Below are positions 1 to 64,000 of a stretch of 64,000 nucleotides of DNA, in pieces. Made by a program: the position numbers and the translations under genes. How positions within the stretch are numbered: the stretch's first letter is position 1; the number at the start of each line of letters is the position of its first letter. The notes under the pieces are model-generated. The model saw only the letters and a program-made list of their open reading frames with translations, was not told where the DNA came from and ran no database searches. This stretch comes from Brenneria bubanii (GTDB taxonomy: Bacteria; Pseudomonadota; Gammaproteobacteria; Enterobacterales; Enterobacteriaceae): the NCBI RefSeq assembly GCF_022378355.1, contig NZ_JAKMAJ010000001.1, forward strand, positions 434,001 to 498,000, in the 5' to 3' direction.

Positions 1-723
1 GCGCATATACTGCTGCGGGCTATAATTTCTCGGCCGTTTGGGATCGTCCAACGTATAGCCGTCGTGGATCGCCACACGGATTTCATGCGCATCGAAATCC
101 GCTTCGCTGATAAAACGCACATCATTGGTCGCCACAACCGGCAAATTGTATTTGGTCGCCAGCTCCACTGCAGCATGCAGATAGCTCTCTTCATCCGGAC
201 GTCCGGTGCGGATCAGTTCCAGATAATAACGATCGGGAAAATGTTGCTGATAAAAGGCCAGGCACTGTTCGGCCTGCGCCTGATTGCCGCGCACCAGAAA
301 TTTGCCGATATCGCCCTGGCGGCCGCCGGATAGCAGCAACAGGCCTTTGCTATATTCAATCAGCCAGTCACGATCGATGGTCGGGCCTTCAGCCCCATAG
401 CCTCGTTGATAGGCGTGGGATATCAGTAGCGTTAAGTTCTGGTAGCCTTCATTATCCATCGCCAGGATCGTAAGATGAGCAAGTTCATCGCCCAATTCTT
501 CACTCGCGACGTAAAGATCGGCGCCGACAATAGGCTTAATACCGGCGCCGTGAGCGCCGCCATAAAACTTGACCAACCCGCACAGGTTGGTGAAATCGGT
601 AATCGCCAGCGCCGGCATGCCGAGGGCCGCGGTTTTTTTTACCAGCGGCCCGACCTTTGCCAGCCCATCGATCATGGAATAGTCACTGTGAACACGCAGG
701 TGGACAAAACGTGGTTCGGCCAT
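1..723 (-). CDS. dnaE: DNA polymerase III subunit alpha, N-terminal part
   Basis: This is the replicative polymerase catalytic subunit; only the first 241 codons lie in the window and the rest continues past position 1. The reading frame starts with [20 protein letters not shown] and stays open to the edge. The HSDYS stretch near residues 12-16 is the opening motif of the N-terminal PHP domain of bacterial alpha subunits, and the following 200 residues read as uninterrupted PHP-domain sequence like E. coli DnaE. It lies downstream of lpxB-rnhB on the same strand, the usual enterobacterial order. A 198-bp gap with an inverted repeat separates it from rnhB. The start ATG at 723 gives the conserved E. 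coli N terminus. Confidence 0.97.
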
Positions 724-750
724 ATCCAGATCCCAGAATTTATCGATTAG

Positions 751-783
751 TCAGCGCCGTAATAAAGATTATTACGGCGCTGA
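751..783. repeat. 14-bp perfect inverted repeat between rnhB and dnaE
   Basis: Two perfectly complementary 14-base arms (751-764 and 770-783) flank a 5-base loop, just upstream of the dnaE start. There is no clean U-tract after it on the minus strand, so it is not a classical intrinsic terminator. It could be an operator, a weak terminator or an mRNA hairpin close to the dnaE ribosome binding site. The rest of the 724-921 gap shows nothing I recognise. Confidence 0.6.
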
Positions 784-921
784 AGGTTAATGATGGAGTC
801 AATGACGCCCCGTTATCGTCATGCCGGCGTCAGCAGGCATTCAGCAACGCCGAGTCGCCTGCGCGCGGACGACGTCGCGTTGTTTCTGCTACCCGATAAG
901 CGGGCTACATTAATAATGATT

Positions 922-1521
922 TTACGCTAATCCTAACGCCCGTTTAACCGGGGCAAAACTCCGGCGATGAAACGCGGTAGCGCCCAGCGCCGCCAGTTTC
1001 TCCAGATGGAAAGCGGTCGGATAGCCTTTATGTTTGGCAAAACCATAATCCGGGAACAGCTTATCCAGTTCGACCATTTCCCGATCGCGCGTTACTTTCG
1101 CCATAATCGATGCCGCGCTAATCTCAGCCACCCGGCTGTCGCCCTTCACCACCGCCAGAGACGGCATTGGCAACGCAGGACAACGATTTCCGTCGATCAG
1201 CACAAAATCCGGCGTCAATATCAGCCCGGCTACCGCCCGCTGCATCGCCAACATGGTGGCATGCAGGATATTTAATCGGTCAATCTCTTCGGGCTCAGCG
1301 CGCCCCAGGCTCCAGGACAGCGCCTTCTCTTTTATTTCATCATACAGCGCCAAACGGCGCTTTTCGCTTAACTGCTTCGAGTCCGCCAGTCCGACGATAG
1401 GCCGGGAAGGATCGAGAATGACCGCGGCGGTGACTACTGCGCCCACCAGAGGACCGCGTCCTACTTCATCAACGCCCGCGATACAGTAATACTCCTGCGG
1501 GTAGATAAACGCATCATTCAT
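922..1521 (-). CDS. rnhB: ribonuclease HII
   Basis: Endoribonuclease that cleaves the RNA strand of RNA-DNA hybrids and removes single ribonucleotides from DNA. The protein is 199 residues, the usual size. The catalytic DEVGRG motif is at residues 18-23, and a second acidic motif (VLIDGNRCP) lies near residue 110, followed by the [18 protein letters not shown] stretch typical of type 2 RNases H. The start overlaps the lpxB stop by 4 bp (ATGA), indicating translational coupling within the lpxA-lpxB-rnhB cotranscribed block. dnaE follows on the same strand. Confidence 0.97.
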
Positions 1522-2663
1522 GATTTTACTAATTCCAATACGGCTTGCGCCGCCTGTTCGTCGGCATTACAGCGAATCTGCTGATGCAAATCCAGAAACG
1601 TTGCCCGCAGAGCGGCGATCTTATGTTCGTCCGCCAGCCAGGGCATTAATGCCGCCGCCAGTTTATCCGGCGTGCAATCCGTTTGCAGCAGTTCTGTCAC
1701 CAGCTCCCGTCCCGCCAGCAGGTTAGGCAGGGAAACCCAGGGGGTTTTTACCAACTTCTGCGCCAGCCAGAAGGTGAAAGGCTTCATTCGATACCCCACC
1801 ACCATCGGACATTTCGCCAACATACATTCCAGCGCGGCCGTTCCCGAAGCCAACAAAGTAGCATCACTGGCAACCATGGCCTCACGCGCCTGCCCGTCCA
1901 GAATACGAAGCGGCAAATCGGGCGCGACGCTATCTTTAATTCGTTCAAACTGCTCACGACGTTTGCTGTTGACCAGCGGCACGACAATTTCCAGTGCGGG
2001 AAAACGCTGATGCAGAAGCGTTGCGGTTTGTAAAAAAACGCCGCTGAGCATTTCCACTTCCGCGCCACGGCTACCGGGCAGCAGCGCCAGGCAACGCGCG
2101 TCGACAGGGATCCCCAGGGTTGATCTGGCAGCCTGTTTGTCCGGATGCAACGGCATGGCGTCAGCCATCGTATGGCCGATGAAACGGCAAGGGACGTTAA
2201 AACGATCGTAAAACGCTTTTTCAAAAGGAAGAAACGCCAGGACCAGATTGGTCGACCTGCCTATTTTGAAAACGCGTTTTTGACGCCAGGCCCAAACGGA
2301 CGGGCTGACATAGTGAATGGTGCTGATACCACGTTGTTTGAGATTGCCTTCCAGCGTGATATTAAAATCAGGCGCATCGATACCGACGAAAACATCGGGC
2401 TTTAATTCGCTAAAGCGCTGCGTTAAGTCCCGGCGAATTTTAAGCAACCGCGGTAAGCGCTCAAGCACTTCCACGATCCCCATAACCGCCAGTTCTTCCA
2501 TTTCGTACCAGGCTTCGCAGCCTTCAGCCTGCATACGCGGCCCGGCGACGCCGACAAAACGGGCATCGGGGATTTTCTCTTTCAGCGCACGAATCAAGCC
2601 GGCGCCGAGAATGTCGCCGGAGGTTTCTCCGGCGACCAGTCCGATAACTAAAGGCCGAGACAT
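1518..2663 (-). CDS. lpxB: lipid-A-disaccharide synthase
   Basis: Glycosyltransferase (family 19) that condenses UDP-2,3-diacylglucosamine with 2,3-diacylglucosamine-1-phosphate to form the lipid A disaccharide at the inner membrane face. The protein has 381 residues, the family size. It opens with the AGETSGD glycine-rich motif (residues 11-17) and contains the [13 protein letters not shown] acceptor/donor site segment near residue 270. The start ATG lies 3 bp after the lpxA stop, and the stop overlaps rnhB by 4 bp. This fits one operon with lpxD, fabZ and lpxA. Confidence 0.98.
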
Positions 2664-2666
2664 AGA

Positions 2667-3455
2667 TTAACGGATGATACCGCGGGTAGAACGAGCGAAG
2701 AAATCAACAAATGCCTGTACGGCCGGATGTTTCTGAGCCAAGGCTTCTATTTCCGGCTTTACCTCATCCAGGGTTTTACCGCTGCGATATATCAGCTTGT
2801 AAACATTGCGGATAGCATGCTGCGTGTCTTTCTCAAAACCACGGCGCTTCAATCCCTCGATATTCAAGCCAAACGGCGTTGCGTGATTTCCCTGCGCGAT
2901 AACGTAAGGAGGCACATCCTGAGCTACGCCGGAGCACCCGCCGACCATGACATGAGCGCCGATGATACAGAACTGATGTACCGCCGTCATACCGCCTATA
3001 ATGGCGAAATCATCAACGGACACGTGTCCGCCCAACGTCGCATTATTGGCAAAAATACAGCGATTGCCGACAACACAATCGTGCGCAATGTGCGTGTTGA
3101 CCATAAAAAGATTATCGCTGCCGATTTTGGTCACCCCACCGCCTTGTTCCGTAGCACGGTGAATAGTGACACTTTCGCGGATACGGTTACGATCGCCGAT
3201 CTCAACGCGAGTCGGCTCTCCTGCATACTTCAGATCCTGATTCACTTCACCGATTGAGGCGAACTGGTAGATTTCGTTATCGCGGCCAATCTTGGTTATA
3301 CCATTAACCACAACATGCGATTTCAATACAGTACCTGCACCGATCTCAACTTGAGAACCGATATAGCAGAATGGGCCGATATGCACACCGGCGCCAATGA
3401 CGGCGCCGTCTTCAACAATCGAGCCAGGATGAACAAAGGCGGTTTGATCAATCAC
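2667..3455 (-). CDS. lpxA: UDP-N-acetylglucosamine O-acyltransferase
   Basis: First enzyme of lipid A synthesis: moves a 3-hydroxyacyl chain from ACP to O-3 of UDP-GlcNAc. The hexapeptide-repeat body forms the left-handed beta-helix, and the catalytic His lies in [10 protein letters not shown] chose the GTG at 3455 (protein begins [10 protein letters not shown]). It gives 262 residues, exactly the E. coli length, and a GGGAGG ribosome binding site lies 9 bases upstream. The longer open frame upstream would only add non-conserved residues that overlap fabZ. The GTG begins 4 bp beyond the fabZ stop, so the two genes are tightly coupled, which suits enzymes competing for or sharing the hydroxyacyl-ACP pool. 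Confidence 0.97.
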
Positions 3456-3459
3456 GGTA

Positions 3460-3915
3460 TCAGGCCTCCCGACGACGAGCACACATCATTGACGCTTCAC
3501 AGGCGATCTCACCATCAACTTTAGCTACGCCTTTAAAGCGCGCAACGCCGCGACGCTCTTTTATGAATTCAACCTCAAGGATCATTTGATCCCCGGGTTC
3601 TACAGGGCGTTTAAAACGCGCTTCATCAATTGCCGCAAAGTAATACAGCTCGCCAGGCTCAAGTTTGCCGACGCTTTTAAACGCCAGAATGCCCGTTGCC
3701 TGCGCCATTGCTTCCAGAATCAACACGCCAGGAAAGATTGGCTTACCTGGGAAGTGGCCTTGAAAGAAAGGTTCATTAAAAGAGACGTTTTTCACCGCCC
3801 GTAAAAATTTTCCTTCTTCAAAATCAAGTACACGGTCAACCAATAAAAACGGGAAGCGGTGCGGTAATAGTTCTAAAATCTCTTCAATATGCAGAGTATG
3901 AGTGTCAGTAGTCAA
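3460..3915 (-). CDS. fabZ: 3-hydroxyacyl-ACP dehydratase FabZ
   Basis: Hot-dog fold dehydratase of fatty-acid elongation that balances phospholipid against lipid A precursor use. The catalytic His is in [10 protein letters not shown] and the catalytic Glu is in LILEAMAQ. Two starts are possible: ATG at 3933 or TTG at 3915. I chose the TTG because it gives 151 residues like E. coli FabZ, starts at the conserved TTxTHTL sequence, and has an AGGAAG ribosome binding site 7 to 8 bases upstream. The ATG has no Shine-Dalgarno sequence. A rare start codon could keep FabZ levels low. lpxA follows after 4 bp. The 207 bp between this start and lpxD hold no gene. Confidence 0.95.
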
Positions 3916-4122
3916 AATACTCTTCCTGTCCATAAAACTGATGCCATCAACAACACGGCCTGCTCAGACCCTAAAAGGGGGATCTTCAGGCAGGCCGCAA
4001 ATAAGGATTAGTACACTGGTGCGCGAACGTTATTCAATCACAAAGCACTATTTTCTCACACCCGGACCTTTCGTTTACATCCAGACTATGCGTTTTCACC
4101 TAATCAGACAAAACGCCGGTGA

Positions 4123-5145
4123 CTAGCTTTTATCAATTTTTCGCTCAACGGCTTTTAACCGCTTGCTTATATCATCAATATTCATCACCAGCGCGGCGGT
4201 CTTACGCCAAACTTTATTCGGCTGCAAAGGAATGCCCGAAGAGTATACCCCAGGTTCGGTGATCGGTCTCATAACCATACCCATTCCGGTCACCGTAACT
4301 TTGTCGCAGATTTCCATATGACCATTGATCACGCTGGCTCCGCCGATCATGCAATAGCGGCCGACCTTCAGGCTGCCCGCCATAATAACGCCGCCAGCGA
4401 CTGCCGTATTGTCGCCAATCACAACGTTGTGCGCAATCTGGCATTGATTATCAATGATGACGCCATTACCAATGATCGTATCATCCAATGCGCCGCGGTC
4501 GATGGTGGTACTGGCGCCGATCTCAACCCGATCGCCGATTCTGACCGAACCTAACTGCGGGATCTTTACCCAGTTGCCGCGATCGTTGGCGTAACCAAAG
4601 CCATCGGAACCAATGACCGCCCCTGACTGAACCAGGCACTGTTCGCCCATCTCGACATTATGATAAACCGTTACGTTCGCCCATAACCGGGTTCCGGCGC
4701 CGAGACGCGTATTTTTACCAATAAAGCAGCCCGGCCCAACGATGACGTTGTCGCCCAGCCTTACGCCGGATTCAATGACCGCATTCGCGCCGATAGCAAC
4801 ATTCTGTCCCAGGGAGGTATCCGCCGCGACGACCGCACTGGGTGCGATATCCGCAGCCGGGGCAGGCGTGGTATCCATCAACTGCGCCATACGCGCGTAG
4901 GTCAGATAAGGATTTTTCACCACCAGCGCCGCGACCTGACAGTATGGCAAATCCGCCTCAGTCAGCACAATCGCAGAGGCTTTCGTCTGCGCCAATTGCT
5001 CACGATAGCGACTGTCAGAGAGAAAAGTAATCTGCCCTGACTTTGCTGAATGCATAGAAGCTACACCGGTGACGACGACACTGCCGTCACCGTGTAATTG
5101 CGCATCCAACTGTTGTGCTAAAGCATCCAGTCGAATTGAATACAT
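4123..5145 (-). CDS. lpxD: UDP-3-O-(3-hydroxymyristoyl)glucosamine N-acyltransferase
   Basis: Third step of lipid A synthesis, adding the N-linked hydroxyacyl chain. The protein has 340 residues, as in E. coli. An N-terminal uridine-binding domain (residues about 1-100) is followed by a long run of hexapeptide repeats. The catalytic His is expected in the [13 protein letters not shown] stretch near residue 240. A C-terminal helix ([14 protein letters not shown]) closes the acyl-chain tunnel. The start lies 3 bp after the skp stop, so the gene is in the bamA-skp-lpxD-fabZ-lpxA-lpxB operon. Confidence 0.98.
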
Positions 5146-5148
5146 GAA

Positions 5149-5646
5149 TTATTTAACCTGCTTCAGCACATCGGCAGTGATGTCTTTTGCATTTGCCGAA
5201 TAAGCGACGGCATTGGCATCGATCACAACATCATAACCTTCTTTACTGGCAACAGATTTTACCGCGTCCTGAATACGGCTCAGGATTTTGTTACGTTCTT
5301 CCATCTGACGACGGCGGTTATCCTGATCAAACGCCTGCGCTTTAGCGGAGAACTGATCGCGCTGCGCCATCAGATCTTTTTCCATTTTGCTACGATCGCT
5401 GGCCTTCATGGTAGAACCATCGCGCTGCAACTTTTGCATTTTAGTCTGCAGATCTTTTTCCATGGCTTGCAAATCAGTCGCGCGACCTTTGAACTCATTT
5501 TCAAGTTGACGAGCTACCGTTTCACGCTGCGGTAACTGCTGGAAAATGTTCGATACGTTAACAACGGCAATTTTGTCGGCGGCCTGAACACCGGCCGAAG
5601 CCGCTAATGCCAAACCAAGACTTGCAGCACACAACCACTTTTTCAC
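5149..5646 (-). CDS. skp: periplasmic chaperone Skp (OmpH)
   Basis: Trimeric holdase that shields unfolded outer-membrane proteins on the way to the BAM complex. A Sec signal peptide is evident: a KK start, a leucine/alanine core and a cleavage site after GVQA near residue 22. The mature part is largely charged helix ([20 protein letters not shown]), forming the tentacles, with a short beta part at each end. Length 165 compares with about 161 in E. coli. It lies between bamA and lpxD in the conserved order. Confidence 0.97.
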
Positions 5647-5782
5647 TATAAACTCCTCAACCTAACCTGTTTGTGCCTGAGCACATGTTGATGTACATGG
5701 CGTAATCACGCTGGTAAAGCTATCAGCCCTGAACATGACATACGTCGATGCAACCTGCTATATACGATCTGCCGACGTTACA

Positions 5783-8206
5783 TTACCAGGTTTTGCCAAT
5801 ATTAAACTGGAACTGTTCCGACTTGTCTCCATCGTACTTTTTAACCGGCTGGGCATAGGAGAATACCAATGGCCCAAGCGGAGACATCCATTGCAGGGCG
5901 ATCCCGCTTGAAACGCGGAAATTACCCGGCTTACTGTAATCGGGAATACCCGCGGCGATGGTTGCCGACGTGTTTTCCCAGTTGGTATCCCAAACCGTAC
6001 CGCCGTCAACAAACAACGAGGTGCGCACCGAGTTGGCATACTTCTCACTGATAAACGGCGTAGGTACAATCAGTTCCCCGCTCAGCACCGCCATGGCGTT
6101 ACCGCCCACCGCGTCATCCGATTTTTCAACCGGGCAGGATGAATACGAGGTATTGCTGCTATTACATTGGTAATATGCCGCTTTAGGCCCGATGGTATTC
6201 GACTGGAAGCCGCGCACCGTACTTGAGCCACCCGCGTAGAAGTTATCATAGAACGGCACTTCTTTATCACCCAGACCATCGGCATAACCTGCGCGCGCTC
6301 GACCCATCAGCACCCAGTTGCGATTTTCGCTCAGCGGGAAGTAGGTCGCGGAATCAAACGTCAGTTTGTAATATTCGTTATCCGAGCCGGGGATCGTCAC
6401 TTTGGCGTTCGCCGACACGCGGGACCCTTCGGTCGGGAAATAACCGCGATCCAGCTTGTTGTATACCCAGCCGGTATTCAGGAAGAAATCATTCGCTTTA
6501 TAGCTGGCTTTGGAATGTTCGTTCGCACTGACGATCTCCGGATTAACGCCGACTTTATCCAGATAACGCCACATGGCTATCTGAGGCGACATATTGGATA
6601 CATCGTTATGTACATAGTCCATCCCCAGACGCAGCGAGTTGTTCTCGTTGATTGGGAATCCTAACGTGCTGCCGATGCCATAACTGGAGTTGGTGTAGTC
6701 AGACAGGTCGGCATCGTAGGCTTTAAATTTGTTATAGAAGATACGACCGCCCAGACTGACGCCGTCGACCGTAAAGTACGGATCGGTCAGCGACAGTTCG
6801 ACATAGGTCTGATAGTCGTTTTTCGTCCCGCTGATGCCGACGGAATTACCGGTACCCAGCCAGTTATCCTGCTGCACCCCAGCCTGGAAGCTGACGCCGC
6901 TTTCCGTACCGAAACCGACGCCGAAGTTGAACGTCCCGGTGTTGCGCTCTTTGACCTTATAGGTCACATCGACCTGATCCACAGTGCCTGGAACGCGTTG
7001 AGTTTCTACATCCACGCTTTCAAAGTAGCCCAACCGGTTCAGACGTTCCTTACCCTGTTCGACGAGATCGTTTCCTAACCAACCGCCTTCCATCTGACGC
7101 ATTTCGCGACGCAAAACAGCATCTTTCGAGGTGTCATTGCCTTCGAAACGGATGCGGCGGACGGAGAATCGGTTACCGGCATCCACGTTGATGTCCAGCT
7201 TGACCGTCTTATCGGCGTCATTGATTTCAGGCTGAGTCACCACGCGCGGATAGGCATAACCATAACGGCCTAGCAGCTTTTTGATATCCTCTTCCATGTG
7301 GGTAACTTTGGTGCCGTTATACAGCTCGCCCGGCTCAATTTTGGTCAGATTTTCAATTTCCGCAGAGTGACCGGCCAAATTCCCTTTAACCGCGACGCCG
7401 GAAAGTTTGTACTGATCGCCTTCCGTCAGATTAATCGTAATATAGATACCCTTTTTATCGGGAGTCAGACTGACCTGAGTGGAATCGATATTGAAACGCG
7501 CATAGCCGCGATCCAGATAAAAGCTGCGCAGCGTTTCCAGGTCACCGGAAAGCTTTTGTTTCTGATATTTACGATCGCCCACCAGATTCCACCACGGCAC
7601 TTCATCACGCAGTTGGAAACGAGAGATCAATTCATCGGTGCTGAATGCGTTATTTCCGACGATGTTGATCTGCTGAATCTTGGCAGAGACCCCTTCGGTA
7701 AATACCAGCTTCAAATCGACGCGGTTACGGGGCAACGGGGTGACCACGGCCTTGACCGACGCGCTGTATTTACCCACGCTGTAGTAGAAGTCTTCCAGTC
7801 CTTTTTCGATACTGGAAAGCGCCGTACGATCCAACGCTTCGCCGACCCGCACGCCGCTGGCGTCCAGATTTTGCTTCAGCATGTCGTCTTTTACCGACTT
7901 ATTACCGGAGAAGGTCAGGCTGGCAATCGTCGGGCGCTCTTTGACCTGCACAATCAGCGTTTCGCCGTCGCGCAGAACACGAACGTCTTCAAAATTTCCG
8001 GTAGCGAACAAAGCGCGGATGGTATTCCCGATATCATCATCACTAACGCTATCGCCAACACGGACTGGCATACTGAGTAATGCCGCTCCGACGGCAACCC
8101 GTTGCAGGCCCTCGAAATGAATGTCCTTCACTACGAACCCGTCTGCACCGTATACGGTGGCGCTGCTAAACAGCAGCGACGCTATGAGCAACTTTTTCAT
8201 CGCCAT
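5783..8206 (-). CDS. bamA: outer-membrane protein assembly factor BamA
   Basis: Omp85-family insertase that folds beta-barrel proteins into the outer membrane. It has 807 residues: a signal peptide ([20 protein letters not shown]), five POTRA domains to about residue 420, and a 16-strand barrel. The conserved STVRGFQSN motif of extracellular loop 6 is present, and the protein ends in the barrel signature FNIGKTW. Sequence is near-identical to E. coli in the POTRA region. The surface loops are much more divergent, and loop 6 keeps its two cysteines in a shortened form. rseP lies 35 bp upstream and skp downstream. Confidence 0.99.
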
Positions 8207-8241
8207 CGTTGTTATGCGTTTTTCCTAACCTAATCCCACGC

Positions 8242-9597
8242 CTACAGGCGAGAGAAATCATTGAAAAGTGCGAGTCCCATTAGCAACATCAGCAACACCG
8301 CGCCAATGCGGTAACTAAAGTCCTGCACACGCTCAGAAACCGGCCTGCCCTTTAACTTTTCAATTGCAAGAAAGAGCAGGTGTCCACCATCCAATACGGG
8401 GAGCGGGAACAGATTGATGATCCCCAGATTGACGCTGATTAAGGCCAAAAACATGAGGTAATAAATCAATCCGTAATCAGCTGACATTCCCGCGCCCTGG
8501 GCAATCGAAATCGGACCGCTCAAGTTATTCAGCTTAACATCGCCCGTAACCAGCTTCCCCAACATACTGACGGTCAACTTCATCAGTTGCCAGGTTTTAT
8601 CTGTTGCCTGATAGATAGCGCTAAACGGCCCATACTGACGTACCGTTCGATATTCCTCAGGAAGCGGGGTGACGCTCGGTACAACGCCGGCGAACCCTTC
8701 CATCCTGCCGCTACCGACTGACTTGCTATCGGGCGTCAACGTAAGCGGCAATGTTACTCCGCCTCGCTCCACATCCAACGTAATACCTTGACCGGGATTA
8801 TCGCGGACGGCAATAACGAAAGATCGCCACTCCGTTAAAACCTGTCCGCCGACTTTAACGATCCGATCCCCTGCTTGTAAACCCGCTTTTTCTGCGGCCG
8901 ACCCTGATTGAACTTGAGTTAACACCGGCTCAATCTGCGGCCCCTTGGGAACAATCCCCAATGAGGTGGCGGGATCTTGCTTATCCGGTTCAAACTGCCA
9001 GTTATGCAGATCCAGCGTTTTCAACGCGACCTGGCCGGAGCCCAAAGGCGCCGTACCAATCACCACACTGTCGTCGCCGATTTTACCAATCAGAGCCAAA
9101 CGCGCCGCATCCCAATCAGGCGTTTCGATACCGTCAACCGACTTTAGTTCAATTCCGGCGGACATTTCAGCCTGCGAAGCGATGGAGTTGGGCAATATTT
9201 CACCAACCACGGGGCGCACGCCGGGAACCCCGATAATAAAGACCAGCCAATACGCCGCAACGGCAAAAATGAAATTGGCAATCGGCCCTGCGCTAACGAT
9301 GGCCGCGCGTTGCCAAACCGTTTTATGGTTAAAGGCCTGATGACGAAATTCCGGCGATACGGTATCGATACGCTCATCGAGCATTTTGACATAACCACCC
9401 AGCGGGATGAGGGCGATAACGTATTCGGTCCCGAGGCGATCGCGGCGCCGCCATAAAGCACGGCCGAAACCGACCGAAAAACGTTCGACTTTGACGCCGC
9501 AGCGACGAGCAACCCAGAAGTGACCAAACTCATGCACGGTGATCAACACACCCAACGCAATGATAAACGCAGCCAAACTCCAGAGGAAATTCATCAT
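8242..9597 (-). CDS. rseP: sigma-E regulator site-2 protease RseP
   Basis: Inner-membrane zinc metalloprotease that cuts RseA within the membrane after DegS, freeing sigma-E, and clears remnant signal peptides. The HEFGH zinc motif lies at residues 22-26 in the first membrane segment. Two PDZ domains occupy the periplasmic middle, and the second metal-binding site LPVLDGG lies near residue 400 before the last membrane helices. Two adjacent ATG codons (9597 and 9594) could both start it; the second would give the 450 residues of E. coli. It sits between cdsA and bamA, linking stress sensing to outer-membrane assembly. Confidence 0.98.
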
Positions 9598-9619
9598 AAA
9601 TATTCTCTACTGTCTCACA

Positions 9620-10477
9620 CTAAACGGCTTTAAACATTAATAACATCAGGCAGGAGAACACCGGTACGGCCGCCGTCAGACTATCAATACGATCAAGTAC
9701 GCCGCCATGTCCCGGAATCAAATGGCTACTGTCTTTTATACCCGCCTCGCGCTTGAACATGCTCTCAGTCAAATCGCCCAATACGGAAGCCAACGCAGCG
9801 ACAATCGAACAGATCAGTAACGTTGACTGAGAAATGGTTAAGGGCGCATAACGGCTGAACAGTAAAGAAATCACCGCGGAAGTAACCAGCCCGCCGATAA
9901 GGCCTTCCCAGGTTTTACCCGGTGAAACTTTCGGCGCCAGTTTGCGCTTGCCGAACAGCCGACCAAACATATAGGCCCCGCTATCCGCTCCCCATACCAA
10001 CAGCATGACATACAGTAGCCACCACGCGCCGCTGAAGGGATTGATATCATAATTATACTGGCGAAGCGCAACCATTCCCCAGAAAAAAGGGACTATCGTC
10101 ACCACCCCGAATACCAGACGCAGAATGCGTGAATGGCGCCATAAAGACGCAGAGGCCGGATAAAACAGGACCAAAAACAGCGCAACAACCCACCAGATAA
10201 GAGATATCCAGAGTGCCCCGCTAATTTGCGGCACATGGATAGAGTAATGATACGCCGGCAGCGTCAACAGCATCAGCGCCAATAGGAAACCACACAGAAT
10301 CGCCAGCCAGAGCCGTTGACCATATGAGGCAAACCCTGATAGCTGCCCCCATTCCCAAGCCGCCAACATACAAACGGCCAGGGTCACCAGGGTAAAGCCC
10401 AGAGGGGGCAACAAAAATAGTGCTGCAATAACGATCGGTATTAAAATCAAAGCAGTAATCAGGCGATACTTCAGCAA
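9620..10477 (-). CDS. cdsA: phosphatidate cytidylyltransferase
   Basis: Integral membrane enzyme making CDP-diacylglycerol from phosphatidic acid and CTP, the branch point of phospholipid synthesis. It has 285 residues with about eight hydrophobic segments. The family signature near the C terminus is clear (SVLGDLTESMFKREAGIKDS then HGGVLDRIDS). The start is TTG at 10477, preceded by a GGGGGAA Shine-Dalgarno sequence. It begins with the same LKYRLI residues as E. coli CdsA. uppS ends 9 bp upstream, so the two are cotranscribed. Confidence 0.98.
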   Translation of the reverse strand: MLKYRLITALILIPIVIAALFLLPPLGFTLVTLAVCMLAAWEWGQLSGFASYGQRLWLAILCGFLLALMLLTLPAYHYSIHVPQISGALWISLIWWVVALFLVLFYPASASLWRHSRILRLVFGVVTIVPFFWGMVALRQYNYDINPFSGAWWLLYVMLLVWGADSGAYMFGRLFGKRKLAPKVSPGKTWEGLIGGLVTSAVISLLFSRYAPLTISQSTLLICSIVAALASVLGDLTESMFKREAGIKDSSHLIPGHGGVLDRIDSLTAAVPVFSCLMLLMFKAV

Positions 10478-10486
10478 AAGTTCCCC

Positions 10487-11248
10487 CTAGGATGCATTGG
10501 CATCGATAGGTGTTGTTCTCCCGAAGCGACGCTCGCGTTGTGCAAATGCATTCAGCGCACCTTCAAAAACTTGTTCGTCAAAATCAGGCCAAAGGACATC
10601 GGTAAAATAAAGCTCGGCATAAGCGATTTGCCATAACAGGAAATTACTTATTCGATGCTCCCCGCCTGTTCGGATCACTAAATCAACCGGAGCCAGGTCA
10701 TTCAGGCACACATATTGGCATAATGAATCTTCATCGATACTATCGGGACGCAACGTTCCTTCCTGTACCTGCTCTGCAAGCCGTCGTACTCCCTGAATGA
10801 TATCCCAACGGCCGCCATAATTCGCAGCAATATTCAGCGTCAGGCCCGGATTATTTTTTGTCAGTTCTTCAGAGCGGCGAATACGTTCCTGCAAACGCAG
10901 GCTAAAACGACTGATATCGCCGATGATGCGCAAACGAACCTTATGCTTATGCAGGCTTTTCACTTCACTGTCCAGAGCCCGGACAAAAAGCTCCATCAAA
11001 GCCGTCACTTCCTGCGCGGGGCGATTCCAGTTTTCACTGCTGAATGCATAAAGCGTTAACGCATCAAGTCCATGACTGGCGGCAAAACTCACTGCCCGGC
11101 GTACGGATTTAACGCCGGCCTGATGACCAAAAATCCGCAGTTTTCCCCGACTTTTAGCCCAGCGGCCATTTCCATCCATGATGATGGCGACATGCCGAGG
11201 CCCGGCGAATGGCAGATTATCGGCACTTTTTTGATTATCGGACGGCAT
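10487..11248 (-). CDS. uppS: undecaprenyl diphosphate synthase
   Basis: Cis-prenyltransferase that elongates farnesyl diphosphate to the C55 carrier used for peptidoglycan and O-antigen (also called IspU). The catalytic segment [11 protein letters not shown] (Asp25) is near the N terminus, and the [15 protein letters not shown] and [15 protein letters not shown] motifs lie near residues 195-220. Length 253 matches the family. cdsA follows after 9 bp. A terminator lies between dxr and this gene, so uppS probably begins its own transcript reading into cdsA-rseP-bamA. Confidence 0.98.
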
Positions 11249-11314
11249 AACGAATACTTATATCCTTAAACAATAAATACGACAGACCTTCCGTAACATC
11301 AGCCCCTGTCAGCG

Positions 11315-11340
11315 CAAAAAAGCCGTGAACGATCACGGCT
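11315..11340 (-). terminator. intrinsic terminator after dxr
   Basis: On the minus strand an 8-bp stem (AGCCGTGA/TCACGGCT, 11321-11340) with a 4-base loop is followed by six U residues. It lies about 110 bp past the dxr stop and before uppS. It separates dxr transcription from the uppS-cdsA-rseP operon. Confidence 0.85.
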
Positions 11341-11446
11341 TGACTTCACCGCTGGCTCAAGAACCCCGCTTAGCCAGCCGTCGAGTGGCGCAGACTATAC
11401 CACCTCAACCACACACGAACAAATTGTGCTATGGGAATCACCATGC

Positions 11447-12652
11447 CTACCGCTCGTAACGCGTTAGCGTCTGCGCCGCGGCTTTTCTTGCCCAATCGTC
11501 AATGGAAAGCACCTCATCGACACTGGCCGGCTCTGATGATGTGAGTAGCTCAACGACTTGCTGATTAACAACGGCGATATCCGTGAAGCGAATGCGCGAC
11601 TGTAAAAATGCGGCGACCGCAACTTCATTGGCCGCGTTTAATGCCGTGGTCGCCGCCTGTCCGTGATTAAAGGCGTCGATAGCCAGGCGTAAACAAGGAT
11701 ACCGGTCATAGTCAGGCGCTGAAAACGTCAAGGCGCCCAACTGACAAAAATCCAGAGCTTCCACTCCCGACTTAACCCGCTCGGGATAGGCCATGGCATG
11801 AGCGATCGGCGTACGCATATCAGGCGTTCCCAACTGAGCAAGCACGCTGCCATCAGCGTAACGCACCATTGAATGAATCACAGACTGCGGATGGATAATC
11901 ACTTCCATCTGTTCAGCCGACGCATTGAACAACCAGCGAGCCTCAATGTATTCCAGACCTTTATTCATCATTGTGGCGGAATCCACTGAAATCTTACGCC
12001 CCATAGACCAGTTCGGGTGCGCACAAGCCTGATCGGGACTCATGCCAGCCAGCGCCGTTATCGGCGTTTCGCGGAACGGCCCTCCCGAACCGGTGAGAAC
12101 AATTCGCTCGACGCCATACCGTTCTAAAGAAGAGTAGCCTAACTGCCGTTGAATTGGCTCAGGCAAACTCTGAAAAATCGCATTATGTTCGCTGTCGATA
12201 GGCAACAGTTGAGCATTGCTTTGCGCGACCGCATCCATAAACAGGCGTCCACAGGTTACCAGAGACTCCTTATTCGCCAGCAACACCTGTTTACCGCCAC
12301 GAATCGCGCTTAGCGTCGGCAGCAACCCCGCCACGCCAACAATCGCCGCAACCACCAGATCGACATCATCCAACGCCGCCAGCTCACGGGCGGCATGCTC
12401 GCCGGACAACACTTCGGTTCCACATCCGTGCTGCGATAACCGTTGACGCAATAACCTGGCGGCGGCGTCATCCGCCATGGAGGCGTAAGCCGGGCGAAAC
12501 GCTAAACATTGCTCCAGCATTCGATCGACATTGCGTCCCGCCGATAATGCCTTCACTGCAAATTTTTCTGGGTTTGCTTTAACTACCGCCAGCGAGCTGA
12601 TGCCAACAGAACCAGTCGAGCCAAGAATTGTCAGTTGCTTCATTTGCTTCAT
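11447..12652 (-). CDS. dxr: 1-deoxy-D-xylulose 5-phosphate reductoisomerase
   Basis: Second enzyme of the MEP isoprenoid pathway: NADPH-dependent rearrangement of DXP to MEP (also called IspC). The N-terminal NADPH-binding GSTGSVG motif is at residues 11-17. The substrate and metal site shows [13 protein letters not shown], the flexible-loop [21 protein letters not shown], and EARWLF. Two in-frame ATGs occur three codons apart; the second gives the 398-residue E. coli-like form. frr lies upstream across a terminator, and uppS, which uses the products of this pathway, lies downstream. Confidence 0.98.
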
Positions 12653-12786
12653 TAAAATGCTCTGAATAACTGGATTTGATTACAGGAAGGGTTACTAGTC
12701 TGAGGCGATCGCCACGTAGTGTCCATGCTATTTCTCGCCAAAGACACCGCAAGCTGATTCACCGTACAGAAAGGCAGGCCTGCATC

Positions 12787-12819
12787 AAAAAGCAAAAGCG
12801 CCGCCGGTAAGGTCGGCGC
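12787..12819 (-). terminator. intrinsic terminator after frr
   Basis: Read on the minus strand, a GC-rich hairpin (GCGCCG arm pairing with CGGCGC, 12798-12819) is followed by a broken U-tract (TTTTGCTTTTT). It starts about 45 bp after the frr stop and fits an end to the pyrH-frr transcript. Confidence 0.75.
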
Positions 12820-12864
12820 AACACGCACCCTCTCTTTCCTGCGGCGCCATATTGAGCGAGTTGA

Positions 12865-13422
12865 TTAGAACTCCATCAGTTCGCTTTCTTTTTCTGCCAG
12901 CGCGGAATCCACTTTTTTGATGTAGAGATCGGTAAGCTTCTGCACGTCGTCCTGAGCACGACGCTCTTCATCTTCACTGATCGCTTTATCTTTCAATTGC
13001 GCTTTCAGCTTGTCGTTCGCATCGCGGCGTACATTACGTACCGATACACGGCCCTGCTCTGCTTCGCCACGTACGATCTTGATCAGATCTTTACGACGTT
13101 CTTCGGTCAGCGGAGGCAGCGGAACGCGGATAACCGAGCTGGCGGAAGATGGATTCAGACCCAGATCGGAAGACATGATGGCTTTTTCAACCGCCGAGCT
13201 AAGCGAGCGGTCAAATACCGTAATCGCCAGCGTGCGGGAGTCTTCGACCACAATATTGGCCAACTGACGCAGCGGAGTGGCGCTACCATAATATTCGACC
13301 TGAATACCGTCAAGAATGCTGGGTGATGCGCGGCCAGTACGAATTTTGCTGATCTGATTTTTGAAAACCTCTACGCATTTTTCCATGCGCGTTTCAGCAT
13401 CTTTTCTGATTTCATTAATCAC
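12865..13422 (-). CDS. frr: ribosome recycling factor
   Basis: With EF-G it splits post-termination ribosomes. It has 185 residues, as in E. coli. The long three-helix bundle is seen in the charged N and C segments, with the short hinge domain ([14 protein letters not shown]) between. [16 protein letters not shown] is the family hallmark. The start is GTG at 13422, like E. coli, with an AAGGG site upstream. pyrH is upstream across a 261-bp gap filled mostly by an ERIC element. Confidence 0.98.
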
Positions 13423-13508
13423 GTTGTGAACCCTTGAAAACTGGTTGCCTGACAGGCCATGTCATTACGCGGCCCGGTGAATAACTCACACCAGCATTAG
13501 CTGGCGTA

Positions 13509-13636
13509 TATATACCCAATAGATTTCAAGTACCGAGAGGCGGCGATCAAAATCTCTCCCGGAACTTACAATAACGTAAGCAACCGGGGTAAACGAGAGC
13601 AGCCGATACGCCTGCGACTTGAAAAATGGCAGGTAC
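13509..13636. repeat. ERIC (intergenic repeat unit) element
   Basis: The segment 13572-13636 matches the right part of the ERIC consensus as I remember it: a GTAAG stem arm, CCGGGGT, ACGAGAGCAGCC, then CGACTTGAA and GGCAGGTA. The left end, with TATACCCAATAGATTTCAAG, is its imperfect inverted partner, and a CTTAC/GTAAG hairpin sits in the centre. Total length, about 128 bp, agrees with the 127-bp ERIC size. It lies between pyrH and frr and so would be transcribed within their message. The exact ends need alignment to the consensus. Confidence 0.8.
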
Positions 13637-13683
13637 AGCAATATTTCTGGTTATCAGAAGCGGATATTACCCTACTTTTAAGC

Positions 13684-14415
13684 TTATCCGTTATTACTGA
13701 TCAACGTACCTTCTTTCTCGCCCATAACCACACGGCGCAACGCGCCGGGCTTGTTCATATTGAAAACGCGGATCGGCAAGTTGTGATCGCGAGCCAGCGT
13801 GAAAGCCGCCAAGTCCATCACTTTCAACTCACGCTCCAGCACATCCTGATAACTGAGCGTTTCATGCAATATTGCCGTGGGATCCTGCACCGGATCGGCA
13901 GAATAAACGCCATCCACTTTTGTCGCTTTCAGCACAACATCAGCTTCAATTTCGATACCCCGCAGGCAAGCAGCCGAATCGGTGGTAAAGAAAGGATTAC
14001 CGGTGCCGGCAGAGAAGATCACCACGCGATTATTACGTAATAAGCTGATGGCTTCCGCCCAACTGTAGTTATCACACACGCCATTTAACGGGATGGCGGA
14101 CATCAGCCGAGCATTGACATAAGCACGATGCAACGCATCACGCATCGCCAGACCATTCATTACCGTTGCCAGCATCCCCATGTGGTCGCCCACAACGCGG
14201 TTCATCCCCGCTTTAGCCAGGCCGGCGCCACGAAACAGGTTACCACCGCCGATGACTACACCGACCTGAATGCCCAACTCAACCAGTTCTTTCACTTCCT
14301 GAGCCATGCGATCCAAAATGCTCGCATCGATACCAAAACCTTCGGTGCCCTGCAAAGCTTCGCCGCTGAGCTTAAGCAGGATTCGTTGATATACGGGTTT
14401 TGCATTGGTTGCCAT
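13684..14415 (-). CDS. pyrH: uridylate kinase
   Basis: Hexameric UMP kinase of the amino-acid-kinase fold, making UDP for RNA, DNA and nucleotide-sugar synthesis. It is GTP-activated and UTP-inhibited in the family. It has 243 residues (E. coli 241). Visible motifs are [11 protein letters not shown] at residues 13-21, [11 protein letters not shown] near 55, and the acceptor region [19 protein letters not shown] near 140-155. tsf lies upstream across a terminator and frr downstream. Confidence 0.98.
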
Positions 14416-14525
14416 GGTGTTTTGTCCTACAGGCTGTCATCGTATTGGGAGTTTGTTACTGTCACACTTACTGCTATTTACCAGAATGTAAATCACAAAT
14501 AAATGCACTGAAATTATGTTGGCTG

Positions 14526-14561
14526 GATAAAAAGGAACCGCCAACCGGCGGCCCTTTTTTT
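14526..14561 (-). terminator. intrinsic terminator after tsf
   Basis: A CCGCC/GGCGG hairpin with a 4-base loop (14538-14551) lies just after the tsf stop. On the minus strand it is followed by TTCCTTTTT. A run of T residues on the other side means it could also work in the plus direction. It separates tsf from pyrH. Confidence 0.8.
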
Positions 14562-14565
14562 ATTA

Positions 14566-15423
14566 TTAAGATTGCTTACTCATCGCTGCAACTTCAGCAG
14601 CAAAGTCAACTTCAGCTTTCTCAATACCTTCACCCACTTCAAAGCGGATGAAGCTGGTTACGTCAGCGTTGTGCTCTTTCAGCAGGTCGCCAACGGTTTT
14701 GCTTGGTTCCATAACGAAGTGCTGACCGGCCAAAGAGATTTCGCCGGTGAATTTACGCATGCGGCCTTCAACCATTTTTTCTGCGATTTCACGCGGTTTG
14801 CCGGATTGCATGGCAATGTCCAACTGGATCTGGTGCTCACGAGCAACAACATCAGCCGGAACGTCTTCAGCCTTAACATATTCTGGTTTGCTGGCAGCAA
14901 TGTGCATAGCAATGTGCTTGATCAGTTCTTCATCAGCACCGGTGGCAGCAACCAGTACGCCGATGCGCGCGCCGTGCAGGTATGAACCCAGCGCATCGCC
15001 TTCCTGAGTAGCAACGCGGCGAATATTGATGTTTTCACCAATTTTCGCAACCAGTGCGGCACGTTGGTCTTCGAATTTTGCTTTCAGCACTTCGACATCA
15101 GAGATACGGTCGTTCAGCGCGGCGGAAGCAACTTCTTCGCCGAAAGCTTTGAAGCCGGCATCTTTGGCAACGAAGTCGGTTTCACAGTTCAGTTCAACGA
15201 TGACGCCGTATTTTCCGTCTGCGGAAATTTTGGTCAGGATGATGCCTTCAGCAGCTACGCGACCCGCTTTCTTGGCAGCTTTCGCCTGGCCAGATTTACG
15301 CATGTTGTCGATAGCCAGCTCGATGTCGCCATTCGCTTCAACCAGTGCTTTCTTACATTCCATCATGCCTGCGCCGGTACGCTCGCGCAGTTCTTTTACC
15401 AGGGCAGCGGTAATTTCAGCCAT
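14566..15423 (-). CDS. tsf: elongation factor Ts
   Basis: Guanine-nucleotide exchange factor for EF-Tu. It has 285 residues (E. coli 283). The N-terminal UBA-like domain shows [16 protein letters not shown], the TDFVAKD motif that inserts into EF-Tu is near residue 80, and the core and coiled-coil subdomains follow. It is cotranscribed with rpsB, but a hairpin with a U-tract lies in the 116-bp gap, which should reduce readthrough into tsf. Confidence 0.98.
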
Positions 15424-15460
15424 TCTCTTTTCCTCGGTTATCTCGTGGAGGGAGATAAGT

Positions 15461-15487
15461 AAAAAAGGGGGCCTTAGCAGGCCCCCT
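15461..15487 (-). terminator. terminator/attenuator between rpsB and tsf
   Basis: On the minus strand GGGGGCC pairs with GGCCCCC around a 6-base loop and is followed by six U residues. This is a strong intrinsic-terminator shape about 50 bp past the rpsB stop and about 40 bp before the tsf start. Since tsf has no obvious promoter of its own in the gap, partial readthrough would set the S2 to EF-Ts ratio. Confidence 0.8.
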
Positions 15488-15539
15488 AACCAACATATGT
15501 CAATACCTGGTTAATAAGGGCTCGGAGGAGCCAGACTTA

Positions 15540-16459
<920 letters not shown>

Positions 16460-16466
16460 GGCGCGC

Positions 16467-16496
16467 TTTATACCATAATTCCCGCCAGGACACCAA
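16467..16496 (-). promoter_or_regulatory. rpsB promoter
   Basis: On the minus strand TTGGTG (16496-16491) and TATAAA (16472-16467) are spaced 18 bp apart. The bases after the -10 are GC-rich (GCGCGCC), the discriminator type seen at stringently controlled ribosomal promoters. Transcription should start near 16459. Confidence 0.65.
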
Positions 16497-16624
16497 CTTT
16501 TGTTGCCAGCCGGCCTGCGACAAATGATAATTTGGCAACCCGACGGCAGGGCTGATAACATGCGTTATCAATTACTGACCAATCTTAATTCGTCGTTTAA
16601 TTCGACACCTGCGGACAATATTCA

Positions 16625-17413
16625 ATGGCAATATCAATAAAAACCCCTGAAGACATCGAAAAAATGCGCGTAGCCGGCCGTCTGGCGGCTGAAGTATTGG
16701 AAATGATCGCGCCCCATGTTGTTCCCGGCGTCAGCACCGCGGAACTTGACAGAATATGTCACGACCACATAACCAATAAACAGCAGGCGATCTCAGCCTG
16801 TCTGGGGTATCACGGCTTCCCGAAATCGGTATGTATTTCCGTCAATGAAGTGGTGTGCCACGGCATTCCCAGCGAAGAGAAAATCTTGAAAGACGGCGAT
16901 ATCGTCAATATCGACGTCACCGTCATCAAAGATGGTTTTCATGGCGACACATCAACCATGTTTATCGCCGGCAAACCGACGATCCTGGGCGAACGTCTGT
17001 GCCGCATTACGCAGGAGAGCCTGTACCTGGCGCTAAAAATGGTGAAACCCGGCATTCGTCTGCGTTCTCTGGGTAAAGAAATCCAGAAATTTGTTGAAGC
17101 GCATGACTTCTCCGTCGTTCGTGAATACTGTGGCCACGGTATCGGCAAAGGCTTCCATGAAGAGCCGCAGGTATTGCACTATGATGCGGACGACGGCGGC
17201 GTCGTTCTGCAAGCGGGTATGGCGTTCACCATCGAACCCATGGTCAACGCCGGTGATTTCCGCATTCGAACCATGAAAGACGGTTGGACGGTAAAAACCA
17301 AAGATCGCAGCTTGTCGGCGCAGTACGAGCATACTATTGTGGTAACCGAGAACGGCTGCGAGATAATGACATTGCGGAAAGACGACACCATTCCCAATAT
17401 CATCACGCATTAA
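16625..17413 (+). CDS. map: type I methionine aminopeptidase
   Basis: Removes the initiator methionine from nascent proteins. It has 262 residues (E. coli 264). The five metal ligands can be placed: two Asp in NIDVTVIKDGFHGDTSTMF, His in the EYCGHGIGKGFHEEPQ region, Glu in FTIEPMVNAG, and Glu in the QYEHTIVVTENG segment. It is divergent from rpsB, the usual enterobacterial arrangement, and is followed by a strong terminator. Confidence 0.98.
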   Translation: MAISIKTPEDIEKMRVAGRLAAEVLEMIAPHVVPGVSTAELDRICHDHITNKQQAISACLGYHGFPKSVCISVNEVVCHGIPSEEKILKDGDIVNIDVTVIKDGFHGDTSTMFIAGKPTILGERLCRITQESLYLALKMVKPGIRLRSLGKEIQKFVEAHDFSVVREYCGHGIGKGFHEEPQVLHYDADDGGVVLQAGMAFTIEPMVNAGDFRIRTMKDGWTVKTKDRSLSAQYEHTIVVTENGCEIMTLRKDDTIPNIITH

Positions 17414-17424
17414 CCGTCATGCCG

Positions 17425-17446
17425 AACCGGCTAGCGCCGGTTTTTT
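17425..17446 (+). terminator. intrinsic terminator after map
   Basis: AACCGGC and GCCGGTT form a 7-bp stem with a TAGC loop, followed by TTTT, 12 bp past the map stop. It ends the map transcript before the repeat pair that precedes glnD. Confidence 0.9.
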
Positions 17447-17463
17447 ATGACGCATTGTCCTCT

Positions 17464-17596
17464 CCCCTTGCGGGCCGTTGCAATCGACGTTTAAATCGCT
17501 CACGGCGATTTTTATGGCTGGCTGCCCGAGCCTTCACCCTTGCAGGCCGTCGCAAGCGACGTTTAAAATCGTTCCTGACATTTTCTATGGGCTGCG
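17464..17596 (+). repeat. tandem pair of ~60-bp repeats, 72-bp period, upstream of glnD
   Basis: Two imperfect copies start at CCCTTG (17465 and 17537). They share CCCTTG-x-GGCCGT, a GC-rich spacer, CGACGTTTAAA, then ATCG and a TTTTxTATGG end. The second copy runs up to the glnD start codon. The first contains a small AAATCG/CGATTT hairpin. A related pair lies upstream of mltA at 38209-38325 on the minus strand. I do not know this family by name. Position and internal inverted repeats suggest a REP-like extragenic element. Confidence 0.75.
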
Positions 17597-17599
17597 CAC

Positions 17600-20284
17600 A
17601 TGATCGATAAAAACCTTTCGCAAGATATCTCCGCCGAGACCTCCCCGACCGCACAGCCCATCGATTCCCCGATGAATTACGGCGACGACATGCTGAATTG
17701 TCAGACGCTGAAACAGCGGCTGGAGCAGTTTCAGATCTGGCAGGAAAGCGAATTTAAATCAGGCGTCAGCGCGGAAATCCTGATCGAGGCCAGAACGCTG
17801 TTCATCGATCAACTGTTGCAGCGGCTGTGGTTTTTCTATGGCTTCGAGAACATTTCACAAACGGCGCTATTGGCGGTGGGCGGCTATGGACGCGGAGAAC
17901 TGCATCCGCTCTCCGATATTGACGTTCTGGTGCTCAGCCAGGAAAAACTCAGCAAGCAACACTCCCAGCGCGCGGGAGAATTTATTACCCTGCTGTGGGA
18001 TCTGAAGCTTGAAGTCGGCCATAGCGTCAGAACGCTGGAACAGTGTTTGCAGGAAGGACGCGCGGATATTTCCGTCGCCACCAACCTGATTGAATCACGC
18101 ATGATATGCGGCGATGTCGCCCTTTTTCTCCAGTTGCAAAAACAGGTGTTCAGCGACGAGTTCTGGCCCTCGCCTAAATTTTTCCCGGCAAAAATCGCCG
18201 AACAGCATGAACGTCATCAGCATTATCACAGCACCAGTTATAATCTCGAACCCGATATCAAAAGCAGCCCCGGCGGACTACGCGACATTCACACCCTGCT
18301 GTGGGTCGCTCATCGCCATTTTGGCGCGACTTCGCTGGATGAAATGGTGGGTTTCGGTTTCCTGACGGAAGCGGAACGCAAGGAACTGAATGAGTGCCAG
18401 AGTTTTCTGTGGCGAATCCGCTTTGCGCTGCACCTGATCCTGACGCGCTACGACAACCGCCTGCTATTCGACCGGCAGTTGAACGTGGCTCAGCTTTTGC
18501 AATATCAGGGGGAAGGCAACGCCCCGGTAGAACGAATGATGAAAGACTTCTACCGCGTAACCGGCCGCGTCAGCGAACTAAATCAGATGTTGTTGCAGCT
18601 GTTTGACGAAGCGATTCTTGCGCTGGAAACCAATGAAAAACCCCGGCCGATTGATGAAGAATTTCAACTACGCGGTAACTTGATCGACCTGCGTGACGAA
18701 ACGCTGTTCGTCCGTAAGCCTGAAGCGATCATGCGTATGTTTTACCAGATGGTGCGTAGCCAGGAAATCGCGGGGATCTACTCCAGCACGCTGCGTCAGT
18801 TGCGTCATGCGCGCCGACACCTGGCCAGCCCGCTATGCACCATCCCGGAGGCCAGGCAGCTGTTTATGAACATCCTGCGCCATCCGCATGCGGTGAAACG
18901 CGCCCTGCTCCCGATGCATCGCCATAGCGTGCTATGGGCCTACATGCCGCAGTGGGGCAATATCGTCGGGCAAATGCAGTTTGATTTATTCCATGCCTAC
19001 ACCGTGGATGAACACACGCTCCGGGTGATGCAGAAGCTGGAAAGCTTCGCCGATGAGAAAAACCGCACGCGGCATCCGCTGTGCGTGGAGCTGTATCCAC
19101 GGATCCCTCAGCCTGAACTGTTGCTGCTCGCCGGCCTGTTTCACGACATCGCCAAAGGCCGCGGCGGCGATCACTCGGAGCTCGGCGCGCAGGATGCGCT
19201 GGCGTTCGCCACGCTACACGGGCTGAACTCGCGGGAAGCCCAGTTGGTTTCCTGGCTGGTACGCCGCCATCTGCTGATGTCGGTTACCGCACAGCGCAGG
19301 GATATCCAGGATCCGGCCATTATCCAGCAGTTCGCCATAGAAATGCAGAGCGAGTCCCGCCTTCGTTATCTGGTTTGCCTGACCGTCGCGGATATCTGCG
19401 CCACCAACGAAACCCTGTGGAACAGTTGGAAACAGAGTCTGTTGCGCGAACTCTATTTCGCAACGGAAAAACAGCTGCGTCGCGGAATGCAAAACACCCC
19501 GGACCTGCGCGAACACGTGCGTCACCATCGTTTACAGGCGCTGGCGCTGCTGCGCATGGATAATGTCGATGAGGACGCGTTGCGTGACATCTGGAGCCGC
19601 TGTCGCGCCGACTATTTTCTGCGGCATTCACCCAGTCAGCTCGCCTGGCACGCTCGTCATCTATTGGAGCACGATATCAGCAAACCGCTGGTATTAATCA
19701 GTCATCAGGCCTGCCGGGGCGGAACAGAAATCTTTATCTGCAGCCCGGACAGACCTTATCTGTTTGCCGCGGTGGCGGGTGAGCTGGATCGCCGGAATCT
19801 GAGCGTCCATGATGCGCAGATTTTCACCAGCCGCGACGGTATGGCAATGGATACCTTCATTGTACTGGAGCCGGACGGCAGTCCGTTGGCGCAGGATCGT
19901 CACGAAATGACGCGCTATGCGCTAGAACAAGCGCTGACTCACCGCGATTACCAGCCGCCGCATACCCGCCGCGCCTCACCGAAATTACGCCATTTTAGCG
20001 TACCGACGGAAGTTGATTTTCTGCCGACCCATACGGACAGGCGTAGCTATATGGAACTTATCGCGCTCGATCAGCCGGGATTACTGGCCCGCGTCGGGGA
20101 AATTTTCGCCGACCTCAATTTGTCGCTGCACGGCGCCAGAATCTCGACCATCGGCGAACGAGTCGAGGATTTATTTATTCTGGCGGATAGCGATCGGCGC
20201 GCACTGAAACCGGAATTACGCGTTAAACTACAAGAACGGTTGACAGAAGCCTTAAACCCAAACGATAAAGTACCATTGAGTTAA
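17600..20284 (+). CDS. glnD: bifunctional uridylyltransferase/uridylyl-removing enzyme GlnD
   Basis: Primary nitrogen sensor: uridylylates PII proteins when glutamine is low and removes UMP when it is high. It has 894 residues (E. coli 890). Domains in order: nucleotidyltransferase with [15 protein letters not shown] near residue 95, the central helical region, an HD hydrolase domain ([12 protein letters not shown] near 515), and two C-terminal ACT domains that bind glutamine (one near 710, the last ending [10 protein letters not shown]). The N-terminal 45 residues are not conserved. No good Shine-Dalgarno precedes the ATG at 17600, which directly abuts a repeat copy, so the true start could lie slightly downstream. 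dapD follows after 28 bp. Confidence 0.97.
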
Positions 20285-20312
20285 CTTTTACAATCAGGAA
20301 AGAGAAAACAGG

Positions 20313-21140
20313 ATGCATCAACAACTACAAAATGTTATCGAAAACGCTTTCGAGCGCCGCGCTGAAATCACGCCAGCCAACGTAGACACCGTAACGCGTG
20401 AAGCGATCAATCAGGTTATCGGCCTGCTGGACAGCGGCGTACTGCGCGTTGCCGAAAAAATCAGCGGCCAGTGGGTTACACATCAATGGCTGAAAAAAGC
20501 CGTGCTGCTCTCTTTCCGCATCAACGACAACCAGGTAATGGAAGGCGCAGAAACTCGCTATTACGATAAAGTGCCGATGAAATTCGCTGATTATGACCAG
20601 GAACGCTTCCAGCGCGAAGGTTTCCGCGTGGTGCCGCCAGCCAGCGTACGTCAGGGCGCCTTTATTGCCCGCAACACCGTTCTGATGCCTTCTTATGTCA
20701 ACATCGGCGCCTATGTTGATGAAGGCTCAATGGTCGATACCTGGGCGACGGTGGGGTCCTGCGCGCAAATCGGTAAAAACGTTCACCTGTCCGGCGGCGT
20801 CGGCATCGGCGGCGTTCTGGAGCCGTTACAGGCCAACCCGACCATCATCGAAGACAACTGCTTTGTCGGCGCGCGTTCCGAAGTGGTTGAAGGGGTGATC
20901 GTCGAGGAAGGCTCCGTTATTTCCATGGGCGTCTTCATCGGCCAAAGCACCAAGATTTACGATCGCGAAACCGGTGAAGTGCATTACGGCCGCGTGCCGG
21001 CGGGCTCGGTGGTTGTTTCCGGCAACCTGCCGTCCAAAGATGGCAGCTACAGCCTGTATTGCGCGGTTATCGTTAAGAAAGTGGATGCGAAAACCCGCGG
21101 TAAAGTGGGTATCAACGAGCTGTTGCGCACCATCGACTAA
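20313..21140 (+). CDS. dapD: 2,3,4,5-tetrahydropyridine-2,6-dicarboxylate N-succinyltransferase
   Basis: Succinyl-CoA-dependent enzyme of the lysine/diaminopimelate pathway, feeding peptidoglycan. It has 275 residues (E. coli 274). The N-terminal helical domain is followed by a hexapeptide-repeat beta-helix ([20 protein letters not shown], then [18 protein letters not shown]). A GGAAAGAGAA site precedes the ATG. It follows glnD closely and ends in an intrinsic terminator. Confidence 0.98.
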
Positions 21141-21149
21141 GCTGAATTC

Positions 21150-21177
21150 GGCGGGTTATGTCACCCCGCCCTTTTTA
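21150..21177 (+). terminator. intrinsic terminator after dapD
   Basis: GGCGGG (21150-21155) pairs with CCCGCC (21165-21170), and five T residues follow. It lies 10 bp beyond the dapD stop. Confidence 0.85.
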
Positions 21178-21299
21178 TATCCAGCCGTTATCGACGGCTA
21201 ATTTATAGGCGACCCCGGAAAATCGTGGGCTATCACAGATGACCCAGGTCGTTTAACAGTATGCTAGCTGCATTATTTTAAAATCAAAAAGGTCGCGCT

Positions 21300-21689
21300 A
21301 TGTATGACAATCTGAAAAGCCTCGGTATTTCCAATCCAGATGATATCGATCGCTATAGCCTGCGGCAGGAAGCCAGTAATGACATCCTGAAGATTTACTT
21401 TCGCAAGGACAAGGGCGAATTCTTCGCCAAAAGCGTGAAGTTTAAATATCCGCGTCAGCGTAAAACCATCATGGCGGACAATTCAGGCCAGAGCTACAAA
21501 GAAATCAATGAAATTAGCCCGAATTTACGCTATGTCATTGATGAACTTGATCAAATATGTCAAAGCGAGCAAACAGATCTGGACCTGAAACGCAAAATTC
21601 TAGACGACCTGCGTCATCTGGATAGCGTGGTATCGAACAAGATCGCCGAGATCGAAGCCGATCTGGAGAAGCTGACTAAAAATCGCTAA
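21300..21689 (+). CDS. yaeH: DUF3461 family protein YaeH
   Basis: Small conserved protein of unknown function, 129 residues (E. coli YaeH 128). The sequence is strongly conserved from [10 protein letters not shown] to the end, with a basic patch ([11 protein letters not shown]) and a C-terminal charged helix that could form a coiled coil ([25 protein letters not shown]). No signal peptide or membrane segment. It follows dapD, as in E. coli, but has its own upstream region of about 160 bp. Confidence 0.95.
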
Positions 21690-21714
21690 TGTTGGCAGCA
21701 ATCAAGATCATGAC

Positions 21715-21739
21715 AACGGGAGCGTCGCCGCTCCCGTTT
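21715..21739. terminator. shared terminator between yaeH and yqcA
   Basis: ACGGGAGCG and CGCTCCCGT form a 9-bp stem with a TCGC loop. Each side has a short A/T run. The two flanking genes converge here, so it probably works in both directions. Confidence 0.75.
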
Positions 21740-21744
21740 CGCAT

Positions 21745-22206
21745 TCAGGCCTGACGGGCTTCCACCTGCGTCGCCCACTGCTCCACCCACGGACAGGAAA
21801 CCACTTCCGGCTCCGGGTGCTCGACCGCATCGATTTCCAATATTTCGCCGATGCGTTTGGCGCCGATTTCCTGCAACAGCGCGTCAAAGCGGCGGCCGCC
21901 GCCACAGAAATGCTCGTAGCTGCTATCCCCAAGCGCAATCAACCCATAGTGCAATTCCGGCTGATAGCCGCCCTGCTCGCGTATCGCGGCGTACAACGGC
22001 GCAATGGAATCGGGAAGATCGCCCTGCCCGGTCGTCGACGTCACGACCAGCACATCAAGCTCGCGATAATTCAGAAACGACTCCAGCGCCGCATCTTCAT
22101 AAATTTTGACCTCATGCCCGCGTTCTCTGAGGATATTTTCCGCTTCTTCGGCTACCAGCAATGCATTTCCGTAGACCGTGCCAACAAAAATACCAATCTG
22201 CGCCAT
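21745..22206 (-). CDS. yqcA: MioC-like flavodoxin YqcA
   Basis: Short-chain flavodoxin expected to bind FMN. It has 153 residues from the ATG at 22206, which has a GGGAG site 9 bases upstream. The frame extends three codons further to a TTG, but that extension is not conserved. FMN-phosphate loop FVGTVYGN is near the N terminus. [13 protein letters not shown] and [14 protein letters not shown] supply the isoalloxazine loops. Homologues are linked to electron transfer, but the partner is not visible here. It is followed upstream by truC and yqcC on the same strand, the E. coli order. Confidence 0.95.
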
Positions 22207-22245
22207 GATTCCCAACTCCCGTTTTATTGAATATCTGATGAAATG

Positions 22246-23019
22246 CTATTCGCTATCCTGACCCGACGCTGCTGGAAACTCAACCCTTTCAAAATCAGGG
22301 AGAATGCCCTGCCAGCCAAACCGCGCCATAACGCCCTGCCATGGCGCATCCCAACGCGCCTGTAGCACAAGATCCTGCCCGCTGACCGGATGCTTCAGAC
22401 TCAGCATGCTGGCATGCAACATCAGCCGCTTGCAGGCGAAATGCGCTCCCATGCCGCGATTCTGCTTCAGATCGCCATGTGCGCTGTCGCCAATAATCGG
22501 ATGACGAAGGTGAGACATATGACGACGCAGCTGATGCTTACGTCCGGTTTGCGGCGCGAGCTCCAGCAGACTGTAACGCGATGTGGGGTAACGGCCGATG
22601 GGCACCGGCATCTCCGCCTGAGCCAGCGTTCGATAATGGCTTACCGCCGGCTGCGGAGCCTTGTCCGGACTGGAATATTTATCGGCGATCTTATCCAGTT
22701 CCTCCGTTAACGCATAATCCACGACTCCATCATTCATGACATAACCACGAACTACGGCATGGTAGATTTTCACCATCTGATGCTGCTCAAACTGTTGGGA
22801 CAGCGAACGCGCCACATCACTGGACAGCGCCAGCAGCAGTACGCCGGATGTCGGTCTATCCAGACGGTGGACCGTATAAACGCGCCGACCAATCTGATCG
22901 CGCACCGTTTGCATCACCACCACCTTCTCTTTACGATCCAGCCAACTACGATGAACCAGCCAACCGGACGGTTTGTTTATTGCGACCAAATGCTCATCCT
23001 GATAAATGATTTCAAGCAT
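22246..23019 (-). CDS. truC: tRNA pseudouridine(65) synthase TruC
   Basis: RluA-family synthase converting U65 of some tRNAs to pseudouridine. The start MLEIIYQDEHLVAINKPSG at 23019 gives 257 residues and the E. coli N terminus. The catalytic Asp is in VHRLDRPTSGVLL, and GRKHQLRRHMSHLRHPIIGD is the C-terminal family motif. The start overlaps the yqcC stop by 8 bp, so translation is coupled. Confidence 0.97.
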   Translation of the reverse strand: MLEIIYQDEHLVAINKPSGWLVHRSWLDRKEKVVVMQTVRDQIGRRVYTVHRLDRPTSGVLLLALSSDVARSLSQQFEQHQMVKIYHAVVRGYVMNDGVVDYALTEELDKIADKYSSPDKAPQPAVSHYRTLAQAEMPVPIGRYPTSRYSLLELAPQTGRKHQLRRHMSHLRHPIIGDSAHGDLKQNRGMGAHFACKRLMLHASMLSLKHPVSGQDLVLQARWDAPWQGVMARFGWQGILPDFERVEFPAASGQDSE

Positions 23020-23365
23020 CGCTGTCGTCGCCAGTAGAATGGGGTGTATTGCCAAATAGCGCGTCAAGTTGGGCTATCCGCATCATTAGCGGTTCAATAT
23101 CAGAGGAAGCGCCTTCCAACGCCTCCTCAAAATAGGGCGATAGCGAAAATCCCGTAGGTAACGGCGCGCCGCTATCAAGCAACGCATGCATACGCGGCAG
23201 CAGAACCCACTGCAACCATTGCTCGGCACGCATGGTATCAATGCAGAAAGGCTCACTGCTGGCGAAGGCGGAGTCCGCCGGCGGCGCCAGTTGCCAAAAA
23301 GGACTGTTTCTTAACACACGCTCGACGTCAAATAAGGACTGACGAACCCGATCTTCTAAACTCAT
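23012..23365 (-). CDS. yqcC: YqcC family protein
   Basis: Small conserved protein of unknown function, 117 residues from the ATG at 23365 (E. coli 109). The conserved core is PFCIDTMRAEQWLQWVLLPRMHALLD, an all-helical pattern. A GGTGAG site lies upstream. Longer in-frame extensions exist but are not conserved. It lies between the RsmB RNA and truC on the same strand, and overlaps truC. Confidence 0.93.
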   Translation of the reverse strand: MSLEDRVRQSLFDVERVLRNSPFWQLAPPADSAFASSEPFCIDTMRAEQWLQWVLLPRMHALLDSGAPLPTGFSLSPYFEEALEGASSDIEPLMMRIAQLDALFGNTPHSTGDDSDA

Positions 23366-23462
23366 GCGTTTTCTCACCATTAAGGCCGCTTGGCGTTGGC
23401 GGCAAAGCATAGCATTGATAATAGTTTCGCCCAAAATTCACATTTTGGGGCGCTATGCGGGC

Positions 23463-23748
23463 AAAAAAATGGGGGTACTGATTGCTCAGTACCCCCGATT
23501 CGTTTCATAGCTATCCCGCTACACTTTTGCGTCCCTGCTCATCCTTGAAAACTTTTCCTTGATGGTCTTCCTAACCGACAATCCTTGCTGGCGTCCTACT
23601 TTCTTCCTGACTTATCCATCCTGTATCGTCCATGACTTAATCCCTTTAGGCTCCTGCCCCACCGAGATATCCTTCCCAGCTCCCAATCTCCTTCCTGGAG
23701 GTGTCCCTGATTTCATCCTGAAAATCTTTCTATCCCTTTAAACAGCGC
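23463..23748 (-). ncRNA. rsmB: RsmB/CsrB-family regulatory RNA
   Basis: RNA that binds and sequesters the translational regulator CsrA/RsmA. On the minus strand I count about 20 GGA motifs in roughly 285 nt, many as AGGA or GGGA, which are the CsrA-binding signature. The 3' part (TCAAGGATGAGCAGGGA, then ATGAAACGAATCGGG) is nearly the same as the end of E. coli CsrB as I recall it. It ends in a 10-bp hairpin (23471-23496) with seven U residues. It lies between yqcC and syd, the csrB locus in E. coli. The 5' end is inferred from a GATAAT -10 box at 23760-23755. In soft-rot bacteria this RNA controls exoenzymes and virulence factors. It is shorter than the Pectobacterium RsmB I remember (479 nt), so the 5' end may lie further upstream. 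Confidence 0.93.
23464..23496 (-). terminator. rsmB terminator
   Basis: Ten-bp stem GGGGGTACTG/CAGTACCCCC with a 6-base loop, followed on the minus strand by a run of U residues. It sets the RNA's 3' end near 23463. Confidence 0.92.
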
Positions 23749-23940
23749 CTGATAATTATCCTTAAACCTCAAGCAACCGTTCACTAACTTAAGTAATAAG
23801 ATGTATTAATTGTTTGGATTCAGCAAGAGGCAAGTAACAATGTTTATCAATCCGCTTTGGGCAAAAACCGAATAAATAACGTTAATTAACTAATTAATAA
23901 TGAAAAAATAAACATTGCGCGTGATGTTCACGTGAAAGAG

Positions 23941-23978
23941 AAGAGATCTCTCACAGCAAATGTAAGAGATCTCTCACA
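23941..23978. promoter_or_regulatory. two GacA/UvrY boxes upstream of rsmB
   Basis: TGTAAGAGATCTCTCACA (23961-23978) fits the GacA/UvrY box TGTAAG-N6-CTTACA with one mismatch. Read on the other strand it matches the csrB upstream site of E. coli as I remember it. A second half-conserved copy, AGAGATCTCTCACA, ends at 23955. They lie about 200-230 bp upstream of the inferred rsmB start, the usual distance for GacA control of csrB/rsmB. The AT-rich DNA between 23765 and 23930 could hold an IHF site, but I did not identify one. Confidence 0.8.
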
Positions 23979-24005
23979 ACAGTAAAAGTGAAACAGGATT
24001 AATGA

Positions 24006-24554
24006 TTAGACCGTTAACGGGTCTAACTGAGAAAGAAAATCGGCCAGCGTCGGCGCCAACACCTGATGTTTGCTGGTTCCAAACTCTTCCAGAATCACCT
24101 GCCCGGAAATATTGGCAAGCGAAACCATAGTCATTTCGGAGTCGGTTGTCGCCAGAAATAAGGTCGGAGGCAGCTTCAAACGCTTTTGCGTCAGTAAATG
24201 GCCGATCAGATTTTCCTGCATACGCGTGAAGTCTTCCTCACTCCAGGCCTGTAATAAAACACAAGAAATCTCGCCGAATCGGGCCGCCATATCGCCGGAG
24301 TACTGAGACGAATAAAACGCATGGATGTCCGGATGCAGACTGATATCCAGCGCCCGTTCGACGCCATCGAGCCTGGCAGTGGGCGAAAACAGCTGCGGCA
24401 ACCAGTGAACCTCCCCGCCAAGACTTTCAGTAATGCAGGGAGACGGAACGCCGAACAGCGTCTCGCTGGCGGGCGGATGTCCCGTCTCTTGCCGCCATAA
24501 GTCGACATAGCGCTGGGTAAAGGCGGCTAATGCCTGAGGAACCTCATAATCCAT
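24006..24554 (-). CDS. syd: SecY-interacting protein Syd
   Basis: Cytosolic peripheral-membrane protein that binds SecY and helps remove faulty SecYEG translocons. It has 182 residues (E. coli 181). Conserved stretches are [23 protein letters not shown] and [23 protein letters not shown]. No signal peptide. It is divergent from queF and lies beyond the GacA boxes of rsmB, as in E. coli. Confidence 0.97.
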
Positions 24555-24628
24555 AATTTTTTCTCATCATTCTGTTAGTCGGGTTACACTACGCACCATC
24601 TGTTTTTTCTTACATTCAAGGTAGCCGT

Positions 24629-25477
24629 ATGTCCGATTATGACAAGCATCAGGCGCTAAACAATCTGACGCTGGGAAAAGCAACACCTTATCACGATCGC
24701 TATGATGCCGGTTTATTACAACCGGTTCCACGTAGCCTGAACCGCGAGCCGCTTGGCATCTTCCCGCAGGATTTGCCGTTTCATGGCCAAGATATCTGGA
24801 CGCTTTATGAGTTGTCCTGGTTGAATAAGAATGGCGTTCCGCAGGTTGCAGTCGGTGAAATGCATCTCGATGCCGCCAGCCTGAATCTGGTTGAGTCCAA
24901 AAGCTTTAAACTTTACTTAAACAGCTTCAACCAGACGATATTTGATAGCTGGGACAAGGTACGCGCCACGTTAATCAACGATCTGCGCCAATGCGCCCAG
25001 GGGCAGGTCGATGTGAGGTTATTCAAACTCAGCGAGTTGGAAGGCCAGCCCATCGCCGGATTCGACGGCGAGTGTATCGATGAGCAGAATATTGTCATCG
25101 ACAATTATGAATTCAATGCGGACTATCTGGCGTCAGGCAATGATGACGATACGCTGGTGGAAGAAACCCTGGTCAGCCATTTGCTCAAGTCCAACTGTCT
25201 GATTACCCATCAGCCAGACTGGGGTTCAGTTCAGATCCGTTACCGCGGAAAACGCATTAACCGCGAGTCGCTGCTGCGTTACATCGTATCGTTCCGCCAT
25301 CACAATGAGTTTCACGAACAGTGTGTTGAACGGATTTTTAACGATCTGATGCGTTATTACCAACCGGAACAACTCAGCGTTTACGCTCGCTATACTCGCC
25401 GCGGCGGGTTGGATATCAATCCTTGGCGCAGCAACATCGCGTTCTCCGCGCCGGCAGGACGTTTACCCCGTCAGTAA
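24629..25477 (+). CDS. queF: NADPH-dependent 7-cyano-7-deazaguanine reductase
   Basis: Reduces preQ0 to preQ1 in queuosine synthesis. It has 282 residues, the E. coli length and the bimodular form. The active-site Cys is in [14 protein letters not shown], and the QueF motif [15 protein letters not shown] lies in the first half. It ends DINPWRS...RQ as in E. coli. It is divergent from syd, with ppnN next on the same strand after about 280 bp. Confidence 0.98.
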
Positions 25478-25757
25478 ATGCGTGACGTTACGCAACTTCT
25501 GTTGCCAATGGCCATCATTATTGGAAAAAATGATGGCTGCACGCTAAGGTGGGGCACGGGGAAAAAATGAAGATCCAACGATGCCTGCTGATACTGATGC
25601 CGCCTGTCGGCATTAATCAATCGAAGGAAGTCTTGGATGATCTCCCTGCCGGGGAGTCTCGCTTCTGACAGCCTGGGCATGTTGTCGGTCACACCGACGG
25701 ATTAATGCCCGATAGGCGCATGGAAGATAGCGGGCATATTGCGTTAAAGGAGCAAAA

Positions 25758-27122
25758 TTGATCACACATATCAGCCCACTCGGGTCTATGGATTTGTTAT
25801 CGCAGTTGGAAGTGGACATGCTGAAAAGCAGCGCCAGCAGCGACCTCTATCGATTGTTTCGTAACTGTTCTCTGGCCGTTTTGAATTCCGGTAGCCAGAC
25901 GGATAACAGCAAAGAACTGCTTTCGCGCTATGAAGACTTTGACATCAATGTGCTGCGCCGCGAACGCGGCGTCAAGCTGGAACTGGTAAATCCCCCCGAA
26001 GACGCTTTTGTCGACGGCGATATTATCCGCTCGCTTCAGGCCAATCTGTTTGCCGTACTGCGCGATATCCTGTTTGTCAGCGGGCAGATAGCCCACGCCG
26101 GCCGCTACCATCATCTGGATCTGGAAAACTCCACCCATATCACCAATCTGGTGTTCTCTATTTTGCGTAACGCCAAGGCGCTGCACGTTGGCGAAGAACC
26201 TAATATGGTGGTGTGCTGGGGCGGTCATTCCATTAATGAAACCGAATATCTTTATGCCCGGAAAGTGGGCAGCCAGCTCGGCCTGCGCGAGCTGAACATC
26301 TGCACAGGCTGCGGTCCCGGCGCCATGGAAGCGCCGATGAAGGGCGCTGCCGTTGGGCACGCCCAGCAGCGTTACAGAGATGGGCGTTTTATCGGCATGA
26401 CCGAACCGTCCATTATTGCCGCCGAGCCGCCTAACCCGCTGGTGAATGAGCTGATAATCATGCCGGATATTGAAAAGCGTCTGGAAGCTTTTGTTCGTAT
26501 CGGCCACGGCATTATCATTTTCCCCGGCGGCGTGGGGACGGCGGAAGAGTTCCTGTATCTGCTGGGAATTATGATGAACCCGGAGAACAGCGAGCAGGTG
26601 CTGCCTATCATCCTTACCGGGCCGCAAGAAAGCGCTGATTATTTCCGGGTGCTGGATGAGTTTATTATTGGCACATTGGGTCGTCAGGCGCGTCGCTACT
26701 ACTCCATCATCATCAACGACGCGGCGGAAGTCGCCCGCCAGATGAAAAAAGCGATGCCGTTGGTCAAGGAAAGCCGTCGACATACCGGTGACGCCTACAG
26801 CTTTAACTGGTCATTGCGCATTGCTCCGGACCTGCAAATGCCGTTCGATCCCAGTCACGAAAATATGGCTAATCTTAATCTGCATTTCGATCAGCCTGCG
26901 GAAGATCTGGCCGCCGCCCTGCGTCGCGCATTCTCCGGCATTGTTGCCGGCAACGTAAAAGAAATGGGGATCCAGGCTATCGAACAGCAAGGTTCCTATA
27001 AGATCCACGGTGATACGCAGATCATGCAAAGCATGGATCGCTTGCTCCAGGGATTCGTTGCCCAGCAGCGAATGAAGCTGCCGGGCAGCGCTTATGTTCC
27101 CTGCTACGAGATCTGCGCTTAA
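25758..27122 (+). CDS. ppnN: nucleosidase PpnN (YgdH)
   Basis: Pyrimidine/purine nucleotide 5'-monophosphate nucleosidase of the LOG-like fold. In E. coli it is activated by (p)ppGpp and returns bases to salvage. It has 454 residues, identical in length to E. coli. The catalytic region shows [16 protein letters not shown] and [16 protein letters not shown] (PGGxGTxxE). The start is TTG at 25758 with an AAAGGAG site 6 bases upstream, and the same [12 protein letters not shown] start is used in E. coli. The 280-bp gap before it contains only short hairpins (25597-25613 and 25684-25698). Confidence 0.97.
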
Positions 27123-27233
27123 CATAAGCCGGGCATACCGCTTTGCCGCCAGAGAGCGGGCGGATCGGATAACACCCAACGCGGGGAAGCCTCACTTCCC
27201 CGCCCGACAAGGACGAACATCAGGAATACGCCC

Positions 27234-27995
27234 ATGCCTGTACATTTGCTGATTGTCGATGCGCTAAACTTAATTCGTCGGATTCATGCGGTACAAGGCT
27301 CGCCTTGCGTTACCGCCTGTCAGCATGCGCTAAACCAACTGCTGCAACACAGTCGGCCAAGCCATGCCGTTGCGGTATTTGATGACGAAGATCGAAGTAC
27401 CAGCTGGCGCCATCAGATATTGCCGGACTACAAAGCCGGCCGTACCCCGATGCCGGATGACCTGAAACAGGAACTGCCTCAGATCCGAGAGGCATTTGCT
27501 GCGATGGGCGTAGCAAGCTGGCATTCTCCCGGCAATGAAGCCGACGATCTGGCGGCGACGTTAGCCAGCAAAGTAGCGGAATCCGGCTATCAGGCAACGA
27601 TTGTCTCCACCGACAAGGGGTACTGTCAGCTACTGGCGCCAACGATCCAAATCAGAGATTACTTTCAAAAACGCTGGTTGGATTTGCCTTTTGTCGAGCG
27701 GGAGTTTGGCGTATTACCGCAACAGCTCCCCGACTATTGGGGTCTGGCGGGGATCGGCAGCAGCAAGATTCCGGGAGTTAGCGGCATCGGCCCCAAAAGC
27801 GCGGTGCAGCTGCTGCAACAGAGCGGTAGTCTGGATGCGCTTTATCAGCAGTTGGACAACGTGCCGGAAAAGTGGCGCGCCAGGCTTCAACAACAGCAGG
27901 AAATGGCATTTATCAGCCGCAGGGTCGCGACGCTCAGTAAGGATCTATCGCTGCATGGCAATCTTCAGCAGTTAAGGCTGCCGCCCGCGCACTGA
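27234..27995 (+). CDS. xni: flap endonuclease Xni (ExoIX)
   Basis: FEN-family structure-specific nuclease, related to the 5' nuclease domain of DNA polymerase I. It has 253 residues (E. coli 251). Conserved acidic clusters are [26 protein letters not shown] and [12 protein letters not shown] helix-hairpin-helix is seen at [17 protein letters not shown]. As in the E. coli homologue, some of the usual metal-binding carboxylates of the first cluster appear reduced. Converges with rlmM. Confidence 0.96.
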
Positions 27996-28051
27996 GAGCA
28001 GCCAAATCCGGCAGAAGATTTTGCCCAAGGGGGCGCGCCGGATTCTTACGC

Positions 28052-28074
28052 CGGCGTATGCAGCGCATACGCCG
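28052..28074. terminator. hairpin between convergent xni and rlmM
   Basis: A 9-bp stem (CGGCGTATG/CATACGCCG) with a 5-base loop lies in the 205-bp convergent gap. There is no strong T-tract, so termination is only a guess. The rest of the gap shows nothing else. Confidence 0.4.
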
Positions 28075-28200
28075 TTTACCTTAGCAAGCCAGGCCGGCGG
28101 CAAAAGCCAGATTCTGATGAGATTCATCTTCACTCATTTTTTACGCCCCAAACGCAAACTGCAGGGCATACGGCGAGCCGTTAAATCACACCACGACGCG

Positions 28201-29301
28201 CTAGCGCTCATCGCGCCTGCCGGGCACCGCTGACCATAAGCGGCGGGCATGGATGGTCACCTCTTCGCGGTCATGGTAGAGCTGCTTGGCATGAACTTCC
28301 GCATTGATGCCGTTTTCCGCCAGCCGCTCGCGCAATAACGCCAGGTTCTGAGAAACTTCCTCATAACGTTTTTTCATCGGCAGTTTCAGGTTAAATATCG
28401 CTTCCCGACACCAGCCTTTTACCAACCAGTCGGCGATCAGGCTGGTAACCTTGGCCGGTTTTTCCACCATATCGCATACCAGCCAGTAAACGTTATTACG
28501 CGGCGGTTCGAAACGAAAACCGTCGGCCTGATGATGCATTACCTGCCCGGTATCCATCAGGCTTGGCGCCATCGGGCCGTTATCCACTGCGTGAACCATC
28601 ATGCTGCGTTTTACCAACTGATAAGTCCAACCGCCGGGACAGGCGCCCAAATCGACGGCATACATACCGCTGCCCAAACGCTCATCCCACTCGTCGTCGG
28701 GAATAAAAACGTGAAAAGCCTCTTCAAGTTTTAGCGTGGAACGACTGGGCGCGTCGGAAGGGAATTTGAGGCGGGGAATGCCCATATAAAACGGTGAATT
28801 ATTGTTGCCGTAGGAATATCCCACATAGCAACAGCCGGGCGCGATAAACAGCACATGCAGCACCGGACGATCGGCTTTCTCATGGCCCAACAGAATTTTA
28901 TTCTCACGCAACGCGGCGCGCAAAGGGACGGTGAATTTGCGGCAGAACTTCATCAGTTCCTTGCTTTCATTGGTATCCGGAACCTCAACCCGCAGATCGC
29001 CGGCCCGCGCAATCGCGCCGGTCAGCATGCCGACAATCGGAGTGATGCGATCATCAGGCGAAAGATCGCGCAGCAGTTCACCGCTGACAAACATTTGACG
29101 GGCAAAAATCAGCTCATGAAAAGGCAGTTCTTTTATCAAGCGATCGGCATCTTCATGCTGATAGCACTCAAAGATCACATAGCCGCTGTTATCTTTCACC
29201 CGAACAAAACCGTAGGCGTTATATTGCGCGGCTTTTTCGGTAATTTCCGCGGCGCACTCTTTTTCAAACCCAGGACGGCAGTACAAAATAACTTTATTCA
29301 T
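28201..29301 (-). CDS. rlmM: 23S rRNA 2'-O-ribose C2498 methyltransferase
   Basis: SAM-dependent methyltransferase modifying C2498 of 23S rRNA. The ATG at 29301 gives 366 residues, beginning [20 protein letters not shown] as in E. coli; the longer frame is not conserved. N-terminal THUMP-like region (residues 1-160), SAM-binding [14 protein letters not shown] near 230, and the catalytic Lys region [12 protein letters not shown] near 305. The start overlaps the ygdD stop by 8 bp. Confidence 0.97.
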
Positions 29302-29689
29302 GGCGTTCAGCCTTCCTCTTGAGACGCAATGCGCCAACCAACATCAATAACCACCCGGCGAGAAAACAGAATCCGCCAATCGGCGTTACATAGACCCAGA
29401 GCTTCAGATTAGAAAGCGCCAGGCAATATAAGCTGCCGCTGAACAATACCGTGCCTAATGCCAGAAAAACGCTGCTCCAGTAAAACCACAAATTGGTACG
29501 CTGATGCATCAGAATAGACAACGCCAGGATAGCCAGCGTGTGAAATGCCTGATACTCCAGCCCGGTACGCAACCAGGCGAGCTCCGACGTCCCCAGCGTT
29601 TTGCTTAACACATGCGAAGCGAATGCCCCCAGGGCAACAAAAATAAAACCGCTGATAGCGGAAAAAATCAGCATAAAACGACTATTCAT
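29294..29689 (-). CDS. ygdD: DUF423 family inner-membrane protein YgdD
   Basis: Small integral membrane protein of unknown function, 131 residues as in E. coli, with four predicted membrane helices. Conserved features are [12 protein letters not shown], the [14 protein letters not shown] segment, and [15 protein letters not shown]. It overlaps rlmM by 8 bp and follows gcvA in the same direction. Confidence 0.95.
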
Positions 29690-29796
29690 TATCGATATCC
29701 GATTTGATGCCTACTCCGTAGGCGTAAATTGTCTCAAGACGGCACCCGGATCCATTCTCGCAGTTTTGTAAGGCGTATTGATTACGCCTTTTCTTC

Positions 29797-30720
29797 TCAG
29801 CGCATACCGTTATTGTAACGAAAACGAAACTTTTCCTGCTCGCTGGCTGCCCGAGCCAGAATCCAGTGCCGAAAGGCGGCTATTTTACCCAGTTCTGCCT
29901 GGCTGTCATGACATACCAGATAAAAAGCATTTTTACTGACCAGAACATCGTTAAAGGGGCAGACCAATCGTCCCGCTTCCAGTTCGCTCTGCGCAATCAC
30001 GTTATTCGCCAATGCCACCCCCTGACCGTGGATTGCCGCCTGTAATACCATGGCGCTGTGGCTGAAGATCGGCCCTTGCTGCACATTTATCTGAACGCCT
30101 AGCTGCCGGGTATAGGCCAACCAGTCACGCCGCGAGGCATCATGCAACAACGTATGCGCGCCCAGATCGGCCGGCGTTTTCAAAGGATGATCGCCGGTTA
30201 GCAGCGCGGGCGCGCAGACGGGCAGCAGATACTCGGCATAGAGTTTCTCGACCCGCAGTCCCGGCCAGTTGCCGCGCCCATAGAAAATGGCGACGTCCAC
30301 GTCATCCGACAGGCGATCCTCATCGCGATCCACCGCCTGAATGCGCACATCGATTCCCGGGTATTCGGCATTAAAGCTCAGTAATCGAGGCACCAGCCAG
30401 TGAATAGCGAAGCTGGGAAGCAAACTAACGGTCAGCGCGCCCTTGGCGCTACGAGACTGCAACTTGCGCGTAGCCTCATTAAGCGAAGAAAAAATTTCTT
30501 TTATATCAAGATAATAACTTTGCCCCTCTTCCGTCAGCAGCAGAGAACGATTGCGCCGACGAAACAGTTTAAGCCCCAGGAAGTCCTCCAGCGACTTGAT
30601 CTGATGGCTGACCGCCGCCTGGGTGACAAATAACTCTTCCGCCGCTTTGGTAAAGCTCAGATGGCGGGCTGCCGCATCAAATACACGCAGGGAATTGAGC
30701 GGAGGGAGACGTTTCGACAT
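29797..30720 (-). CDS. gcvA: glycine cleavage LysR-type regulator GcvA
   Basis: LysR-family regulator that activates gcvTHP and the small RNA GcvB when glycine is abundant and represses gcvTHP otherwise. The ATG at 30720 gives 307 residues starting MSKRLPPLNSLRVFDAAARH, near-identical to E. coli. The N-terminal winged helix-turn-helix (AEELFVTQAAVSHQIKSLE) is followed by the effector-binding domain. It is divergent from gcvB, so its operator region probably lies at 30721-30847. Confidence 0.98.
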   Translation of the reverse strand: MSKRLPPLNSLRVFDAAARHLSFTKAAEELFVTQAAVSHQIKSLEDFLGLKLFRRRNRSLLLTEEGQSYYLDIKEIFSSLNEATRKLQSRSAKGALTVSLLPSFAIHWLVPRLLSFNAEYPGIDVRIQAVDRDEDRLSDDVDVAIFYGRGNWPGLRVEKLYAEYLLPVCAPALLTGDHPLKTPADLGAHTLLHDASRRDWLAYTRQLGVQINVQQGPIFSHSAMVLQAAIHGQGVALANNVIAQSELEAGRLVCPFNDVLVSKNAFYLVCHDSQAELGKIAAFRHWILARAASEQEKFRFRYNNGMR

Positions 30721-30812
30721 GAATGAAATTCTTTTATTTCCCGATAAATAACCCATGCAGGATGGTTACTTATCTATTAGTTTTTATAATCCGAAACATT
30801 ATAATTTGTCCA

Positions 30813-30841
30813 TTGAGGATGTACCAGCAAATACCTATATT
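30813..30841 (+). promoter_or_regulatory. gcvB promoter
   Basis: TTGAGG (30813-30818) and TATATT (30836-30841) are 17 bp apart, and the inferred start A is at 30848. GcvA sites are expected just upstream. I did not resolve them. Confidence 0.75.
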
Positions 30842-30847
30842 AGCGCG

Positions 30848-31038
30848 ACTTCCTGAGCCGGAACGAAAAGTGCGGAGGGGTGACCTGAAGGGCTTTTGGC
30901 TTGTGGTTGTGATGTTGTGTTTGCTATTTTCTTGTCTGCCTGGACGGAGAAGGCAGCCTGGCTGCCTTTTTCAATTTCTGTGCATTTATGTTGTCTTCCT
31001 GACTTTATTACAGCACCGCAGATGCGGTGCTTTTTTTT
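30848..31038 (+). ncRNA. gcvB: small regulatory RNA GcvB
   Basis: Hfq-dependent RNA that represses many peptide and amino-acid transporter mRNAs. The first 23 nt (ACTTCCTGAGCCGGAACGAA and on) match the E. coli start as I recall it. The G/U-rich R1 seed (TGTGGTTGTGATGTTGTGTT, about 30901-30920) is intact. An internal hairpin with five T residues lies at about 30949-30974. The 3' terminator is a 9-bp stem (AGCACCGCA/TGCGGTGCT) and eight T residues. About 191 nt against about 205 in E. coli. It is divergent from gcvA and upstream of ygdI, the conserved locus. Confidence 0.95.
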
Positions 31039-31074
31039 GTTCCGCAGACGAAATGGTTTTTGCTGTCAATGCAA

Positions 31075-31296
31075 TTATTTGATTTCAACCATTTCTTTCA
31101 CATTATCACGGTTGATCTGCTGATTCTGTCCGTATGCATCGGTATAACTGATCAAACCGGTTTCGTTATCAACCGCCGGCTTACCCTCGGAAACAATGGT
31201 GCGTCCATCATTAGTGTGCATGACGTAATTACTCGAACAGGCGGTCAGAGAGAACGCCATGATAATAGCGGCAAAAATAGAGATTTTATTCTTCAT
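31075..31296 (-). CDS. ygdI: DUF903 lipoprotein YgdI
   Basis: Small lipoprotein of unknown function, 73 residues. A signal peptide ends in the lipobox LTAC with lipidated Cys near residue 20, followed by SSNYVMHTNDGRTIVSEGKP and a QQINRDNVKEMVE end. This is the YgdI/YgdR fold. It converges with gcvB across 37 bp, so the GcvB terminator may serve both. Confidence 0.95.
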   Translation of the reverse strand: MKNKISIFAAIIMAFSLTACSSNYVMHTNDGRTIVSEGKPAVDNETGLISYTDAYGQNQQINRDNVKEMVEIK

Positions 31297-31479
31297 AGTT
31301 AACTCCGATTGAACAAAAACGCTGTATTTTTAATTCTTAACATCAATAAATTCTAAAAATTAACAATTTAAAGCATAGTAAAATTTGGTCAGTTTGCCAG
31401 AAAATAACGTCAAGAATCATCCTAAACTTGTTTCACTCATGAAAATGGGACAGGATCTGACGCCTAAAAGAGGATGCTC

Positions 31480-32685
31480 ATGACACCGTTCAACGCCACA
31501 ACTTTCCGCCGGCAGTTTCCTGCGCTCACACACCCCGGCGTATACCTTGACAGTGCGGCCACCATATTAAAACCCCAGACGGTCATCGATACCGTCCAAC
31601 AGTTTTATTGCGAGGAGAACGGCACGGTTCATCGTAGCCAACACCGGGCGGCCCAGAGCCTGACCCGGCGCTTTGAGCAGGCCCGGGAGCAGGTTGCGGC
31701 GCTAATCGGCGCCGCCGATCCGCGCGCCATCATCTGGACCAAAGGCGCGACGGAAGCCATTAACCTGGTCGCCCAGAGTTATGCCCGCCCGAGACTGCAT
31801 CCTGGCGATGAGATTGTGGTCAGCGAGGCTGAACATCACGCTAACCTGATCCCCTGGCTGATAGTGGCGGAACAAACCGGCGCTCGCGTGATAAAGTTGC
31901 CCATCGGCCCGGATTTATTGCCTGATATCAAGCAACTACCTCAGCTATTGAATGCCAGAACGCGAGTTCTGGCGCTGGGTCACATGTCCAACGTCACCGG
32001 CGGCGTCCCCGACCTGGCCGCCGCGATTCAACGGGCTCATCAATATGGCGCGGTGACCATGATCGATGGCGCTCAGGGCATGGCGCACGCGCCTCCCGAT
32101 GTACAGGCATTGGATATCGATTTCTATGCGTTCTCGGGGCATAAACTGTATGCGCCAACCGGTCTCGGTGTTTTGTATGGCAAGCCGACGTTGCTGGAAA
32201 GCATGGCGCCATGGCAAGGGGGCGGAAAGATGATGACGCAGGTCTCTTTTGACGGCTTCACGCCCCAGCCGATTCCTCATCGGTTTGAAGCCGGTACGCC
32301 GCATATCGCCGGAGTTATGGGCCTGTCCGCCGCAATGACGTGGCTATCCCGACAGGACTGGCGGGCGGCGGAATACTATAGCCGACAGTTGGCGCGACAG
32401 GCGGAAGAGCGGCTGGCGCAATTTCCCGGCTTTCGCAGCTTTCGTTGTAGTGATGCCAGCGTACTGTCTTTTGAGTTTTCCGGCCTTCACCACAGCGATC
32501 TGGTAACGTTACTGGCTGAAAGCGGGATCGCGCTGCGCGCCGGTCATCATTGCGCCCAACCATTAATGGCGGCGCTGGGCGTCAATGGCACGCTGCGTGC
32601 TTCATTCGCCCCTTATAATAATGAGCAGGACATCGACGCCCTGATTGCCGCCGTCGGCACGGCGTTTGATTTACTGACGGACTAA
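31480..32685 (+). CDS. csdA: cysteine desulfurase CsdA
   Basis: PLP enzyme releasing sulfur from cysteine (or cysteine sulfinate) and passing it to CsdE. The ATG at 31480 has an AAGAGG site 6 bases upstream and gives 401 residues, as in E. coli. The ATG at 31474 sits directly on the Shine-Dalgarno sequence and is unlikely. The PLP Lys is in [16 protein letters not shown], and the persulfide Cys in [11 protein letters not shown]. csdE follows after 11 bp. Confidence 0.97.
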
Positions 32686-32696
32686 CGAAGCCAACC

Positions 32697-33143
32697 ATGA
32701 GTGATATGACCCAGACTCGCCATCCCTTCGGTCATCTGATAAGTGCCGATGACCTGAAAATACGTTTTGATGCCTGCCGTTCATGGGAAGAGCGCTATCG
32801 GCAGTTGATTTTATTAGCCAAACAACTCCCGCCCCTGCCGGAAACATTAAAGACCGATACGATTTCGCTGTCCGGCTGTGAAAATCGGGTCTGGCTGGGG
32901 TATCAACGTCAGGAAAACGGCGTTCTACATTTTTATGGCGACAGCGACGGGCGGATTGTACGTGGATTGCTCGCGGTATTATTAACCGCGGCGGAAGGGA
33001 AAACCGCGGACGCGTTACTCAGAGAAGATCCGCTGGCGCTGTTCGATACGCTGGGACTGCGCGCGCAGCTCAGCGCATCGCGCTCAAGCGGTTTAGCCGC
33101 GCTGGCCGACAGAATACAGGCCATCGCGGCAGCATGCGACTGA
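32697..33143 (+). CDS. csdE: sulfur acceptor protein CsdE
   Basis: SufE-like acceptor that takes persulfide sulfur from CsdA. It has 148 residues (E. coli 147). The acceptor Cys is in [12 protein letters not shown], and the fold signature [19 protein letters not shown] is clear. Same operon as csdA. Converges with tcdA, to which the CsdA-CsdE pair supplies sulfur in E. coli. Confidence 0.97.
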
Positions 33144-33168
33144 TAGCCGCATCGCTCATACAAGGTGG

Positions 33169-33999
33169 TTATTTTGTCGCCTGACTTTCGCTAATCGACT
33201 GACGCTTGGCTCTGGCCATCATTTTTTTCAGCGCGTGGGAAACCGCGACAAAGCCGAACGTCGCCGTGACCATCGCGGCGGCGCCGAAACCAGACGCGCA
33301 ATCCATGCGTTTCACTCCCTCGGCGGTGCTGCGTGACGCGCATACCGAGCCGTCGGGCTGCGGGTAAACCAGCGGCTCGCTGGAAAATACGCAATCAATA
33401 CCCAGCCGCCCTTTACCATTTTTCACCACCTTAAAGTCATGCTTCAGCCGTTCACGCAGTTTGGCCGCCAGCGGATCCTGTATGGTTTTCGCCAAATCGG
33501 CCACTTCAATACGCGTAGGGTCGATTTGTCCGCCGGCGCCTCCGGTGGTCACCACCGGTATTTTATAACGACGGCAATACGAGAGCAGCGCGGCTTTCGG
33601 CCGCACGCTGTCTATGGCGTCAATCACATAGCTGAAATTACGATCCAGTAGCGCCTCAACATTCTCAGCGCTGATGAAATCATCCACACAGGTCACGTTG
33701 CATTCCGGATTAATCGCCAGAATACGTTCAGCCATGACTTCCGTTTTCGCCTGTCCGGTATGCTGACGCAACGCATGAATCTGCCGATTGGTGTTACTAA
33801 CGCACACATCATCCATATCAATCAGGGTGATGGCGCCGATGCCGGTTCGCGCCAGCGCCTCCGCCGCCCATGAACCGACGCCGCCGATACCAATCACACA
33901 GACATGCGCTTCGGAAAACAGCCTCAGCGCCTGCCGACCATACAAACGTGCAGTGCCGCCAAAGCGCTGTAAATAGGCTTCGGATAATTGCGTGCTCAT
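33169..33999 (-). CDS. tcdA: tRNA threonylcarbamoyladenosine dehydratase TcdA
   Basis: E1-like enzyme that cyclises t6A37 of tRNA to ct6A (also called CsdL). The ATG at 33999 with an AAAGG site gives 276 residues; the alternative TTG three codons upstream is not conserved. ATP-binding GIGGVGSWAAEALARTG lies near residue 40, followed by DMDDVCVSNTNRQ. MDCASGFGAA is near the C terminus. A hydrophobic C-terminal helix is present, as in E. coli. Confidence 0.97.
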   Translation of the reverse strand: MSTQLSEAYLQRFGGTARLYGRQALRLFSEAHVCVIGIGGVGSWAAEALARTGIGAITLIDMDDVCVSNTNRQIHALRQHTGQAKTEVMAERILAINPECNVTCVDDFISAENVEALLDRNFSYVIDAIDSVRPKAALLSYCRRYKIPVVTTGGAGGQIDPTRIEVADLAKTIQDPLAAKLRERLKHDFKVVKNGKGRLGIDCVFSSEPLVYPQPDGSVCASRSTAEGVKRMDCASGFGAAAMVTATFGFVAVSHALKKMMARAKRQSISESQATK

Positions 34000-34078
34000 T
34001 ACAACCAACCTTTATGAGAAAATAAGGGAATTAACGACAATCTTTGACATCAGCCGTACGCTCGCCATAAGCGAGCGG

Positions 34079-34115
34079 CAAAAAGCCGCGCCAATCATAA
34101 AGGATTGGCGCGGCT
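34079..34115 (-). terminator. intrinsic terminator after the BisC-like gene
   Basis: A 13-bp perfect stem (34084-34096 with 34103-34115) and a 6-base loop, followed on the minus strand by about five U residues. It stops the oxidoreductase transcript before tcdA. Nothing else is seen between 34000 and 34197. Confidence 0.88.
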
Positions 34116-34197
34116 GATGACAAACCGGAATCGAAATACGCGCGCGACCAGCGCAACGAAATGGCCATGCGCATTCCCGTCATTCAGTATCCGGCAC

Positions 34198-36456
34198 CTA
34201 TACCGGCACCACCTCGACCAGACAACTCATGGCGTTCGGGCCTTGCGTCAGCGAGGAGGTGCCGATATCCAGCGTCAGTACGTTAGCATTGCCGGCCTGC
34301 TCGATCGAATGCCATTTTTTCTGTCCGAAACCAGGTTCAAACCAGGCGCCGGTAGACATGATCACCACCCCTGGCATCACGCCGTCGGTAATCTGAACGC
34401 CGGCCAAAATACGCCCGCGCGCGTTTTTGACTTCAACCTGGGTACGATCGCGAATATTGCGCGCCGCCGCATCCTGCGGATGCATATACAGCGTCTCCTT
34501 GCCGGCGGTTTTATTGGCCTCAACCTGCGGCGTCGTCGCCAGTTGGCTATGCAGCCGATCCGCCGGCTGAATGGAGATAAAGTGCAGCGGCCAGCGCTCC
34601 GCGGCAGGCGCGCCTAGCCATTCAACCGGCGGCCGCCATTCGGGATGCGGGGCGAAATCGGCATAGTCATAACCGGCGATGGCGGCGCTGAACAGTTCGA
34701 TCTTGCCGCTTGGCGTTTGCAGCGCATGCTGCTGCGGGTCACGGCGAAAATCCTCAAATAAAACAAAGGGTTTATCATCCATCGGAATCTCAACATAACC
34801 TTTTTGCCAGAACGCATCGAATGACGGCCAGGATTGTCCGCTTTCCTGCTGTCTGGCCCGGCAGTCATCATAGAGCGTTGTCAGCCACTGCCGCTCGCTG
34901 CGGTTCTGAGTAAACTCGCCCCAATAGCCAAGCCGTTCCGCCAGCTCACTGAAAATGTCAAAATCATGGCGCGCCTGATGCCGGGGCGCGATCGCCTGGT
35001 GCATGGCGAAAATAAAACGATCGCGTGAAGAACCGCCAATATCATTACGCTCCAGCGTGGTGGTCACCGGCAGCACGATATCCGCCATCTGCGCCGCCGG
35101 GGTCCAGACGATATCCTGTACAATCACCGTATCAGGCTTGCTCCATCCCGCCACCAGCCGGTTCAACTGCTGATGATGGTGGAACGGGTTTCCCCCGGCC
35201 CAGTGGATCAAATGCACATCAGGATAGGTATGCGTCTCCCCTTGAAAGCTATATTCCTCACCGGGGTTGAGCAGCATATCGGCGATACGCGCCACGGGGA
35301 TCGCTCGCCCGGCATTGGCGCTGGACGGCGAGGCCGGCGCAGGCGTCGCAATACGCTCATTGCCGACGCTGTTCATTGAACCATGACCGAACGAGAAACC
35401 GCCGCCCGGCAATCCAACCTGCCCCAGCATCGACGACAGGGCAATCATCATCCAATAAGGCTGCTCGCCGCGATGCGCCCGCTGGACGGAATAGGAGCAG
35501 GTAATAAAGCTGCGCACGCCGATTAATTGCCTGGCCAGTCGTTCGATACGCGCGACCGAAATCCCGGTGATGTCGCTGGCCCAGGCCGGCGTTTTCGCCA
35601 CCCCGTCGCTGCGGCCGCTGAGATAATCCGCCAGTTGTTCATAGCCGACGCAGTAGCGTTGCAAAAAGTCCCTGTCGTCAGCGCCCAGCCGTTGAATTTC
35701 GTATCCCAATGCCAGCATCAACGCGACATCGGTATTCGGACGGATCGGGATCCATTCCGCATTGACGAATTCCGGGCAGTCATCGCGCATCGGGCTGATG
35801 TTAATGACCGGAATGCCTTTCGCCACCAGCGTTTCCAGTGCCGGCTTCAACGTATGATGCCCGGCGCCGCCGGAGGCCACCTGCGCGTTTTTCAGCGCTA
35901 AACCGCCAAACGCGAGAAAAATATCACAATGCTCGGCGACGCTGCGCCACTCCGTTACTTTCCCGGTCAACGGATGAAAGGTGCCGATAACATACGGCAG
36001 AAAAAACTGCGCCGCGCCCCAGCTATAGTTGCCCTGCTGATCCACCGCGCCGCCGCCGGAAAAGTAGAATCGCCGAACCTGGGAACGCGCATGGTGAAAG
36101 CGCCCGGCGGAAGACCAGCCATAAGACCCGGCGAATAACCCGTCAGCGCCATAGCGATCGCGGACGCGACGGTTCTCTTCGGCAAACAGATGCAGCGCGA
36201 CATCCCAGTCGACCTCAATAAAATCCTCTTTGCCGCGCAGCGAACCATCGCTTTTCTCACGTTTTTGCAGCCAGGAACGACGTATCGCCGGCCGCCGGAT
36301 ACGACGATCCGAATAGACTAGCGGAGCAATGGAATCAAGCATGGCCGAGGGGGCCGGATCGTCAGCAAAAGGCTCACAGCGAATCAATTTGCCATCTTCA
36401 ACAACGGCGGTAAACGCGCCCCAGTGAGCCAGGTGTGGATAACGCTTAATCGGCAT
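34198..36456 (-). CDS. BisC/TorZ-like molybdopterin oxidoreductase
   Basis: Large molybdenum enzyme of the DMSO reductase family, probably an S- or N-oxide reductase. The ATG at 36456 (GAGG site 6 bases upstream) gives 752 residues. The family's molybdenum-ligating Ser is expected in SYGWSSAGRFHHARSQ. Other matches to BisC are GNYSWGAAQFFLPYVIG, HWAGGNPFHHHQQLNRL, MADIVLPVTTTLERND, and the C-terminal NARGRILAGVQITDGVMPGV. There is no twin-arginine signal and no Cys cluster for a 4Fe-4S centre at the N terminus, so it looks cytoplasmic like BisC. Identity to BisC is only moderate, so the substrate (biotin or methionine sulfoxide, TMAO) is open. No redox partner gene is adjacent. E. coli has no gene here between tcdA and mltA. 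Confidence 0.85.
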   Translation of the reverse strand: MPIKRYPHLAHWGAFTAVVEDGKLIRCEPFADDPAPSAMLDSIAPLVYSDRRIRRPAIRRSWLQKREKSDGSLRGKEDFIEVDWDVALHLFAEENRRVRDRYGADGLFAGSYGWSSAGRFHHARSQVRRFYFSGGGAVDQQGNYSWGAAQFFLPYVIGTFHPLTGKVTEWRSVAEHCDIFLAFGGLALKNAQVASGGAGHHTLKPALETLVAKGIPVINISPMRDDCPEFVNAEWIPIRPNTDVALMLALGYEIQRLGADDRDFLQRYCVGYEQLADYLSGRSDGVAKTPAWASDITGISVARIERLARQLIGVRSFITCSYSVQRAHRGEQPYWMMIALSSMLGQVGLPGGGFSFGHGSMNSVGNERIATPAPASPSSANAGRAIPVARIADMLLNPGEEYSFQGETHTYPDVHLIHWAGGNPFHHHQQLNRLVAGWSKPDTVIVQDIVWTPAAQMADIVLPVTTTLERNDIGGSSRDRFIFAMHQAIAPRHQARHDFDIFSELAERLGYWGEFTQNRSERQWLTTLYDDCRARQQESGQSWPSFDAFWQKGYVEIPMDDKPFVLFEDFRRDPQQHALQTPSGKIELFSAAIAGYDYADFAPHPEWRPPVEWLGAPAAERWPLHFISIQPADRLHSQLATTPQVEANKTAGKETLYMHPQDAAARNIRDRTQVEVKNARGRILAGVQITDGVMPGVVIMSTGAWFEPGFGQKKWHSIEQAGNANVLTLDIGTSSLTQGPNAMSCLVEVVPV

Positions 36457-36965
36457 GACGACCTCATGGCGGATAGTTAGCAAGATATGTAATATCCTGA
36501 ACTATATCCAATCAATGAAACAGTGAATAGTTTTATATAAATAGCAATAAATCAGGTAACGAAAGTTAATTATCGACAATGAGTGATTTACCGCCTTAAT
36601 AACCATGAAGAAACTAATGCCACAGGAAATACATTTTGCATTACAGGGCAACACCTCGTCGTTTTGAACAAGGCAAGGCCGGCTCATTCAACGCCGATAG
36701 CCTCCTGTCATTTGACAGGATAAAGGTCTTTCGGCCAGGTAAATAACATCGCCCGGATAGCGATAATCCGACAGCGCAAAAGCAAATGAATAACCTTATA
36801 AATACCCGGTTATTCTTAATGCCATATAAAGCGGAAGGTAATTAAAGCGACGGCATCCCGGTAGAAAAATAAATGATCGCGGCGTTCGGATAAGAAATTA
36901 AAAATAAGCATGGCGCTTACCCGCAGCATAAGTGCCTGCCGCGGGCAGATGAAATAACAGGAAGG
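36457..36965. other. 509-bp AT-rich intergenic stretch, no gene seen
   Basis: The DNA between the oxidoreductase start and the mltA stop is AT-rich and has no conserved reading frame. The 61-codon minus frame at 36502-36687 has no ribosome binding site and an odd composition. It holds an 8-bp inverted repeat (TCCTGTCA/TGACAGGA, 36703-36720) and a CTGCC/GGCAG hairpin (36936-36948) near the end of mltA. The oxidoreductase promoter should lie in its left part. It could hide a small RNA, but I see no terminator. Confidence 0.5.
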
Positions 36966-38138
36966 TTAATTCTGCGGATGGCCAATCAATAACGACGGTG
37001 AATTGTTGTTACCTATTAGCGGGCCAGTTTGAGAGGCGCTGAACAAAGTTCCATTACTCTGCGTATTTTTCAATACCCATACCCGCCCATAGTGATTATA
37101 GAAACCCGCCGCATGGCCGGCCTCATGTCCGATTCCCTGGTAAATATCGAAATGCTGGCCTTTAATTGCCCCGCCGACATCCAACGCCACCATCAAACGC
37201 ATTTCGTATTGTCCGGTGAATTTTCCTTCATTATTCAATAAAGGCACTTCGGCCAATAACGCCGTCCCGGCCGGAATCAGCGAACGGTCGGAAGCGACGG
37301 AAGCTTTGGCCACCAGCGGCACCGCGCTCGCCCCCTTAACCGGCGACGTCATCATCGGTTTAAAGAACACAAAGGACGGGTTCTGCTCCAACAGCTCGCG
37401 CACCTCATATTCCGAGTGCCGCTCGGCCCATTTACGGATAGCCTGCATGGACATGTCTTCACGCGCTACTTCGCCGCGGTCGATCAGCACCTTGCCGATA
37501 CTGCGATAGGCGTGGCCGTTTTTACCGGCATAGCCAAAGAACGTTAGCGGGCGACCATCGCCAAAATCGATATAAGCGCTGCCCTGCACTTCCATCATAA
37601 AGTTATCCACCAGCGAGTTTGTCCAGGCCAGGGCTAAACCATCGTCCAACGCGCCGGAGTATATGGATGCTCGGTCCGGCAGCCGACGATTCTTCTTGCC
37701 GCGCGAGGGCATCGCATAAAGCGGATAGCGAAATTCTCCCTGACGGGTGTAGCGGGCTTGCAGCACCGGCGTGTAGTAACCGGTAAACTGAACATTGCCG
37801 AAGTTATCCACGCCCTCCATCTGCCAGGCGCTCAGACCGAATTTGCTCAGTTCACGCGTATCGGCGCCCGACATCATCCAGTTTTGGATCGCCTGAAAGG
37901 TATCATTATTGCTGGTATAAAGGTTTGGTGAGGCATTCCTGATTTCAGCGACCTGGTCGACAAAGTCTCTGGCATTAACCGGTTTACCGGTCGCGCTCGG
38001 CTCATTCACCAGAGCCAAAGGCTGGTTGAGGTGTCCATCCTTATATTGCTGTCCACGATCGGTGGGCTTGGATTGGCACCCGGCGAGAATGGCAATCACC
38101 ACGCCGGTCAGCAAATATTTTCCCCAACATCCTCTCAT
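36966..38138 (-). CDS. mltA: membrane-bound lytic murein transglycosylase A
   Basis: Outer-membrane lipoprotein that cleaves peptidoglycan glycan strands with formation of 1,6-anhydromuramic acid. The ATG at 38138 gives 390 residues with a lipoprotein signal (MRGCWGKYLLTGVVIAILAGC). The frame runs on upstream through the repeat DNA, but that part is not MltA. Conserved regions are the NVQFTGYYTPVLQARYT domain-1 motif, YAGKNGHAYRSIGKVLIDRGE, and the catalytic-Asp region ALDVGGAIKGQHFDIYQG. The protein is about 25 residues longer than in E. coli (365), with an extended Asn/Ser-rich C terminus. Confidence 0.96.
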   Translation of the reverse strand: MRGCWGKYLLTGVVIAILAGCQSKPTDRGQQYKDGHLNQPLALVNEPSATGKPVNARDFVDQVAEIRNASPNLYTSNNDTFQAIQNWMMSGADTRELSKFGLSAWQMEGVDNFGNVQFTGYYTPVLQARYTRQGEFRYPLYAMPSRGKKNRRLPDRASIYSGALDDGLALAWTNSLVDNFMMEVQGSAYIDFGDGRPLTFFGYAGKNGHAYRSIGKVLIDRGEVAREDMSMQAIRKWAERHSEYEVRELLEQNPSFVFFKPMMTSPVKGASAVPLVAKASVASDRSLIPAGTALLAEVPLLNNEGKFTGQYEMRLMVALDVGGAIKGQHFDIYQGIGHEAGHAAGFYNHYGRVWVLKNTQSNGTLFSASQTGPLIGNNNSPSLLIGHPQN

Positions 38139-38208
38139 CTTCTTGCGCTCTCTTTTGACATTGATGGATTCACCGCAGAACGATAACAAACGCCTATAAA
38201 GAAAGAAA

Positions 38209-38325
38209 CGACGCCCGATAAAAAATCGTTGGGAGCGATTTTTAACGTCCTGTCGCGACGGCCCAAAGGGCAAGCCCCAGGGATGGGGCGCGTCATATAT
38301 CGTCGGGAGCGATTTTTAACGTCGC
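38209..38325 (-). repeat. tandem repeat pair upstream of mltA, same family as at 17464
   Basis: On the minus strand the first full copy (38280 to 38209) reads GCCCTTTGGGCCGTCGCGA, then GACGTTAAAAATCGCTCCC, then ACGATTTTTTATCGGGCG. This parallels the two copies before glnD. A second, partial copy (38325-38298) repeats CGACGTTAAAAATCGCTCCC. The period is about 74 bp, against 72 bp before glnD. As there, the units point toward the downstream gene. Confidence 0.75.
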
Positions 38326-38438
38326 CTATGATGAATATCCCGCAATGCTGAAATCGGCCATTAACGTTTAAAAAATAGCCCACTCGCTGGTAAATTCAGC
38401 ACCCGTGCGGCTTATGCCGTATTTTTTACAGAAATAGG

Positions 38439-38466
38439 TTGCATAGAAGTTCATGTCGAGTATAGT
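38439..38466 (+). promoter_or_regulatory. initiator tRNA promoter
   Basis: TTGCAT (38439-38444) and TATAGT (38461-38466) with 16 bp between, followed by a GC-rich GCGC discriminator, 13 bp before the tRNA. The 341-bp gap 38139-38479 otherwise holds only the repeat pair described above. Confidence 0.65.
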
Positions 38467-38479
38467 GCGCATCCACGGA

Positions 38480-38556
<77 letters not shown>

Positions 38557-38574
38557 ATTGATTATCACCAACGG

Positions 38575-38598
38575 AACACCCTTAACGGGTGTTTTTTT
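38575..38598 (+). terminator. terminator after the initiator tRNA
   Basis: AACACCC/GGGTGTT stem with a 5-base loop and a run of seven T residues, 19 bp after the tRNA CCA end. Confidence 0.92.
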
Positions 38599-38702
38599 GT
38601 TTCCGGCGGCCGACTGCCGATAAATACCGTACAGCGCTACGCACCTTCCCTCATAATACCGCCATAGCGGCATCAATTCGCCAGCGAACGTTGCCGATAG
38701 GG

Positions 38703-39944
38703 CTAACGTCCCACCTGACTGGCGAAATAGGCCTTGATCCCATCCAGGATCGACTGAGCGATCTGCTGTTGAAAGTGGCTGGTACGCAGCTTGCGTTCTT
38801 CCTCCAGGTTACTGATAAACGCCGTTTCCACCAGAATGGAAGGGATATCCGGCGCTTTAAGCACCGCAAACCCGGCCTGGTCGACGCTGTTTTTATGCAG
38901 ACGATTAACTTTGCTCAACCGGGTCAGTATTTCCTTACCGAACTTCAGACTGTCATTGATGGTAATGGTCTGGACCAGATCGAGCATGGTATGGTCCAGA
39001 TAGCGATCGCCGCTCATGCTGACCCCGCCGATTAAGTCGGACTCATTCTGCGTCTGCGCCAAAAAACTCGCGGCGGTGCTGGTTGCGCCCTTCTTGGATA
39101 ACGCAAACACCGACGACCCTCGCGCGGCCCGGTTGGTGAAAGCATCCGCATGAATGGAAACAAACAGATCGGCTCGCTGCTTGCGCGCTTTGGCGACCCG
39201 CACGCGCAATGGAATAAACACGTCTTCATTACGCGTCATATAGGCTTTCATATTCGATTCACGCTCGATTAAGGCGCGCAGACGACGGGCAATTTGCAAC
39301 ACAATATCTTTTTCGCGGGTTTTATTTTTACCGATCGCCCCGGGATCCTCACCGCCGTGACCGGGATCCAGCATAATAACCAGAGGACGATCGCGCCCGG
39401 CTTTCCCAGCCTGCGGCGCTTCCGCCGGCAGCGTCCGTTCCAGGTCGCCCTTATTATAATCTTCCAACAGCGCCAGCAGCGGATCGTCTTCATTATCGTA
39501 ACGTCCCGCCAGCGGATAAAGATCCATCACCAGACGATGCTTGAATTCCGCAACCGGATTCAGCGTAAAGATTTTGGCATCAACGCCCTGCTTAAGCTCC
39601 AGAACCAAACGCACCGTATCTTTATCAAACTGACCGATTCTGGCGTTTTTAATCAGCGGATCGTTTTGGTTAAACTGGCTGGAGAAGGTTTGCAGAACGT
39701 GATTAAGACGAATATTCTTAATGTCCACCACAATCCGATCGGGGTTGCCCAGGGTGAACTGCTTATATTTAAGCGGCTGACTAGACTCCAGCGTTACCCG
39801 GGTATAGGAAGATGATGGCCAAACGCGCACGGCAATCACCTGCGCAACGGCGGCCATGCTGATGCCGCTTACACTTAATAGCCAGGTTGCCGCGGCGCCT
39901 TGCAGCAGACGCCGCCGAGTCAGATTGTGATTCGAGTTAGACAT
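38703..39944 (-). CDS. amiC: N-acetylmuramoyl-L-alanine amidase AmiC
   Basis: Zinc amidase that splits septal peptidoglycan during daughter-cell separation, activated by NlpD. The ATG at 39944 (GGAG site) gives 413 residues. A twin-arginine signal ([19 protein letters not shown]) exports it folded. An AMIN domain (residues about 35-150) targets the septum, then a linker leads to the catalytic domain with [16 protein letters not shown], a zinc-binding Glu region, [10 protein letters not shown] and a C-terminal [10 protein letters not shown]. Divergent from argA. Confidence 0.97.
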
Positions 39945-40130
39945 GCAACTCCGGTTGATGACAGTGCCGTTGCTAAATGCGGAAAGCATAAATAGTGGAA
40001 TTGTCAAAAACTTTAACTAATCTCTACTCTGGTGTCATGCAAAATAAATTTTGCGCGTGATTTCCTCGCCCATGACAAATGACAATAGCGTGGGCCTTGC
40101 GTGCGACATACCCCTTGCCTTTTATCTCTT

Positions 40131-40169
40131 AAAGAATAAAAATACACAAATTACGAATAAAAATTCAAA
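40131..40169 (+). promoter_or_regulatory. tandem ArgR boxes upstream of argA
   Basis: Two 18-bp ARG-box-like sequences, AAAGAATAAAAATACACA (40131-40148) and TACGAATAAAAATTCAAA (40152-40169), are separated by exactly 3 bp. This is the usual spacing for ArgR hexamer binding. They lie directly upstream of the Shine-Dalgarno sequence, so ArgR-arginine should block argA transcription. Confidence 0.8.
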
Positions 40170-40181
40170 AAAGGAGTCGCA

Positions 40182-41507
40182 GTGAAGGAGCGTAGTACAG
40201 AACTGGTCGAGGGCTTTCGCCATACCGTTCCCTATATCAATGCCCACCGTGGCAAGACCTTTGTCATCATGCTCGGCGGAGAAGCCATTGAGCATGAAAA
40301 CTTCGCCAACATCGTCAACGATATCGGACTACTGCATAGCCTGGGTATTAAGCTGGTCGTGGTTTACGGCGCGCGTCCCCAGATCGACAGTAACCTGACG
40401 ACACACCACTACGAGCCGATTTACCATAAAAATGTTCGCATCACCGACAGAACAACGCTCGAACTGGTTAAGCAGGCGGCCGGAATGTTGCAACTGGATA
40501 TCACCGCCCGTCTATCCATGAGCCTGAATAATACGCCGTTGCAGGGCGCGCACATTAACGTCGTCAGCGGCAACTTTATCATTGCCCAACCTCTGGGCGT
40601 CGATGATGGCGTCGATTATTGCCACAGCGGACGAATTCGCCGGATTGATGAAGAAGCCCTGCACCGCCAACTGGATAACGGCGCAATCGTACTGCTCGGC
40701 CCGGTAGCGGTTTCCGTCACCGGAGAAAGTTTCAATCTGACCTCCGAGGAGGTCGCCACCCAGTTGGCGATCAAACTGAAAGCGGAAAAAATGATTGGCT
40801 TCTGCTCATCACAGGGCGTTACCAATGAAGAAGGGAAAATCGTTTCCGAGCTATTTCCCGATGACGCTCAGCAACGAATCGAAGCCCTGGAAAAAGACGG
40901 CGACTACCAGTCAGGTACGGTCAGATTTCTGCGCGGCGCGGTCAAGGCCTGCCGCAGCGGCGTACGCCGCAGCCACCTGATCAGCTATCAGGATGATGGC
41001 GCCCTGCTGCAAGAGCTGTTTTCTCGCGACGGTATCGGTACGCAAATCGTGATGGAAAGCGCCGAGCAGGTGCGTCGGGCCACGATTAACGACATCGGCG
41101 GCATTCTCGAGCTGATCCGCCCGCTGGAACAGCAAGGCATTTTGGTCAGGCGTTCCCGCGAACAGCTGGAAATGGAAATCGATAAGTTTACCGTTATCGT
41201 GCGCGATAACCTGACGATCGCCTGCGCCGCGCTCTATCCGTTTCCTGAAGAGAGCATCGGTGAAATGGCCTGCGTAGCGGTACACCCGGACTACCGCAGT
41301 TCCTTACGTGGTGACATGCTGCTACAGCGCATTGCCTCGCAAGCGCGTTTACAGGGGTTGAAAAAGCTTTTTGTCCTGACCACACACAGCATTCACTGGT
41401 TCCAGGAACGCGGATTTTTGCCTGCTGAGGTGGAAATGCTGCCGAGGAAAAAACAGGAACTGTATAACTACCAGCGCCGGTCCAAAATTCTGGTGCTGGA
41501 TCTCTGA
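40182..41507 (+). CDS. argA: amino-acid N-acetyltransferase
   Basis: First enzyme of arginine synthesis: acetyl-CoA:glutamate N-acetyltransferase, feedback-inhibited by arginine. It has 441 residues (E. coli 443). The N-terminal amino-acid-kinase-like domain ([15 protein letters not shown] on) senses arginine, and the C-terminal GNAT domain (residues about 295-441; [14 protein letters not shown]) is catalytic. The start is GTG at 40182 with an AAGGAG site 6 bases upstream, under tandem ArgR boxes. Confidence 0.98.
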
Positions 41508-41525
41508 TCCCGCCCGCGAGCATGC

Positions 41526-41550
41526 CCGCAGCAGGCTCTTACTGCTGCGG
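41526..41550. terminator. hairpin in the argA-recD convergent gap
   Basis: CCGCAGCAG pairs with CTGCTGCGG around a 7-base loop, 18 bp past the argA stop. No T-tract follows, so it may act only as a 3' stabiliser. Confidence 0.4.
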
Positions 41551-41677
41551 AACAAACATCCGCTCGGTTCTTACCGCCAGCTACGCCCCTTGCCGGGATA
41601 CCGTCAACCAATCAAGCGTCAATGATTATTGGGCCCGCGTCGCCGTCAATTTATCAAGCGCCTTCACCGCATTACCA

Positions 41678-43540
41678 TCAGCCGAACGGCGTGCTTAGAA
41701 TATTGATTCGTTCAACCAGACCACTGTGGCGCTGAGTGGGCGTATTCACCGCCCTGCACAATATCTTTACATCGGTATACAGCGACAAACGCTGGCGGGC
41801 GCGGGTGATGGCGGTATAAACCAGCTCCCGCGTTAATACCGGCAGGTACTGGTTTGGCAATACCAGCGCGGTATGTTCGAACTCTGACCCCTGCGATTTA
41901 TGTACCGTCATGGCATAGGCCGTATCATGGGGAGGCAGACGGCTCGGCGCCACAGACTTGGTATGACCGCCAGGGAGCTGGAAATAGACCCGCAGTTCGC
42001 TCTTTTCGTTCATCATGGTGATGCCGATATCGCCATTAAACAGTCCCAGCACCGCATCGTTGCGTTCGATCATCACCGGGCGGCCGATATACCAGCGATT
42101 AAGCGGATTACGGCTGCGTTGAATCAACCGGGCTCGATGCAAGGCCTGTTCGATGCGTTGATTAAGCCCCGACACGCCAAACGGTCCTTCACGCAGCGCG
42201 CACAGCTGGCGATAACGTTGAAAAGCCGACAGCACCGCCTCAGGCGCGGCATCGTCGGCAATAAGCTGCAAATAATGCCGATAACCGGCGACACATTGCG
42301 CCATCATCTGCTGGTAATCCTCCGTCGCCGTCAAAGGATTGCAGGCGATATCGCTAAACCCGCCGTTCAAAACCGCAAGCACCCGCCTGTCGTCGCCGTT
42401 ATTCACCGCCTGCGCCAATTGCCCGATGCCGGACTGCTGGTCAAAACGATAGCTTCTGCGCAGCAAACAAATACTATCGCCGACGGTTACCTGATTTTCA
42501 TGCCCGTCATCTTCAAGCTGACAGCCGGTCAAGCGCTGCAGTTGCCGCGCCCTCCCCCGGCTGTAGCCCGCTTCCGCGAAGCGGCAGATATCGCCCAGCA
42601 CCGCCCCGGCCTCGACCGACGCCAACTGATCGCGATCGCCCAGAAAGATAACGCGCGCCTGCATGGGCAAAGCGGCAATCAGGTTCGCCATCATCGGCAA
42701 GTCAACCATCGAGGCTTCATCCACCACCAGTACGTCAAGATGCAGCGGATTCCCCTGATGATGGCGCAAACGCTGACTATCGGGTACGGCGCCCAATAAG
42801 CGGTGGAGGGTTGTCGCCTCCCGAGGGAAATAGTCGCGATCACCCTGGTCCAATGAGAGGTGGCTTAACGCCACGCCGAGCGACTCCGTTAACCTGGCCG
42901 CCGCTTTCCCGGTCGGCGCCGCCAGTTGGATACGCAATGTCGCCCCCGCCTTGAGTTTAATCAAGGCGGCCAGCAGCTTGGCGACGGTAGTGGTTTTCCC
43001 GGTTCCCGGCCCGCCGGAAATAATGGCGATACGTCGGGTCAGCGCGACGGCCGCCGCCACCTTTTGCCAGTCAACCTCTGCGCCGATCGGCGGGAACAGG
43101 CTGTCAAGGACGGTGCGTATAGGTTGATCGTCGAGCGAAGAATCCTGACATGCGCCAGCGATAAACCGAGCGACCCGTCCCTCGCTCTGCCAGTTTCGCT
43201 GTAAATAGAGATTTTGCTGCTGTAGCACCAGCGGCGTCGGACCGTCGCCATCGCTAACCGCCGCGGAAGCCGACAGACGCTGCCGCCAACCGGCGGCGTC
43301 CAGTTTACCGGCCGCCGCCCACGCCAAGTGCGCCAGCTCGCGATCCCGGCCTTCGAACAGTTGCGAAGGCTGCAGTTCCGACAGCGGCAGGCAAACGTTG
43401 CCGGCGCCGGACTGTGCGCTCAAACAGGCTGCGGCCAGCAGTAACGGCGGGTCGTCGTCATCCGCCAGCATTCTGGCGAACTGAATATCCAACGGACGCA
43501 GAAGCCGGCGCAGCAATGCCGTTTCCAGTAGCTCAATCAT
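41678..43540 (-). CDS. recD: exodeoxyribonuclease V subunit alpha
   Basis: 5'-3' helicase motor of RecBCD. The ATG at 43540 gives 620 residues (E. coli 608). An alternative ATG nine bases earlier lies on top of the GAGG site and is less likely. Walker A is in ISGGPGTGKTTTVAK near residue 170, Walker B in VLVVDEASMVDLPMM, with SF1 motifs GDRDQLASVEAGAV and, near the C terminus, MTVHKSQGSEFEHT. It overlaps the end of recB by 8 bp. Order recC-ptrA-recB-recD is conserved. Confidence 0.97.
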   Translation of the reverse strand: MIELLETALLRRLLRPLDIQFARMLADDDDPPLLLAAACLSAQSGAGNVCLPLSELQPSQLFEGRDRELAHLAWAAAGKLDAAGWRQRLSASAAVSDGDGPTPLVLQQQNLYLQRNWQSEGRVARFIAGACQDSSLDDQPIRTVLDSLFPPIGAEVDWQKVAAAVALTRRIAIISGGPGTGKTTTVAKLLAALIKLKAGATLRIQLAAPTGKAAARLTESLGVALSHLSLDQGDRDYFPREATTLHRLLGAVPDSQRLRHHQGNPLHLDVLVVDEASMVDLPMMANLIAALPMQARVIFLGDRDQLASVEAGAVLGDICRFAEAGYSRGRARQLQRLTGCQLEDDGHENQVTVGDSICLLRRSYRFDQQSGIGQLAQAVNNGDDRRVLAVLNGGFSDIACNPLTATEDYQQMMAQCVAGYRHYLQLIADDAAPEAVLSAFQRYRQLCALREGPFGVSGLNQRIEQALHRARLIQRSRNPLNRWYIGRPVMIERNDAVLGLFNGDIGITMMNEKSELRVYFQLPGGHTKSVAPSRLPPHDTAYAMTVHKSQGSEFEHTALVLPNQYLPVLTRELVYTAITRARQRLSLYTDVKILCRAVNTPTQRHSGLVERINILSTPFG

Positions 43541-46500
43541 CGCTGACATCCTCTATCCGTCCGTCGGCAAACAGCCGATCCAATCCGGTGATAAGGGCCT
43601 GCGGTGGCCGGAAATAAAAGACCCCGTTGCCGGGCATCTCTTCATCAACCCCGCGTAAAAACAGGTAAAAAACGCCGCCGAAATGACGTTCATATTGATA
43701 ATCGGCAATGCGATGGCGCAGATAGCGGTGCAGCGCCAGGCTATAAAGCTGGTACTGCAAATCATAACGGTGCTCAGCCATGGCTTGCGCCATGGCTGAT
43801 TGGGTGTAAGCGCTGGCGTCAGCGCCCAACCAGTTGGATTTATAGTCCAGCAGGTAATAACGCCCTTCCCAGCAGAAAACCAGATCGATAAATCCCTTCA
43901 GCATGCCTTTGACCTGTTGAAATGATAAGGGCGGACACTGGGCCGACAAAGGATCATCGCGTTTTGCCAGGCGATCGAACGACGCCGCCTGCATCGGAGC
44001 CTGAATAGGCAGGTAAAACTGCAGCTCCGACTGCTTATGGCGTGCGTCCAGCGCCGACAGGGTTATGCCGTCCTCATTAAGCGGCGTCGTCAGCACCGCG
44101 TCCATCCACTGCCGCAGCACCGGCAGCCAGACATCCTCCAACCCCTGCGACGCTAATTGTTCTGCCAGCCAGACGTCATCAATCGGCTGGGTGAAATCCA
44201 GCGTCTCGAACAGGCTGTGTAAAAAGGTGCCGGGACTGGCGCCTCGCGGAAAAGTATGCCGCGTAAACTGCGTTTCCGGTTCCTCCCGACGCTCGCCCAT
44301 CGCCTCAATATCCAAACGCGGGAACAGTTCCTGAACGGCGGAAGAACCATGCTGTTGCAGGCCGGAATAGCTGGTCACCCGCCAGCCGTCGCGCAGCATC
44401 CCTTCACTATGACGAGCCTGCAACTCAGCCGTTTGTCGTTCGCCAGGTCGCCAGGGTGGCGTATCGCCGGGCTCTACCCTCGTTAACGCCACGCCATCGC
44501 CCACCATGGCTTCAAGCTCGGCGATCAGCGTCGCCGCATCCGCTTCTTCTCCGCGCTGCAGCAGATATCCCAGCGCGCTCTGATGCATATCGCTATTGGC
44601 CGCTTTTTTGCGCGAGCGCTGAAGCGGAGCCACGCCGACGCTACAGTGATAAATGGAACGGGTAAGCGCCACGTACAGCAAACGCAGGTCCTCCGCCAGA
44701 CGCTCTTCCTCCGCCAGCGTTTTGCTCTCATCGCCGTTATCCAGATCCAGTAACGCCTGATAGGTGTCTCTATCGTGATAAATGCCCTGCGTTTGTTCAC
44801 GGAAATTACTGATAAACGGTAGCCAAACCAGCGGATATTCCAATCCTTTGGATTTATGGATTGTGACAATCTGCACCAGATGCCGGTCGCTTTCCAGACG
44901 AAGCTGCTGATTATCGGCCTGCGGGTTTGGTTGGGTAATCTGTTGCGATAACCAGCGCACCAGCGCGTGCTCGCTGTCCAGCGTCGAGGCGGCGTCCTGC
45001 AATAATTCGCCAAGGTGCAGAACATCCGTTAACCGGCGCTCGCCATCGGCGCTGGCCAACAGGTTTTCCGCCAGTTGGTGGCGGCTCATCAACGCGCGCA
45101 GCATCGGCAACACCCCGCGCTGCCGCCAAAGCGAACGATAGTCGGCAAATTCATCAACCAGCGCATCCCATGCGGTTTCGCTGCGGCTTAACGCATCCAC
45201 CGCCGGCGCGTCCAACCCCATCAGCGCGGTCGCCATAGCGCTGCGCAAGGTTCTTTCCTGCTCCGGCGTCAGCGCCGCCTGCAACAGCCATAGGATGTCT
45301 CGGGCTTCCGGGGTGGTGAAAACGCTATCGCGGTTGGAAAGGTAAACCGACGGGATCGACAGACGGCTGAGCGCATCGCGCACCAACGCGGCTTCATGGC
45401 GGCTTCGCACCAGCACGCTCATGTCAGAAGCCTGAACCTGGCGCCGCGTTTCACCGTCTTCCAACCAGGCCTCATCCCGCTGACTGGCCGTCAGCCAGTC
45501 TCGGATTTGCGCGGCGCATTGCCAGGCCATCAGCTGCTGATAGTCGCCCACGCCGATAGATTCGTCGCCCGTCAGCCAGAACTGAAGCGCCGGTTGAGGT
45601 TTCCCGGCAAGCGTAAAAGCCAGATCGCGTTTCGGCGCCGCCGGGGACACGGCCAGAAAAGGAATATCCTTAAAGATAAACGGGCTAGCAAGGCGCTGAA
45701 ATAAGCGGTTAACGCCCTGCACCATCTGGTGTGATGAACGCCAGTTGGTATCCAGCGTATAATGAGCGCTCACCTCGGAGCGCGCGCGCATATAAGTGAA
45801 AATATCGGCGCCGCGGAAGGCGTAGATCGCCTGTTTGGGATCGCCAATCAACAGCAGACCGCATTGCGGTTGCCCAACGTACAAAGTACGAAAAATCCGG
45901 TATTGCTGGGGATCGGTATCTTGAAACTCATCAATCATCGCCACCGGATAGCGTTCCCGAATGGATCCGGCCAGTAGTTCTCCCTGCGGTTGCCGCAAGG
46001 CTTCGTCCAACCGACTGAGTAAATCATCAAACCCCATTTCCGCCCGCTGGCGTTTTTCCGCCCGCACGGAACGGCGAATTTCGCTCAGCGCCCGCACAAT
46101 CACCAAATCACGCAGGGAAAGCGCGCTATCGAGCAATGCGTCGGTTGCCGCAAAGATCGAGTGTAGCGGCGGCTCTCCCTTTTTGGTTTTTTCCATCAAC
46201 GTCAGTTGGCTAAAGCGGTCCAGATCTTTAGGCAACTGGTAATCCTGCGTCGATTGTTCAGCCCACAGGGTGACTTTTTGCAGCCAGTTGGGCAGATGCT
46301 TACTGCTGTAGCTACGTTTATCCACGCCGGACGCGTTAATCAGCGTCGCCACGTCAGCCGAGGCGGCCAGCCATTGGCGCTTAAACTCATCAATCAGCGC
46401 AATATTTTTCTCATGGCGGCTCAGCAAGGTTTCATCATCCTGCGGGGAGCGACGCAAAGCGGGCGTTTCACCATGCAGATACGGCATCAGGTCGGTCAGC

Positions 46501-47081
46501 AAACTCTCCGGCCCGCTCCATTCCTGCCCGATGACGCGCGCCACATCGACCGGCAAAGGATAACAGTAACGGCGCCAGAAATCGGCGCAGGCCCGGCGCC
46601 GCAATGGTTGTTCATCTTCGAGCAGTTCCTGTTCGAACAGGACGCCCGATTCGAAAGCATTAGTGCTTAACATCCGCTGACAAAAGCCATGAATGGTATA
46701 GATGGCGGCTTCGTCCATTTGCCGCTCGGCGGCAAGCAACACATCGGCCGCATCGTTGAGATCGGCTATCTCCGCCAGCAGCCTGGCCAGCAGCGGACTC
46801 TTGCTCTCCCCGCGAATACAGGCGATGCGCAGGGCGTGGATATTCTCGCGGATACGTTCGCGCAGCTCTTCTGTGGCGGCTTCGGTAAAGGTCACCACCA
46901 GAATTTCCTCGACCAGCAATTGGCGCGGATAGGCTGACTCGCCGCCCAGACCCAGCAGCAGGCGTAAATAGAGCGCGGCGAGAGTATAGGTTTTCCCGGT
47001 TCCCGCCGACGCCTCAATCAGCCGCTCACCAACAAGCGGCAACGTCAGAACGTTTAATGATTGCGGCGCGACCGGCTTCAT
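43533..47081 (-). CDS. recB: exodeoxyribonuclease V subunit beta
   Basis: 3'-5' helicase and nuclease of RecBCD, processing double-strand ends until Chi. It has 1182 residues (E. coli 1180). N-terminal UvrD-like helicase motifs include IEASAGTGKTYTLAALYLR (Walker A, residues 22-33), VAMIDEFQDTDPQQYRIF near 400, GDPKQAIYAFRGADIF, and VTIHKSKGLEYPLVWLP. The C-terminal nuclease domain has LKGFIDLVF and LLDYKSNWLG near residue 1080. ATGA overlap with ptrA at the start. Confidence 0.98.
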   Translation of the reverse strand: MKPVAPQSLNVLTLPLVGERLIEASAGTGKTYTLAALYLRLLLGLGGESAYPRQLLVEEILVVTFTEAATEELRERIRENIHALRIACIRGESKSPLLARLLAEIADLNDAADVLLAAERQMDEAAIYTIHGFCQRMLSTNAFESGVLFEQELLEDEQPLRRRACADFWRRYCYPLPVDVARVIGQEWSGPESLLTDLMPYLHGETPALRRSPQDDETLLSRHEKNIALIDEFKRQWLAASADVATLINASGVDKRSYSSKHLPNWLQKVTLWAEQSTQDYQLPKDLDRFSQLTLMEKTKKGEPPLHSIFAATDALLDSALSLRDLVIVRALSEIRRSVRAEKRQRAEMGFDDLLSRLDEALRQPQGELLAGSIRERYPVAMIDEFQDTDPQQYRIFRTLYVGQPQCGLLLIGDPKQAIYAFRGADIFTYMRARSEVSAHYTLDTNWRSSHQMVQGVNRLFQRLASPFIFKDIPFLAVSPAAPKRDLAFTLAGKPQPALQFWLTGDESIGVGDYQQLMAWQCAAQIRDWLTASQRDEAWLEDGETRRQVQASDMSVLVRSRHEAALVRDALSRLSIPSVYLSNRDSVFTTPEARDILWLLQAALTPEQERTLRSAMATALMGLDAPAVDALSRSETAWDALVDEFADYRSLWRQRGVLPMLRALMSRHQLAENLLASADGERRLTDVLHLGELLQDAASTLDSEHALVRWLSQQITQPNPQADNQQLRLESDRHLVQIVTIHKSKGLEYPLVWLPFISNFREQTQGIYHDRDTYQALLDLDNGDESKTLAEEERLAEDLRLLYVALTRSIYHCSVGVAPLQRSRKKAANSDMHQSALGYLLQRGEEADAATLIAELEAMVGDGVALTRVEPGDTPPWRPGERQTAELQARHSEGMLRDGWRVTSYSGLQQHGSSAVQELFPRLDIEAMGERREEPETQFTRHTFPRGASPGTFLHSLFETLDFTQPIDDVWLAEQLASQGLEDVWLPVLRQWMDAVLTTPLNEDGITLSALDARHKQSELQFYLPIQAPMQAASFDRLAKRDDPLSAQCPPLSFQQVKGMLKGFIDLVFCWEGRYYLLDYKSNWLGADASAYTQSAMAQAMAEHRYDLQYQLYSLALHRYLRHRIADYQYERHFGGVFYLFLRGVDEEMPGNGVFYFRPPQALITGLDRLFADGRIEDVSDD

Positions 47082-50017
47082 TTTTCCCCACCCGTGCTGC
47101 TTGAATGCCCGGCATCGGTGGGCGAACCATTCATTGATGACGCCTTCAGCAACGGCAGCGTTTTTTGCAGCGAAGAGGCATCAGGATAAGTATGCCACCC
47201 CTGCGGCGCGGCATAGTCCGCCTGGCCATGGCGGCTGCCAGAGATTTGCGAGAGTACCGCCAACCCTTCGGGTTTCAGCGCCTGATGGAAGAAATCGGCC
47301 AGTTGCGTCACCGTTAACAGTTTAGTTTCGGCAATAATTTTGTCTCGGGTATCAAAGGCGAAGTTCTCCCGATTCAGGTCGTTGCGCAGACGGCTCATTT
47401 CCTCATTCAGCGTTTGCGGTCGCTGACTTAACTCATTAATCATACCTTGTTTATACTGAGCGAAATCTTCCGCGCTCATGGCACGCAGCCGTTTCTCGGC
47501 TTTCTGATAGAAATCCTGATAACGCTGGTACAAATACGCCGGCTGCTTGCTGTTGCTCTGCAGCAGGAAACCTATCCCCCATTGCCGCCCGACAGATATC
47601 GGGAAAGCAAACACCGCATAGCCGAGTTGCTCCTCCGTTCTCAGTTGGCTATAGAACCAGGGCTGAATAATCTGCCCCAGCATCGAGCTATAGGCCATGC
47701 TTCGCGTTTCGCTATACCCGGTCGGGACATAGACCGCGGCCAGCGCGGAGTCGGTGCTGCTGCCCGCCTTTTGCAGATTGGCCCGCTGCGGTTTACTGAC
47801 CTTGACGTCGTCGCTGCGCCGCAGGTCGTTCCCCGCGTTCTTCAAATGCGCTTTCAAGGTTTGCGCCAGCTCAGTCACCTTCTCCGGCGGTAAATTCCCC
47901 ACCACCAGCATTTCCGGCGCGGCTTTTTGCACTAATGCATTGCGATAATCAATAACGTCTTGCAGACGGATATCTTTTATCAGGCTGCGGCGTTCGGAAC
48001 GTTCGGTGTAGGGTACCTGCGACAGAACCTGTATCGGCTGAATGGCCTGTTCAAACGCTTTCGCCTTTTCTACCGCATCCAGCTGTTCCAGATACCAGGA
48101 TTTCGCCTGCTGGAGCTGATCTTCCGTTGGAGAAAAGGAGGCATAGCCATCCACCAGCGCCAGCAGCAGCTGAGGCAGCCGCTGGGTGTAGCCATTGGCG
48201 TTAATGACCAAACCATCATTGCTACCGGTTGAGAAGCTGATCCCGCCGATTGACGCCTGATAGTTCAGTTCATCCAGCGCGAGGCCGGCCAAATAGTCAT
48301 TCAGCGCGAACAGCACCTGCTGGCGAGCGGTGCTTCTGGCTTCGCTATTGCGCAAAAGCAAGGTGATTTCCGCTTTAGGCTCATCGGCAAAATAGCGGCT
48401 GGGCATATACAGCACGCGCAATCCCGGCTGTTGCAGCAACATTTTTGGCGACGTGATGCCGGTATCCGCTTTGATCAAAGAAAAATCATCGGGGATATAA
48501 GGATTGATCGCGGGTAAGGTAAGTGAAATTTGCTGACCTAAACGCCGCCACTCGGCAAACGTTGCGTCAGAGATAGTGTCGACCTCATAAGGCGCATCGA
48601 CAAAATAAGCGACTTTATTGTGTGGCTCGTTCGGGCTGATTAACCAGATACGGGCATTTTGCGGTGTCATGTCATCCAGCCGCTCGGCTATCGCTTTGGG
48701 ATCGTACCGATCGGCCAGATACATGGCGTCCAGCGTGTGCTCTACCGGCACCCGCAACATGGTATCCACCAGCCATTCAATATAATCCATATCACGGCTA
48801 ATCGAGGGGTAACGGAAATCCAGATCCAACACGCGCGCGATTTCATCAAAATAGCGCGATTGGATCCCTTCACGCCGTATCTGCTGCAGATAATTGAATA
48901 TCGCCGCGATCACCTGGTCGCGCTGCGCCAGCCCTTTGTCCGTCAAGGAAACGGAGATAGAGAACACGCCGCCATTGCGATCGATAACCGGATCCGATCC
49001 CGCGCCGATGGATTCAACCAGCCCTTCCTTTTGTAACCAGTCGGATAACGTGTTCTGACTGCGGTTGCCGATCAGATAACTGATATAGGTATCCGTTTTA
49101 CTGCGAAATGCCTCACTGTTGTTCTCCACGCGGAACTCGATGCGCAGCTGTTTGCGCGGCTGAGCGGGAACATAGTGGATCAGGATGCCGCGCTGTTGCT
49201 TCGTGGTTACCGGTTCAGCGATCGGCGCTACGCTGGCATCATGATTGTCGATGCGGCCAAAGGTGTCCGCCGCCAATTTTGCCAGCGCCGGCAGCGGCTG
49301 ATTGCTGTAAATCACGCCCTTCATCAGATTGGCGGAGTAATAGCGTTGATAAAACTTCACCAGCTCATCGTGCAGCTTGCTGCCGGGCTTATCACTCAGC
49401 GTATCAAGATTCCCGCCGGAAAAACGCGAGCTGGGATGCGCGGGGTTCAGCGTTTCCGCTCCGACCTGCCCCATGCGATGACCGTCGTTCGCGCGCGCCA
49501 TCGTCAGTTCCGCATTAACGGCATGACGTTCACGATCGGCATTGGCCGGGTCGAGCAAGGGTTCGGCAATGGCATCGGCCAGACGATCTATCGCCGGCTG
49601 CAGCGCATCGTTTTCAACTTCCAGATAAAATGCCGTGCGGTAAGAGGCGGTACTGGCATTGTGGCTGCCGCCGTGTTTTTTCAGAAATTCGGCCAGCGCT
49701 TCCGGCTGCGGGTAGCGTTTGGATCCCATCAACACCATATGTTCAAGATAATGGGCCAGCCCCAACTGACTGTTCGGATCCTCCAGCGAGCCGACCGGCA
49801 AGGCCAGCGACGCCAAAGACTTGGTTGCCAGCGGATCGGAAACCAGCAATACGGTCATGCCGTTATCCAGTTTTATCGCCTGATACTGACGAGGATCTTT
49901 CTCGCTTTTACGGATAGTTTGAGCCAGGGGCTGCCAACCGGTCTCAGCCCAGCTTAACGGAAGCCAGAAAGTAAATAAAAAAAACAATCCGGTAATCCAG
50001 ACAAACTGCTTACGCAT
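47078..50017 (-). CDS. ptrA: periplasmic protease III (pitrilysin)
   Basis: Inverzincin (M16) metalloprotease degrading small peptides in the periplasm. The ATG at 50017 has a GGAG site 6 bases upstream and begins a clear signal peptide (MRKQFVWITGLFFLFTFWLP, cleaved after SWA). This gives 979 residues (E. coli 962). The longer GTG start at 50047 lacks a site. Zinc motif GLAHYLEHMVLMG (HxxEH) lies near residue 80, with the third ligand in ERHAVNAELTMAR. It sits in the rec operon by position only; no role in recombination is known. Confidence 0.97.
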   Translation of the reverse strand: MRKQFVWITGLFFLFTFWLPLSWAETGWQPLAQTIRKSEKDPRQYQAIKLDNGMTVLLVSDPLATKSLASLALPVGSLEDPNSQLGLAHYLEHMVLMGSKRYPQPEALAEFLKKHGGSHNASTASYRTAFYLEVENDALQPAIDRLADAIAEPLLDPANADRERHAVNAELTMARANDGHRMGQVGAETLNPAHPSSRFSGGNLDTLSDKPGSKLHDELVKFYQRYYSANLMKGVIYSNQPLPALAKLAADTFGRIDNHDASVAPIAEPVTTKQQRGILIHYVPAQPRKQLRIEFRVENNSEAFRSKTDTYISYLIGNRSQNTLSDWLQKEGLVESIGAGSDPVIDRNGGVFSISVSLTDKGLAQRDQVIAAIFNYLQQIRREGIQSRYFDEIARVLDLDFRYPSISRDMDYIEWLVDTMLRVPVEHTLDAMYLADRYDPKAIAERLDDMTPQNARIWLISPNEPHNKVAYFVDAPYEVDTISDATFAEWRRLGQQISLTLPAINPYIPDDFSLIKADTGITSPKMLLQQPGLRVLYMPSRYFADEPKAEITLLLRNSEARSTARQQVLFALNDYLAGLALDELNYQASIGGISFSTGSNDGLVINANGYTQRLPQLLLALVDGYASFSPTEDQLQQAKSWYLEQLDAVEKAKAFEQAIQPIQVLSQVPYTERSERRSLIKDIRLQDVIDYRNALVQKAAPEMLVVGNLPPEKVTELAQTLKAHLKNAGNDLRRSDDVKVSKPQRANLQKAGSSTDSALAAVYVPTGYSETRSMAYSSMLGQIIQPWFYSQLRTEEQLGYAVFAFPISVGRQWGIGFLLQSNSKQPAYLYQRYQDFYQKAEKRLRAMSAEDFAQYKQGMINELSQRPQTLNEEMSRLRNDLNRENFAFDTRDKIIAETKLLTVTQLADFFHQALKPEGLAVLSQISGSRHGQADYAAPQGWHTYPDASSLQKTLPLLKASSMNGSPTDAGHSSSTGGEK

Positions 50018-50182
50018 GTATTTCTCCATAGCCTTCACGTCAATCACGCAATATCACCTTTATCTTTCAAGTCGCTGATGTGCTGGCCCTCACTTTTGAA
50101 AAAGACCGGGACGCTTCTCAACAACGCAGCGCCTCGGCCCGGAGGAGACAGGATAACCCGCCATAAGTCCATCGGGTATAAA

Positions 50183-53100
50183 TCAAACCAGATTAGAACG
50201 GATTGGCGGCAGTAACCAGATTTGCGCCGCTTCGATAATTTCGTCCATCCGATCGGCATCCAATTCGCGGATGATTCGCTGTAGATAGTAATCTTCTCCC
50301 TCGCCCATCATCCCCATGTTGCCCTGCCAGGCCTGCAGAAGCTTGGCGCGCGCCTTGCTTTGCACGTCGTCATCCCATTGAATACTGTCGCTTTCGCGGT
50401 CATAGCATTGGGATAACCAGGCGCTACCCGACTTATTCAACAGCAGCAGCGGTTTATTCATTCCTTGCTGGTAGCCTGACAACATCAGTCGCAGATATTC
50501 CTGAGCCTGTTCAACGGCCATTGGGGCAAAGCGCCAGGCGCTGTCATCGCGGCCAAACATTCGGCTTTCCCCTCGGCCGCCGGCCAGACAGTAGGCCAGA
50601 TGCTCCAGCCAGAGCGTGATGCCGTCCGTCATGCCGAGTTTCCCCGGACGCCAGCGCAATAGGCCGTCGGGCTGAACCTGAGCCAACCAGCCGCTGATGC
50701 GAACGTCGTCAAGGCGGATATCCACCTCCAGACTGTCCGCCTTGTCCGGCGACAGCTCTTCGCGTATGCGCTCGGCCAGCGCCGACATCTCCTGCTGCTG
50801 AGTCTGCCAGTATAGTTCACCGAATGCGCCGTACGGCAACCCGCCAGCGGCGCGAATTCGCCGATACAATCGTTCAGACTCGCCCTGCTCTATCAGGGTG
50901 TTGAGCAGCTCGGTATTCAGCTGATAGCGGCTCAAGTTATCGACGATAAAGGGCTCTTCATCAAGCAGTTCATCATTTTGCAGCATAAAGCTAACGCCGA
51001 GCCGAAGCTGGAAAAACGCCCTGACTGGATGGCGATAGAACCGTTTCAGATCGTCCAGATTGATGTCGGTATAACGCTCCAGAGGCAGTTCCCGATCGAA
51101 ATCAGGTTGCGCTTGCCCCTGCCGATTCGCCGCCGCCAGCCACTCAGCCGCAAAGCTTTGCGGCTGAGGCGGAAGAAAGTTGCGCTCGTCAAACGGCATC
51201 CGGGTATGCTCATGACGCAAATGCCGGGCGACGCGTTCGGCGCTGGTATCAATGTCACAGTCGCGATCCTGCGGCAGATAATGGCTTTGCGCGATGTACT
51301 CAACCAGTTCACTGACCAATACGGAAGGATAACGGCGGGTATTGTCCTGTATCGAACGCCCGATATAGCTGATATAGAGCTTGTGCTGCGCCGACAGCAA
51401 GGCTTCCAGAAACAGGTAGCGATCGTCGTCTCGTCGACTGCGATCGCCGCGCTGAATTTTCCGCGCCATCAAATCGAATCCCAACGGCGGTAACGTGCGA
51501 GGGTATACGCCGTCGTTCATTCCCAGCAGGCACACGACTTTGAATGGAATGGAACGCATCGGCATCAGAGTACAAAAGTTGATGGATCCGGCCAGAAAAC
51601 GCTGACTCAACCGTTCCTGATCGAGCCGATGGGAAAGTTCATCCCGCAACAAAGATACCGGCACCCGTTGCGGATAACGGGCGGCGCTGCCGGTGCTGAT
51701 TATCTGTTGCCACTGCTTTTCGATCAGCGCCAGAGCGGCCTCGGTATCGCCGTCCGCCGCAAAAAATGTATCGATCAATTGGCGGCATAACGGCAGCCAG
51801 TCGTTTAGCGTGCGGGATTGCTGCAAACGATGGCGCCATTGATTAAGCTGCATCAGCAATTCCGCCAGTTGACCGGCAAGCTCAGCGACCAAACCGCTGG
51901 ATTCGTCGTAAGGCAGCACCCCCTGCCAGTCACCGGCGTTGCTGTCCATGGCATAGCCCAGCAGCATTCTCGTCAGCCCAAAACGCCAGGTATGCTGGCC
52001 GGTGGCCGGCAACATCAACTCACGCACGTTGTCATCATCCAGCCCCCAGCGGATGCCGGATTCCACGACCCACAGGCGTAAACGCCGCAGCCCTTCCTCC
52101 TTGATGCCGAAACGCGCCGCCAGTGCCGGCACCTCCAGCAACGCCAGCACTTCTTCAGCGGTAAACCGGCTATTGGGTAAATCAAACAGGCTGATAACGG
52201 CCTGCAATGCCGGGTGCGCATGCCGCGCCCGCTGATCGGAAATGGCGAAAGGCAGATAGCTGTCTCCCGCGGCATTGCCGAAAACCGCTTGAATAAAAGG
52301 GGTATAGCTGTCGATATCCGCCATCATGACGATGATATCTCGCGGCGTGAGCTCCGGATTGTCGGTCATCATGGCCAGCAGTTGATCGTGCAGCACTTCA
52401 ACTTCGCGCTGCGGGCTGTGGCAGGCATGTAAATCAATGGATCGGTCGTCTGGCGCCAGGCGCCGCTTCTGGCCGCTATTTTCCAAAGAGGCTTTACTGA
52501 ACGCCACAATGCTGCGATCTTCCAATTCCAGGATATCGCGCTGGATCGTTTGCAACAGATTGACGTTATCCAGTTCAACAAACGCATCCACTTCCTGCAC
52601 ATCATCAAGTTCAGCAAGCAGATACAGGTGATCGCGGCCTAACTTGCCCCAGGATGCCAACAGCGGGTTATTCACCCACTGCCGTCCTTCAGGGTCAAAC
52701 AGCGAATCAGCCTGCTGCGGATCCTGAAACAGCGGCCGCACATCCTTCGATTGCGGGTTATCCCAGCGATGCAGTCGACGGTTACGGGTTTTCAGCCGGG
52801 ATAAAAATTTATAATCCTGAATGTCGCTCCAGTAATCCCGGCAGGGGTTGGTAAACAGCAAATGAACATCGATATGCCGCGCCAGCGCTCGCAAAGCCTG
52901 CAAATAGACCGGCGGTAAGGCGGAAATACCGCAGATAAATACGCGCGGCGGCAATCCCGGCGGACAGGTTGTCGCCTGCTCCAGCTTTTTGATAAAACGC
53001 TGGTACAAATTAGCATGATGCCACTCAGGCTGCTCCAGCGCCCGGGTATAGTTCAGCAGCGCGCGCCAGGAGGCCGACTGCCACAGTTGGTTGCTCCCTA

Positions 53101-53572
53101 ACTCGTCAACCAGTTGTCCCTGCTGCCAGCGTTCAATCCATTTGGGACGATAAATAAGATATTGGTCGAAAAGATCGGCGATACGGCCGGCAAGCTGATG
53201 CAATTTACGCTGATCGCCGTCATCCTCAAGATAGTGCCGCAATGGGGCAAAATCAGGCTGCGTCAGTTGCTCAGGCAGCAGCTGCATCAATTTCCAGGTC
53301 ATGGAATCTTTGCTGAATGCGCTTTCCTTCGGGATCCCCGGCAGAATATGGCGGCACATGTCCCAGAGAAAAACGCCAGGCAGCGGAAAATGGATATTGG
53401 CGGCGATGCCGAAATTTTCAGCCAGCTCAATTTGCAGCCACTGCGCCATGCCTGGACTTTGCACCAGCACAACTTCCTGCTGAAAAGGATCCTCAAGCGG
53501 CTGAAGTTTAATCAGCTCAACCATCAGCTGTTTTAAGATATCAAGCTGATTTGAATGATAAACCCTGAACAT
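50183..53572 (-). CDS. recC: exodeoxyribonuclease V subunit gamma
   Basis: Scaffold subunit of RecBCD that splits the DNA strands and recognises Chi. It has 1129 residues (E. coli 1122). N-terminal inactive helicase-like part starting MFRVYHSNQLDIL, with QSPGMAQWLQIELAENFGI. A C-terminal inactive nuclease-like part follows. The start has a GGAG site. A gap of 165 bp separates it from ptrA, and the pseudopilin genes lie upstream. Confidence 0.97.
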   Translation of the reverse strand: MFRVYHSNQLDILKQLMVELIKLQPLEDPFQQEVVLVQSPGMAQWLQIELAENFGIAANIHFPLPGVFLWDMCRHILPGIPKESAFSKDSMTWKLMQLLPEQLTQPDFAPLRHYLEDDGDQRKLHQLAGRIADLFDQYLIYRPKWIERWQQGQLVDELGSNQLWQSASWRALLNYTRALEQPEWHHANLYQRFIKKLEQATTCPPGLPPRVFICGISALPPVYLQALRALARHIDVHLLFTNPCRDYWSDIQDYKFLSRLKTRNRRLHRWDNPQSKDVRPLFQDPQQADSLFDPEGRQWVNNPLLASWGKLGRDHLYLLAELDDVQEVDAFVELDNVNLLQTIQRDILELEDRSIVAFSKASLENSGQKRRLAPDDRSIDLHACHSPQREVEVLHDQLLAMMTDNPELTPRDIIVMMADIDSYTPFIQAVFGNAAGDSYLPFAISDQRARHAHPALQAVISLFDLPNSRFTAEEVLALLEVPALAARFGIKEEGLRRLRLWVVESGIRWGLDDDNVRELMLPATGQHTWRFGLTRMLLGYAMDSNAGDWQGVLPYDESSGLVAELAGQLAELLMQLNQWRHRLQQSRTLNDWLPLCRQLIDTFFAADGDTEAALALIEKQWQQIISTGSAARYPQRVPVSLLRDELSHRLDQERLSQRFLAGSINFCTLMPMRSIPFKVVCLLGMNDGVYPRTLPPLGFDLMARKIQRGDRSRRDDDRYLFLEALLSAQHKLYISYIGRSIQDNTRRYPSVLVSELVEYIAQSHYLPQDRDCDIDTSAERVARHLRHEHTRMPFDERNFLPPQPQSFAAEWLAAANRQGQAQPDFDRELPLERYTDINLDDLKRFYRHPVRAFFQLRLGVSFMLQNDELLDEEPFIVDNLSRYQLNTELLNTLIEQGESERLYRRIRAAGGLPYGAFGELYWQTQQQEMSALAERIREELSPDKADSLEVDIRLDDVRISGWLAQVQPDGLLRWRPGKLGMTDGITLWLEHLAYCLAGGRGESRMFGRDDSAWRFAPMAVEQAQEYLRLMLSGYQQGMNKPLLLLNKSGSAWLSQCYDRESDSIQWDDDVQSKARAKLLQAWQGNMGMMGEGEDYYLQRIIRELDADRMDEIIEAAQIWLLPPIRSNLV

Positions 53573-53669
53573 TCTGGCTCCTGTCTTGCTGATTATTTAT
53601 CCCTTTATCCTTCAGGCCGCGACACGATGACGCAGCCGTCTGAGATCGATAGGGTTGATTGCCCATAGG

Positions 53670-54062
53670 TTACGGATGATGCGACATTGTCGAAGCCGAC
53701 CGGCAAACCCAGCGGGTGAGTTTCGCCTGGTACTGTCGCGGCGTGGTCGCCGTCGCCGTTATCCTGAGACAGTCGGCGCCATGCGTTTGTTCCAGCAGAT
53801 GAAACCGCCATCCGGCTTCCGGCGTCGCAACGGTTGCCCCGTCATTCATCCCTGTCTCATAGGCGTCCAACTGCTGGGAAGCCAGTCGCCATGCCTGACG
53901 CTGCTGCCATTGATGCCGGAAGGCCTGTTGCAGAACCTCATGGTATTGCAGCAACCCCAATAGCGACACCGAAAAAAATAGCGCCGCCGCCAGCGTTTCC
54001 GGCAAGCTGAAACCGCATTGCGGCAGCGCGGCGCCTTTACCTGGCTTATTCCATATCGGCAC
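53670..54062 (-). CDS. ppdC: prepilin-peptidase-dependent protein PpdC
   Basis: Minor type IV/type II pseudopilin. The prepilin cleavage motif CGFSLPETLAAALFFSVS is clear: Gly before Phe, Glu five residues on, then a hydrophobic helix. No ATG precedes the motif in frame at the right distance. I chose the GTG at 54062 (130 residues), overlapping the end of ygdB by 17 bp, but the start is uncertain. Last gene of ppdA-ppdB-ygdB-ppdC, just upstream of recC, as in E. coli. Confidence 0.8.
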   Translation of the reverse strand: MPIWNKPGKGAALPQCGFSLPETLAAALFFSVSLLGLLQYHEVLQQAFRHQWQQRQAWRLASQQLDAYETGMNDGATVATPEAGWRFHLLEQTHGADCLRITATATTPRQYQAKLTRWVCRSASTMSHHP

Positions 54063-54501
54063 AGCGCGCCCAATCCTTATCCGGACAAAAGTCCAGCCAC
54101 CCATGCGATACCGACTGAAGCGTAACATGCCCGGATACCGACGTTAAGGAGACGGCGCGCTGGTACAGCATCAGCGGACGCGCCGATGCCGGCAATATCC
54201 CCTCGCCACGCAGCAGCCATTGCCCCTCATCGGAAGCCGTTCTCACACAGCTTTTCAGATTTTCCGCGGCGAGCGTCTGACATTGCCAGCCGACGTCTTC
54301 ATCGCGCCAGCGCAAACTCAGCGCCCAACTCAAGGATGACGACGCCTGATTAAAGGCTTGCAGATAATGACGTTCATCATTTGCCATTCGTATCGCCGCA
54401 TCGAGCTGGCGTTGCAGACCCGACATTAACAGTAGTCCAGTGATTGATATCAGCATCACCATCGCCAGCGTACTGCTGCCGGACTGATTGCATGTCCTCA
54501 T
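54046..54501 (-). CDS. ygdB: YgdB family protein (minor pseudopilin assembly)
   Basis: Protein of 151 residues with a single N-terminal hydrophobic helix (SSTLAMVMLISITGLLLMSG). It lacks the full prepilin cleavage motif. It resembles E. coli YgdB in size, position and the C-terminal HGWLDFCPDKDWARC stretch. In type II systems a PilX/GspK-like component occupies this place. The start overlaps the ppdB stop by 4 bp (ATGA). Confidence 0.88.
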   Translation of the reverse strand: MRTCNQSGSSTLAMVMLISITGLLLMSGLQRQLDAAIRMANDERHYLQAFNQASSSLSWALSLRWRDEDVGWQCQTLAAENLKSCVRTASDEGQWLLRGEGILPASARPLMLYQRAVSLTSVSGHVTLQSVSHGWLDFCPDKDWARCADME

Positions 54502-55079
54502 TGATTGCGTCCCATAACCAGACGAGAAATCCTTTGCTGAATGAGTGGTCGTTTAGTCCAATAGCCGGCTAACTGCAGCTGATATAACGCGGCGTTCGAA
54601 CGCGGGCTGAGGCGCTGTATGCGAAATAGCGTGATCGTCACTTCCTGAGAATCAAAAAGCTTTTCCCAGCGATCGCCACGACAGTTATGCGCCCCGCTCT
54701 GAATCTCCAGCGCTGCGGCCCGCAGGCGATAGCCAAAAGATTCATCATTCTGCATTTCCCCGCCATCCCAACGGCCATTATGGTTCAAATCATACGACAC
54801 GTTGAGGCAACTTTGCGGCATTTCCCCCGGATATTCGCCAATGCTGATGGCCTGCCCCTGACACTCGCCGGCGCAGAACCCCGCGCGACGCACATCCTTT
54901 TCGATGCCGGAGGCAATCTGACTGAGCAGTTGTTCCAGCCTGAAATATTGAGCGCTATTCTGACTTTGCGCGCGCAACAGCGGATAGAGCTGTGCCGCAG
55001 ACAACAGGATCAGACTGCCCAGACTGAGGGCCAGCAGCATCTCCGGCAGGGTAAAGCCCTGTTGCTTAACGTTTAACAC
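54498..55079 (-). CDS. ppdB: prepilin-peptidase-dependent protein PpdB
   Basis: Minor pseudopilin of 193 residues. Prepilin motif QQGFTLPEMLLALSLGSLILL, with cleavage between Gly8 and Phe9. It resembles PilW/GspJ-type proteins. The start is GTG at 55079, overlapping the ppdA stop by 7 bp, with no strong Shine-Dalgarno, suggesting translation by coupling to ppdA. Confidence 0.9.
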   Translation of the reverse strand: MLNVKQQGFTLPEMLLALSLGSLILLSAAQLYPLLRAQSQNSAQYFRLEQLLSQIASGIEKDVRRAGFCAGECQGQAISIGEYPGEMPQSCLNVSYDLNHNGRWDGGEMQNDESFGYRLRAAALEIQSGAHNCRGDRWEKLFDSQEVTITLFRIQRLSPRSNAALYQLQLAGYWTKRPLIQQRISRLVMGRNQ

Positions 55080-55594
55080 AGGGGAATCGCCAGCACCTGC
55101 CGCATTTCACTACACAGGCGCATGCGGCCGCGTACCGAGATAACCAAACGCACTCTCCCCGCCGGATTCGACAACGTAATATGCCCAGCCTGAGCCGCAT
55201 TACGCACGCCATAAAACGTCAACACGTCGCCAGTGGATTCGACCAGGGAAAGTGCTTTCGACATCCGCGTAAACTGCAGTCCGTCGTCGTCGCAACAGCC
55301 GTTGCGCGCAAAACACCCCAGCGCCCCACGCTCATCGCCTGCGGCGCTGTCCATGCACCAATACTCCCCCTGCCGCATCAGCCGGACAGTACGGGTTTCA
55401 TTGTGCCAATACGCCCTGGCCTGAACCCGGCTTAAAAAATAGAGCAGTTGCTGCGCGCCTTGCTCCAAACGCAGCGCCTGTTGATAACCACGCCAGGCGC
55501 CCAGACTGCCGCCCGCCAGTAGCGCAACAATGGTCATCACCACTAATAATTCCAGCAAGGTAAACCCCCGCGATTGTTCATTGATGGTTTTCAT
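55073..55594 (-). CDS. ppdA: prepilin-peptidase-dependent protein PpdA
   Basis: Minor pseudopilin of the GspH/FimT type, 173 residues. The prepilin motif SRGFTLLELLVVMTIVALLA is near the N terminus, with cleavage after Gly10. First gene of the four-gene minor pseudopilin operon, downstream of thyA across about 180 bp that contain the thyA terminator. Confidence 0.92.
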   Translation of the reverse strand: MKTINEQSRGFTLLELLVVMTIVALLAGGSLGAWRGYQQALRLEQGAQQLLYFLSRVQARAYWHNETRTVRLMRQGEYWCMDSAAGDERGALGCFARNGCCDDDGLQFTRMSKALSLVESTGDVLTFYGVRNAAQAGHITLSNPAGRVRLVISVRGRMRLCSEMRQVLAIPLC

Positions 55595-55731
55595 GCCGCG
55601 AGTGTAGTTTTTTTAGCCAGAAAAAACAGAGGACTAGCTATTTAATCCGTAGCAATACGCAATCTTTGACGGCAACGATGCAACAACACGCAAAAGATGC
55701 GGGAAAGCAGGAAAAACAAGGTAGGACAGCG

Positions 55732-55756
55732 AAAAAAAGGCCGCATAAGCGGCCTT
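55732..55756 (-). terminator. intrinsic terminator after thyA
   Basis: On the minus strand AAGGCCGC pairs with GCGGCCTT around TTAT, followed by seven U residues. It lies about 20 bp past the thyA stop. Confidence 0.92.
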
Positions 55757-55776
55757 TCCCTTTCAGCTTAACGACA

Positions 55777-56571
55777 TCAAATCGCCACCGGCGCTTTGAT
55801 GGCCGGATGAGGATCGTAGCCTTCGATGTCGAAATCTTCAAAGCGGTAATCAAACAGCGTATCGGGACGGCGTTTAATCACCAGCTTCGGCAAGGCGCGC
55901 GGTTCACGGCTCAGCTGTAAATGGGTTTGTTCCATATGGTTGTTATAGAGATGCGTATCTCCGCCGGTCCAGACGAAATCACCCACGTCCAGATCGCACT
56001 GTTGCGCGACCATGTGCACCAGTAAGGCATAGCTGGCGATGTTGAAAGGCAGCCCCAGGAAAACATCGCACGAGCGCTGATACAGCTGACAGGATAATTT
56101 ACCGTCAGCGACATAAAACTGGAAAAACGCATGACAGGGCGCCAGCGCCATTTTATCCAATTCCCCGACGTTCCAGGCTGAAACAATGATGCGGCGCGAA
56201 TCAGGATCCTGTTTCAACTGAGTAAGCACGTTTTTCAACTGATCGATTTCGCGTCCGTCGGCCGCGCCCCAGGAACGCCACTGTTTACCGTAAACCGGGC
56301 CGAGATCGCCATTTTCATCCGCCCACTCATCCCAAATACTCACTTTATTATCATGTAGATAGGCAACATTGGTATCGCCATTGAGAAACCACAGCAGTTC
56401 GTGAATAATTGAACGTATATGGCAACGTTTAGTCGTTACCAGCGGAAAACCTTCCTGTAAATTGAAACGCATCTGATGACCGAAAATCGACACCGTGCCC
56501 GTGCCTGTGCGATCGGCTTTCGGCGTTCCTTCATCGAGCACTTTTTTCATCAGATCCAGATACTGTTTCAT
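55777..56571 (-). CDS. thyA: thymidylate synthase
   Basis: Makes dTMP from dUMP and methylene-tetrahydrofolate. It has 264 residues, exactly the E. coli length. The catalytic Cys lies in [19 protein letters not shown]. The [20 protein letters not shown] and GDTHLYNNH dUMP-binding motifs follow. The start lies 36 bp downstream of the lgt stop, so the pair is cotranscribed. Confidence 0.99.
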
Positions 56572-56607
56572 ACTACCTCACCACAAAAATTAAAAAATTA
56601 CGTCCGA

Positions 56608-57474
56608 CTATTGTCGCGCAGGCTGACGTCGATAGGCCCAGACCATCATCAGAATACCGGCTATCACCATCGGCAGAGACAGAATCTGCCCCATGCTGAG
56701 GATATTGCTGAACAGCCCCAGCTGCGCGTCCGGCTGACGGAAAAACTCTACGATGATGCGGAAAATGCCATAACCAATCAGGAATAACCCCGAAACGCTT
56801 CCCATTGGCCGGGGTTTGCGAATAAAGAGATTCAGAATAATGAACAGGACAACCCCTTCAAGCGCCATTTCATAAAGCTGGGATGGGTGGCGCGGCAACA
56901 GACCGTACTGGTTGAAAATCGCCTGCCACTGCGGATTTCCGACCGCCAGCGCCAGATCTTCACCGCGCGATCCGGGGAACAGCATGGCCCACGGCGTATC
57001 TGTGGTCACGCGCCCCCAAAGTTCGCCGTTGATAAAGTTGCCCAGACGCCCGGCGCCCAGGCCGAATGGAATAAGCGGCGCAATAAAATCAGCCACCTGG
57101 AAGAAATGACGTTTGGTGCGATGAGCAAACCACAGCATGACGCAGATTACGCCCACCAGACCGCCATGGAACGACATTCCGCCATCCCAGACTTTAAATA
57201 GATAGAGCGGGTTTTCTAAAAATGACGAGAGCGCATAGAAGAAGACATAGCCCAGGCGACCGCCGATAAATACCCCGAGGAAGCCCATATACAGCAGATT
57301 TTCGACCTCGTCTTTGGTCCAACCGCTGCCGGGTTTGTTGGCCCGGCGAGTAGCCAGCCACATGGCAAAGACAAACCCGACCAAATACATCAGCCCATAC
57401 CAGTGCAGCGCCACCGGTCCAATCGAAAAAATCACTGGATCAAACTGAGGAAACGCCAGATAGCTCGTCGTCAT
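56608..57474 (-). CDS. lgt: phosphatidylglycerol--prolipoprotein diacylglyceryl transferase
   Basis: First enzyme of lipoprotein maturation, adding diacylglycerol to the lipobox Cys. It has 288 residues (E. coli 291) and about seven membrane helices. The Lgt signature [18 protein letters not shown] is near residue 140, and the essential His lies in [12 protein letters not shown] near residue 100. It acts on YgdI, MltA and other lipoproteins. It is upstream of thyA and downstream of ptsP across 166 bp. Confidence 0.98.
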
Positions 57475-57640
57475 CGTTCACCACATAATTTATTGTATTG
57501 CCCCGATTACGGGACCCTGATAAAGCCGGATTATTCATTATCCGTCCGCAAACCGCGGTTGCGCATCATAACATAGCGCACCGGACTCATAGGTTATTCA
57601 GATAGGGAAAGTTCTGTAAAACATTTTCAATATTGATGAA

Positions 57641-59887
57641 TTAACGACCGCCCCGGATCAACCCCCCCAGCCCGCGTTCTTCAATAAAAAGAGAGGCCCA
57701 TTGGCGAACTTCGGCGGCGCTCTGGGCTTTCAGCAATTGTTGCACCAGCGTTTGCACCTCGGTTAAATCCAACTGACGCAGCAGGTATTTAATGCGCGCC
57801 ACGCTGCGCCCATTCATACTGAGCGATCGATATCCCAGCCCCATCAGCATCAACGCGCCCAGAGGTTCCCCCGCCATTTCGCCACAGACGGAGAAGGAGA
57901 TATCAAGCCGTCGGCACTCGGTCGAGATGATATACAATACCTGTATCATCGACGGGTGCAGGCTGTCATACAGCGAAGCGACATGGGTATTGTTACGATC
58001 CACCGCCAGTAAATATTGGGTCAAATCGTTGGTGCCGACGGAAACAAAGTCAACGCGTGAAGCCAGATGCGGCAACAGAAAAACCATGGCCGGCACTTCG
58101 ATCATAATGCCGATTCGGGGTTTAGGCTGAGGAAAACCCATCAGCTCTTCGACTTCGCTTACCGCCTGGGCGATCAAACCGCGCGCCTCGTCGATCTCAT
58201 CCAGACTGCTCACCATCGGCAATAGAATATTCAAATTCCCGATGTGCGCGTTCGCGCGCAGCATAGCCCGAATTTGAATTAAAAATATTTCCGGCTGATC
58301 GAGGGTTATACGAATGCCGCGCCAGCCAAGACAAGGGTTCTCTTCACTGATTGGTAAATAAGGCAACGGCTTATCCGCGCCGATATCCAAAGTGCGCAAC
58401 ATCACCGGACGAGTAGGATAGAGCTGCAGCATGCCCAGATACTGCGACATTTGTTCATCTTCGGACGGAAAACCGCTCTGGAGCATAAAAGGAATTTCAG
58501 TTCGATACAGACCTACGCCATCGACCTGATTAATAAAAAGCTTTTCATGATCGGTGCTTAGGCCGGCATTCAGCATCACCTTGATACGCTCACCGCTTTT
58601 CAAAACGGCCGGGCGATCCATATCATCTTCGGCTAAACGCGTTAGCTCATTTTCCTCAACCAACAGACGCTGGTATTCCTGCACCAGCGAAGGTTCAGGA
58701 TCCACCAACAGTTCGCCGCGATAGCCATCGATAATCAGTAAACGCTGATTAAGCTGATCCGGTTCAATATCCACGCCCACCAGGGTGGGGATCCCCATGG
58801 CGCGCACCAGAATTGCCGCATGCGAATTCGCGGCGCCGTCGAATACCACGACGCCCGCCAGCCGCTCCTGCGGCAGCTCGGCCAACAGCGTGGCCGTCAG
58901 TTCATCGGCCACTAGGATGAAACGTTCCGGCCACTGCCCGATACTTTGCGCATTATCGTCAAGATGGAACAGCAGACGTTGTCCTAAGGCGCGCAGGTCG
59001 CCGGCCCGTTCACGCAGATAGGTATCCTGCAAACTGGAAAACTGGGCGGCAAAACGCTCAATCACCAGCTTAACCGCCCACTCGGCCGCATGACCGGCAT
59101 CCACTTCCTGAAACAGCTCCCGCTTCAGGCGGGCATCGTTCAGCAGGTGAGAGTACAAATCAAAAATAGCGGCGCTTTCTTTTTGCGCGCTGGCGCTGAA
59201 GCGTTTACTGAAGCGCCGGAACTCCGTCGTCGCTTCTTCTAAAGCCTGCGTTAACCGCGCCCGTTCCCGTTCGCCGTTCAGATTCGAGGCCGGAAAAACG
59301 TGATCCAGCGAAGGCTGAGTACAGTCTCGCCAGCCGGGCGCCAACGCGACGCCGGGCGACGCCACCAGCGCCTTAATCCGCGCCTGACGGTATCGACCAA
59401 ATAATGTTTTAATCTGCGATAGTGAAAGAATGGCCGCCATCTGGGTCGCCAGCGTGACCATGAACGACTCTTCATTTTTATCAAACTGACGGTGCTCGCG
59501 CTGCTGCACAACCAATACGCCGAGCAATTGACGACGGTGGATAACCGGTACGCCCAGGAAAGAGCGAAAGTGCTGTTCTTGTACCGCGGGAATGTATTTG
59601 AAGCTGGGATGGGCGCGGGCATCGGCCAGGTTAATCAGCTCGGCGCGCTGCCCCACCAGACCGACCACGCCTTGTCCGAATGCCAGCGTAACGGCGCGTC
59701 CGCGCGGTTTTTTCAAACCACGCGTCGCCATCAGGTAATAACATTGATGATCGTGATCGGCCAGATAGATGGAACAGACTTCCGTGTCCATTGCCTGGCA
59801 GGTTTCATTGACCAGAATTTCCAGCGCATCATTAAGGCGGGCCGCCGCCGCTACTTTTTCGACAATTTCTCGCAAGCGCGTGAGCAT
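57641..59887 (-). CDS. ptsP: phosphoenolpyruvate-protein phosphotransferase PtsP (EI-Ntr)
   Basis: Enzyme I of the nitrogen PTS, passing phosphate from PEP to NPr and then EIIA-Ntr. It has 748 residues, as in E. coli. An N-terminal GAF domain (residues 1 to about 160) binds glutamine in the family. The phosphoryl-accepting His is in FDGAANSHAAILVRAMGIP near residue 355, and the C-terminal PEP-binding TIM barrel carries VGLYRTEIPFM and VSVGTNDLTQYLLAVDRNN. rppH lies 12 bp upstream, so the two form an operon. Confidence 0.98.
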   Translation of the reverse strand: MLTRLREIVEKVAAAARLNDALEILVNETCQAMDTEVCSIYLADHDHQCYYLMATRGLKKPRGRAVTLAFGQGVVGLVGQRAELINLADARAHPSFKYIPAVQEQHFRSFLGVPVIHRRQLLGVLVVQQREHRQFDKNEESFMVTLATQMAAILSLSQIKTLFGRYRQARIKALVASPGVALAPGWRDCTQPSLDHVFPASNLNGERERARLTQALEEATTEFRRFSKRFSASAQKESAAIFDLYSHLLNDARLKRELFQEVDAGHAAEWAVKLVIERFAAQFSSLQDTYLRERAGDLRALGQRLLFHLDDNAQSIGQWPERFILVADELTATLLAELPQERLAGVVVFDGAANSHAAILVRAMGIPTLVGVDIEPDQLNQRLLIIDGYRGELLVDPEPSLVQEYQRLLVEENELTRLAEDDMDRPAVLKSGERIKVMLNAGLSTDHEKLFINQVDGVGLYRTEIPFMLQSGFPSEDEQMSQYLGMLQLYPTRPVMLRTLDIGADKPLPYLPISEENPCLGWRGIRITLDQPEIFLIQIRAMLRANAHIGNLNILLPMVSSLDEIDEARGLIAQAVSEVEELMGFPQPKPRIGIMIEVPAMVFLLPHLASRVDFVSVGTNDLTQYLLAVDRNNTHVASLYDSLHPSMIQVLYIISTECRRLDISFSVCGEMAGEPLGALMLMGLGYRSLSMNGRSVARIKYLLRQLDLTEVQTLVQQLLKAQSAAEVRQWASLFIEERGLGGLIRGGR

Positions 59888-59899
59888 GATGTGCCTGTA

Positions 59900-60433
59900 T
59901 TATCCTCTTTTTCGCCGAAAGCCTGACGGCGGCGCCGTCCGAACCGCAGCATTCTCCTGAAGCTGTATCACCGGGCTGATAAACTCCTTCATCACCCGAC
60001 GATAAACATCGCGTTTGAAAGAGACAACCTGGCGTACCGGATACCAGTAACTGACCCAGCGCCAGCCATCAAACTCAGGTGTGCCACTGCTTTGCATATT
60101 GATATCTGACTCATTACACATTAACTGTAGCAGAAACCATTTTTGCTTTTGGCCGATACATACCGGTTTTGTATCCCAACGCACCAAACGTTTTGGTAAT
60201 TTATAGCGTAACCAGCTGCGGGTGGATGCCAGAATACGGACATCTTTTCTCCGTAAACCCACTTCTTCATACAGTTCGCGATACATCGCCTGTTCTGCGC
60301 TTTCTCCGGGGTTAATCCCCCCCTGGGGAAACTGCCAGGAGTGCTGACCGTAACGACGGGCCCACAAGACCTGCCCCAAGCGATTACAAATTACAATGCC
60401 AACATTCGGGCGGTAGCCATCATCATCGATCAC
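59900..60433 (-). CDS. rppH: RNA pyrophosphohydrolase RppH
   Basis: Nudix hydrolase that removes pyrophosphate from triphosphorylated mRNA 5' ends and so triggers decay. It has 177 residues (E. coli 176). The Nudix box starts at [16 protein letters not shown] and ends LYEEVGL (residues about 38-60). The start is GTG at 60433, as in E. coli, with a GAGG site. Followed by ptsP on the same transcript. Confidence 0.98.
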
Positions 60434-61120
60434 CGGACTACCTCGATAGACTTAAATGCAAAGATGACTTGATTGTTTCACACTCCCGCCAGACGGTAAA
60501 CCACTGCTTGGAACAGTTATCGTTCTAATAAGAATTAGATAACCCACAGACTTAACCAAAGTTATAAACATGTAAACTTCAATACAGGCGTTTTATTCAC
60601 TATTTCTGTGGACATCTTTGTGCAGAACCCATGAAAAAGTGAGTAAAACTTATTTTTACGTTAAAAAACGCCTCGCGGATAAAAATAAAATAATCCTTTT
60701 TTTTCATAAAATTAAGCCTTTCAACAACCACCGAATCACGCTGATATCCCGCGACTAAATCGTCGCCATCGCAATAGTGGCGAAAGATCGCACTATGTCG
60801 GTTTTATCCACAGAAGCGCCCCCCTCTTCAGGCAAAAAACAGACAAAAACAGCAAAACCCCCCTACGTCAAGGCTGTAAATCAAACCAGTGATCCATCTT
60901 TATACGGGTTATCCAAGAAATCTGTGGATAAGATGGTGTAAGATCCTGTTCATTGTTGGTGTCTACAAGTGCACAGTTTGCCAAACCAGATCCGGCGAGC
61001 CTAATCAGACGAAAAAAAACCGCTATGAATCATGCTATTATTGAGCGTATCAACAGGCTCTACGGTTGTGCATTAATCGTTTTCAAACGTTGTATTTTTT
61101 TTGAGCGAAAAAATCAGGCT
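60434..61120. other. 687-bp rppH-mutH divergent intergenic region
   Basis: AT-rich region with long A/T runs between 60640 and 60720 and at 61095-61105. It must hold the promoters of both flanking genes, although I cannot pick them with confidence. The frame that extends mutH upstream to 60953 is not conserved. The middle carries the DnaA-box group described separately. Confidence 0.6.
60804..60931. promoter_or_regulatory. DnaA-box cluster (DARS2-like)
   Basis: Perfect consensus DnaA box TTATCCACA at 60804-60812 on the plus strand. A second perfect box at 60923-60931 on the minus strand (TGTGGATAA) faces TTATCCAAG at 60909-60917 across 5 bp. The opposed pair plus a third box is the layout of DnaA-reactivating sequences (DARS). 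I recall E. coli DARS2 lying next to mutH. DARS2 promotes ADP release from DnaA. It is not oriC: there are no GATC clusters and no flanking mnmG/mioC. Confidence 0.7.
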
Positions 61121-61816
61121 ATGGATTTTATCAATTCCCCCTCCGTTTCCACTACGCCGCCACGAAGTGAGCAGGATCTGCTGCTGCGGGCCGAATCGCT
61201 TGCGGGCTACAACCTGGCCGAGCTGGCGGATATCGCGCGACTGCCCCTACCGGCGAATCTGAAACGGGATAAAGGGTGGATAGGCATACTGCTCGAGCTT
61301 TTTCTCGGCGCCAGCGCCGGCAGCAAGCCAGAGCAGGATTTCGCCGATATCGGCATTGAGCTGAAGACTATCCCCATCGACGAACAGGGGCGGCCGCTGG
61401 AGACCACTTTCGTTTGCGTTGCGCCGCTGACCGGCAACAGCGGCGTCACTTGGGAAAGCTGTCACGTGCGTCACAAGCTGGCGCGGGTGCTGTGGATCCC
61501 GGTTGAAGGATCGCGGCATATTCCGCTGGGCGAACGTCGAATCGGCGCGCCGCTTATCTGGAGTCCCAGCCGGGAAGAGGAAGAGCAACTGCGGCGTGAC
61601 TGGGAAGAGCTGATGGACTTGATTGTACTTGGCCGGGTTGAAAGCATCACCGCGCGCCACGGCGAGGTGCTGCAATTACGCCCCAAAGCGGCAAATAGCC
61701 AGGCATTGACGGAAGCGATTGGGGAGTTTGGACAACCGATTATGACCTTGCCCCGGGGGTTCTACCTAAAAAAAACCTTTACCGCTCCCCTGCTGGCGCG
61801 CCATTTTCTGCTGTAA
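61121..61816 (+). CDS. mutH: DNA mismatch repair endonuclease MutH
   Basis: Nicks the unmethylated strand at hemimethylated GATC sites when called by MutL. The ATG at 61121 gives 231 residues (E. coli 229). The catalytic D...ExK motif is in [14 protein letters not shown] near residues 70-80, with conserved [21 protein letters not shown] and a C-terminal [18 protein letters not shown]. Divergent from rppH. The accessory ter-like module begins directly after it. Confidence 0.98.
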
Positions 61817-61906
61817 CAGGACACGTCAAGCTTGCCTTCAGGCGACTGGGATTTAACGTTTTTATTCAGCGCGCTAAGCGAGTACCGTTTTTGTTGATAA
61901 TTACGG

Positions 61907-62380
61907 TTACTGCGAAATATTACTTTGAGATAACGCGGAGGTGAACTCGGCGATGCAACGATCGACTAAAAGCTCCACGGCATCACTCCTTGTGGTATCG
62001 GCAAGAATAGCGAGTCGATCGATTTTGCGCAGCACAGACATCCGCAAAGAGAGCGATACCGCCTTTTTCTTTTCCTTATCCAGTGAAACTTTGCTAACGA
62101 CCTCACCGGTTTTATGCTCAATGCTTGACACCAAGGCTTCATGCATTCTGCGAATGGTTTTCTTATCAAGAAAGCCATGCCCAACGAGCTGATAAGAGTG
62201 TGTGGCTTTGCGGTATTTTATCTCGGCAGAATAGGTTTCCCGCAATTCCTTTAGCGCGCGAGTTAAGGTGGGCTCGGAACAGGCAAGCTGAATGATGATC
62301 TTTTTGGTGGGCACCGGCAGACCTGAACCTAGCAGGATAGCCAGCCGAAAAATACGAGCCTGTCTTGTACTGAGTTGCAT
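61907..62380 (-). CDS. terW: TerW-like tellurite-resistance regulator
   Basis: Probable DNA-binding protein, 157 residues from the ATG at 62380. The frame continues upstream but begins to match TerW, as I remember that family, only at MQLSTRQARIFRLAILLGSG. N-terminal helix-turn-helix like segment (CSEPTLTRALKELRETY). The C-terminal half has the ribbon-helix-helix pattern VSLSLRMSVLRKIDRLAILA then TTRSDAVELLVDRCI. So it may combine two DNA-binding folds. It is on the same strand as the aldolase and StiP-like genes and could control the ter operon beyond the window. The assignment rests on recall plus context. Confidence 0.65.
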   Translation of the reverse strand: MQLSTRQARIFRLAILLGSGLPVPTKKIIIQLACSEPTLTRALKELRETYSAEIKYRKATHSYQLVGHGFLDKKTIRRMHEALVSSIEHKTGEVVSKVSLDKEKKKAVSLSLRMSVLRKIDRLAILADTTRSDAVELLVDRCIAEFTSALSQSNISQ

Positions 62381-62737
62381 GGTTAGTGAGTGCCTACTGT
62401 CGTTTTGTGGTGGCCGATAGAACAAAAAACACCGCTTGTAGCCATGTTTCTCACGCAATGAAATGGTGCTGGCGCCTCTATCGGATCAATCTGCTCAGGA
62501 GCGTGGTAACAGAGCCTATCAGGCATAACGTCAATCCCAGCTAAATCAACGCCCGGAAACACAACAGACAGACCAGTATCTACCTGATAACGCAGGGTAT
62601 CATGAGGTCATATCCTCTGTTTTTTAAAGCCCCGCGAGGCTTGATACTCAGACCTGGGGCGACCTGGCGCAATTTCCGGCGTAAGCCTGGAATTATACTG
62701 ACTGATTGTCGAGCCCCGAATTCCACCGCGCTTCCCT
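62381..62737. other. 357-bp gap between the aldolase gene and terW
   Basis: No conserved frame seen. A weak AAGCC/GGCTT hairpin lies near 62625-62642 but lacks a proper U-tract. The length suggests terW has its own promoter here. Confidence 0.4.
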
Positions 62738-63694
62738 TTATTGTTGGTTTGTGAGGGTCACCAGACGCACGCCTTCCGGCGCGCCGTCCTGTGCGATGCC
62801 ATAGACCTGAGCCTGCTCGAGAACCCTTGCCGCCCAGCGCCGATGGGTTGTCGGCTCACACATTGCGCCTTGCGATTTGAACACAGCCTGACTGGAGTTC
62901 AGGATCCTAAGGGCATCCTCATGATCCTCTGGAGTGATCATCAGAGCCCGCTCAATCTTTGCCACCTGGTTGGGATGAATAGCGGTTTTCCCCACCAGTC
63001 CGTGCGCCATATCGAGCGCCAACTCACGTTCCATCACGTTATGGTCATCAATGTGCTCGCAGACCGGTGAAGTCAGAGCAAAATCACGTGAGCCGAAAAC
63101 GGCCACCAGCATTTTGATGACGTAGCCCATCGGACTGTCATACAGCGTGAGATTACGCGGGCGGCGCAGCGAGATAACATTCATCAGATCGTTGCCGCCA
63201 ATGCGCAGCGCAATGATGCGATCATGACAGGGATGCCCGGCCAGCGTGGCGGCGAGTTCACGCATCCGTATGACATCGAAGACATCTTCGGTTTCCAGCG
63301 TCGGCATCATGCAAAGGTGTGTATCCTGCATGATTGCCCACCATTCCGGCAGGGAAGCAAGGGTGAATTTGGGCAGGACAAGCCCGTCGACCGGCGATAG
63401 GTCCAAAGACTCCGTCAGGTATTTACCCATCGGTAGGTGGCGGGGACGAATAAAAACGAGCGGCCATTCGGCACCTTGCCCATCAGCCTTGGCGGAAAGT
63501 AATGCCGCCAGCACCCGTTTTAAATTTTCTATGGCCGCAGGCACGTCGGCATCACTGACCGCATCCTCAAGACAAATGACAATGGAACGTAGCCCTTCGA
63601 TTTCATTGTTCAGCACGCTTTTGGCAATATCAGTACGCGTTGCGGGCATGTAGAGCGTAGCGCCCAGCCGGTATGGCGATAGTCTTTTTGTCAT
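62738..63694 (-). CDS. HpcH/HpaI (CitE-like) aldolase of the ter module
   Basis: TIM-barrel protein of the CitE/HpcH family, 318 residues. Visible features are the N-terminal LYMPATRTDIAKSVLN, IVICLEDAVSDADV with the metal-binding acid residues, WPLVFIRPRHL, VDGLVLPKF, MPTLETEDVF, ALRIGGNDLMN and GLVGKTAIHPNQVAKIERA, all in the CitE order. Such proteins occur in bacterial ter-associated biosynthetic clusters with PRTase/StiP and ATP-grasp proteins, thought to make or process a nucleoside-like metabolite. The substrate is unknown. The start overlaps the stop of the upstream gene by one base (TGATG), so translation is coupled. Confidence 0.85.
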   Translation of the reverse strand: MTKRLSPYRLGATLYMPATRTDIAKSVLNNEIEGLRSIVICLEDAVSDADVPAAIENLKRVLAALLSAKADGQGAEWPLVFIRPRHLPMGKYLTESLDLSPVDGLVLPKFTLASLPEWWAIMQDTHLCMMPTLETEDVFDVIRMRELAATLAGHPCHDRIIALRIGGNDLMNVISLRRPRNLTLYDSPMGYVIKMLVAVFGSRDFALTSPVCEHIDDHNVMERELALDMAHGLVGKTAIHPNQVAKIERALMITPEDHEDALRILNSSQAVFKSQGAMCEPTTHRRWAARVLEQAQVYGIAQDGAPEGVRLVTLTNQQ

Positions 63695-64000
63695 CAGCGA
63701 ACCTTTTTGATAATGGTGACGGCCCGATACTGCCCGATGCGGTCGCCGACCTCAGTAATGGTGATGTTTTTTTCACGGGCTAAATACACCAACAGGGCAA
63801 CGTCCTGATCATGAACCGAACGGACAAGAACGTGTTCGGGGACCCGGCGTAAAACGGCGCGCGTGGCTTCGGCAATGCCGGGTTTAATTCGGTTAATGCT
63901 GCAAATATTGTACTCCGCGGCCAGCGACGAAATAATCAGCTCGCTCTGTGATTTCAACGGCGCGAAATCCGCAGGACTCCACTGGCTGGCGGGGATTTCA
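63694..64000 (-). CDS. C-terminal part of a StiP/PELOTA-domain protein (ter module)
   Basis: Frame open to the window edge, so only the last 101 codons are seen. The C-terminal about 85 residues (VPEHVLVRSVHDQDVALLVY, then LAREKNITITEVGDRIGQYR) look like the PELOTA RNA-binding domain found at the end of StiP-type proteins (formerly called phosphoribosyltransferases) in ter clusters. An internal TTG at 63957 is not a convincing start, because the frame continues upstream as coding sequence. Confirmation needs the flanking DNA. Confidence 0.7.
   Translation of the reverse strand, partial: EIPASQWSPADFAPLKSQSELIISSLAAEYNICSINRIKPGIAEATRAVLRRVPEHVLVRSVHDQDVALLVYLAREKNITITEVGDRIGQYRAVTIIKKVR

What the first reader, a model, noticed from the sequence alone, without database searches (positions are those of the whole stretch)
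23463..23978. RsmB/CsrB RNA with a complete GacA-to-RNA regulatory module
A 640-bp space between the yqcC and syd starts has no protein gene. Its minus strand holds about 20 GGA motifs, a CsrB-like 3' end, a strong terminator, and two GacA/UvrY boxes upstream. This locus would tie the GacS/GacA signal to CsrA/RsmA sequestration. The predicted RNA (about 285 nt) is shorter than the Pectobacterium RsmB I recall, so this lineage may use a compact form with fewer CsrA sites.
Basis: partly seen in the sequence, partly recalled or inferred. Interest (0 to 1): 0.7.

Follow-up and report, generated by a model that had tools for sequence, protein, structure and literature searches.

The report
CsrB/RsmB regulatory RNA of a Brenneria
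The segment encodes the ordinary CsrB/RsmB small RNA, which soaks up the global regulator CsrA, and comparison with relatives shows that Brenneria lacks a repeated block of CsrA-site hairpins that its sister genus Pectobacterium carries at the front of the same RNA.

Summary
Window 23461-23820 (minus) matches Rfam CsrB at 201.7 bits (gathering score 71). It is the only such hit in this genome and lies in the E. coli order queF/syd/csrB/yqcC/truC/yqcA. The predicted RNA has 22 GGA; 2 of 2000 dinucleotide shuffles reach that. One perfect and one degenerate UvrY/GacA box lie upstream, 23 bp apart, at the same distance in 36 of 36 Brenneria, Pectobacterium and Dickeya genomes measured. CsrA, UvrY, BarA and CsrD relatives are encoded.

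Corrections: the gap runs from the syd stop to the yqcC start, and the RNA is more likely about 325-327 nt than 285, by box spacing.

"Compact" is partly right. The 5' segment is short (83 nt, 3 GGA), shorter than in E. coli and most relatives measured, but total GGA equals E. coli's (22). Against Pectobacterium the difference is an 18-19-nt tandem array of GGA units: 25 of 25 Pectobacterium, 0 of 10 Brenneria, 0 of 1 Dickeya. The 3' core is nearly constant. A new member of a known family; the array variation is the noteworthy by-product.

The parts
23463..23789 (-). Predicted CsrB/RsmB RNA, 327 nt (5' end uncertain by a few nt, 23787-23790)
   Evidence: Rfam RF00018 match 23461-23820, 201.7 bits; 5' end by box spacing; fold z -2.65 for 23464-23790
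23463..23706 (-). Near-constant 3' core of the RNA (244 nt, 19 GGA), from GGACACCTCCAGGA to the end of the T run
   Evidence: 243-246 nt in 33 of 36 genomes, 241, 242 and 267 in the others; alignment A2, 87% mean column identity
23707..23789 (-). Variable 5' segment (83 nt, 3 GGA); in Pectobacterium this place holds the tandem hairpin array
23463..23496 (-). Intrinsic terminator: stem 23471-23496, T run 23463-23469
23790..23813 (-). 24-nt block ACAATTAATACATCTTATTACTTA, identical in the 35 Brenneria and Pectobacterium genomes compared; presumed core promoter
   Evidence: most of it also served as the anchor, where no genome was lost for lack of it; no sigma-70 consensus promoter found in the gap
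23961..23978 (-). UvrY/GacA box 1, perfect 18-nt palindrome TGTGAGAGATCTCTTACA
   Evidence: same 18 nt as the E. coli csrB site (PMC4682653, passages)
23938..23955 (-). UvrY/GacA box 2, TGTGAGAGATCTCTTCTC, 23 bp downstream of box 1
24006..24554 (-). syd (SecY-interacting protein), upstream neighbour
   Evidence: NCBIfam NF003439, 253.8 bits
23012..23365 (-). yqcC, downstream neighbour
   Evidence: position as in E. coli; no NCBIfam hit
22246..23019 (-). truC, tRNA pseudouridine(65) synthase (start taken from where the NCBIfam match begins)
   Evidence: NCBIfam NF008321, 460 bits

Best explanation
This is the single csrB/rsmB gene of a Brenneria. Phosphorylated UvrY (GacA), driven by BarA (GacS), binds the two boxes about 150-190 bp upstream and activates the promoter at 23790-23813. 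The resulting RNA of about 325 nt ends at the terminator at 23463. It exposes many GGA motifs in hairpin loops and single strands, binds several CsrA (RsmA) dimers and releases their mRNA targets; CsrD probably promotes its decay. Shown here: sequence and model membership, synteny, terminator, conserved boxes at fixed distance, and presence of the protein partners. Inferred from the E. coli and Pectobacterium systems: transcription, UvrY and CsrA binding, CsrD action.
For: Rfam CsrB 201.7 bits over the whole model. Single hit in the genome. E. coli gene order. 22 GGA, reached by 2 of 2000 shuffles. Box 1 with 0-1 mismatch in 36 of 36 genomes, at -188/-189 from the aligned start; box 2, 23 bp later, in 36 of 36 with 2-4 mismatches. 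The E. coli csrB 5' end lies 191 nt after the start of the same box, and a UvrY site with this sequence centred at -183/-182 is reported from ChIP-exo with footprinting (PMC4682653, passages). CsrA, UvrY 82%, BarA 61% and CsrD 53% are in the genome.
Against: No transcript data. No sigma-70 consensus promoter was found and no conserved IHF-consensus site (14 of 36 genomes scanned). Covariation within Brenneria, Pectobacterium and Dickeya is weak because the core hardly varies: 5 of 58 pairs show a change on both sides, in one sequence each. About the first 100 model positions align poorly to Rfam.
Confidence: 0.96

Rival explanations
1. The same gene, but the functional species is a shorter RNA of about 259-285 nt, because transcription starts later or because the 5' segment is processed off, as recalled for Pectobacterium RsmB'.
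For: The conserved part begins at about 23721-23707 and the segment before it varies freely. A 259-nt RsmB' is recalled for Pectobacterium strain Ecc71; the primary papers are not held.
Against: The invariant 24-nt block at 23790-23813 and the fixed spacing to the boxes place the promoter further upstream. The E. coli spacing gives 23787.
Confidence: 0.2
2. Pectobacterium-style direct repression of this gene by KdgR, binding inside the transcribed region, also operates here.
For: KdgR, 87% identical to E. coli KdgR, is encoded in the genome. KdgR is said to repress rsmB transcription directly in Pectobacterium (PMC7843439, passage); that it binds inside the transcribed region is recalled.
Against: With the recalled core TGAAACNNNGTTTCA and at most 2 mismatches, the window RNA has no match; 3 of 10 Brenneria, 23 of 25 Pectobacterium and 0 of 1 Dickeya have one. 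All Pectobacterium matches lie in the 5' segment that holds the array absent here.
Confidence: 0.15
3. Chance purine-rich intergenic sequence with a terminator belonging to syd, not an RNA gene.
For: A terminator after syd would be expected anyway; UvrY-like boxes with 2 mismatches are common by chance.
Against: E-value 1.6e-56 to the CsrB model; conservation of core, boxes and block across the genomes compared.
Confidence: 0.01

Closest known systems
CsrB of Escherichia coli (Rfam RF00018)
   Same: Same locus and gene order, the same 18-nt UvrY palindrome, nearly the same box-to-start distance (191 nt; aligned start here 189), same core and terminator type, same total of 22 GGA.
   Different: About 327 against 369 nt; 3 GGA before the core against 8, and 19 in and after it against 14. 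The second box has 3 mismatches here against 5 in E. coli, counted by eye. No CsrC over the cut-off in this genome or in the other 9 Brenneria genomes.
RsmB (AepH) of Pectobacterium
   Same: Same promoter block, both boxes, near-identical 3' core of about 243 nt with 17-18 GGA.
   Different: Pectobacterium has a 5' array of 18-19-nt GGA units (25 of 25 genomes) that Brenneria lacks (0 of 10). Predicted lengths 386-513 nt; 4 of 25 come out at 479 nt, the recalled published length for strain Ecc71.
rsmB of Dickeya (one genome)
   Same: Short 5' segment (96 nt, 3 GGA), no array, both boxes.
   Different: Longer distal part (267 nt as measured, because the first T run of 5 comes later) and a different 5' sequence.

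Membership tests
CsrB/RsmB RNA (RF00018) | Covariance-model score above the family's gathering score | tested here: met
   201.7 against 71 bits, full length 1-356
CsrB/RsmB RNA (RF00018) | Many GGA motifs, enriched over composition | tested here: met
   22; dinucleotide shuffles 13.8 +/- 2.3, 2 of 2000 reach 22
CsrB/RsmB RNA (RF00018) | GGA presented in hairpin loops | tested here: inconclusive
   Simple stem search: 10 of 22 GGA sit in a loop of a stem of 4 or more pairs; fold z -2.65; covariation weak
CsrB/RsmB RNA (RF00018) | Intrinsic terminator at the 3' end | tested here: met
CsrB/RsmB RNA (RF00018) | Locus between syd and yqcC as in E. coli | tested here: met
CsrB/RsmB RNA (RF00018) | Upstream UvrY/GacA palindrome at conserved distance | tested here: met
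   E. coli site in PMC4682653 (passages)
CsrB/RsmB RNA (RF00018) | UvrY-dependent transcription | not testable with these tools
   needs RNA data
CsrB/RsmB RNA (RF00018) | Binds and sequesters CsrA | not testable with these tools
   CsrA gene present; binding needs an assay
Pectobacterium-type RsmB with 5' hairpin array | Tandem 18-19-nt GGA units behind the promoter | tested here: not met
   No tandem array in window 23400-24010 or in 10 Brenneria; present in 25 of 25 Pectobacterium
CsrC RNA (RF00084) | Score above the gathering score | tested here: not met
   No match in this genome at E 0.001; 0 of 10 genus genomes over the cut-off

The most novel reading that the evidence does not exclude
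The CsrA-binding capacity of RsmB in soft-rot enterobacteria is set by the copy number of an 18-nt hairpin unit, inserted between a fixed promoter and a fixed core. The unit junctions at the same time form KdgR-type operators. Pectobacterium built up this array after its split from Brenneria, while Brenneria, this genome included, kept a 5' segment poor in CsrA sites and lost or never gained direct KdgR control of the RNA.
Probability: 0.3. Interest if true: 0.5.

Novelty: new member of a known kind. Interest (0 to 1): 0.3.

Why it matters
It places the GacS/GacA-Csr output RNA in Brenneria, a genus of tree pathogens (recalled). One keyword search of the held library for Brenneria, rsmB, csrB, CsrA and RsmA, at least two of the five, found 713 papers and listed 15; two of the 15 hold the word Brenneria, once each, and I opened neither. 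The comparison turns 'RsmB length varies' into a concrete, testable variable: copy number of an 18-nt CsrA-site unit, with box spacing and core nearly constant. Three literature searches touching RsmB length, processing and repeats (10 of 78, 6 of 6 and 12 of 32 papers listed) showed no title or abstract start on such an array. That is weak evidence, since much of the primary literature is not held.

Tried and rejected
IHF site between boxes and promoter: consensus WATCAANNNNTTR (recalled) with 1 mismatch allowed, in 14 of the 36 genomes, gives scattered, non-conserved hits; not claimed. A sigma-70 consensus promoter: none found, against 1.6 expected in shuffles; the promoter is inferred from conservation and spacing only.

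Covariation as proof of structure: weak in this set, so the Rfam score carries that point. A second Csr RNA: seven weak CsrC hits of 20.9-24.7 bits in 5 of 10 genomes (none in this one), none over the cut-off. Six are short matches to the 3' part of the model, and one (G002, full model length) overlaps that genome's csrB; rejected.

Rechecking one search showed that 18 of the 20 other family members measured there besides the Dickeya have 6-18 GGA before the core, so the 5' segment here is poor against the wider family too.

Rows dropped: one search was run on partly unoriented loci (those showing no anchor) and is superseded, 5 sequences without the anchor were left out (none is Brenneria or Pectobacterium). 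Only one Dickeya genome was measured. In one search the predicted lengths and downstream GGA counts of L011, L022 and L023 are meaningless because the terminator T run was missed; only their 5' segments are used.

Literature: Liu 1998 and Liu 1999 (RsmB length, processing, KdgR binding) are not held. The figures 479 nt and 259 nt and the KdgR core are recalled. The UvrY palindrome was read from the window and recalled, then seen in PMC4682653. Papers opened only as found passages: PMC4682653, PMC3376562, PMC4710047, PMC6418279, PMC3856055, PMC7843439, PMC5442451, PMC7826290, PMC7814964.

Full report
What is there. The minus strand of window 23461-23820 matches the Rfam CsrB/RsmB family over the whole model with 201.7 bits (gathering score 71, E 1.6e-56). 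It is the only CsrB hit in the window's genome of 4.89 Mb in 533 contigs. By the Syd protein the best-matching named genomes are Brenneria alni (82%) and a Brenneria sp. (79%), followed by Pectobacterium and further Brenneria mixed (72-76%; one Pectobacterium reaches 80% over its best segment). The genome search groups the window with nine genomes of one genus, five of which match named Brenneria loci exactly over csrB. The window is therefore a Brenneria. Upstream lies syd (24006-24554) and downstream yqcC, truC and yqcA, all on the minus strand, with queF and ppnN divergent. This is the E. coli csrB neighbourhood (yqcC by position only, it has no NCBIfam hit).

Is it more than chance. The predicted RNA has 22 GGA against 13.8 +/- 2.3 in dinucleotide shuffles (2 of 2000 reach 22), 1 on the opposite strand, and at most 13 in any other stretch of equal length sampled in the window. 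It folds better than 100 of 100 shuffles, z -2.65. The terminator is an 11-bp stem, then A and 7 T.

Where the RNA starts. Both UvrY/GacA boxes were measured in 10 Brenneria, 25 Pectobacterium and 1 Dickeya genome. Box 1 begins 188 or 189 nt before the aligned start point in 36 of 36, with 0 or 1 mismatch to TGTRAGN6CTTACA; box 2 follows 23 bp later in 36 of 36, with 2 to 4 mismatches. In E. coli the annotated csrB 5' end is 191 nt after the start of the identical box. The ChIP-exo and footprint study of E. coli (PMC4682653, passages seen) reports this 18-nt sequence centred at -183/-182 with a partial repeat 5 bp downstream. Transferring the spacing gives a 5' end at 23787-23790 and an RNA of about 325-327 nt. 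The same rule gives exactly 479 nt in 4 of 25 Pectobacterium genomes, the length I recall as published for Ecc71 RsmB; that paper is not held. A 24-nt block directly upstream, ACAATTAATACATCTTATTACTTA, is identical in the 35 Brenneria and Pectobacterium genomes. Most of it served as the search anchor, but no genome was lost for lack of it. It is the presumed core promoter, although no sigma-70 consensus is found.

The pathway. In the genome: one CsrA, a UvrY relative 82% identical to E. coli UvrY, BarA 61%, CsrD 53%. No CsrC passes the cut-off in any of the 10 Brenneria genomes, so CsrB is probably the only RNA of this kind here. The mechanism (BarA/UvrY to CsrB to CsrA release) is inferred from the characterised relatives.

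Is it a compact form. The RNA splits into two parts. From GGACACCTCCAGGA to the T run the length is 243-246 nt in 33 of 36 genomes (241, 242 and 267 in the others), with 16-19 GGA in all 36. Before it, the 5' segment is 62-118 nt with 2-4 GGA in 10 of 10 Brenneria, 96 nt with 3 GGA in the Dickeya, and 143-270 nt with 4-11 GGA in 25 of 25 Pectobacterium. In 20 further family members, E. coli among them, with the start set by box spacing, 18 have 117-232 nt with 6-18 GGA; the other two (L024, L025), whose promoter block resembles the one here, have 69 and 95 nt with 4 and 2 GGA. The 5' segment here is thus short and poor in GGA against the wider family as well. Total GGA: 19-22 in Brenneria, 21-28 in Pectobacterium, 22 in E. 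coli, because the Brenneria core carries more (19 here, 14 in E. coli).

The Pectobacterium array. The excess in Pectobacterium is a tandem array of an 18-19-nt unit, about TTTCAGGAAGAAACANNG, detected by Tandem Repeats Finder in 25 of 25 Pectobacterium, 0 of 10 Brenneria and 0 of 1 Dickeya, with about 3 to 10.8 copies. A unit can form a short hairpin with GGA in its loop; in Pectobacterium GGA number rises with segment length (r 0.95). The short segments of Brenneria, the Dickeya and L024/L025 make a build-up in Pectobacterium the simpler reading, but no species tree was made, and loss of 5' sites in an earlier ancestor followed by re-expansion fits too.

A possible consequence. The unit junctions read about GAAAC-N3-GTTTC, the core I recall for KdgR operators, and KdgR is stated to repress rsmB directly in Pectobacterium (PMC7843439, passage). 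Matches with at most 2 mismatches occur in 23 of 25 Pectobacterium, 3 of 10 Brenneria (not in the window) and 0 of 1 Dickeya. KdgR itself is present here, 87% identical to E. coli KdgR. Because the pattern overlaps the hairpin stems, such matches are partly expected from the array alone; this is a lead, not a result.

Verdict. An ordinary, well-supported member of CsrB/RsmB in Brenneria. The interesting by-product is the copy-number variable 5' array of its sister genus.

Noticed in passing
window 30848-31038 (+): GcvB small RNA, 105.5 bits (gathering score 42).
   Followed up: no
window 16292-16395 (-): t44 RNA, 82.5 bits (gathering score 44).
   Followed up: no
window 38480-38553 (+): A tRNA gene (Rfam, 59.8 bits).
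   Followed up: no
   Followed up: partly
   Followed up: no
window 23773-23784, +6 to +17 of the predicted RNA: 24 of 25 Pectobacterium and 4 of 10 Brenneria have the perfect palindrome GTAACCGGTTAC here; L014 has GTTACCGGTAAC, changed on both sides, and the window has GTGAACGGTTGC, whose ends can still pair with wobble. Operator or 5' hairpin, unexplained.
   Followed up: partly
Pectobacterium csrB loci L083, L084, L087-L109: 5' tandem array of 18-19-nt GGA units in 25 of 25 genomes, about 3 to 11 copies.
   Followed up: yes
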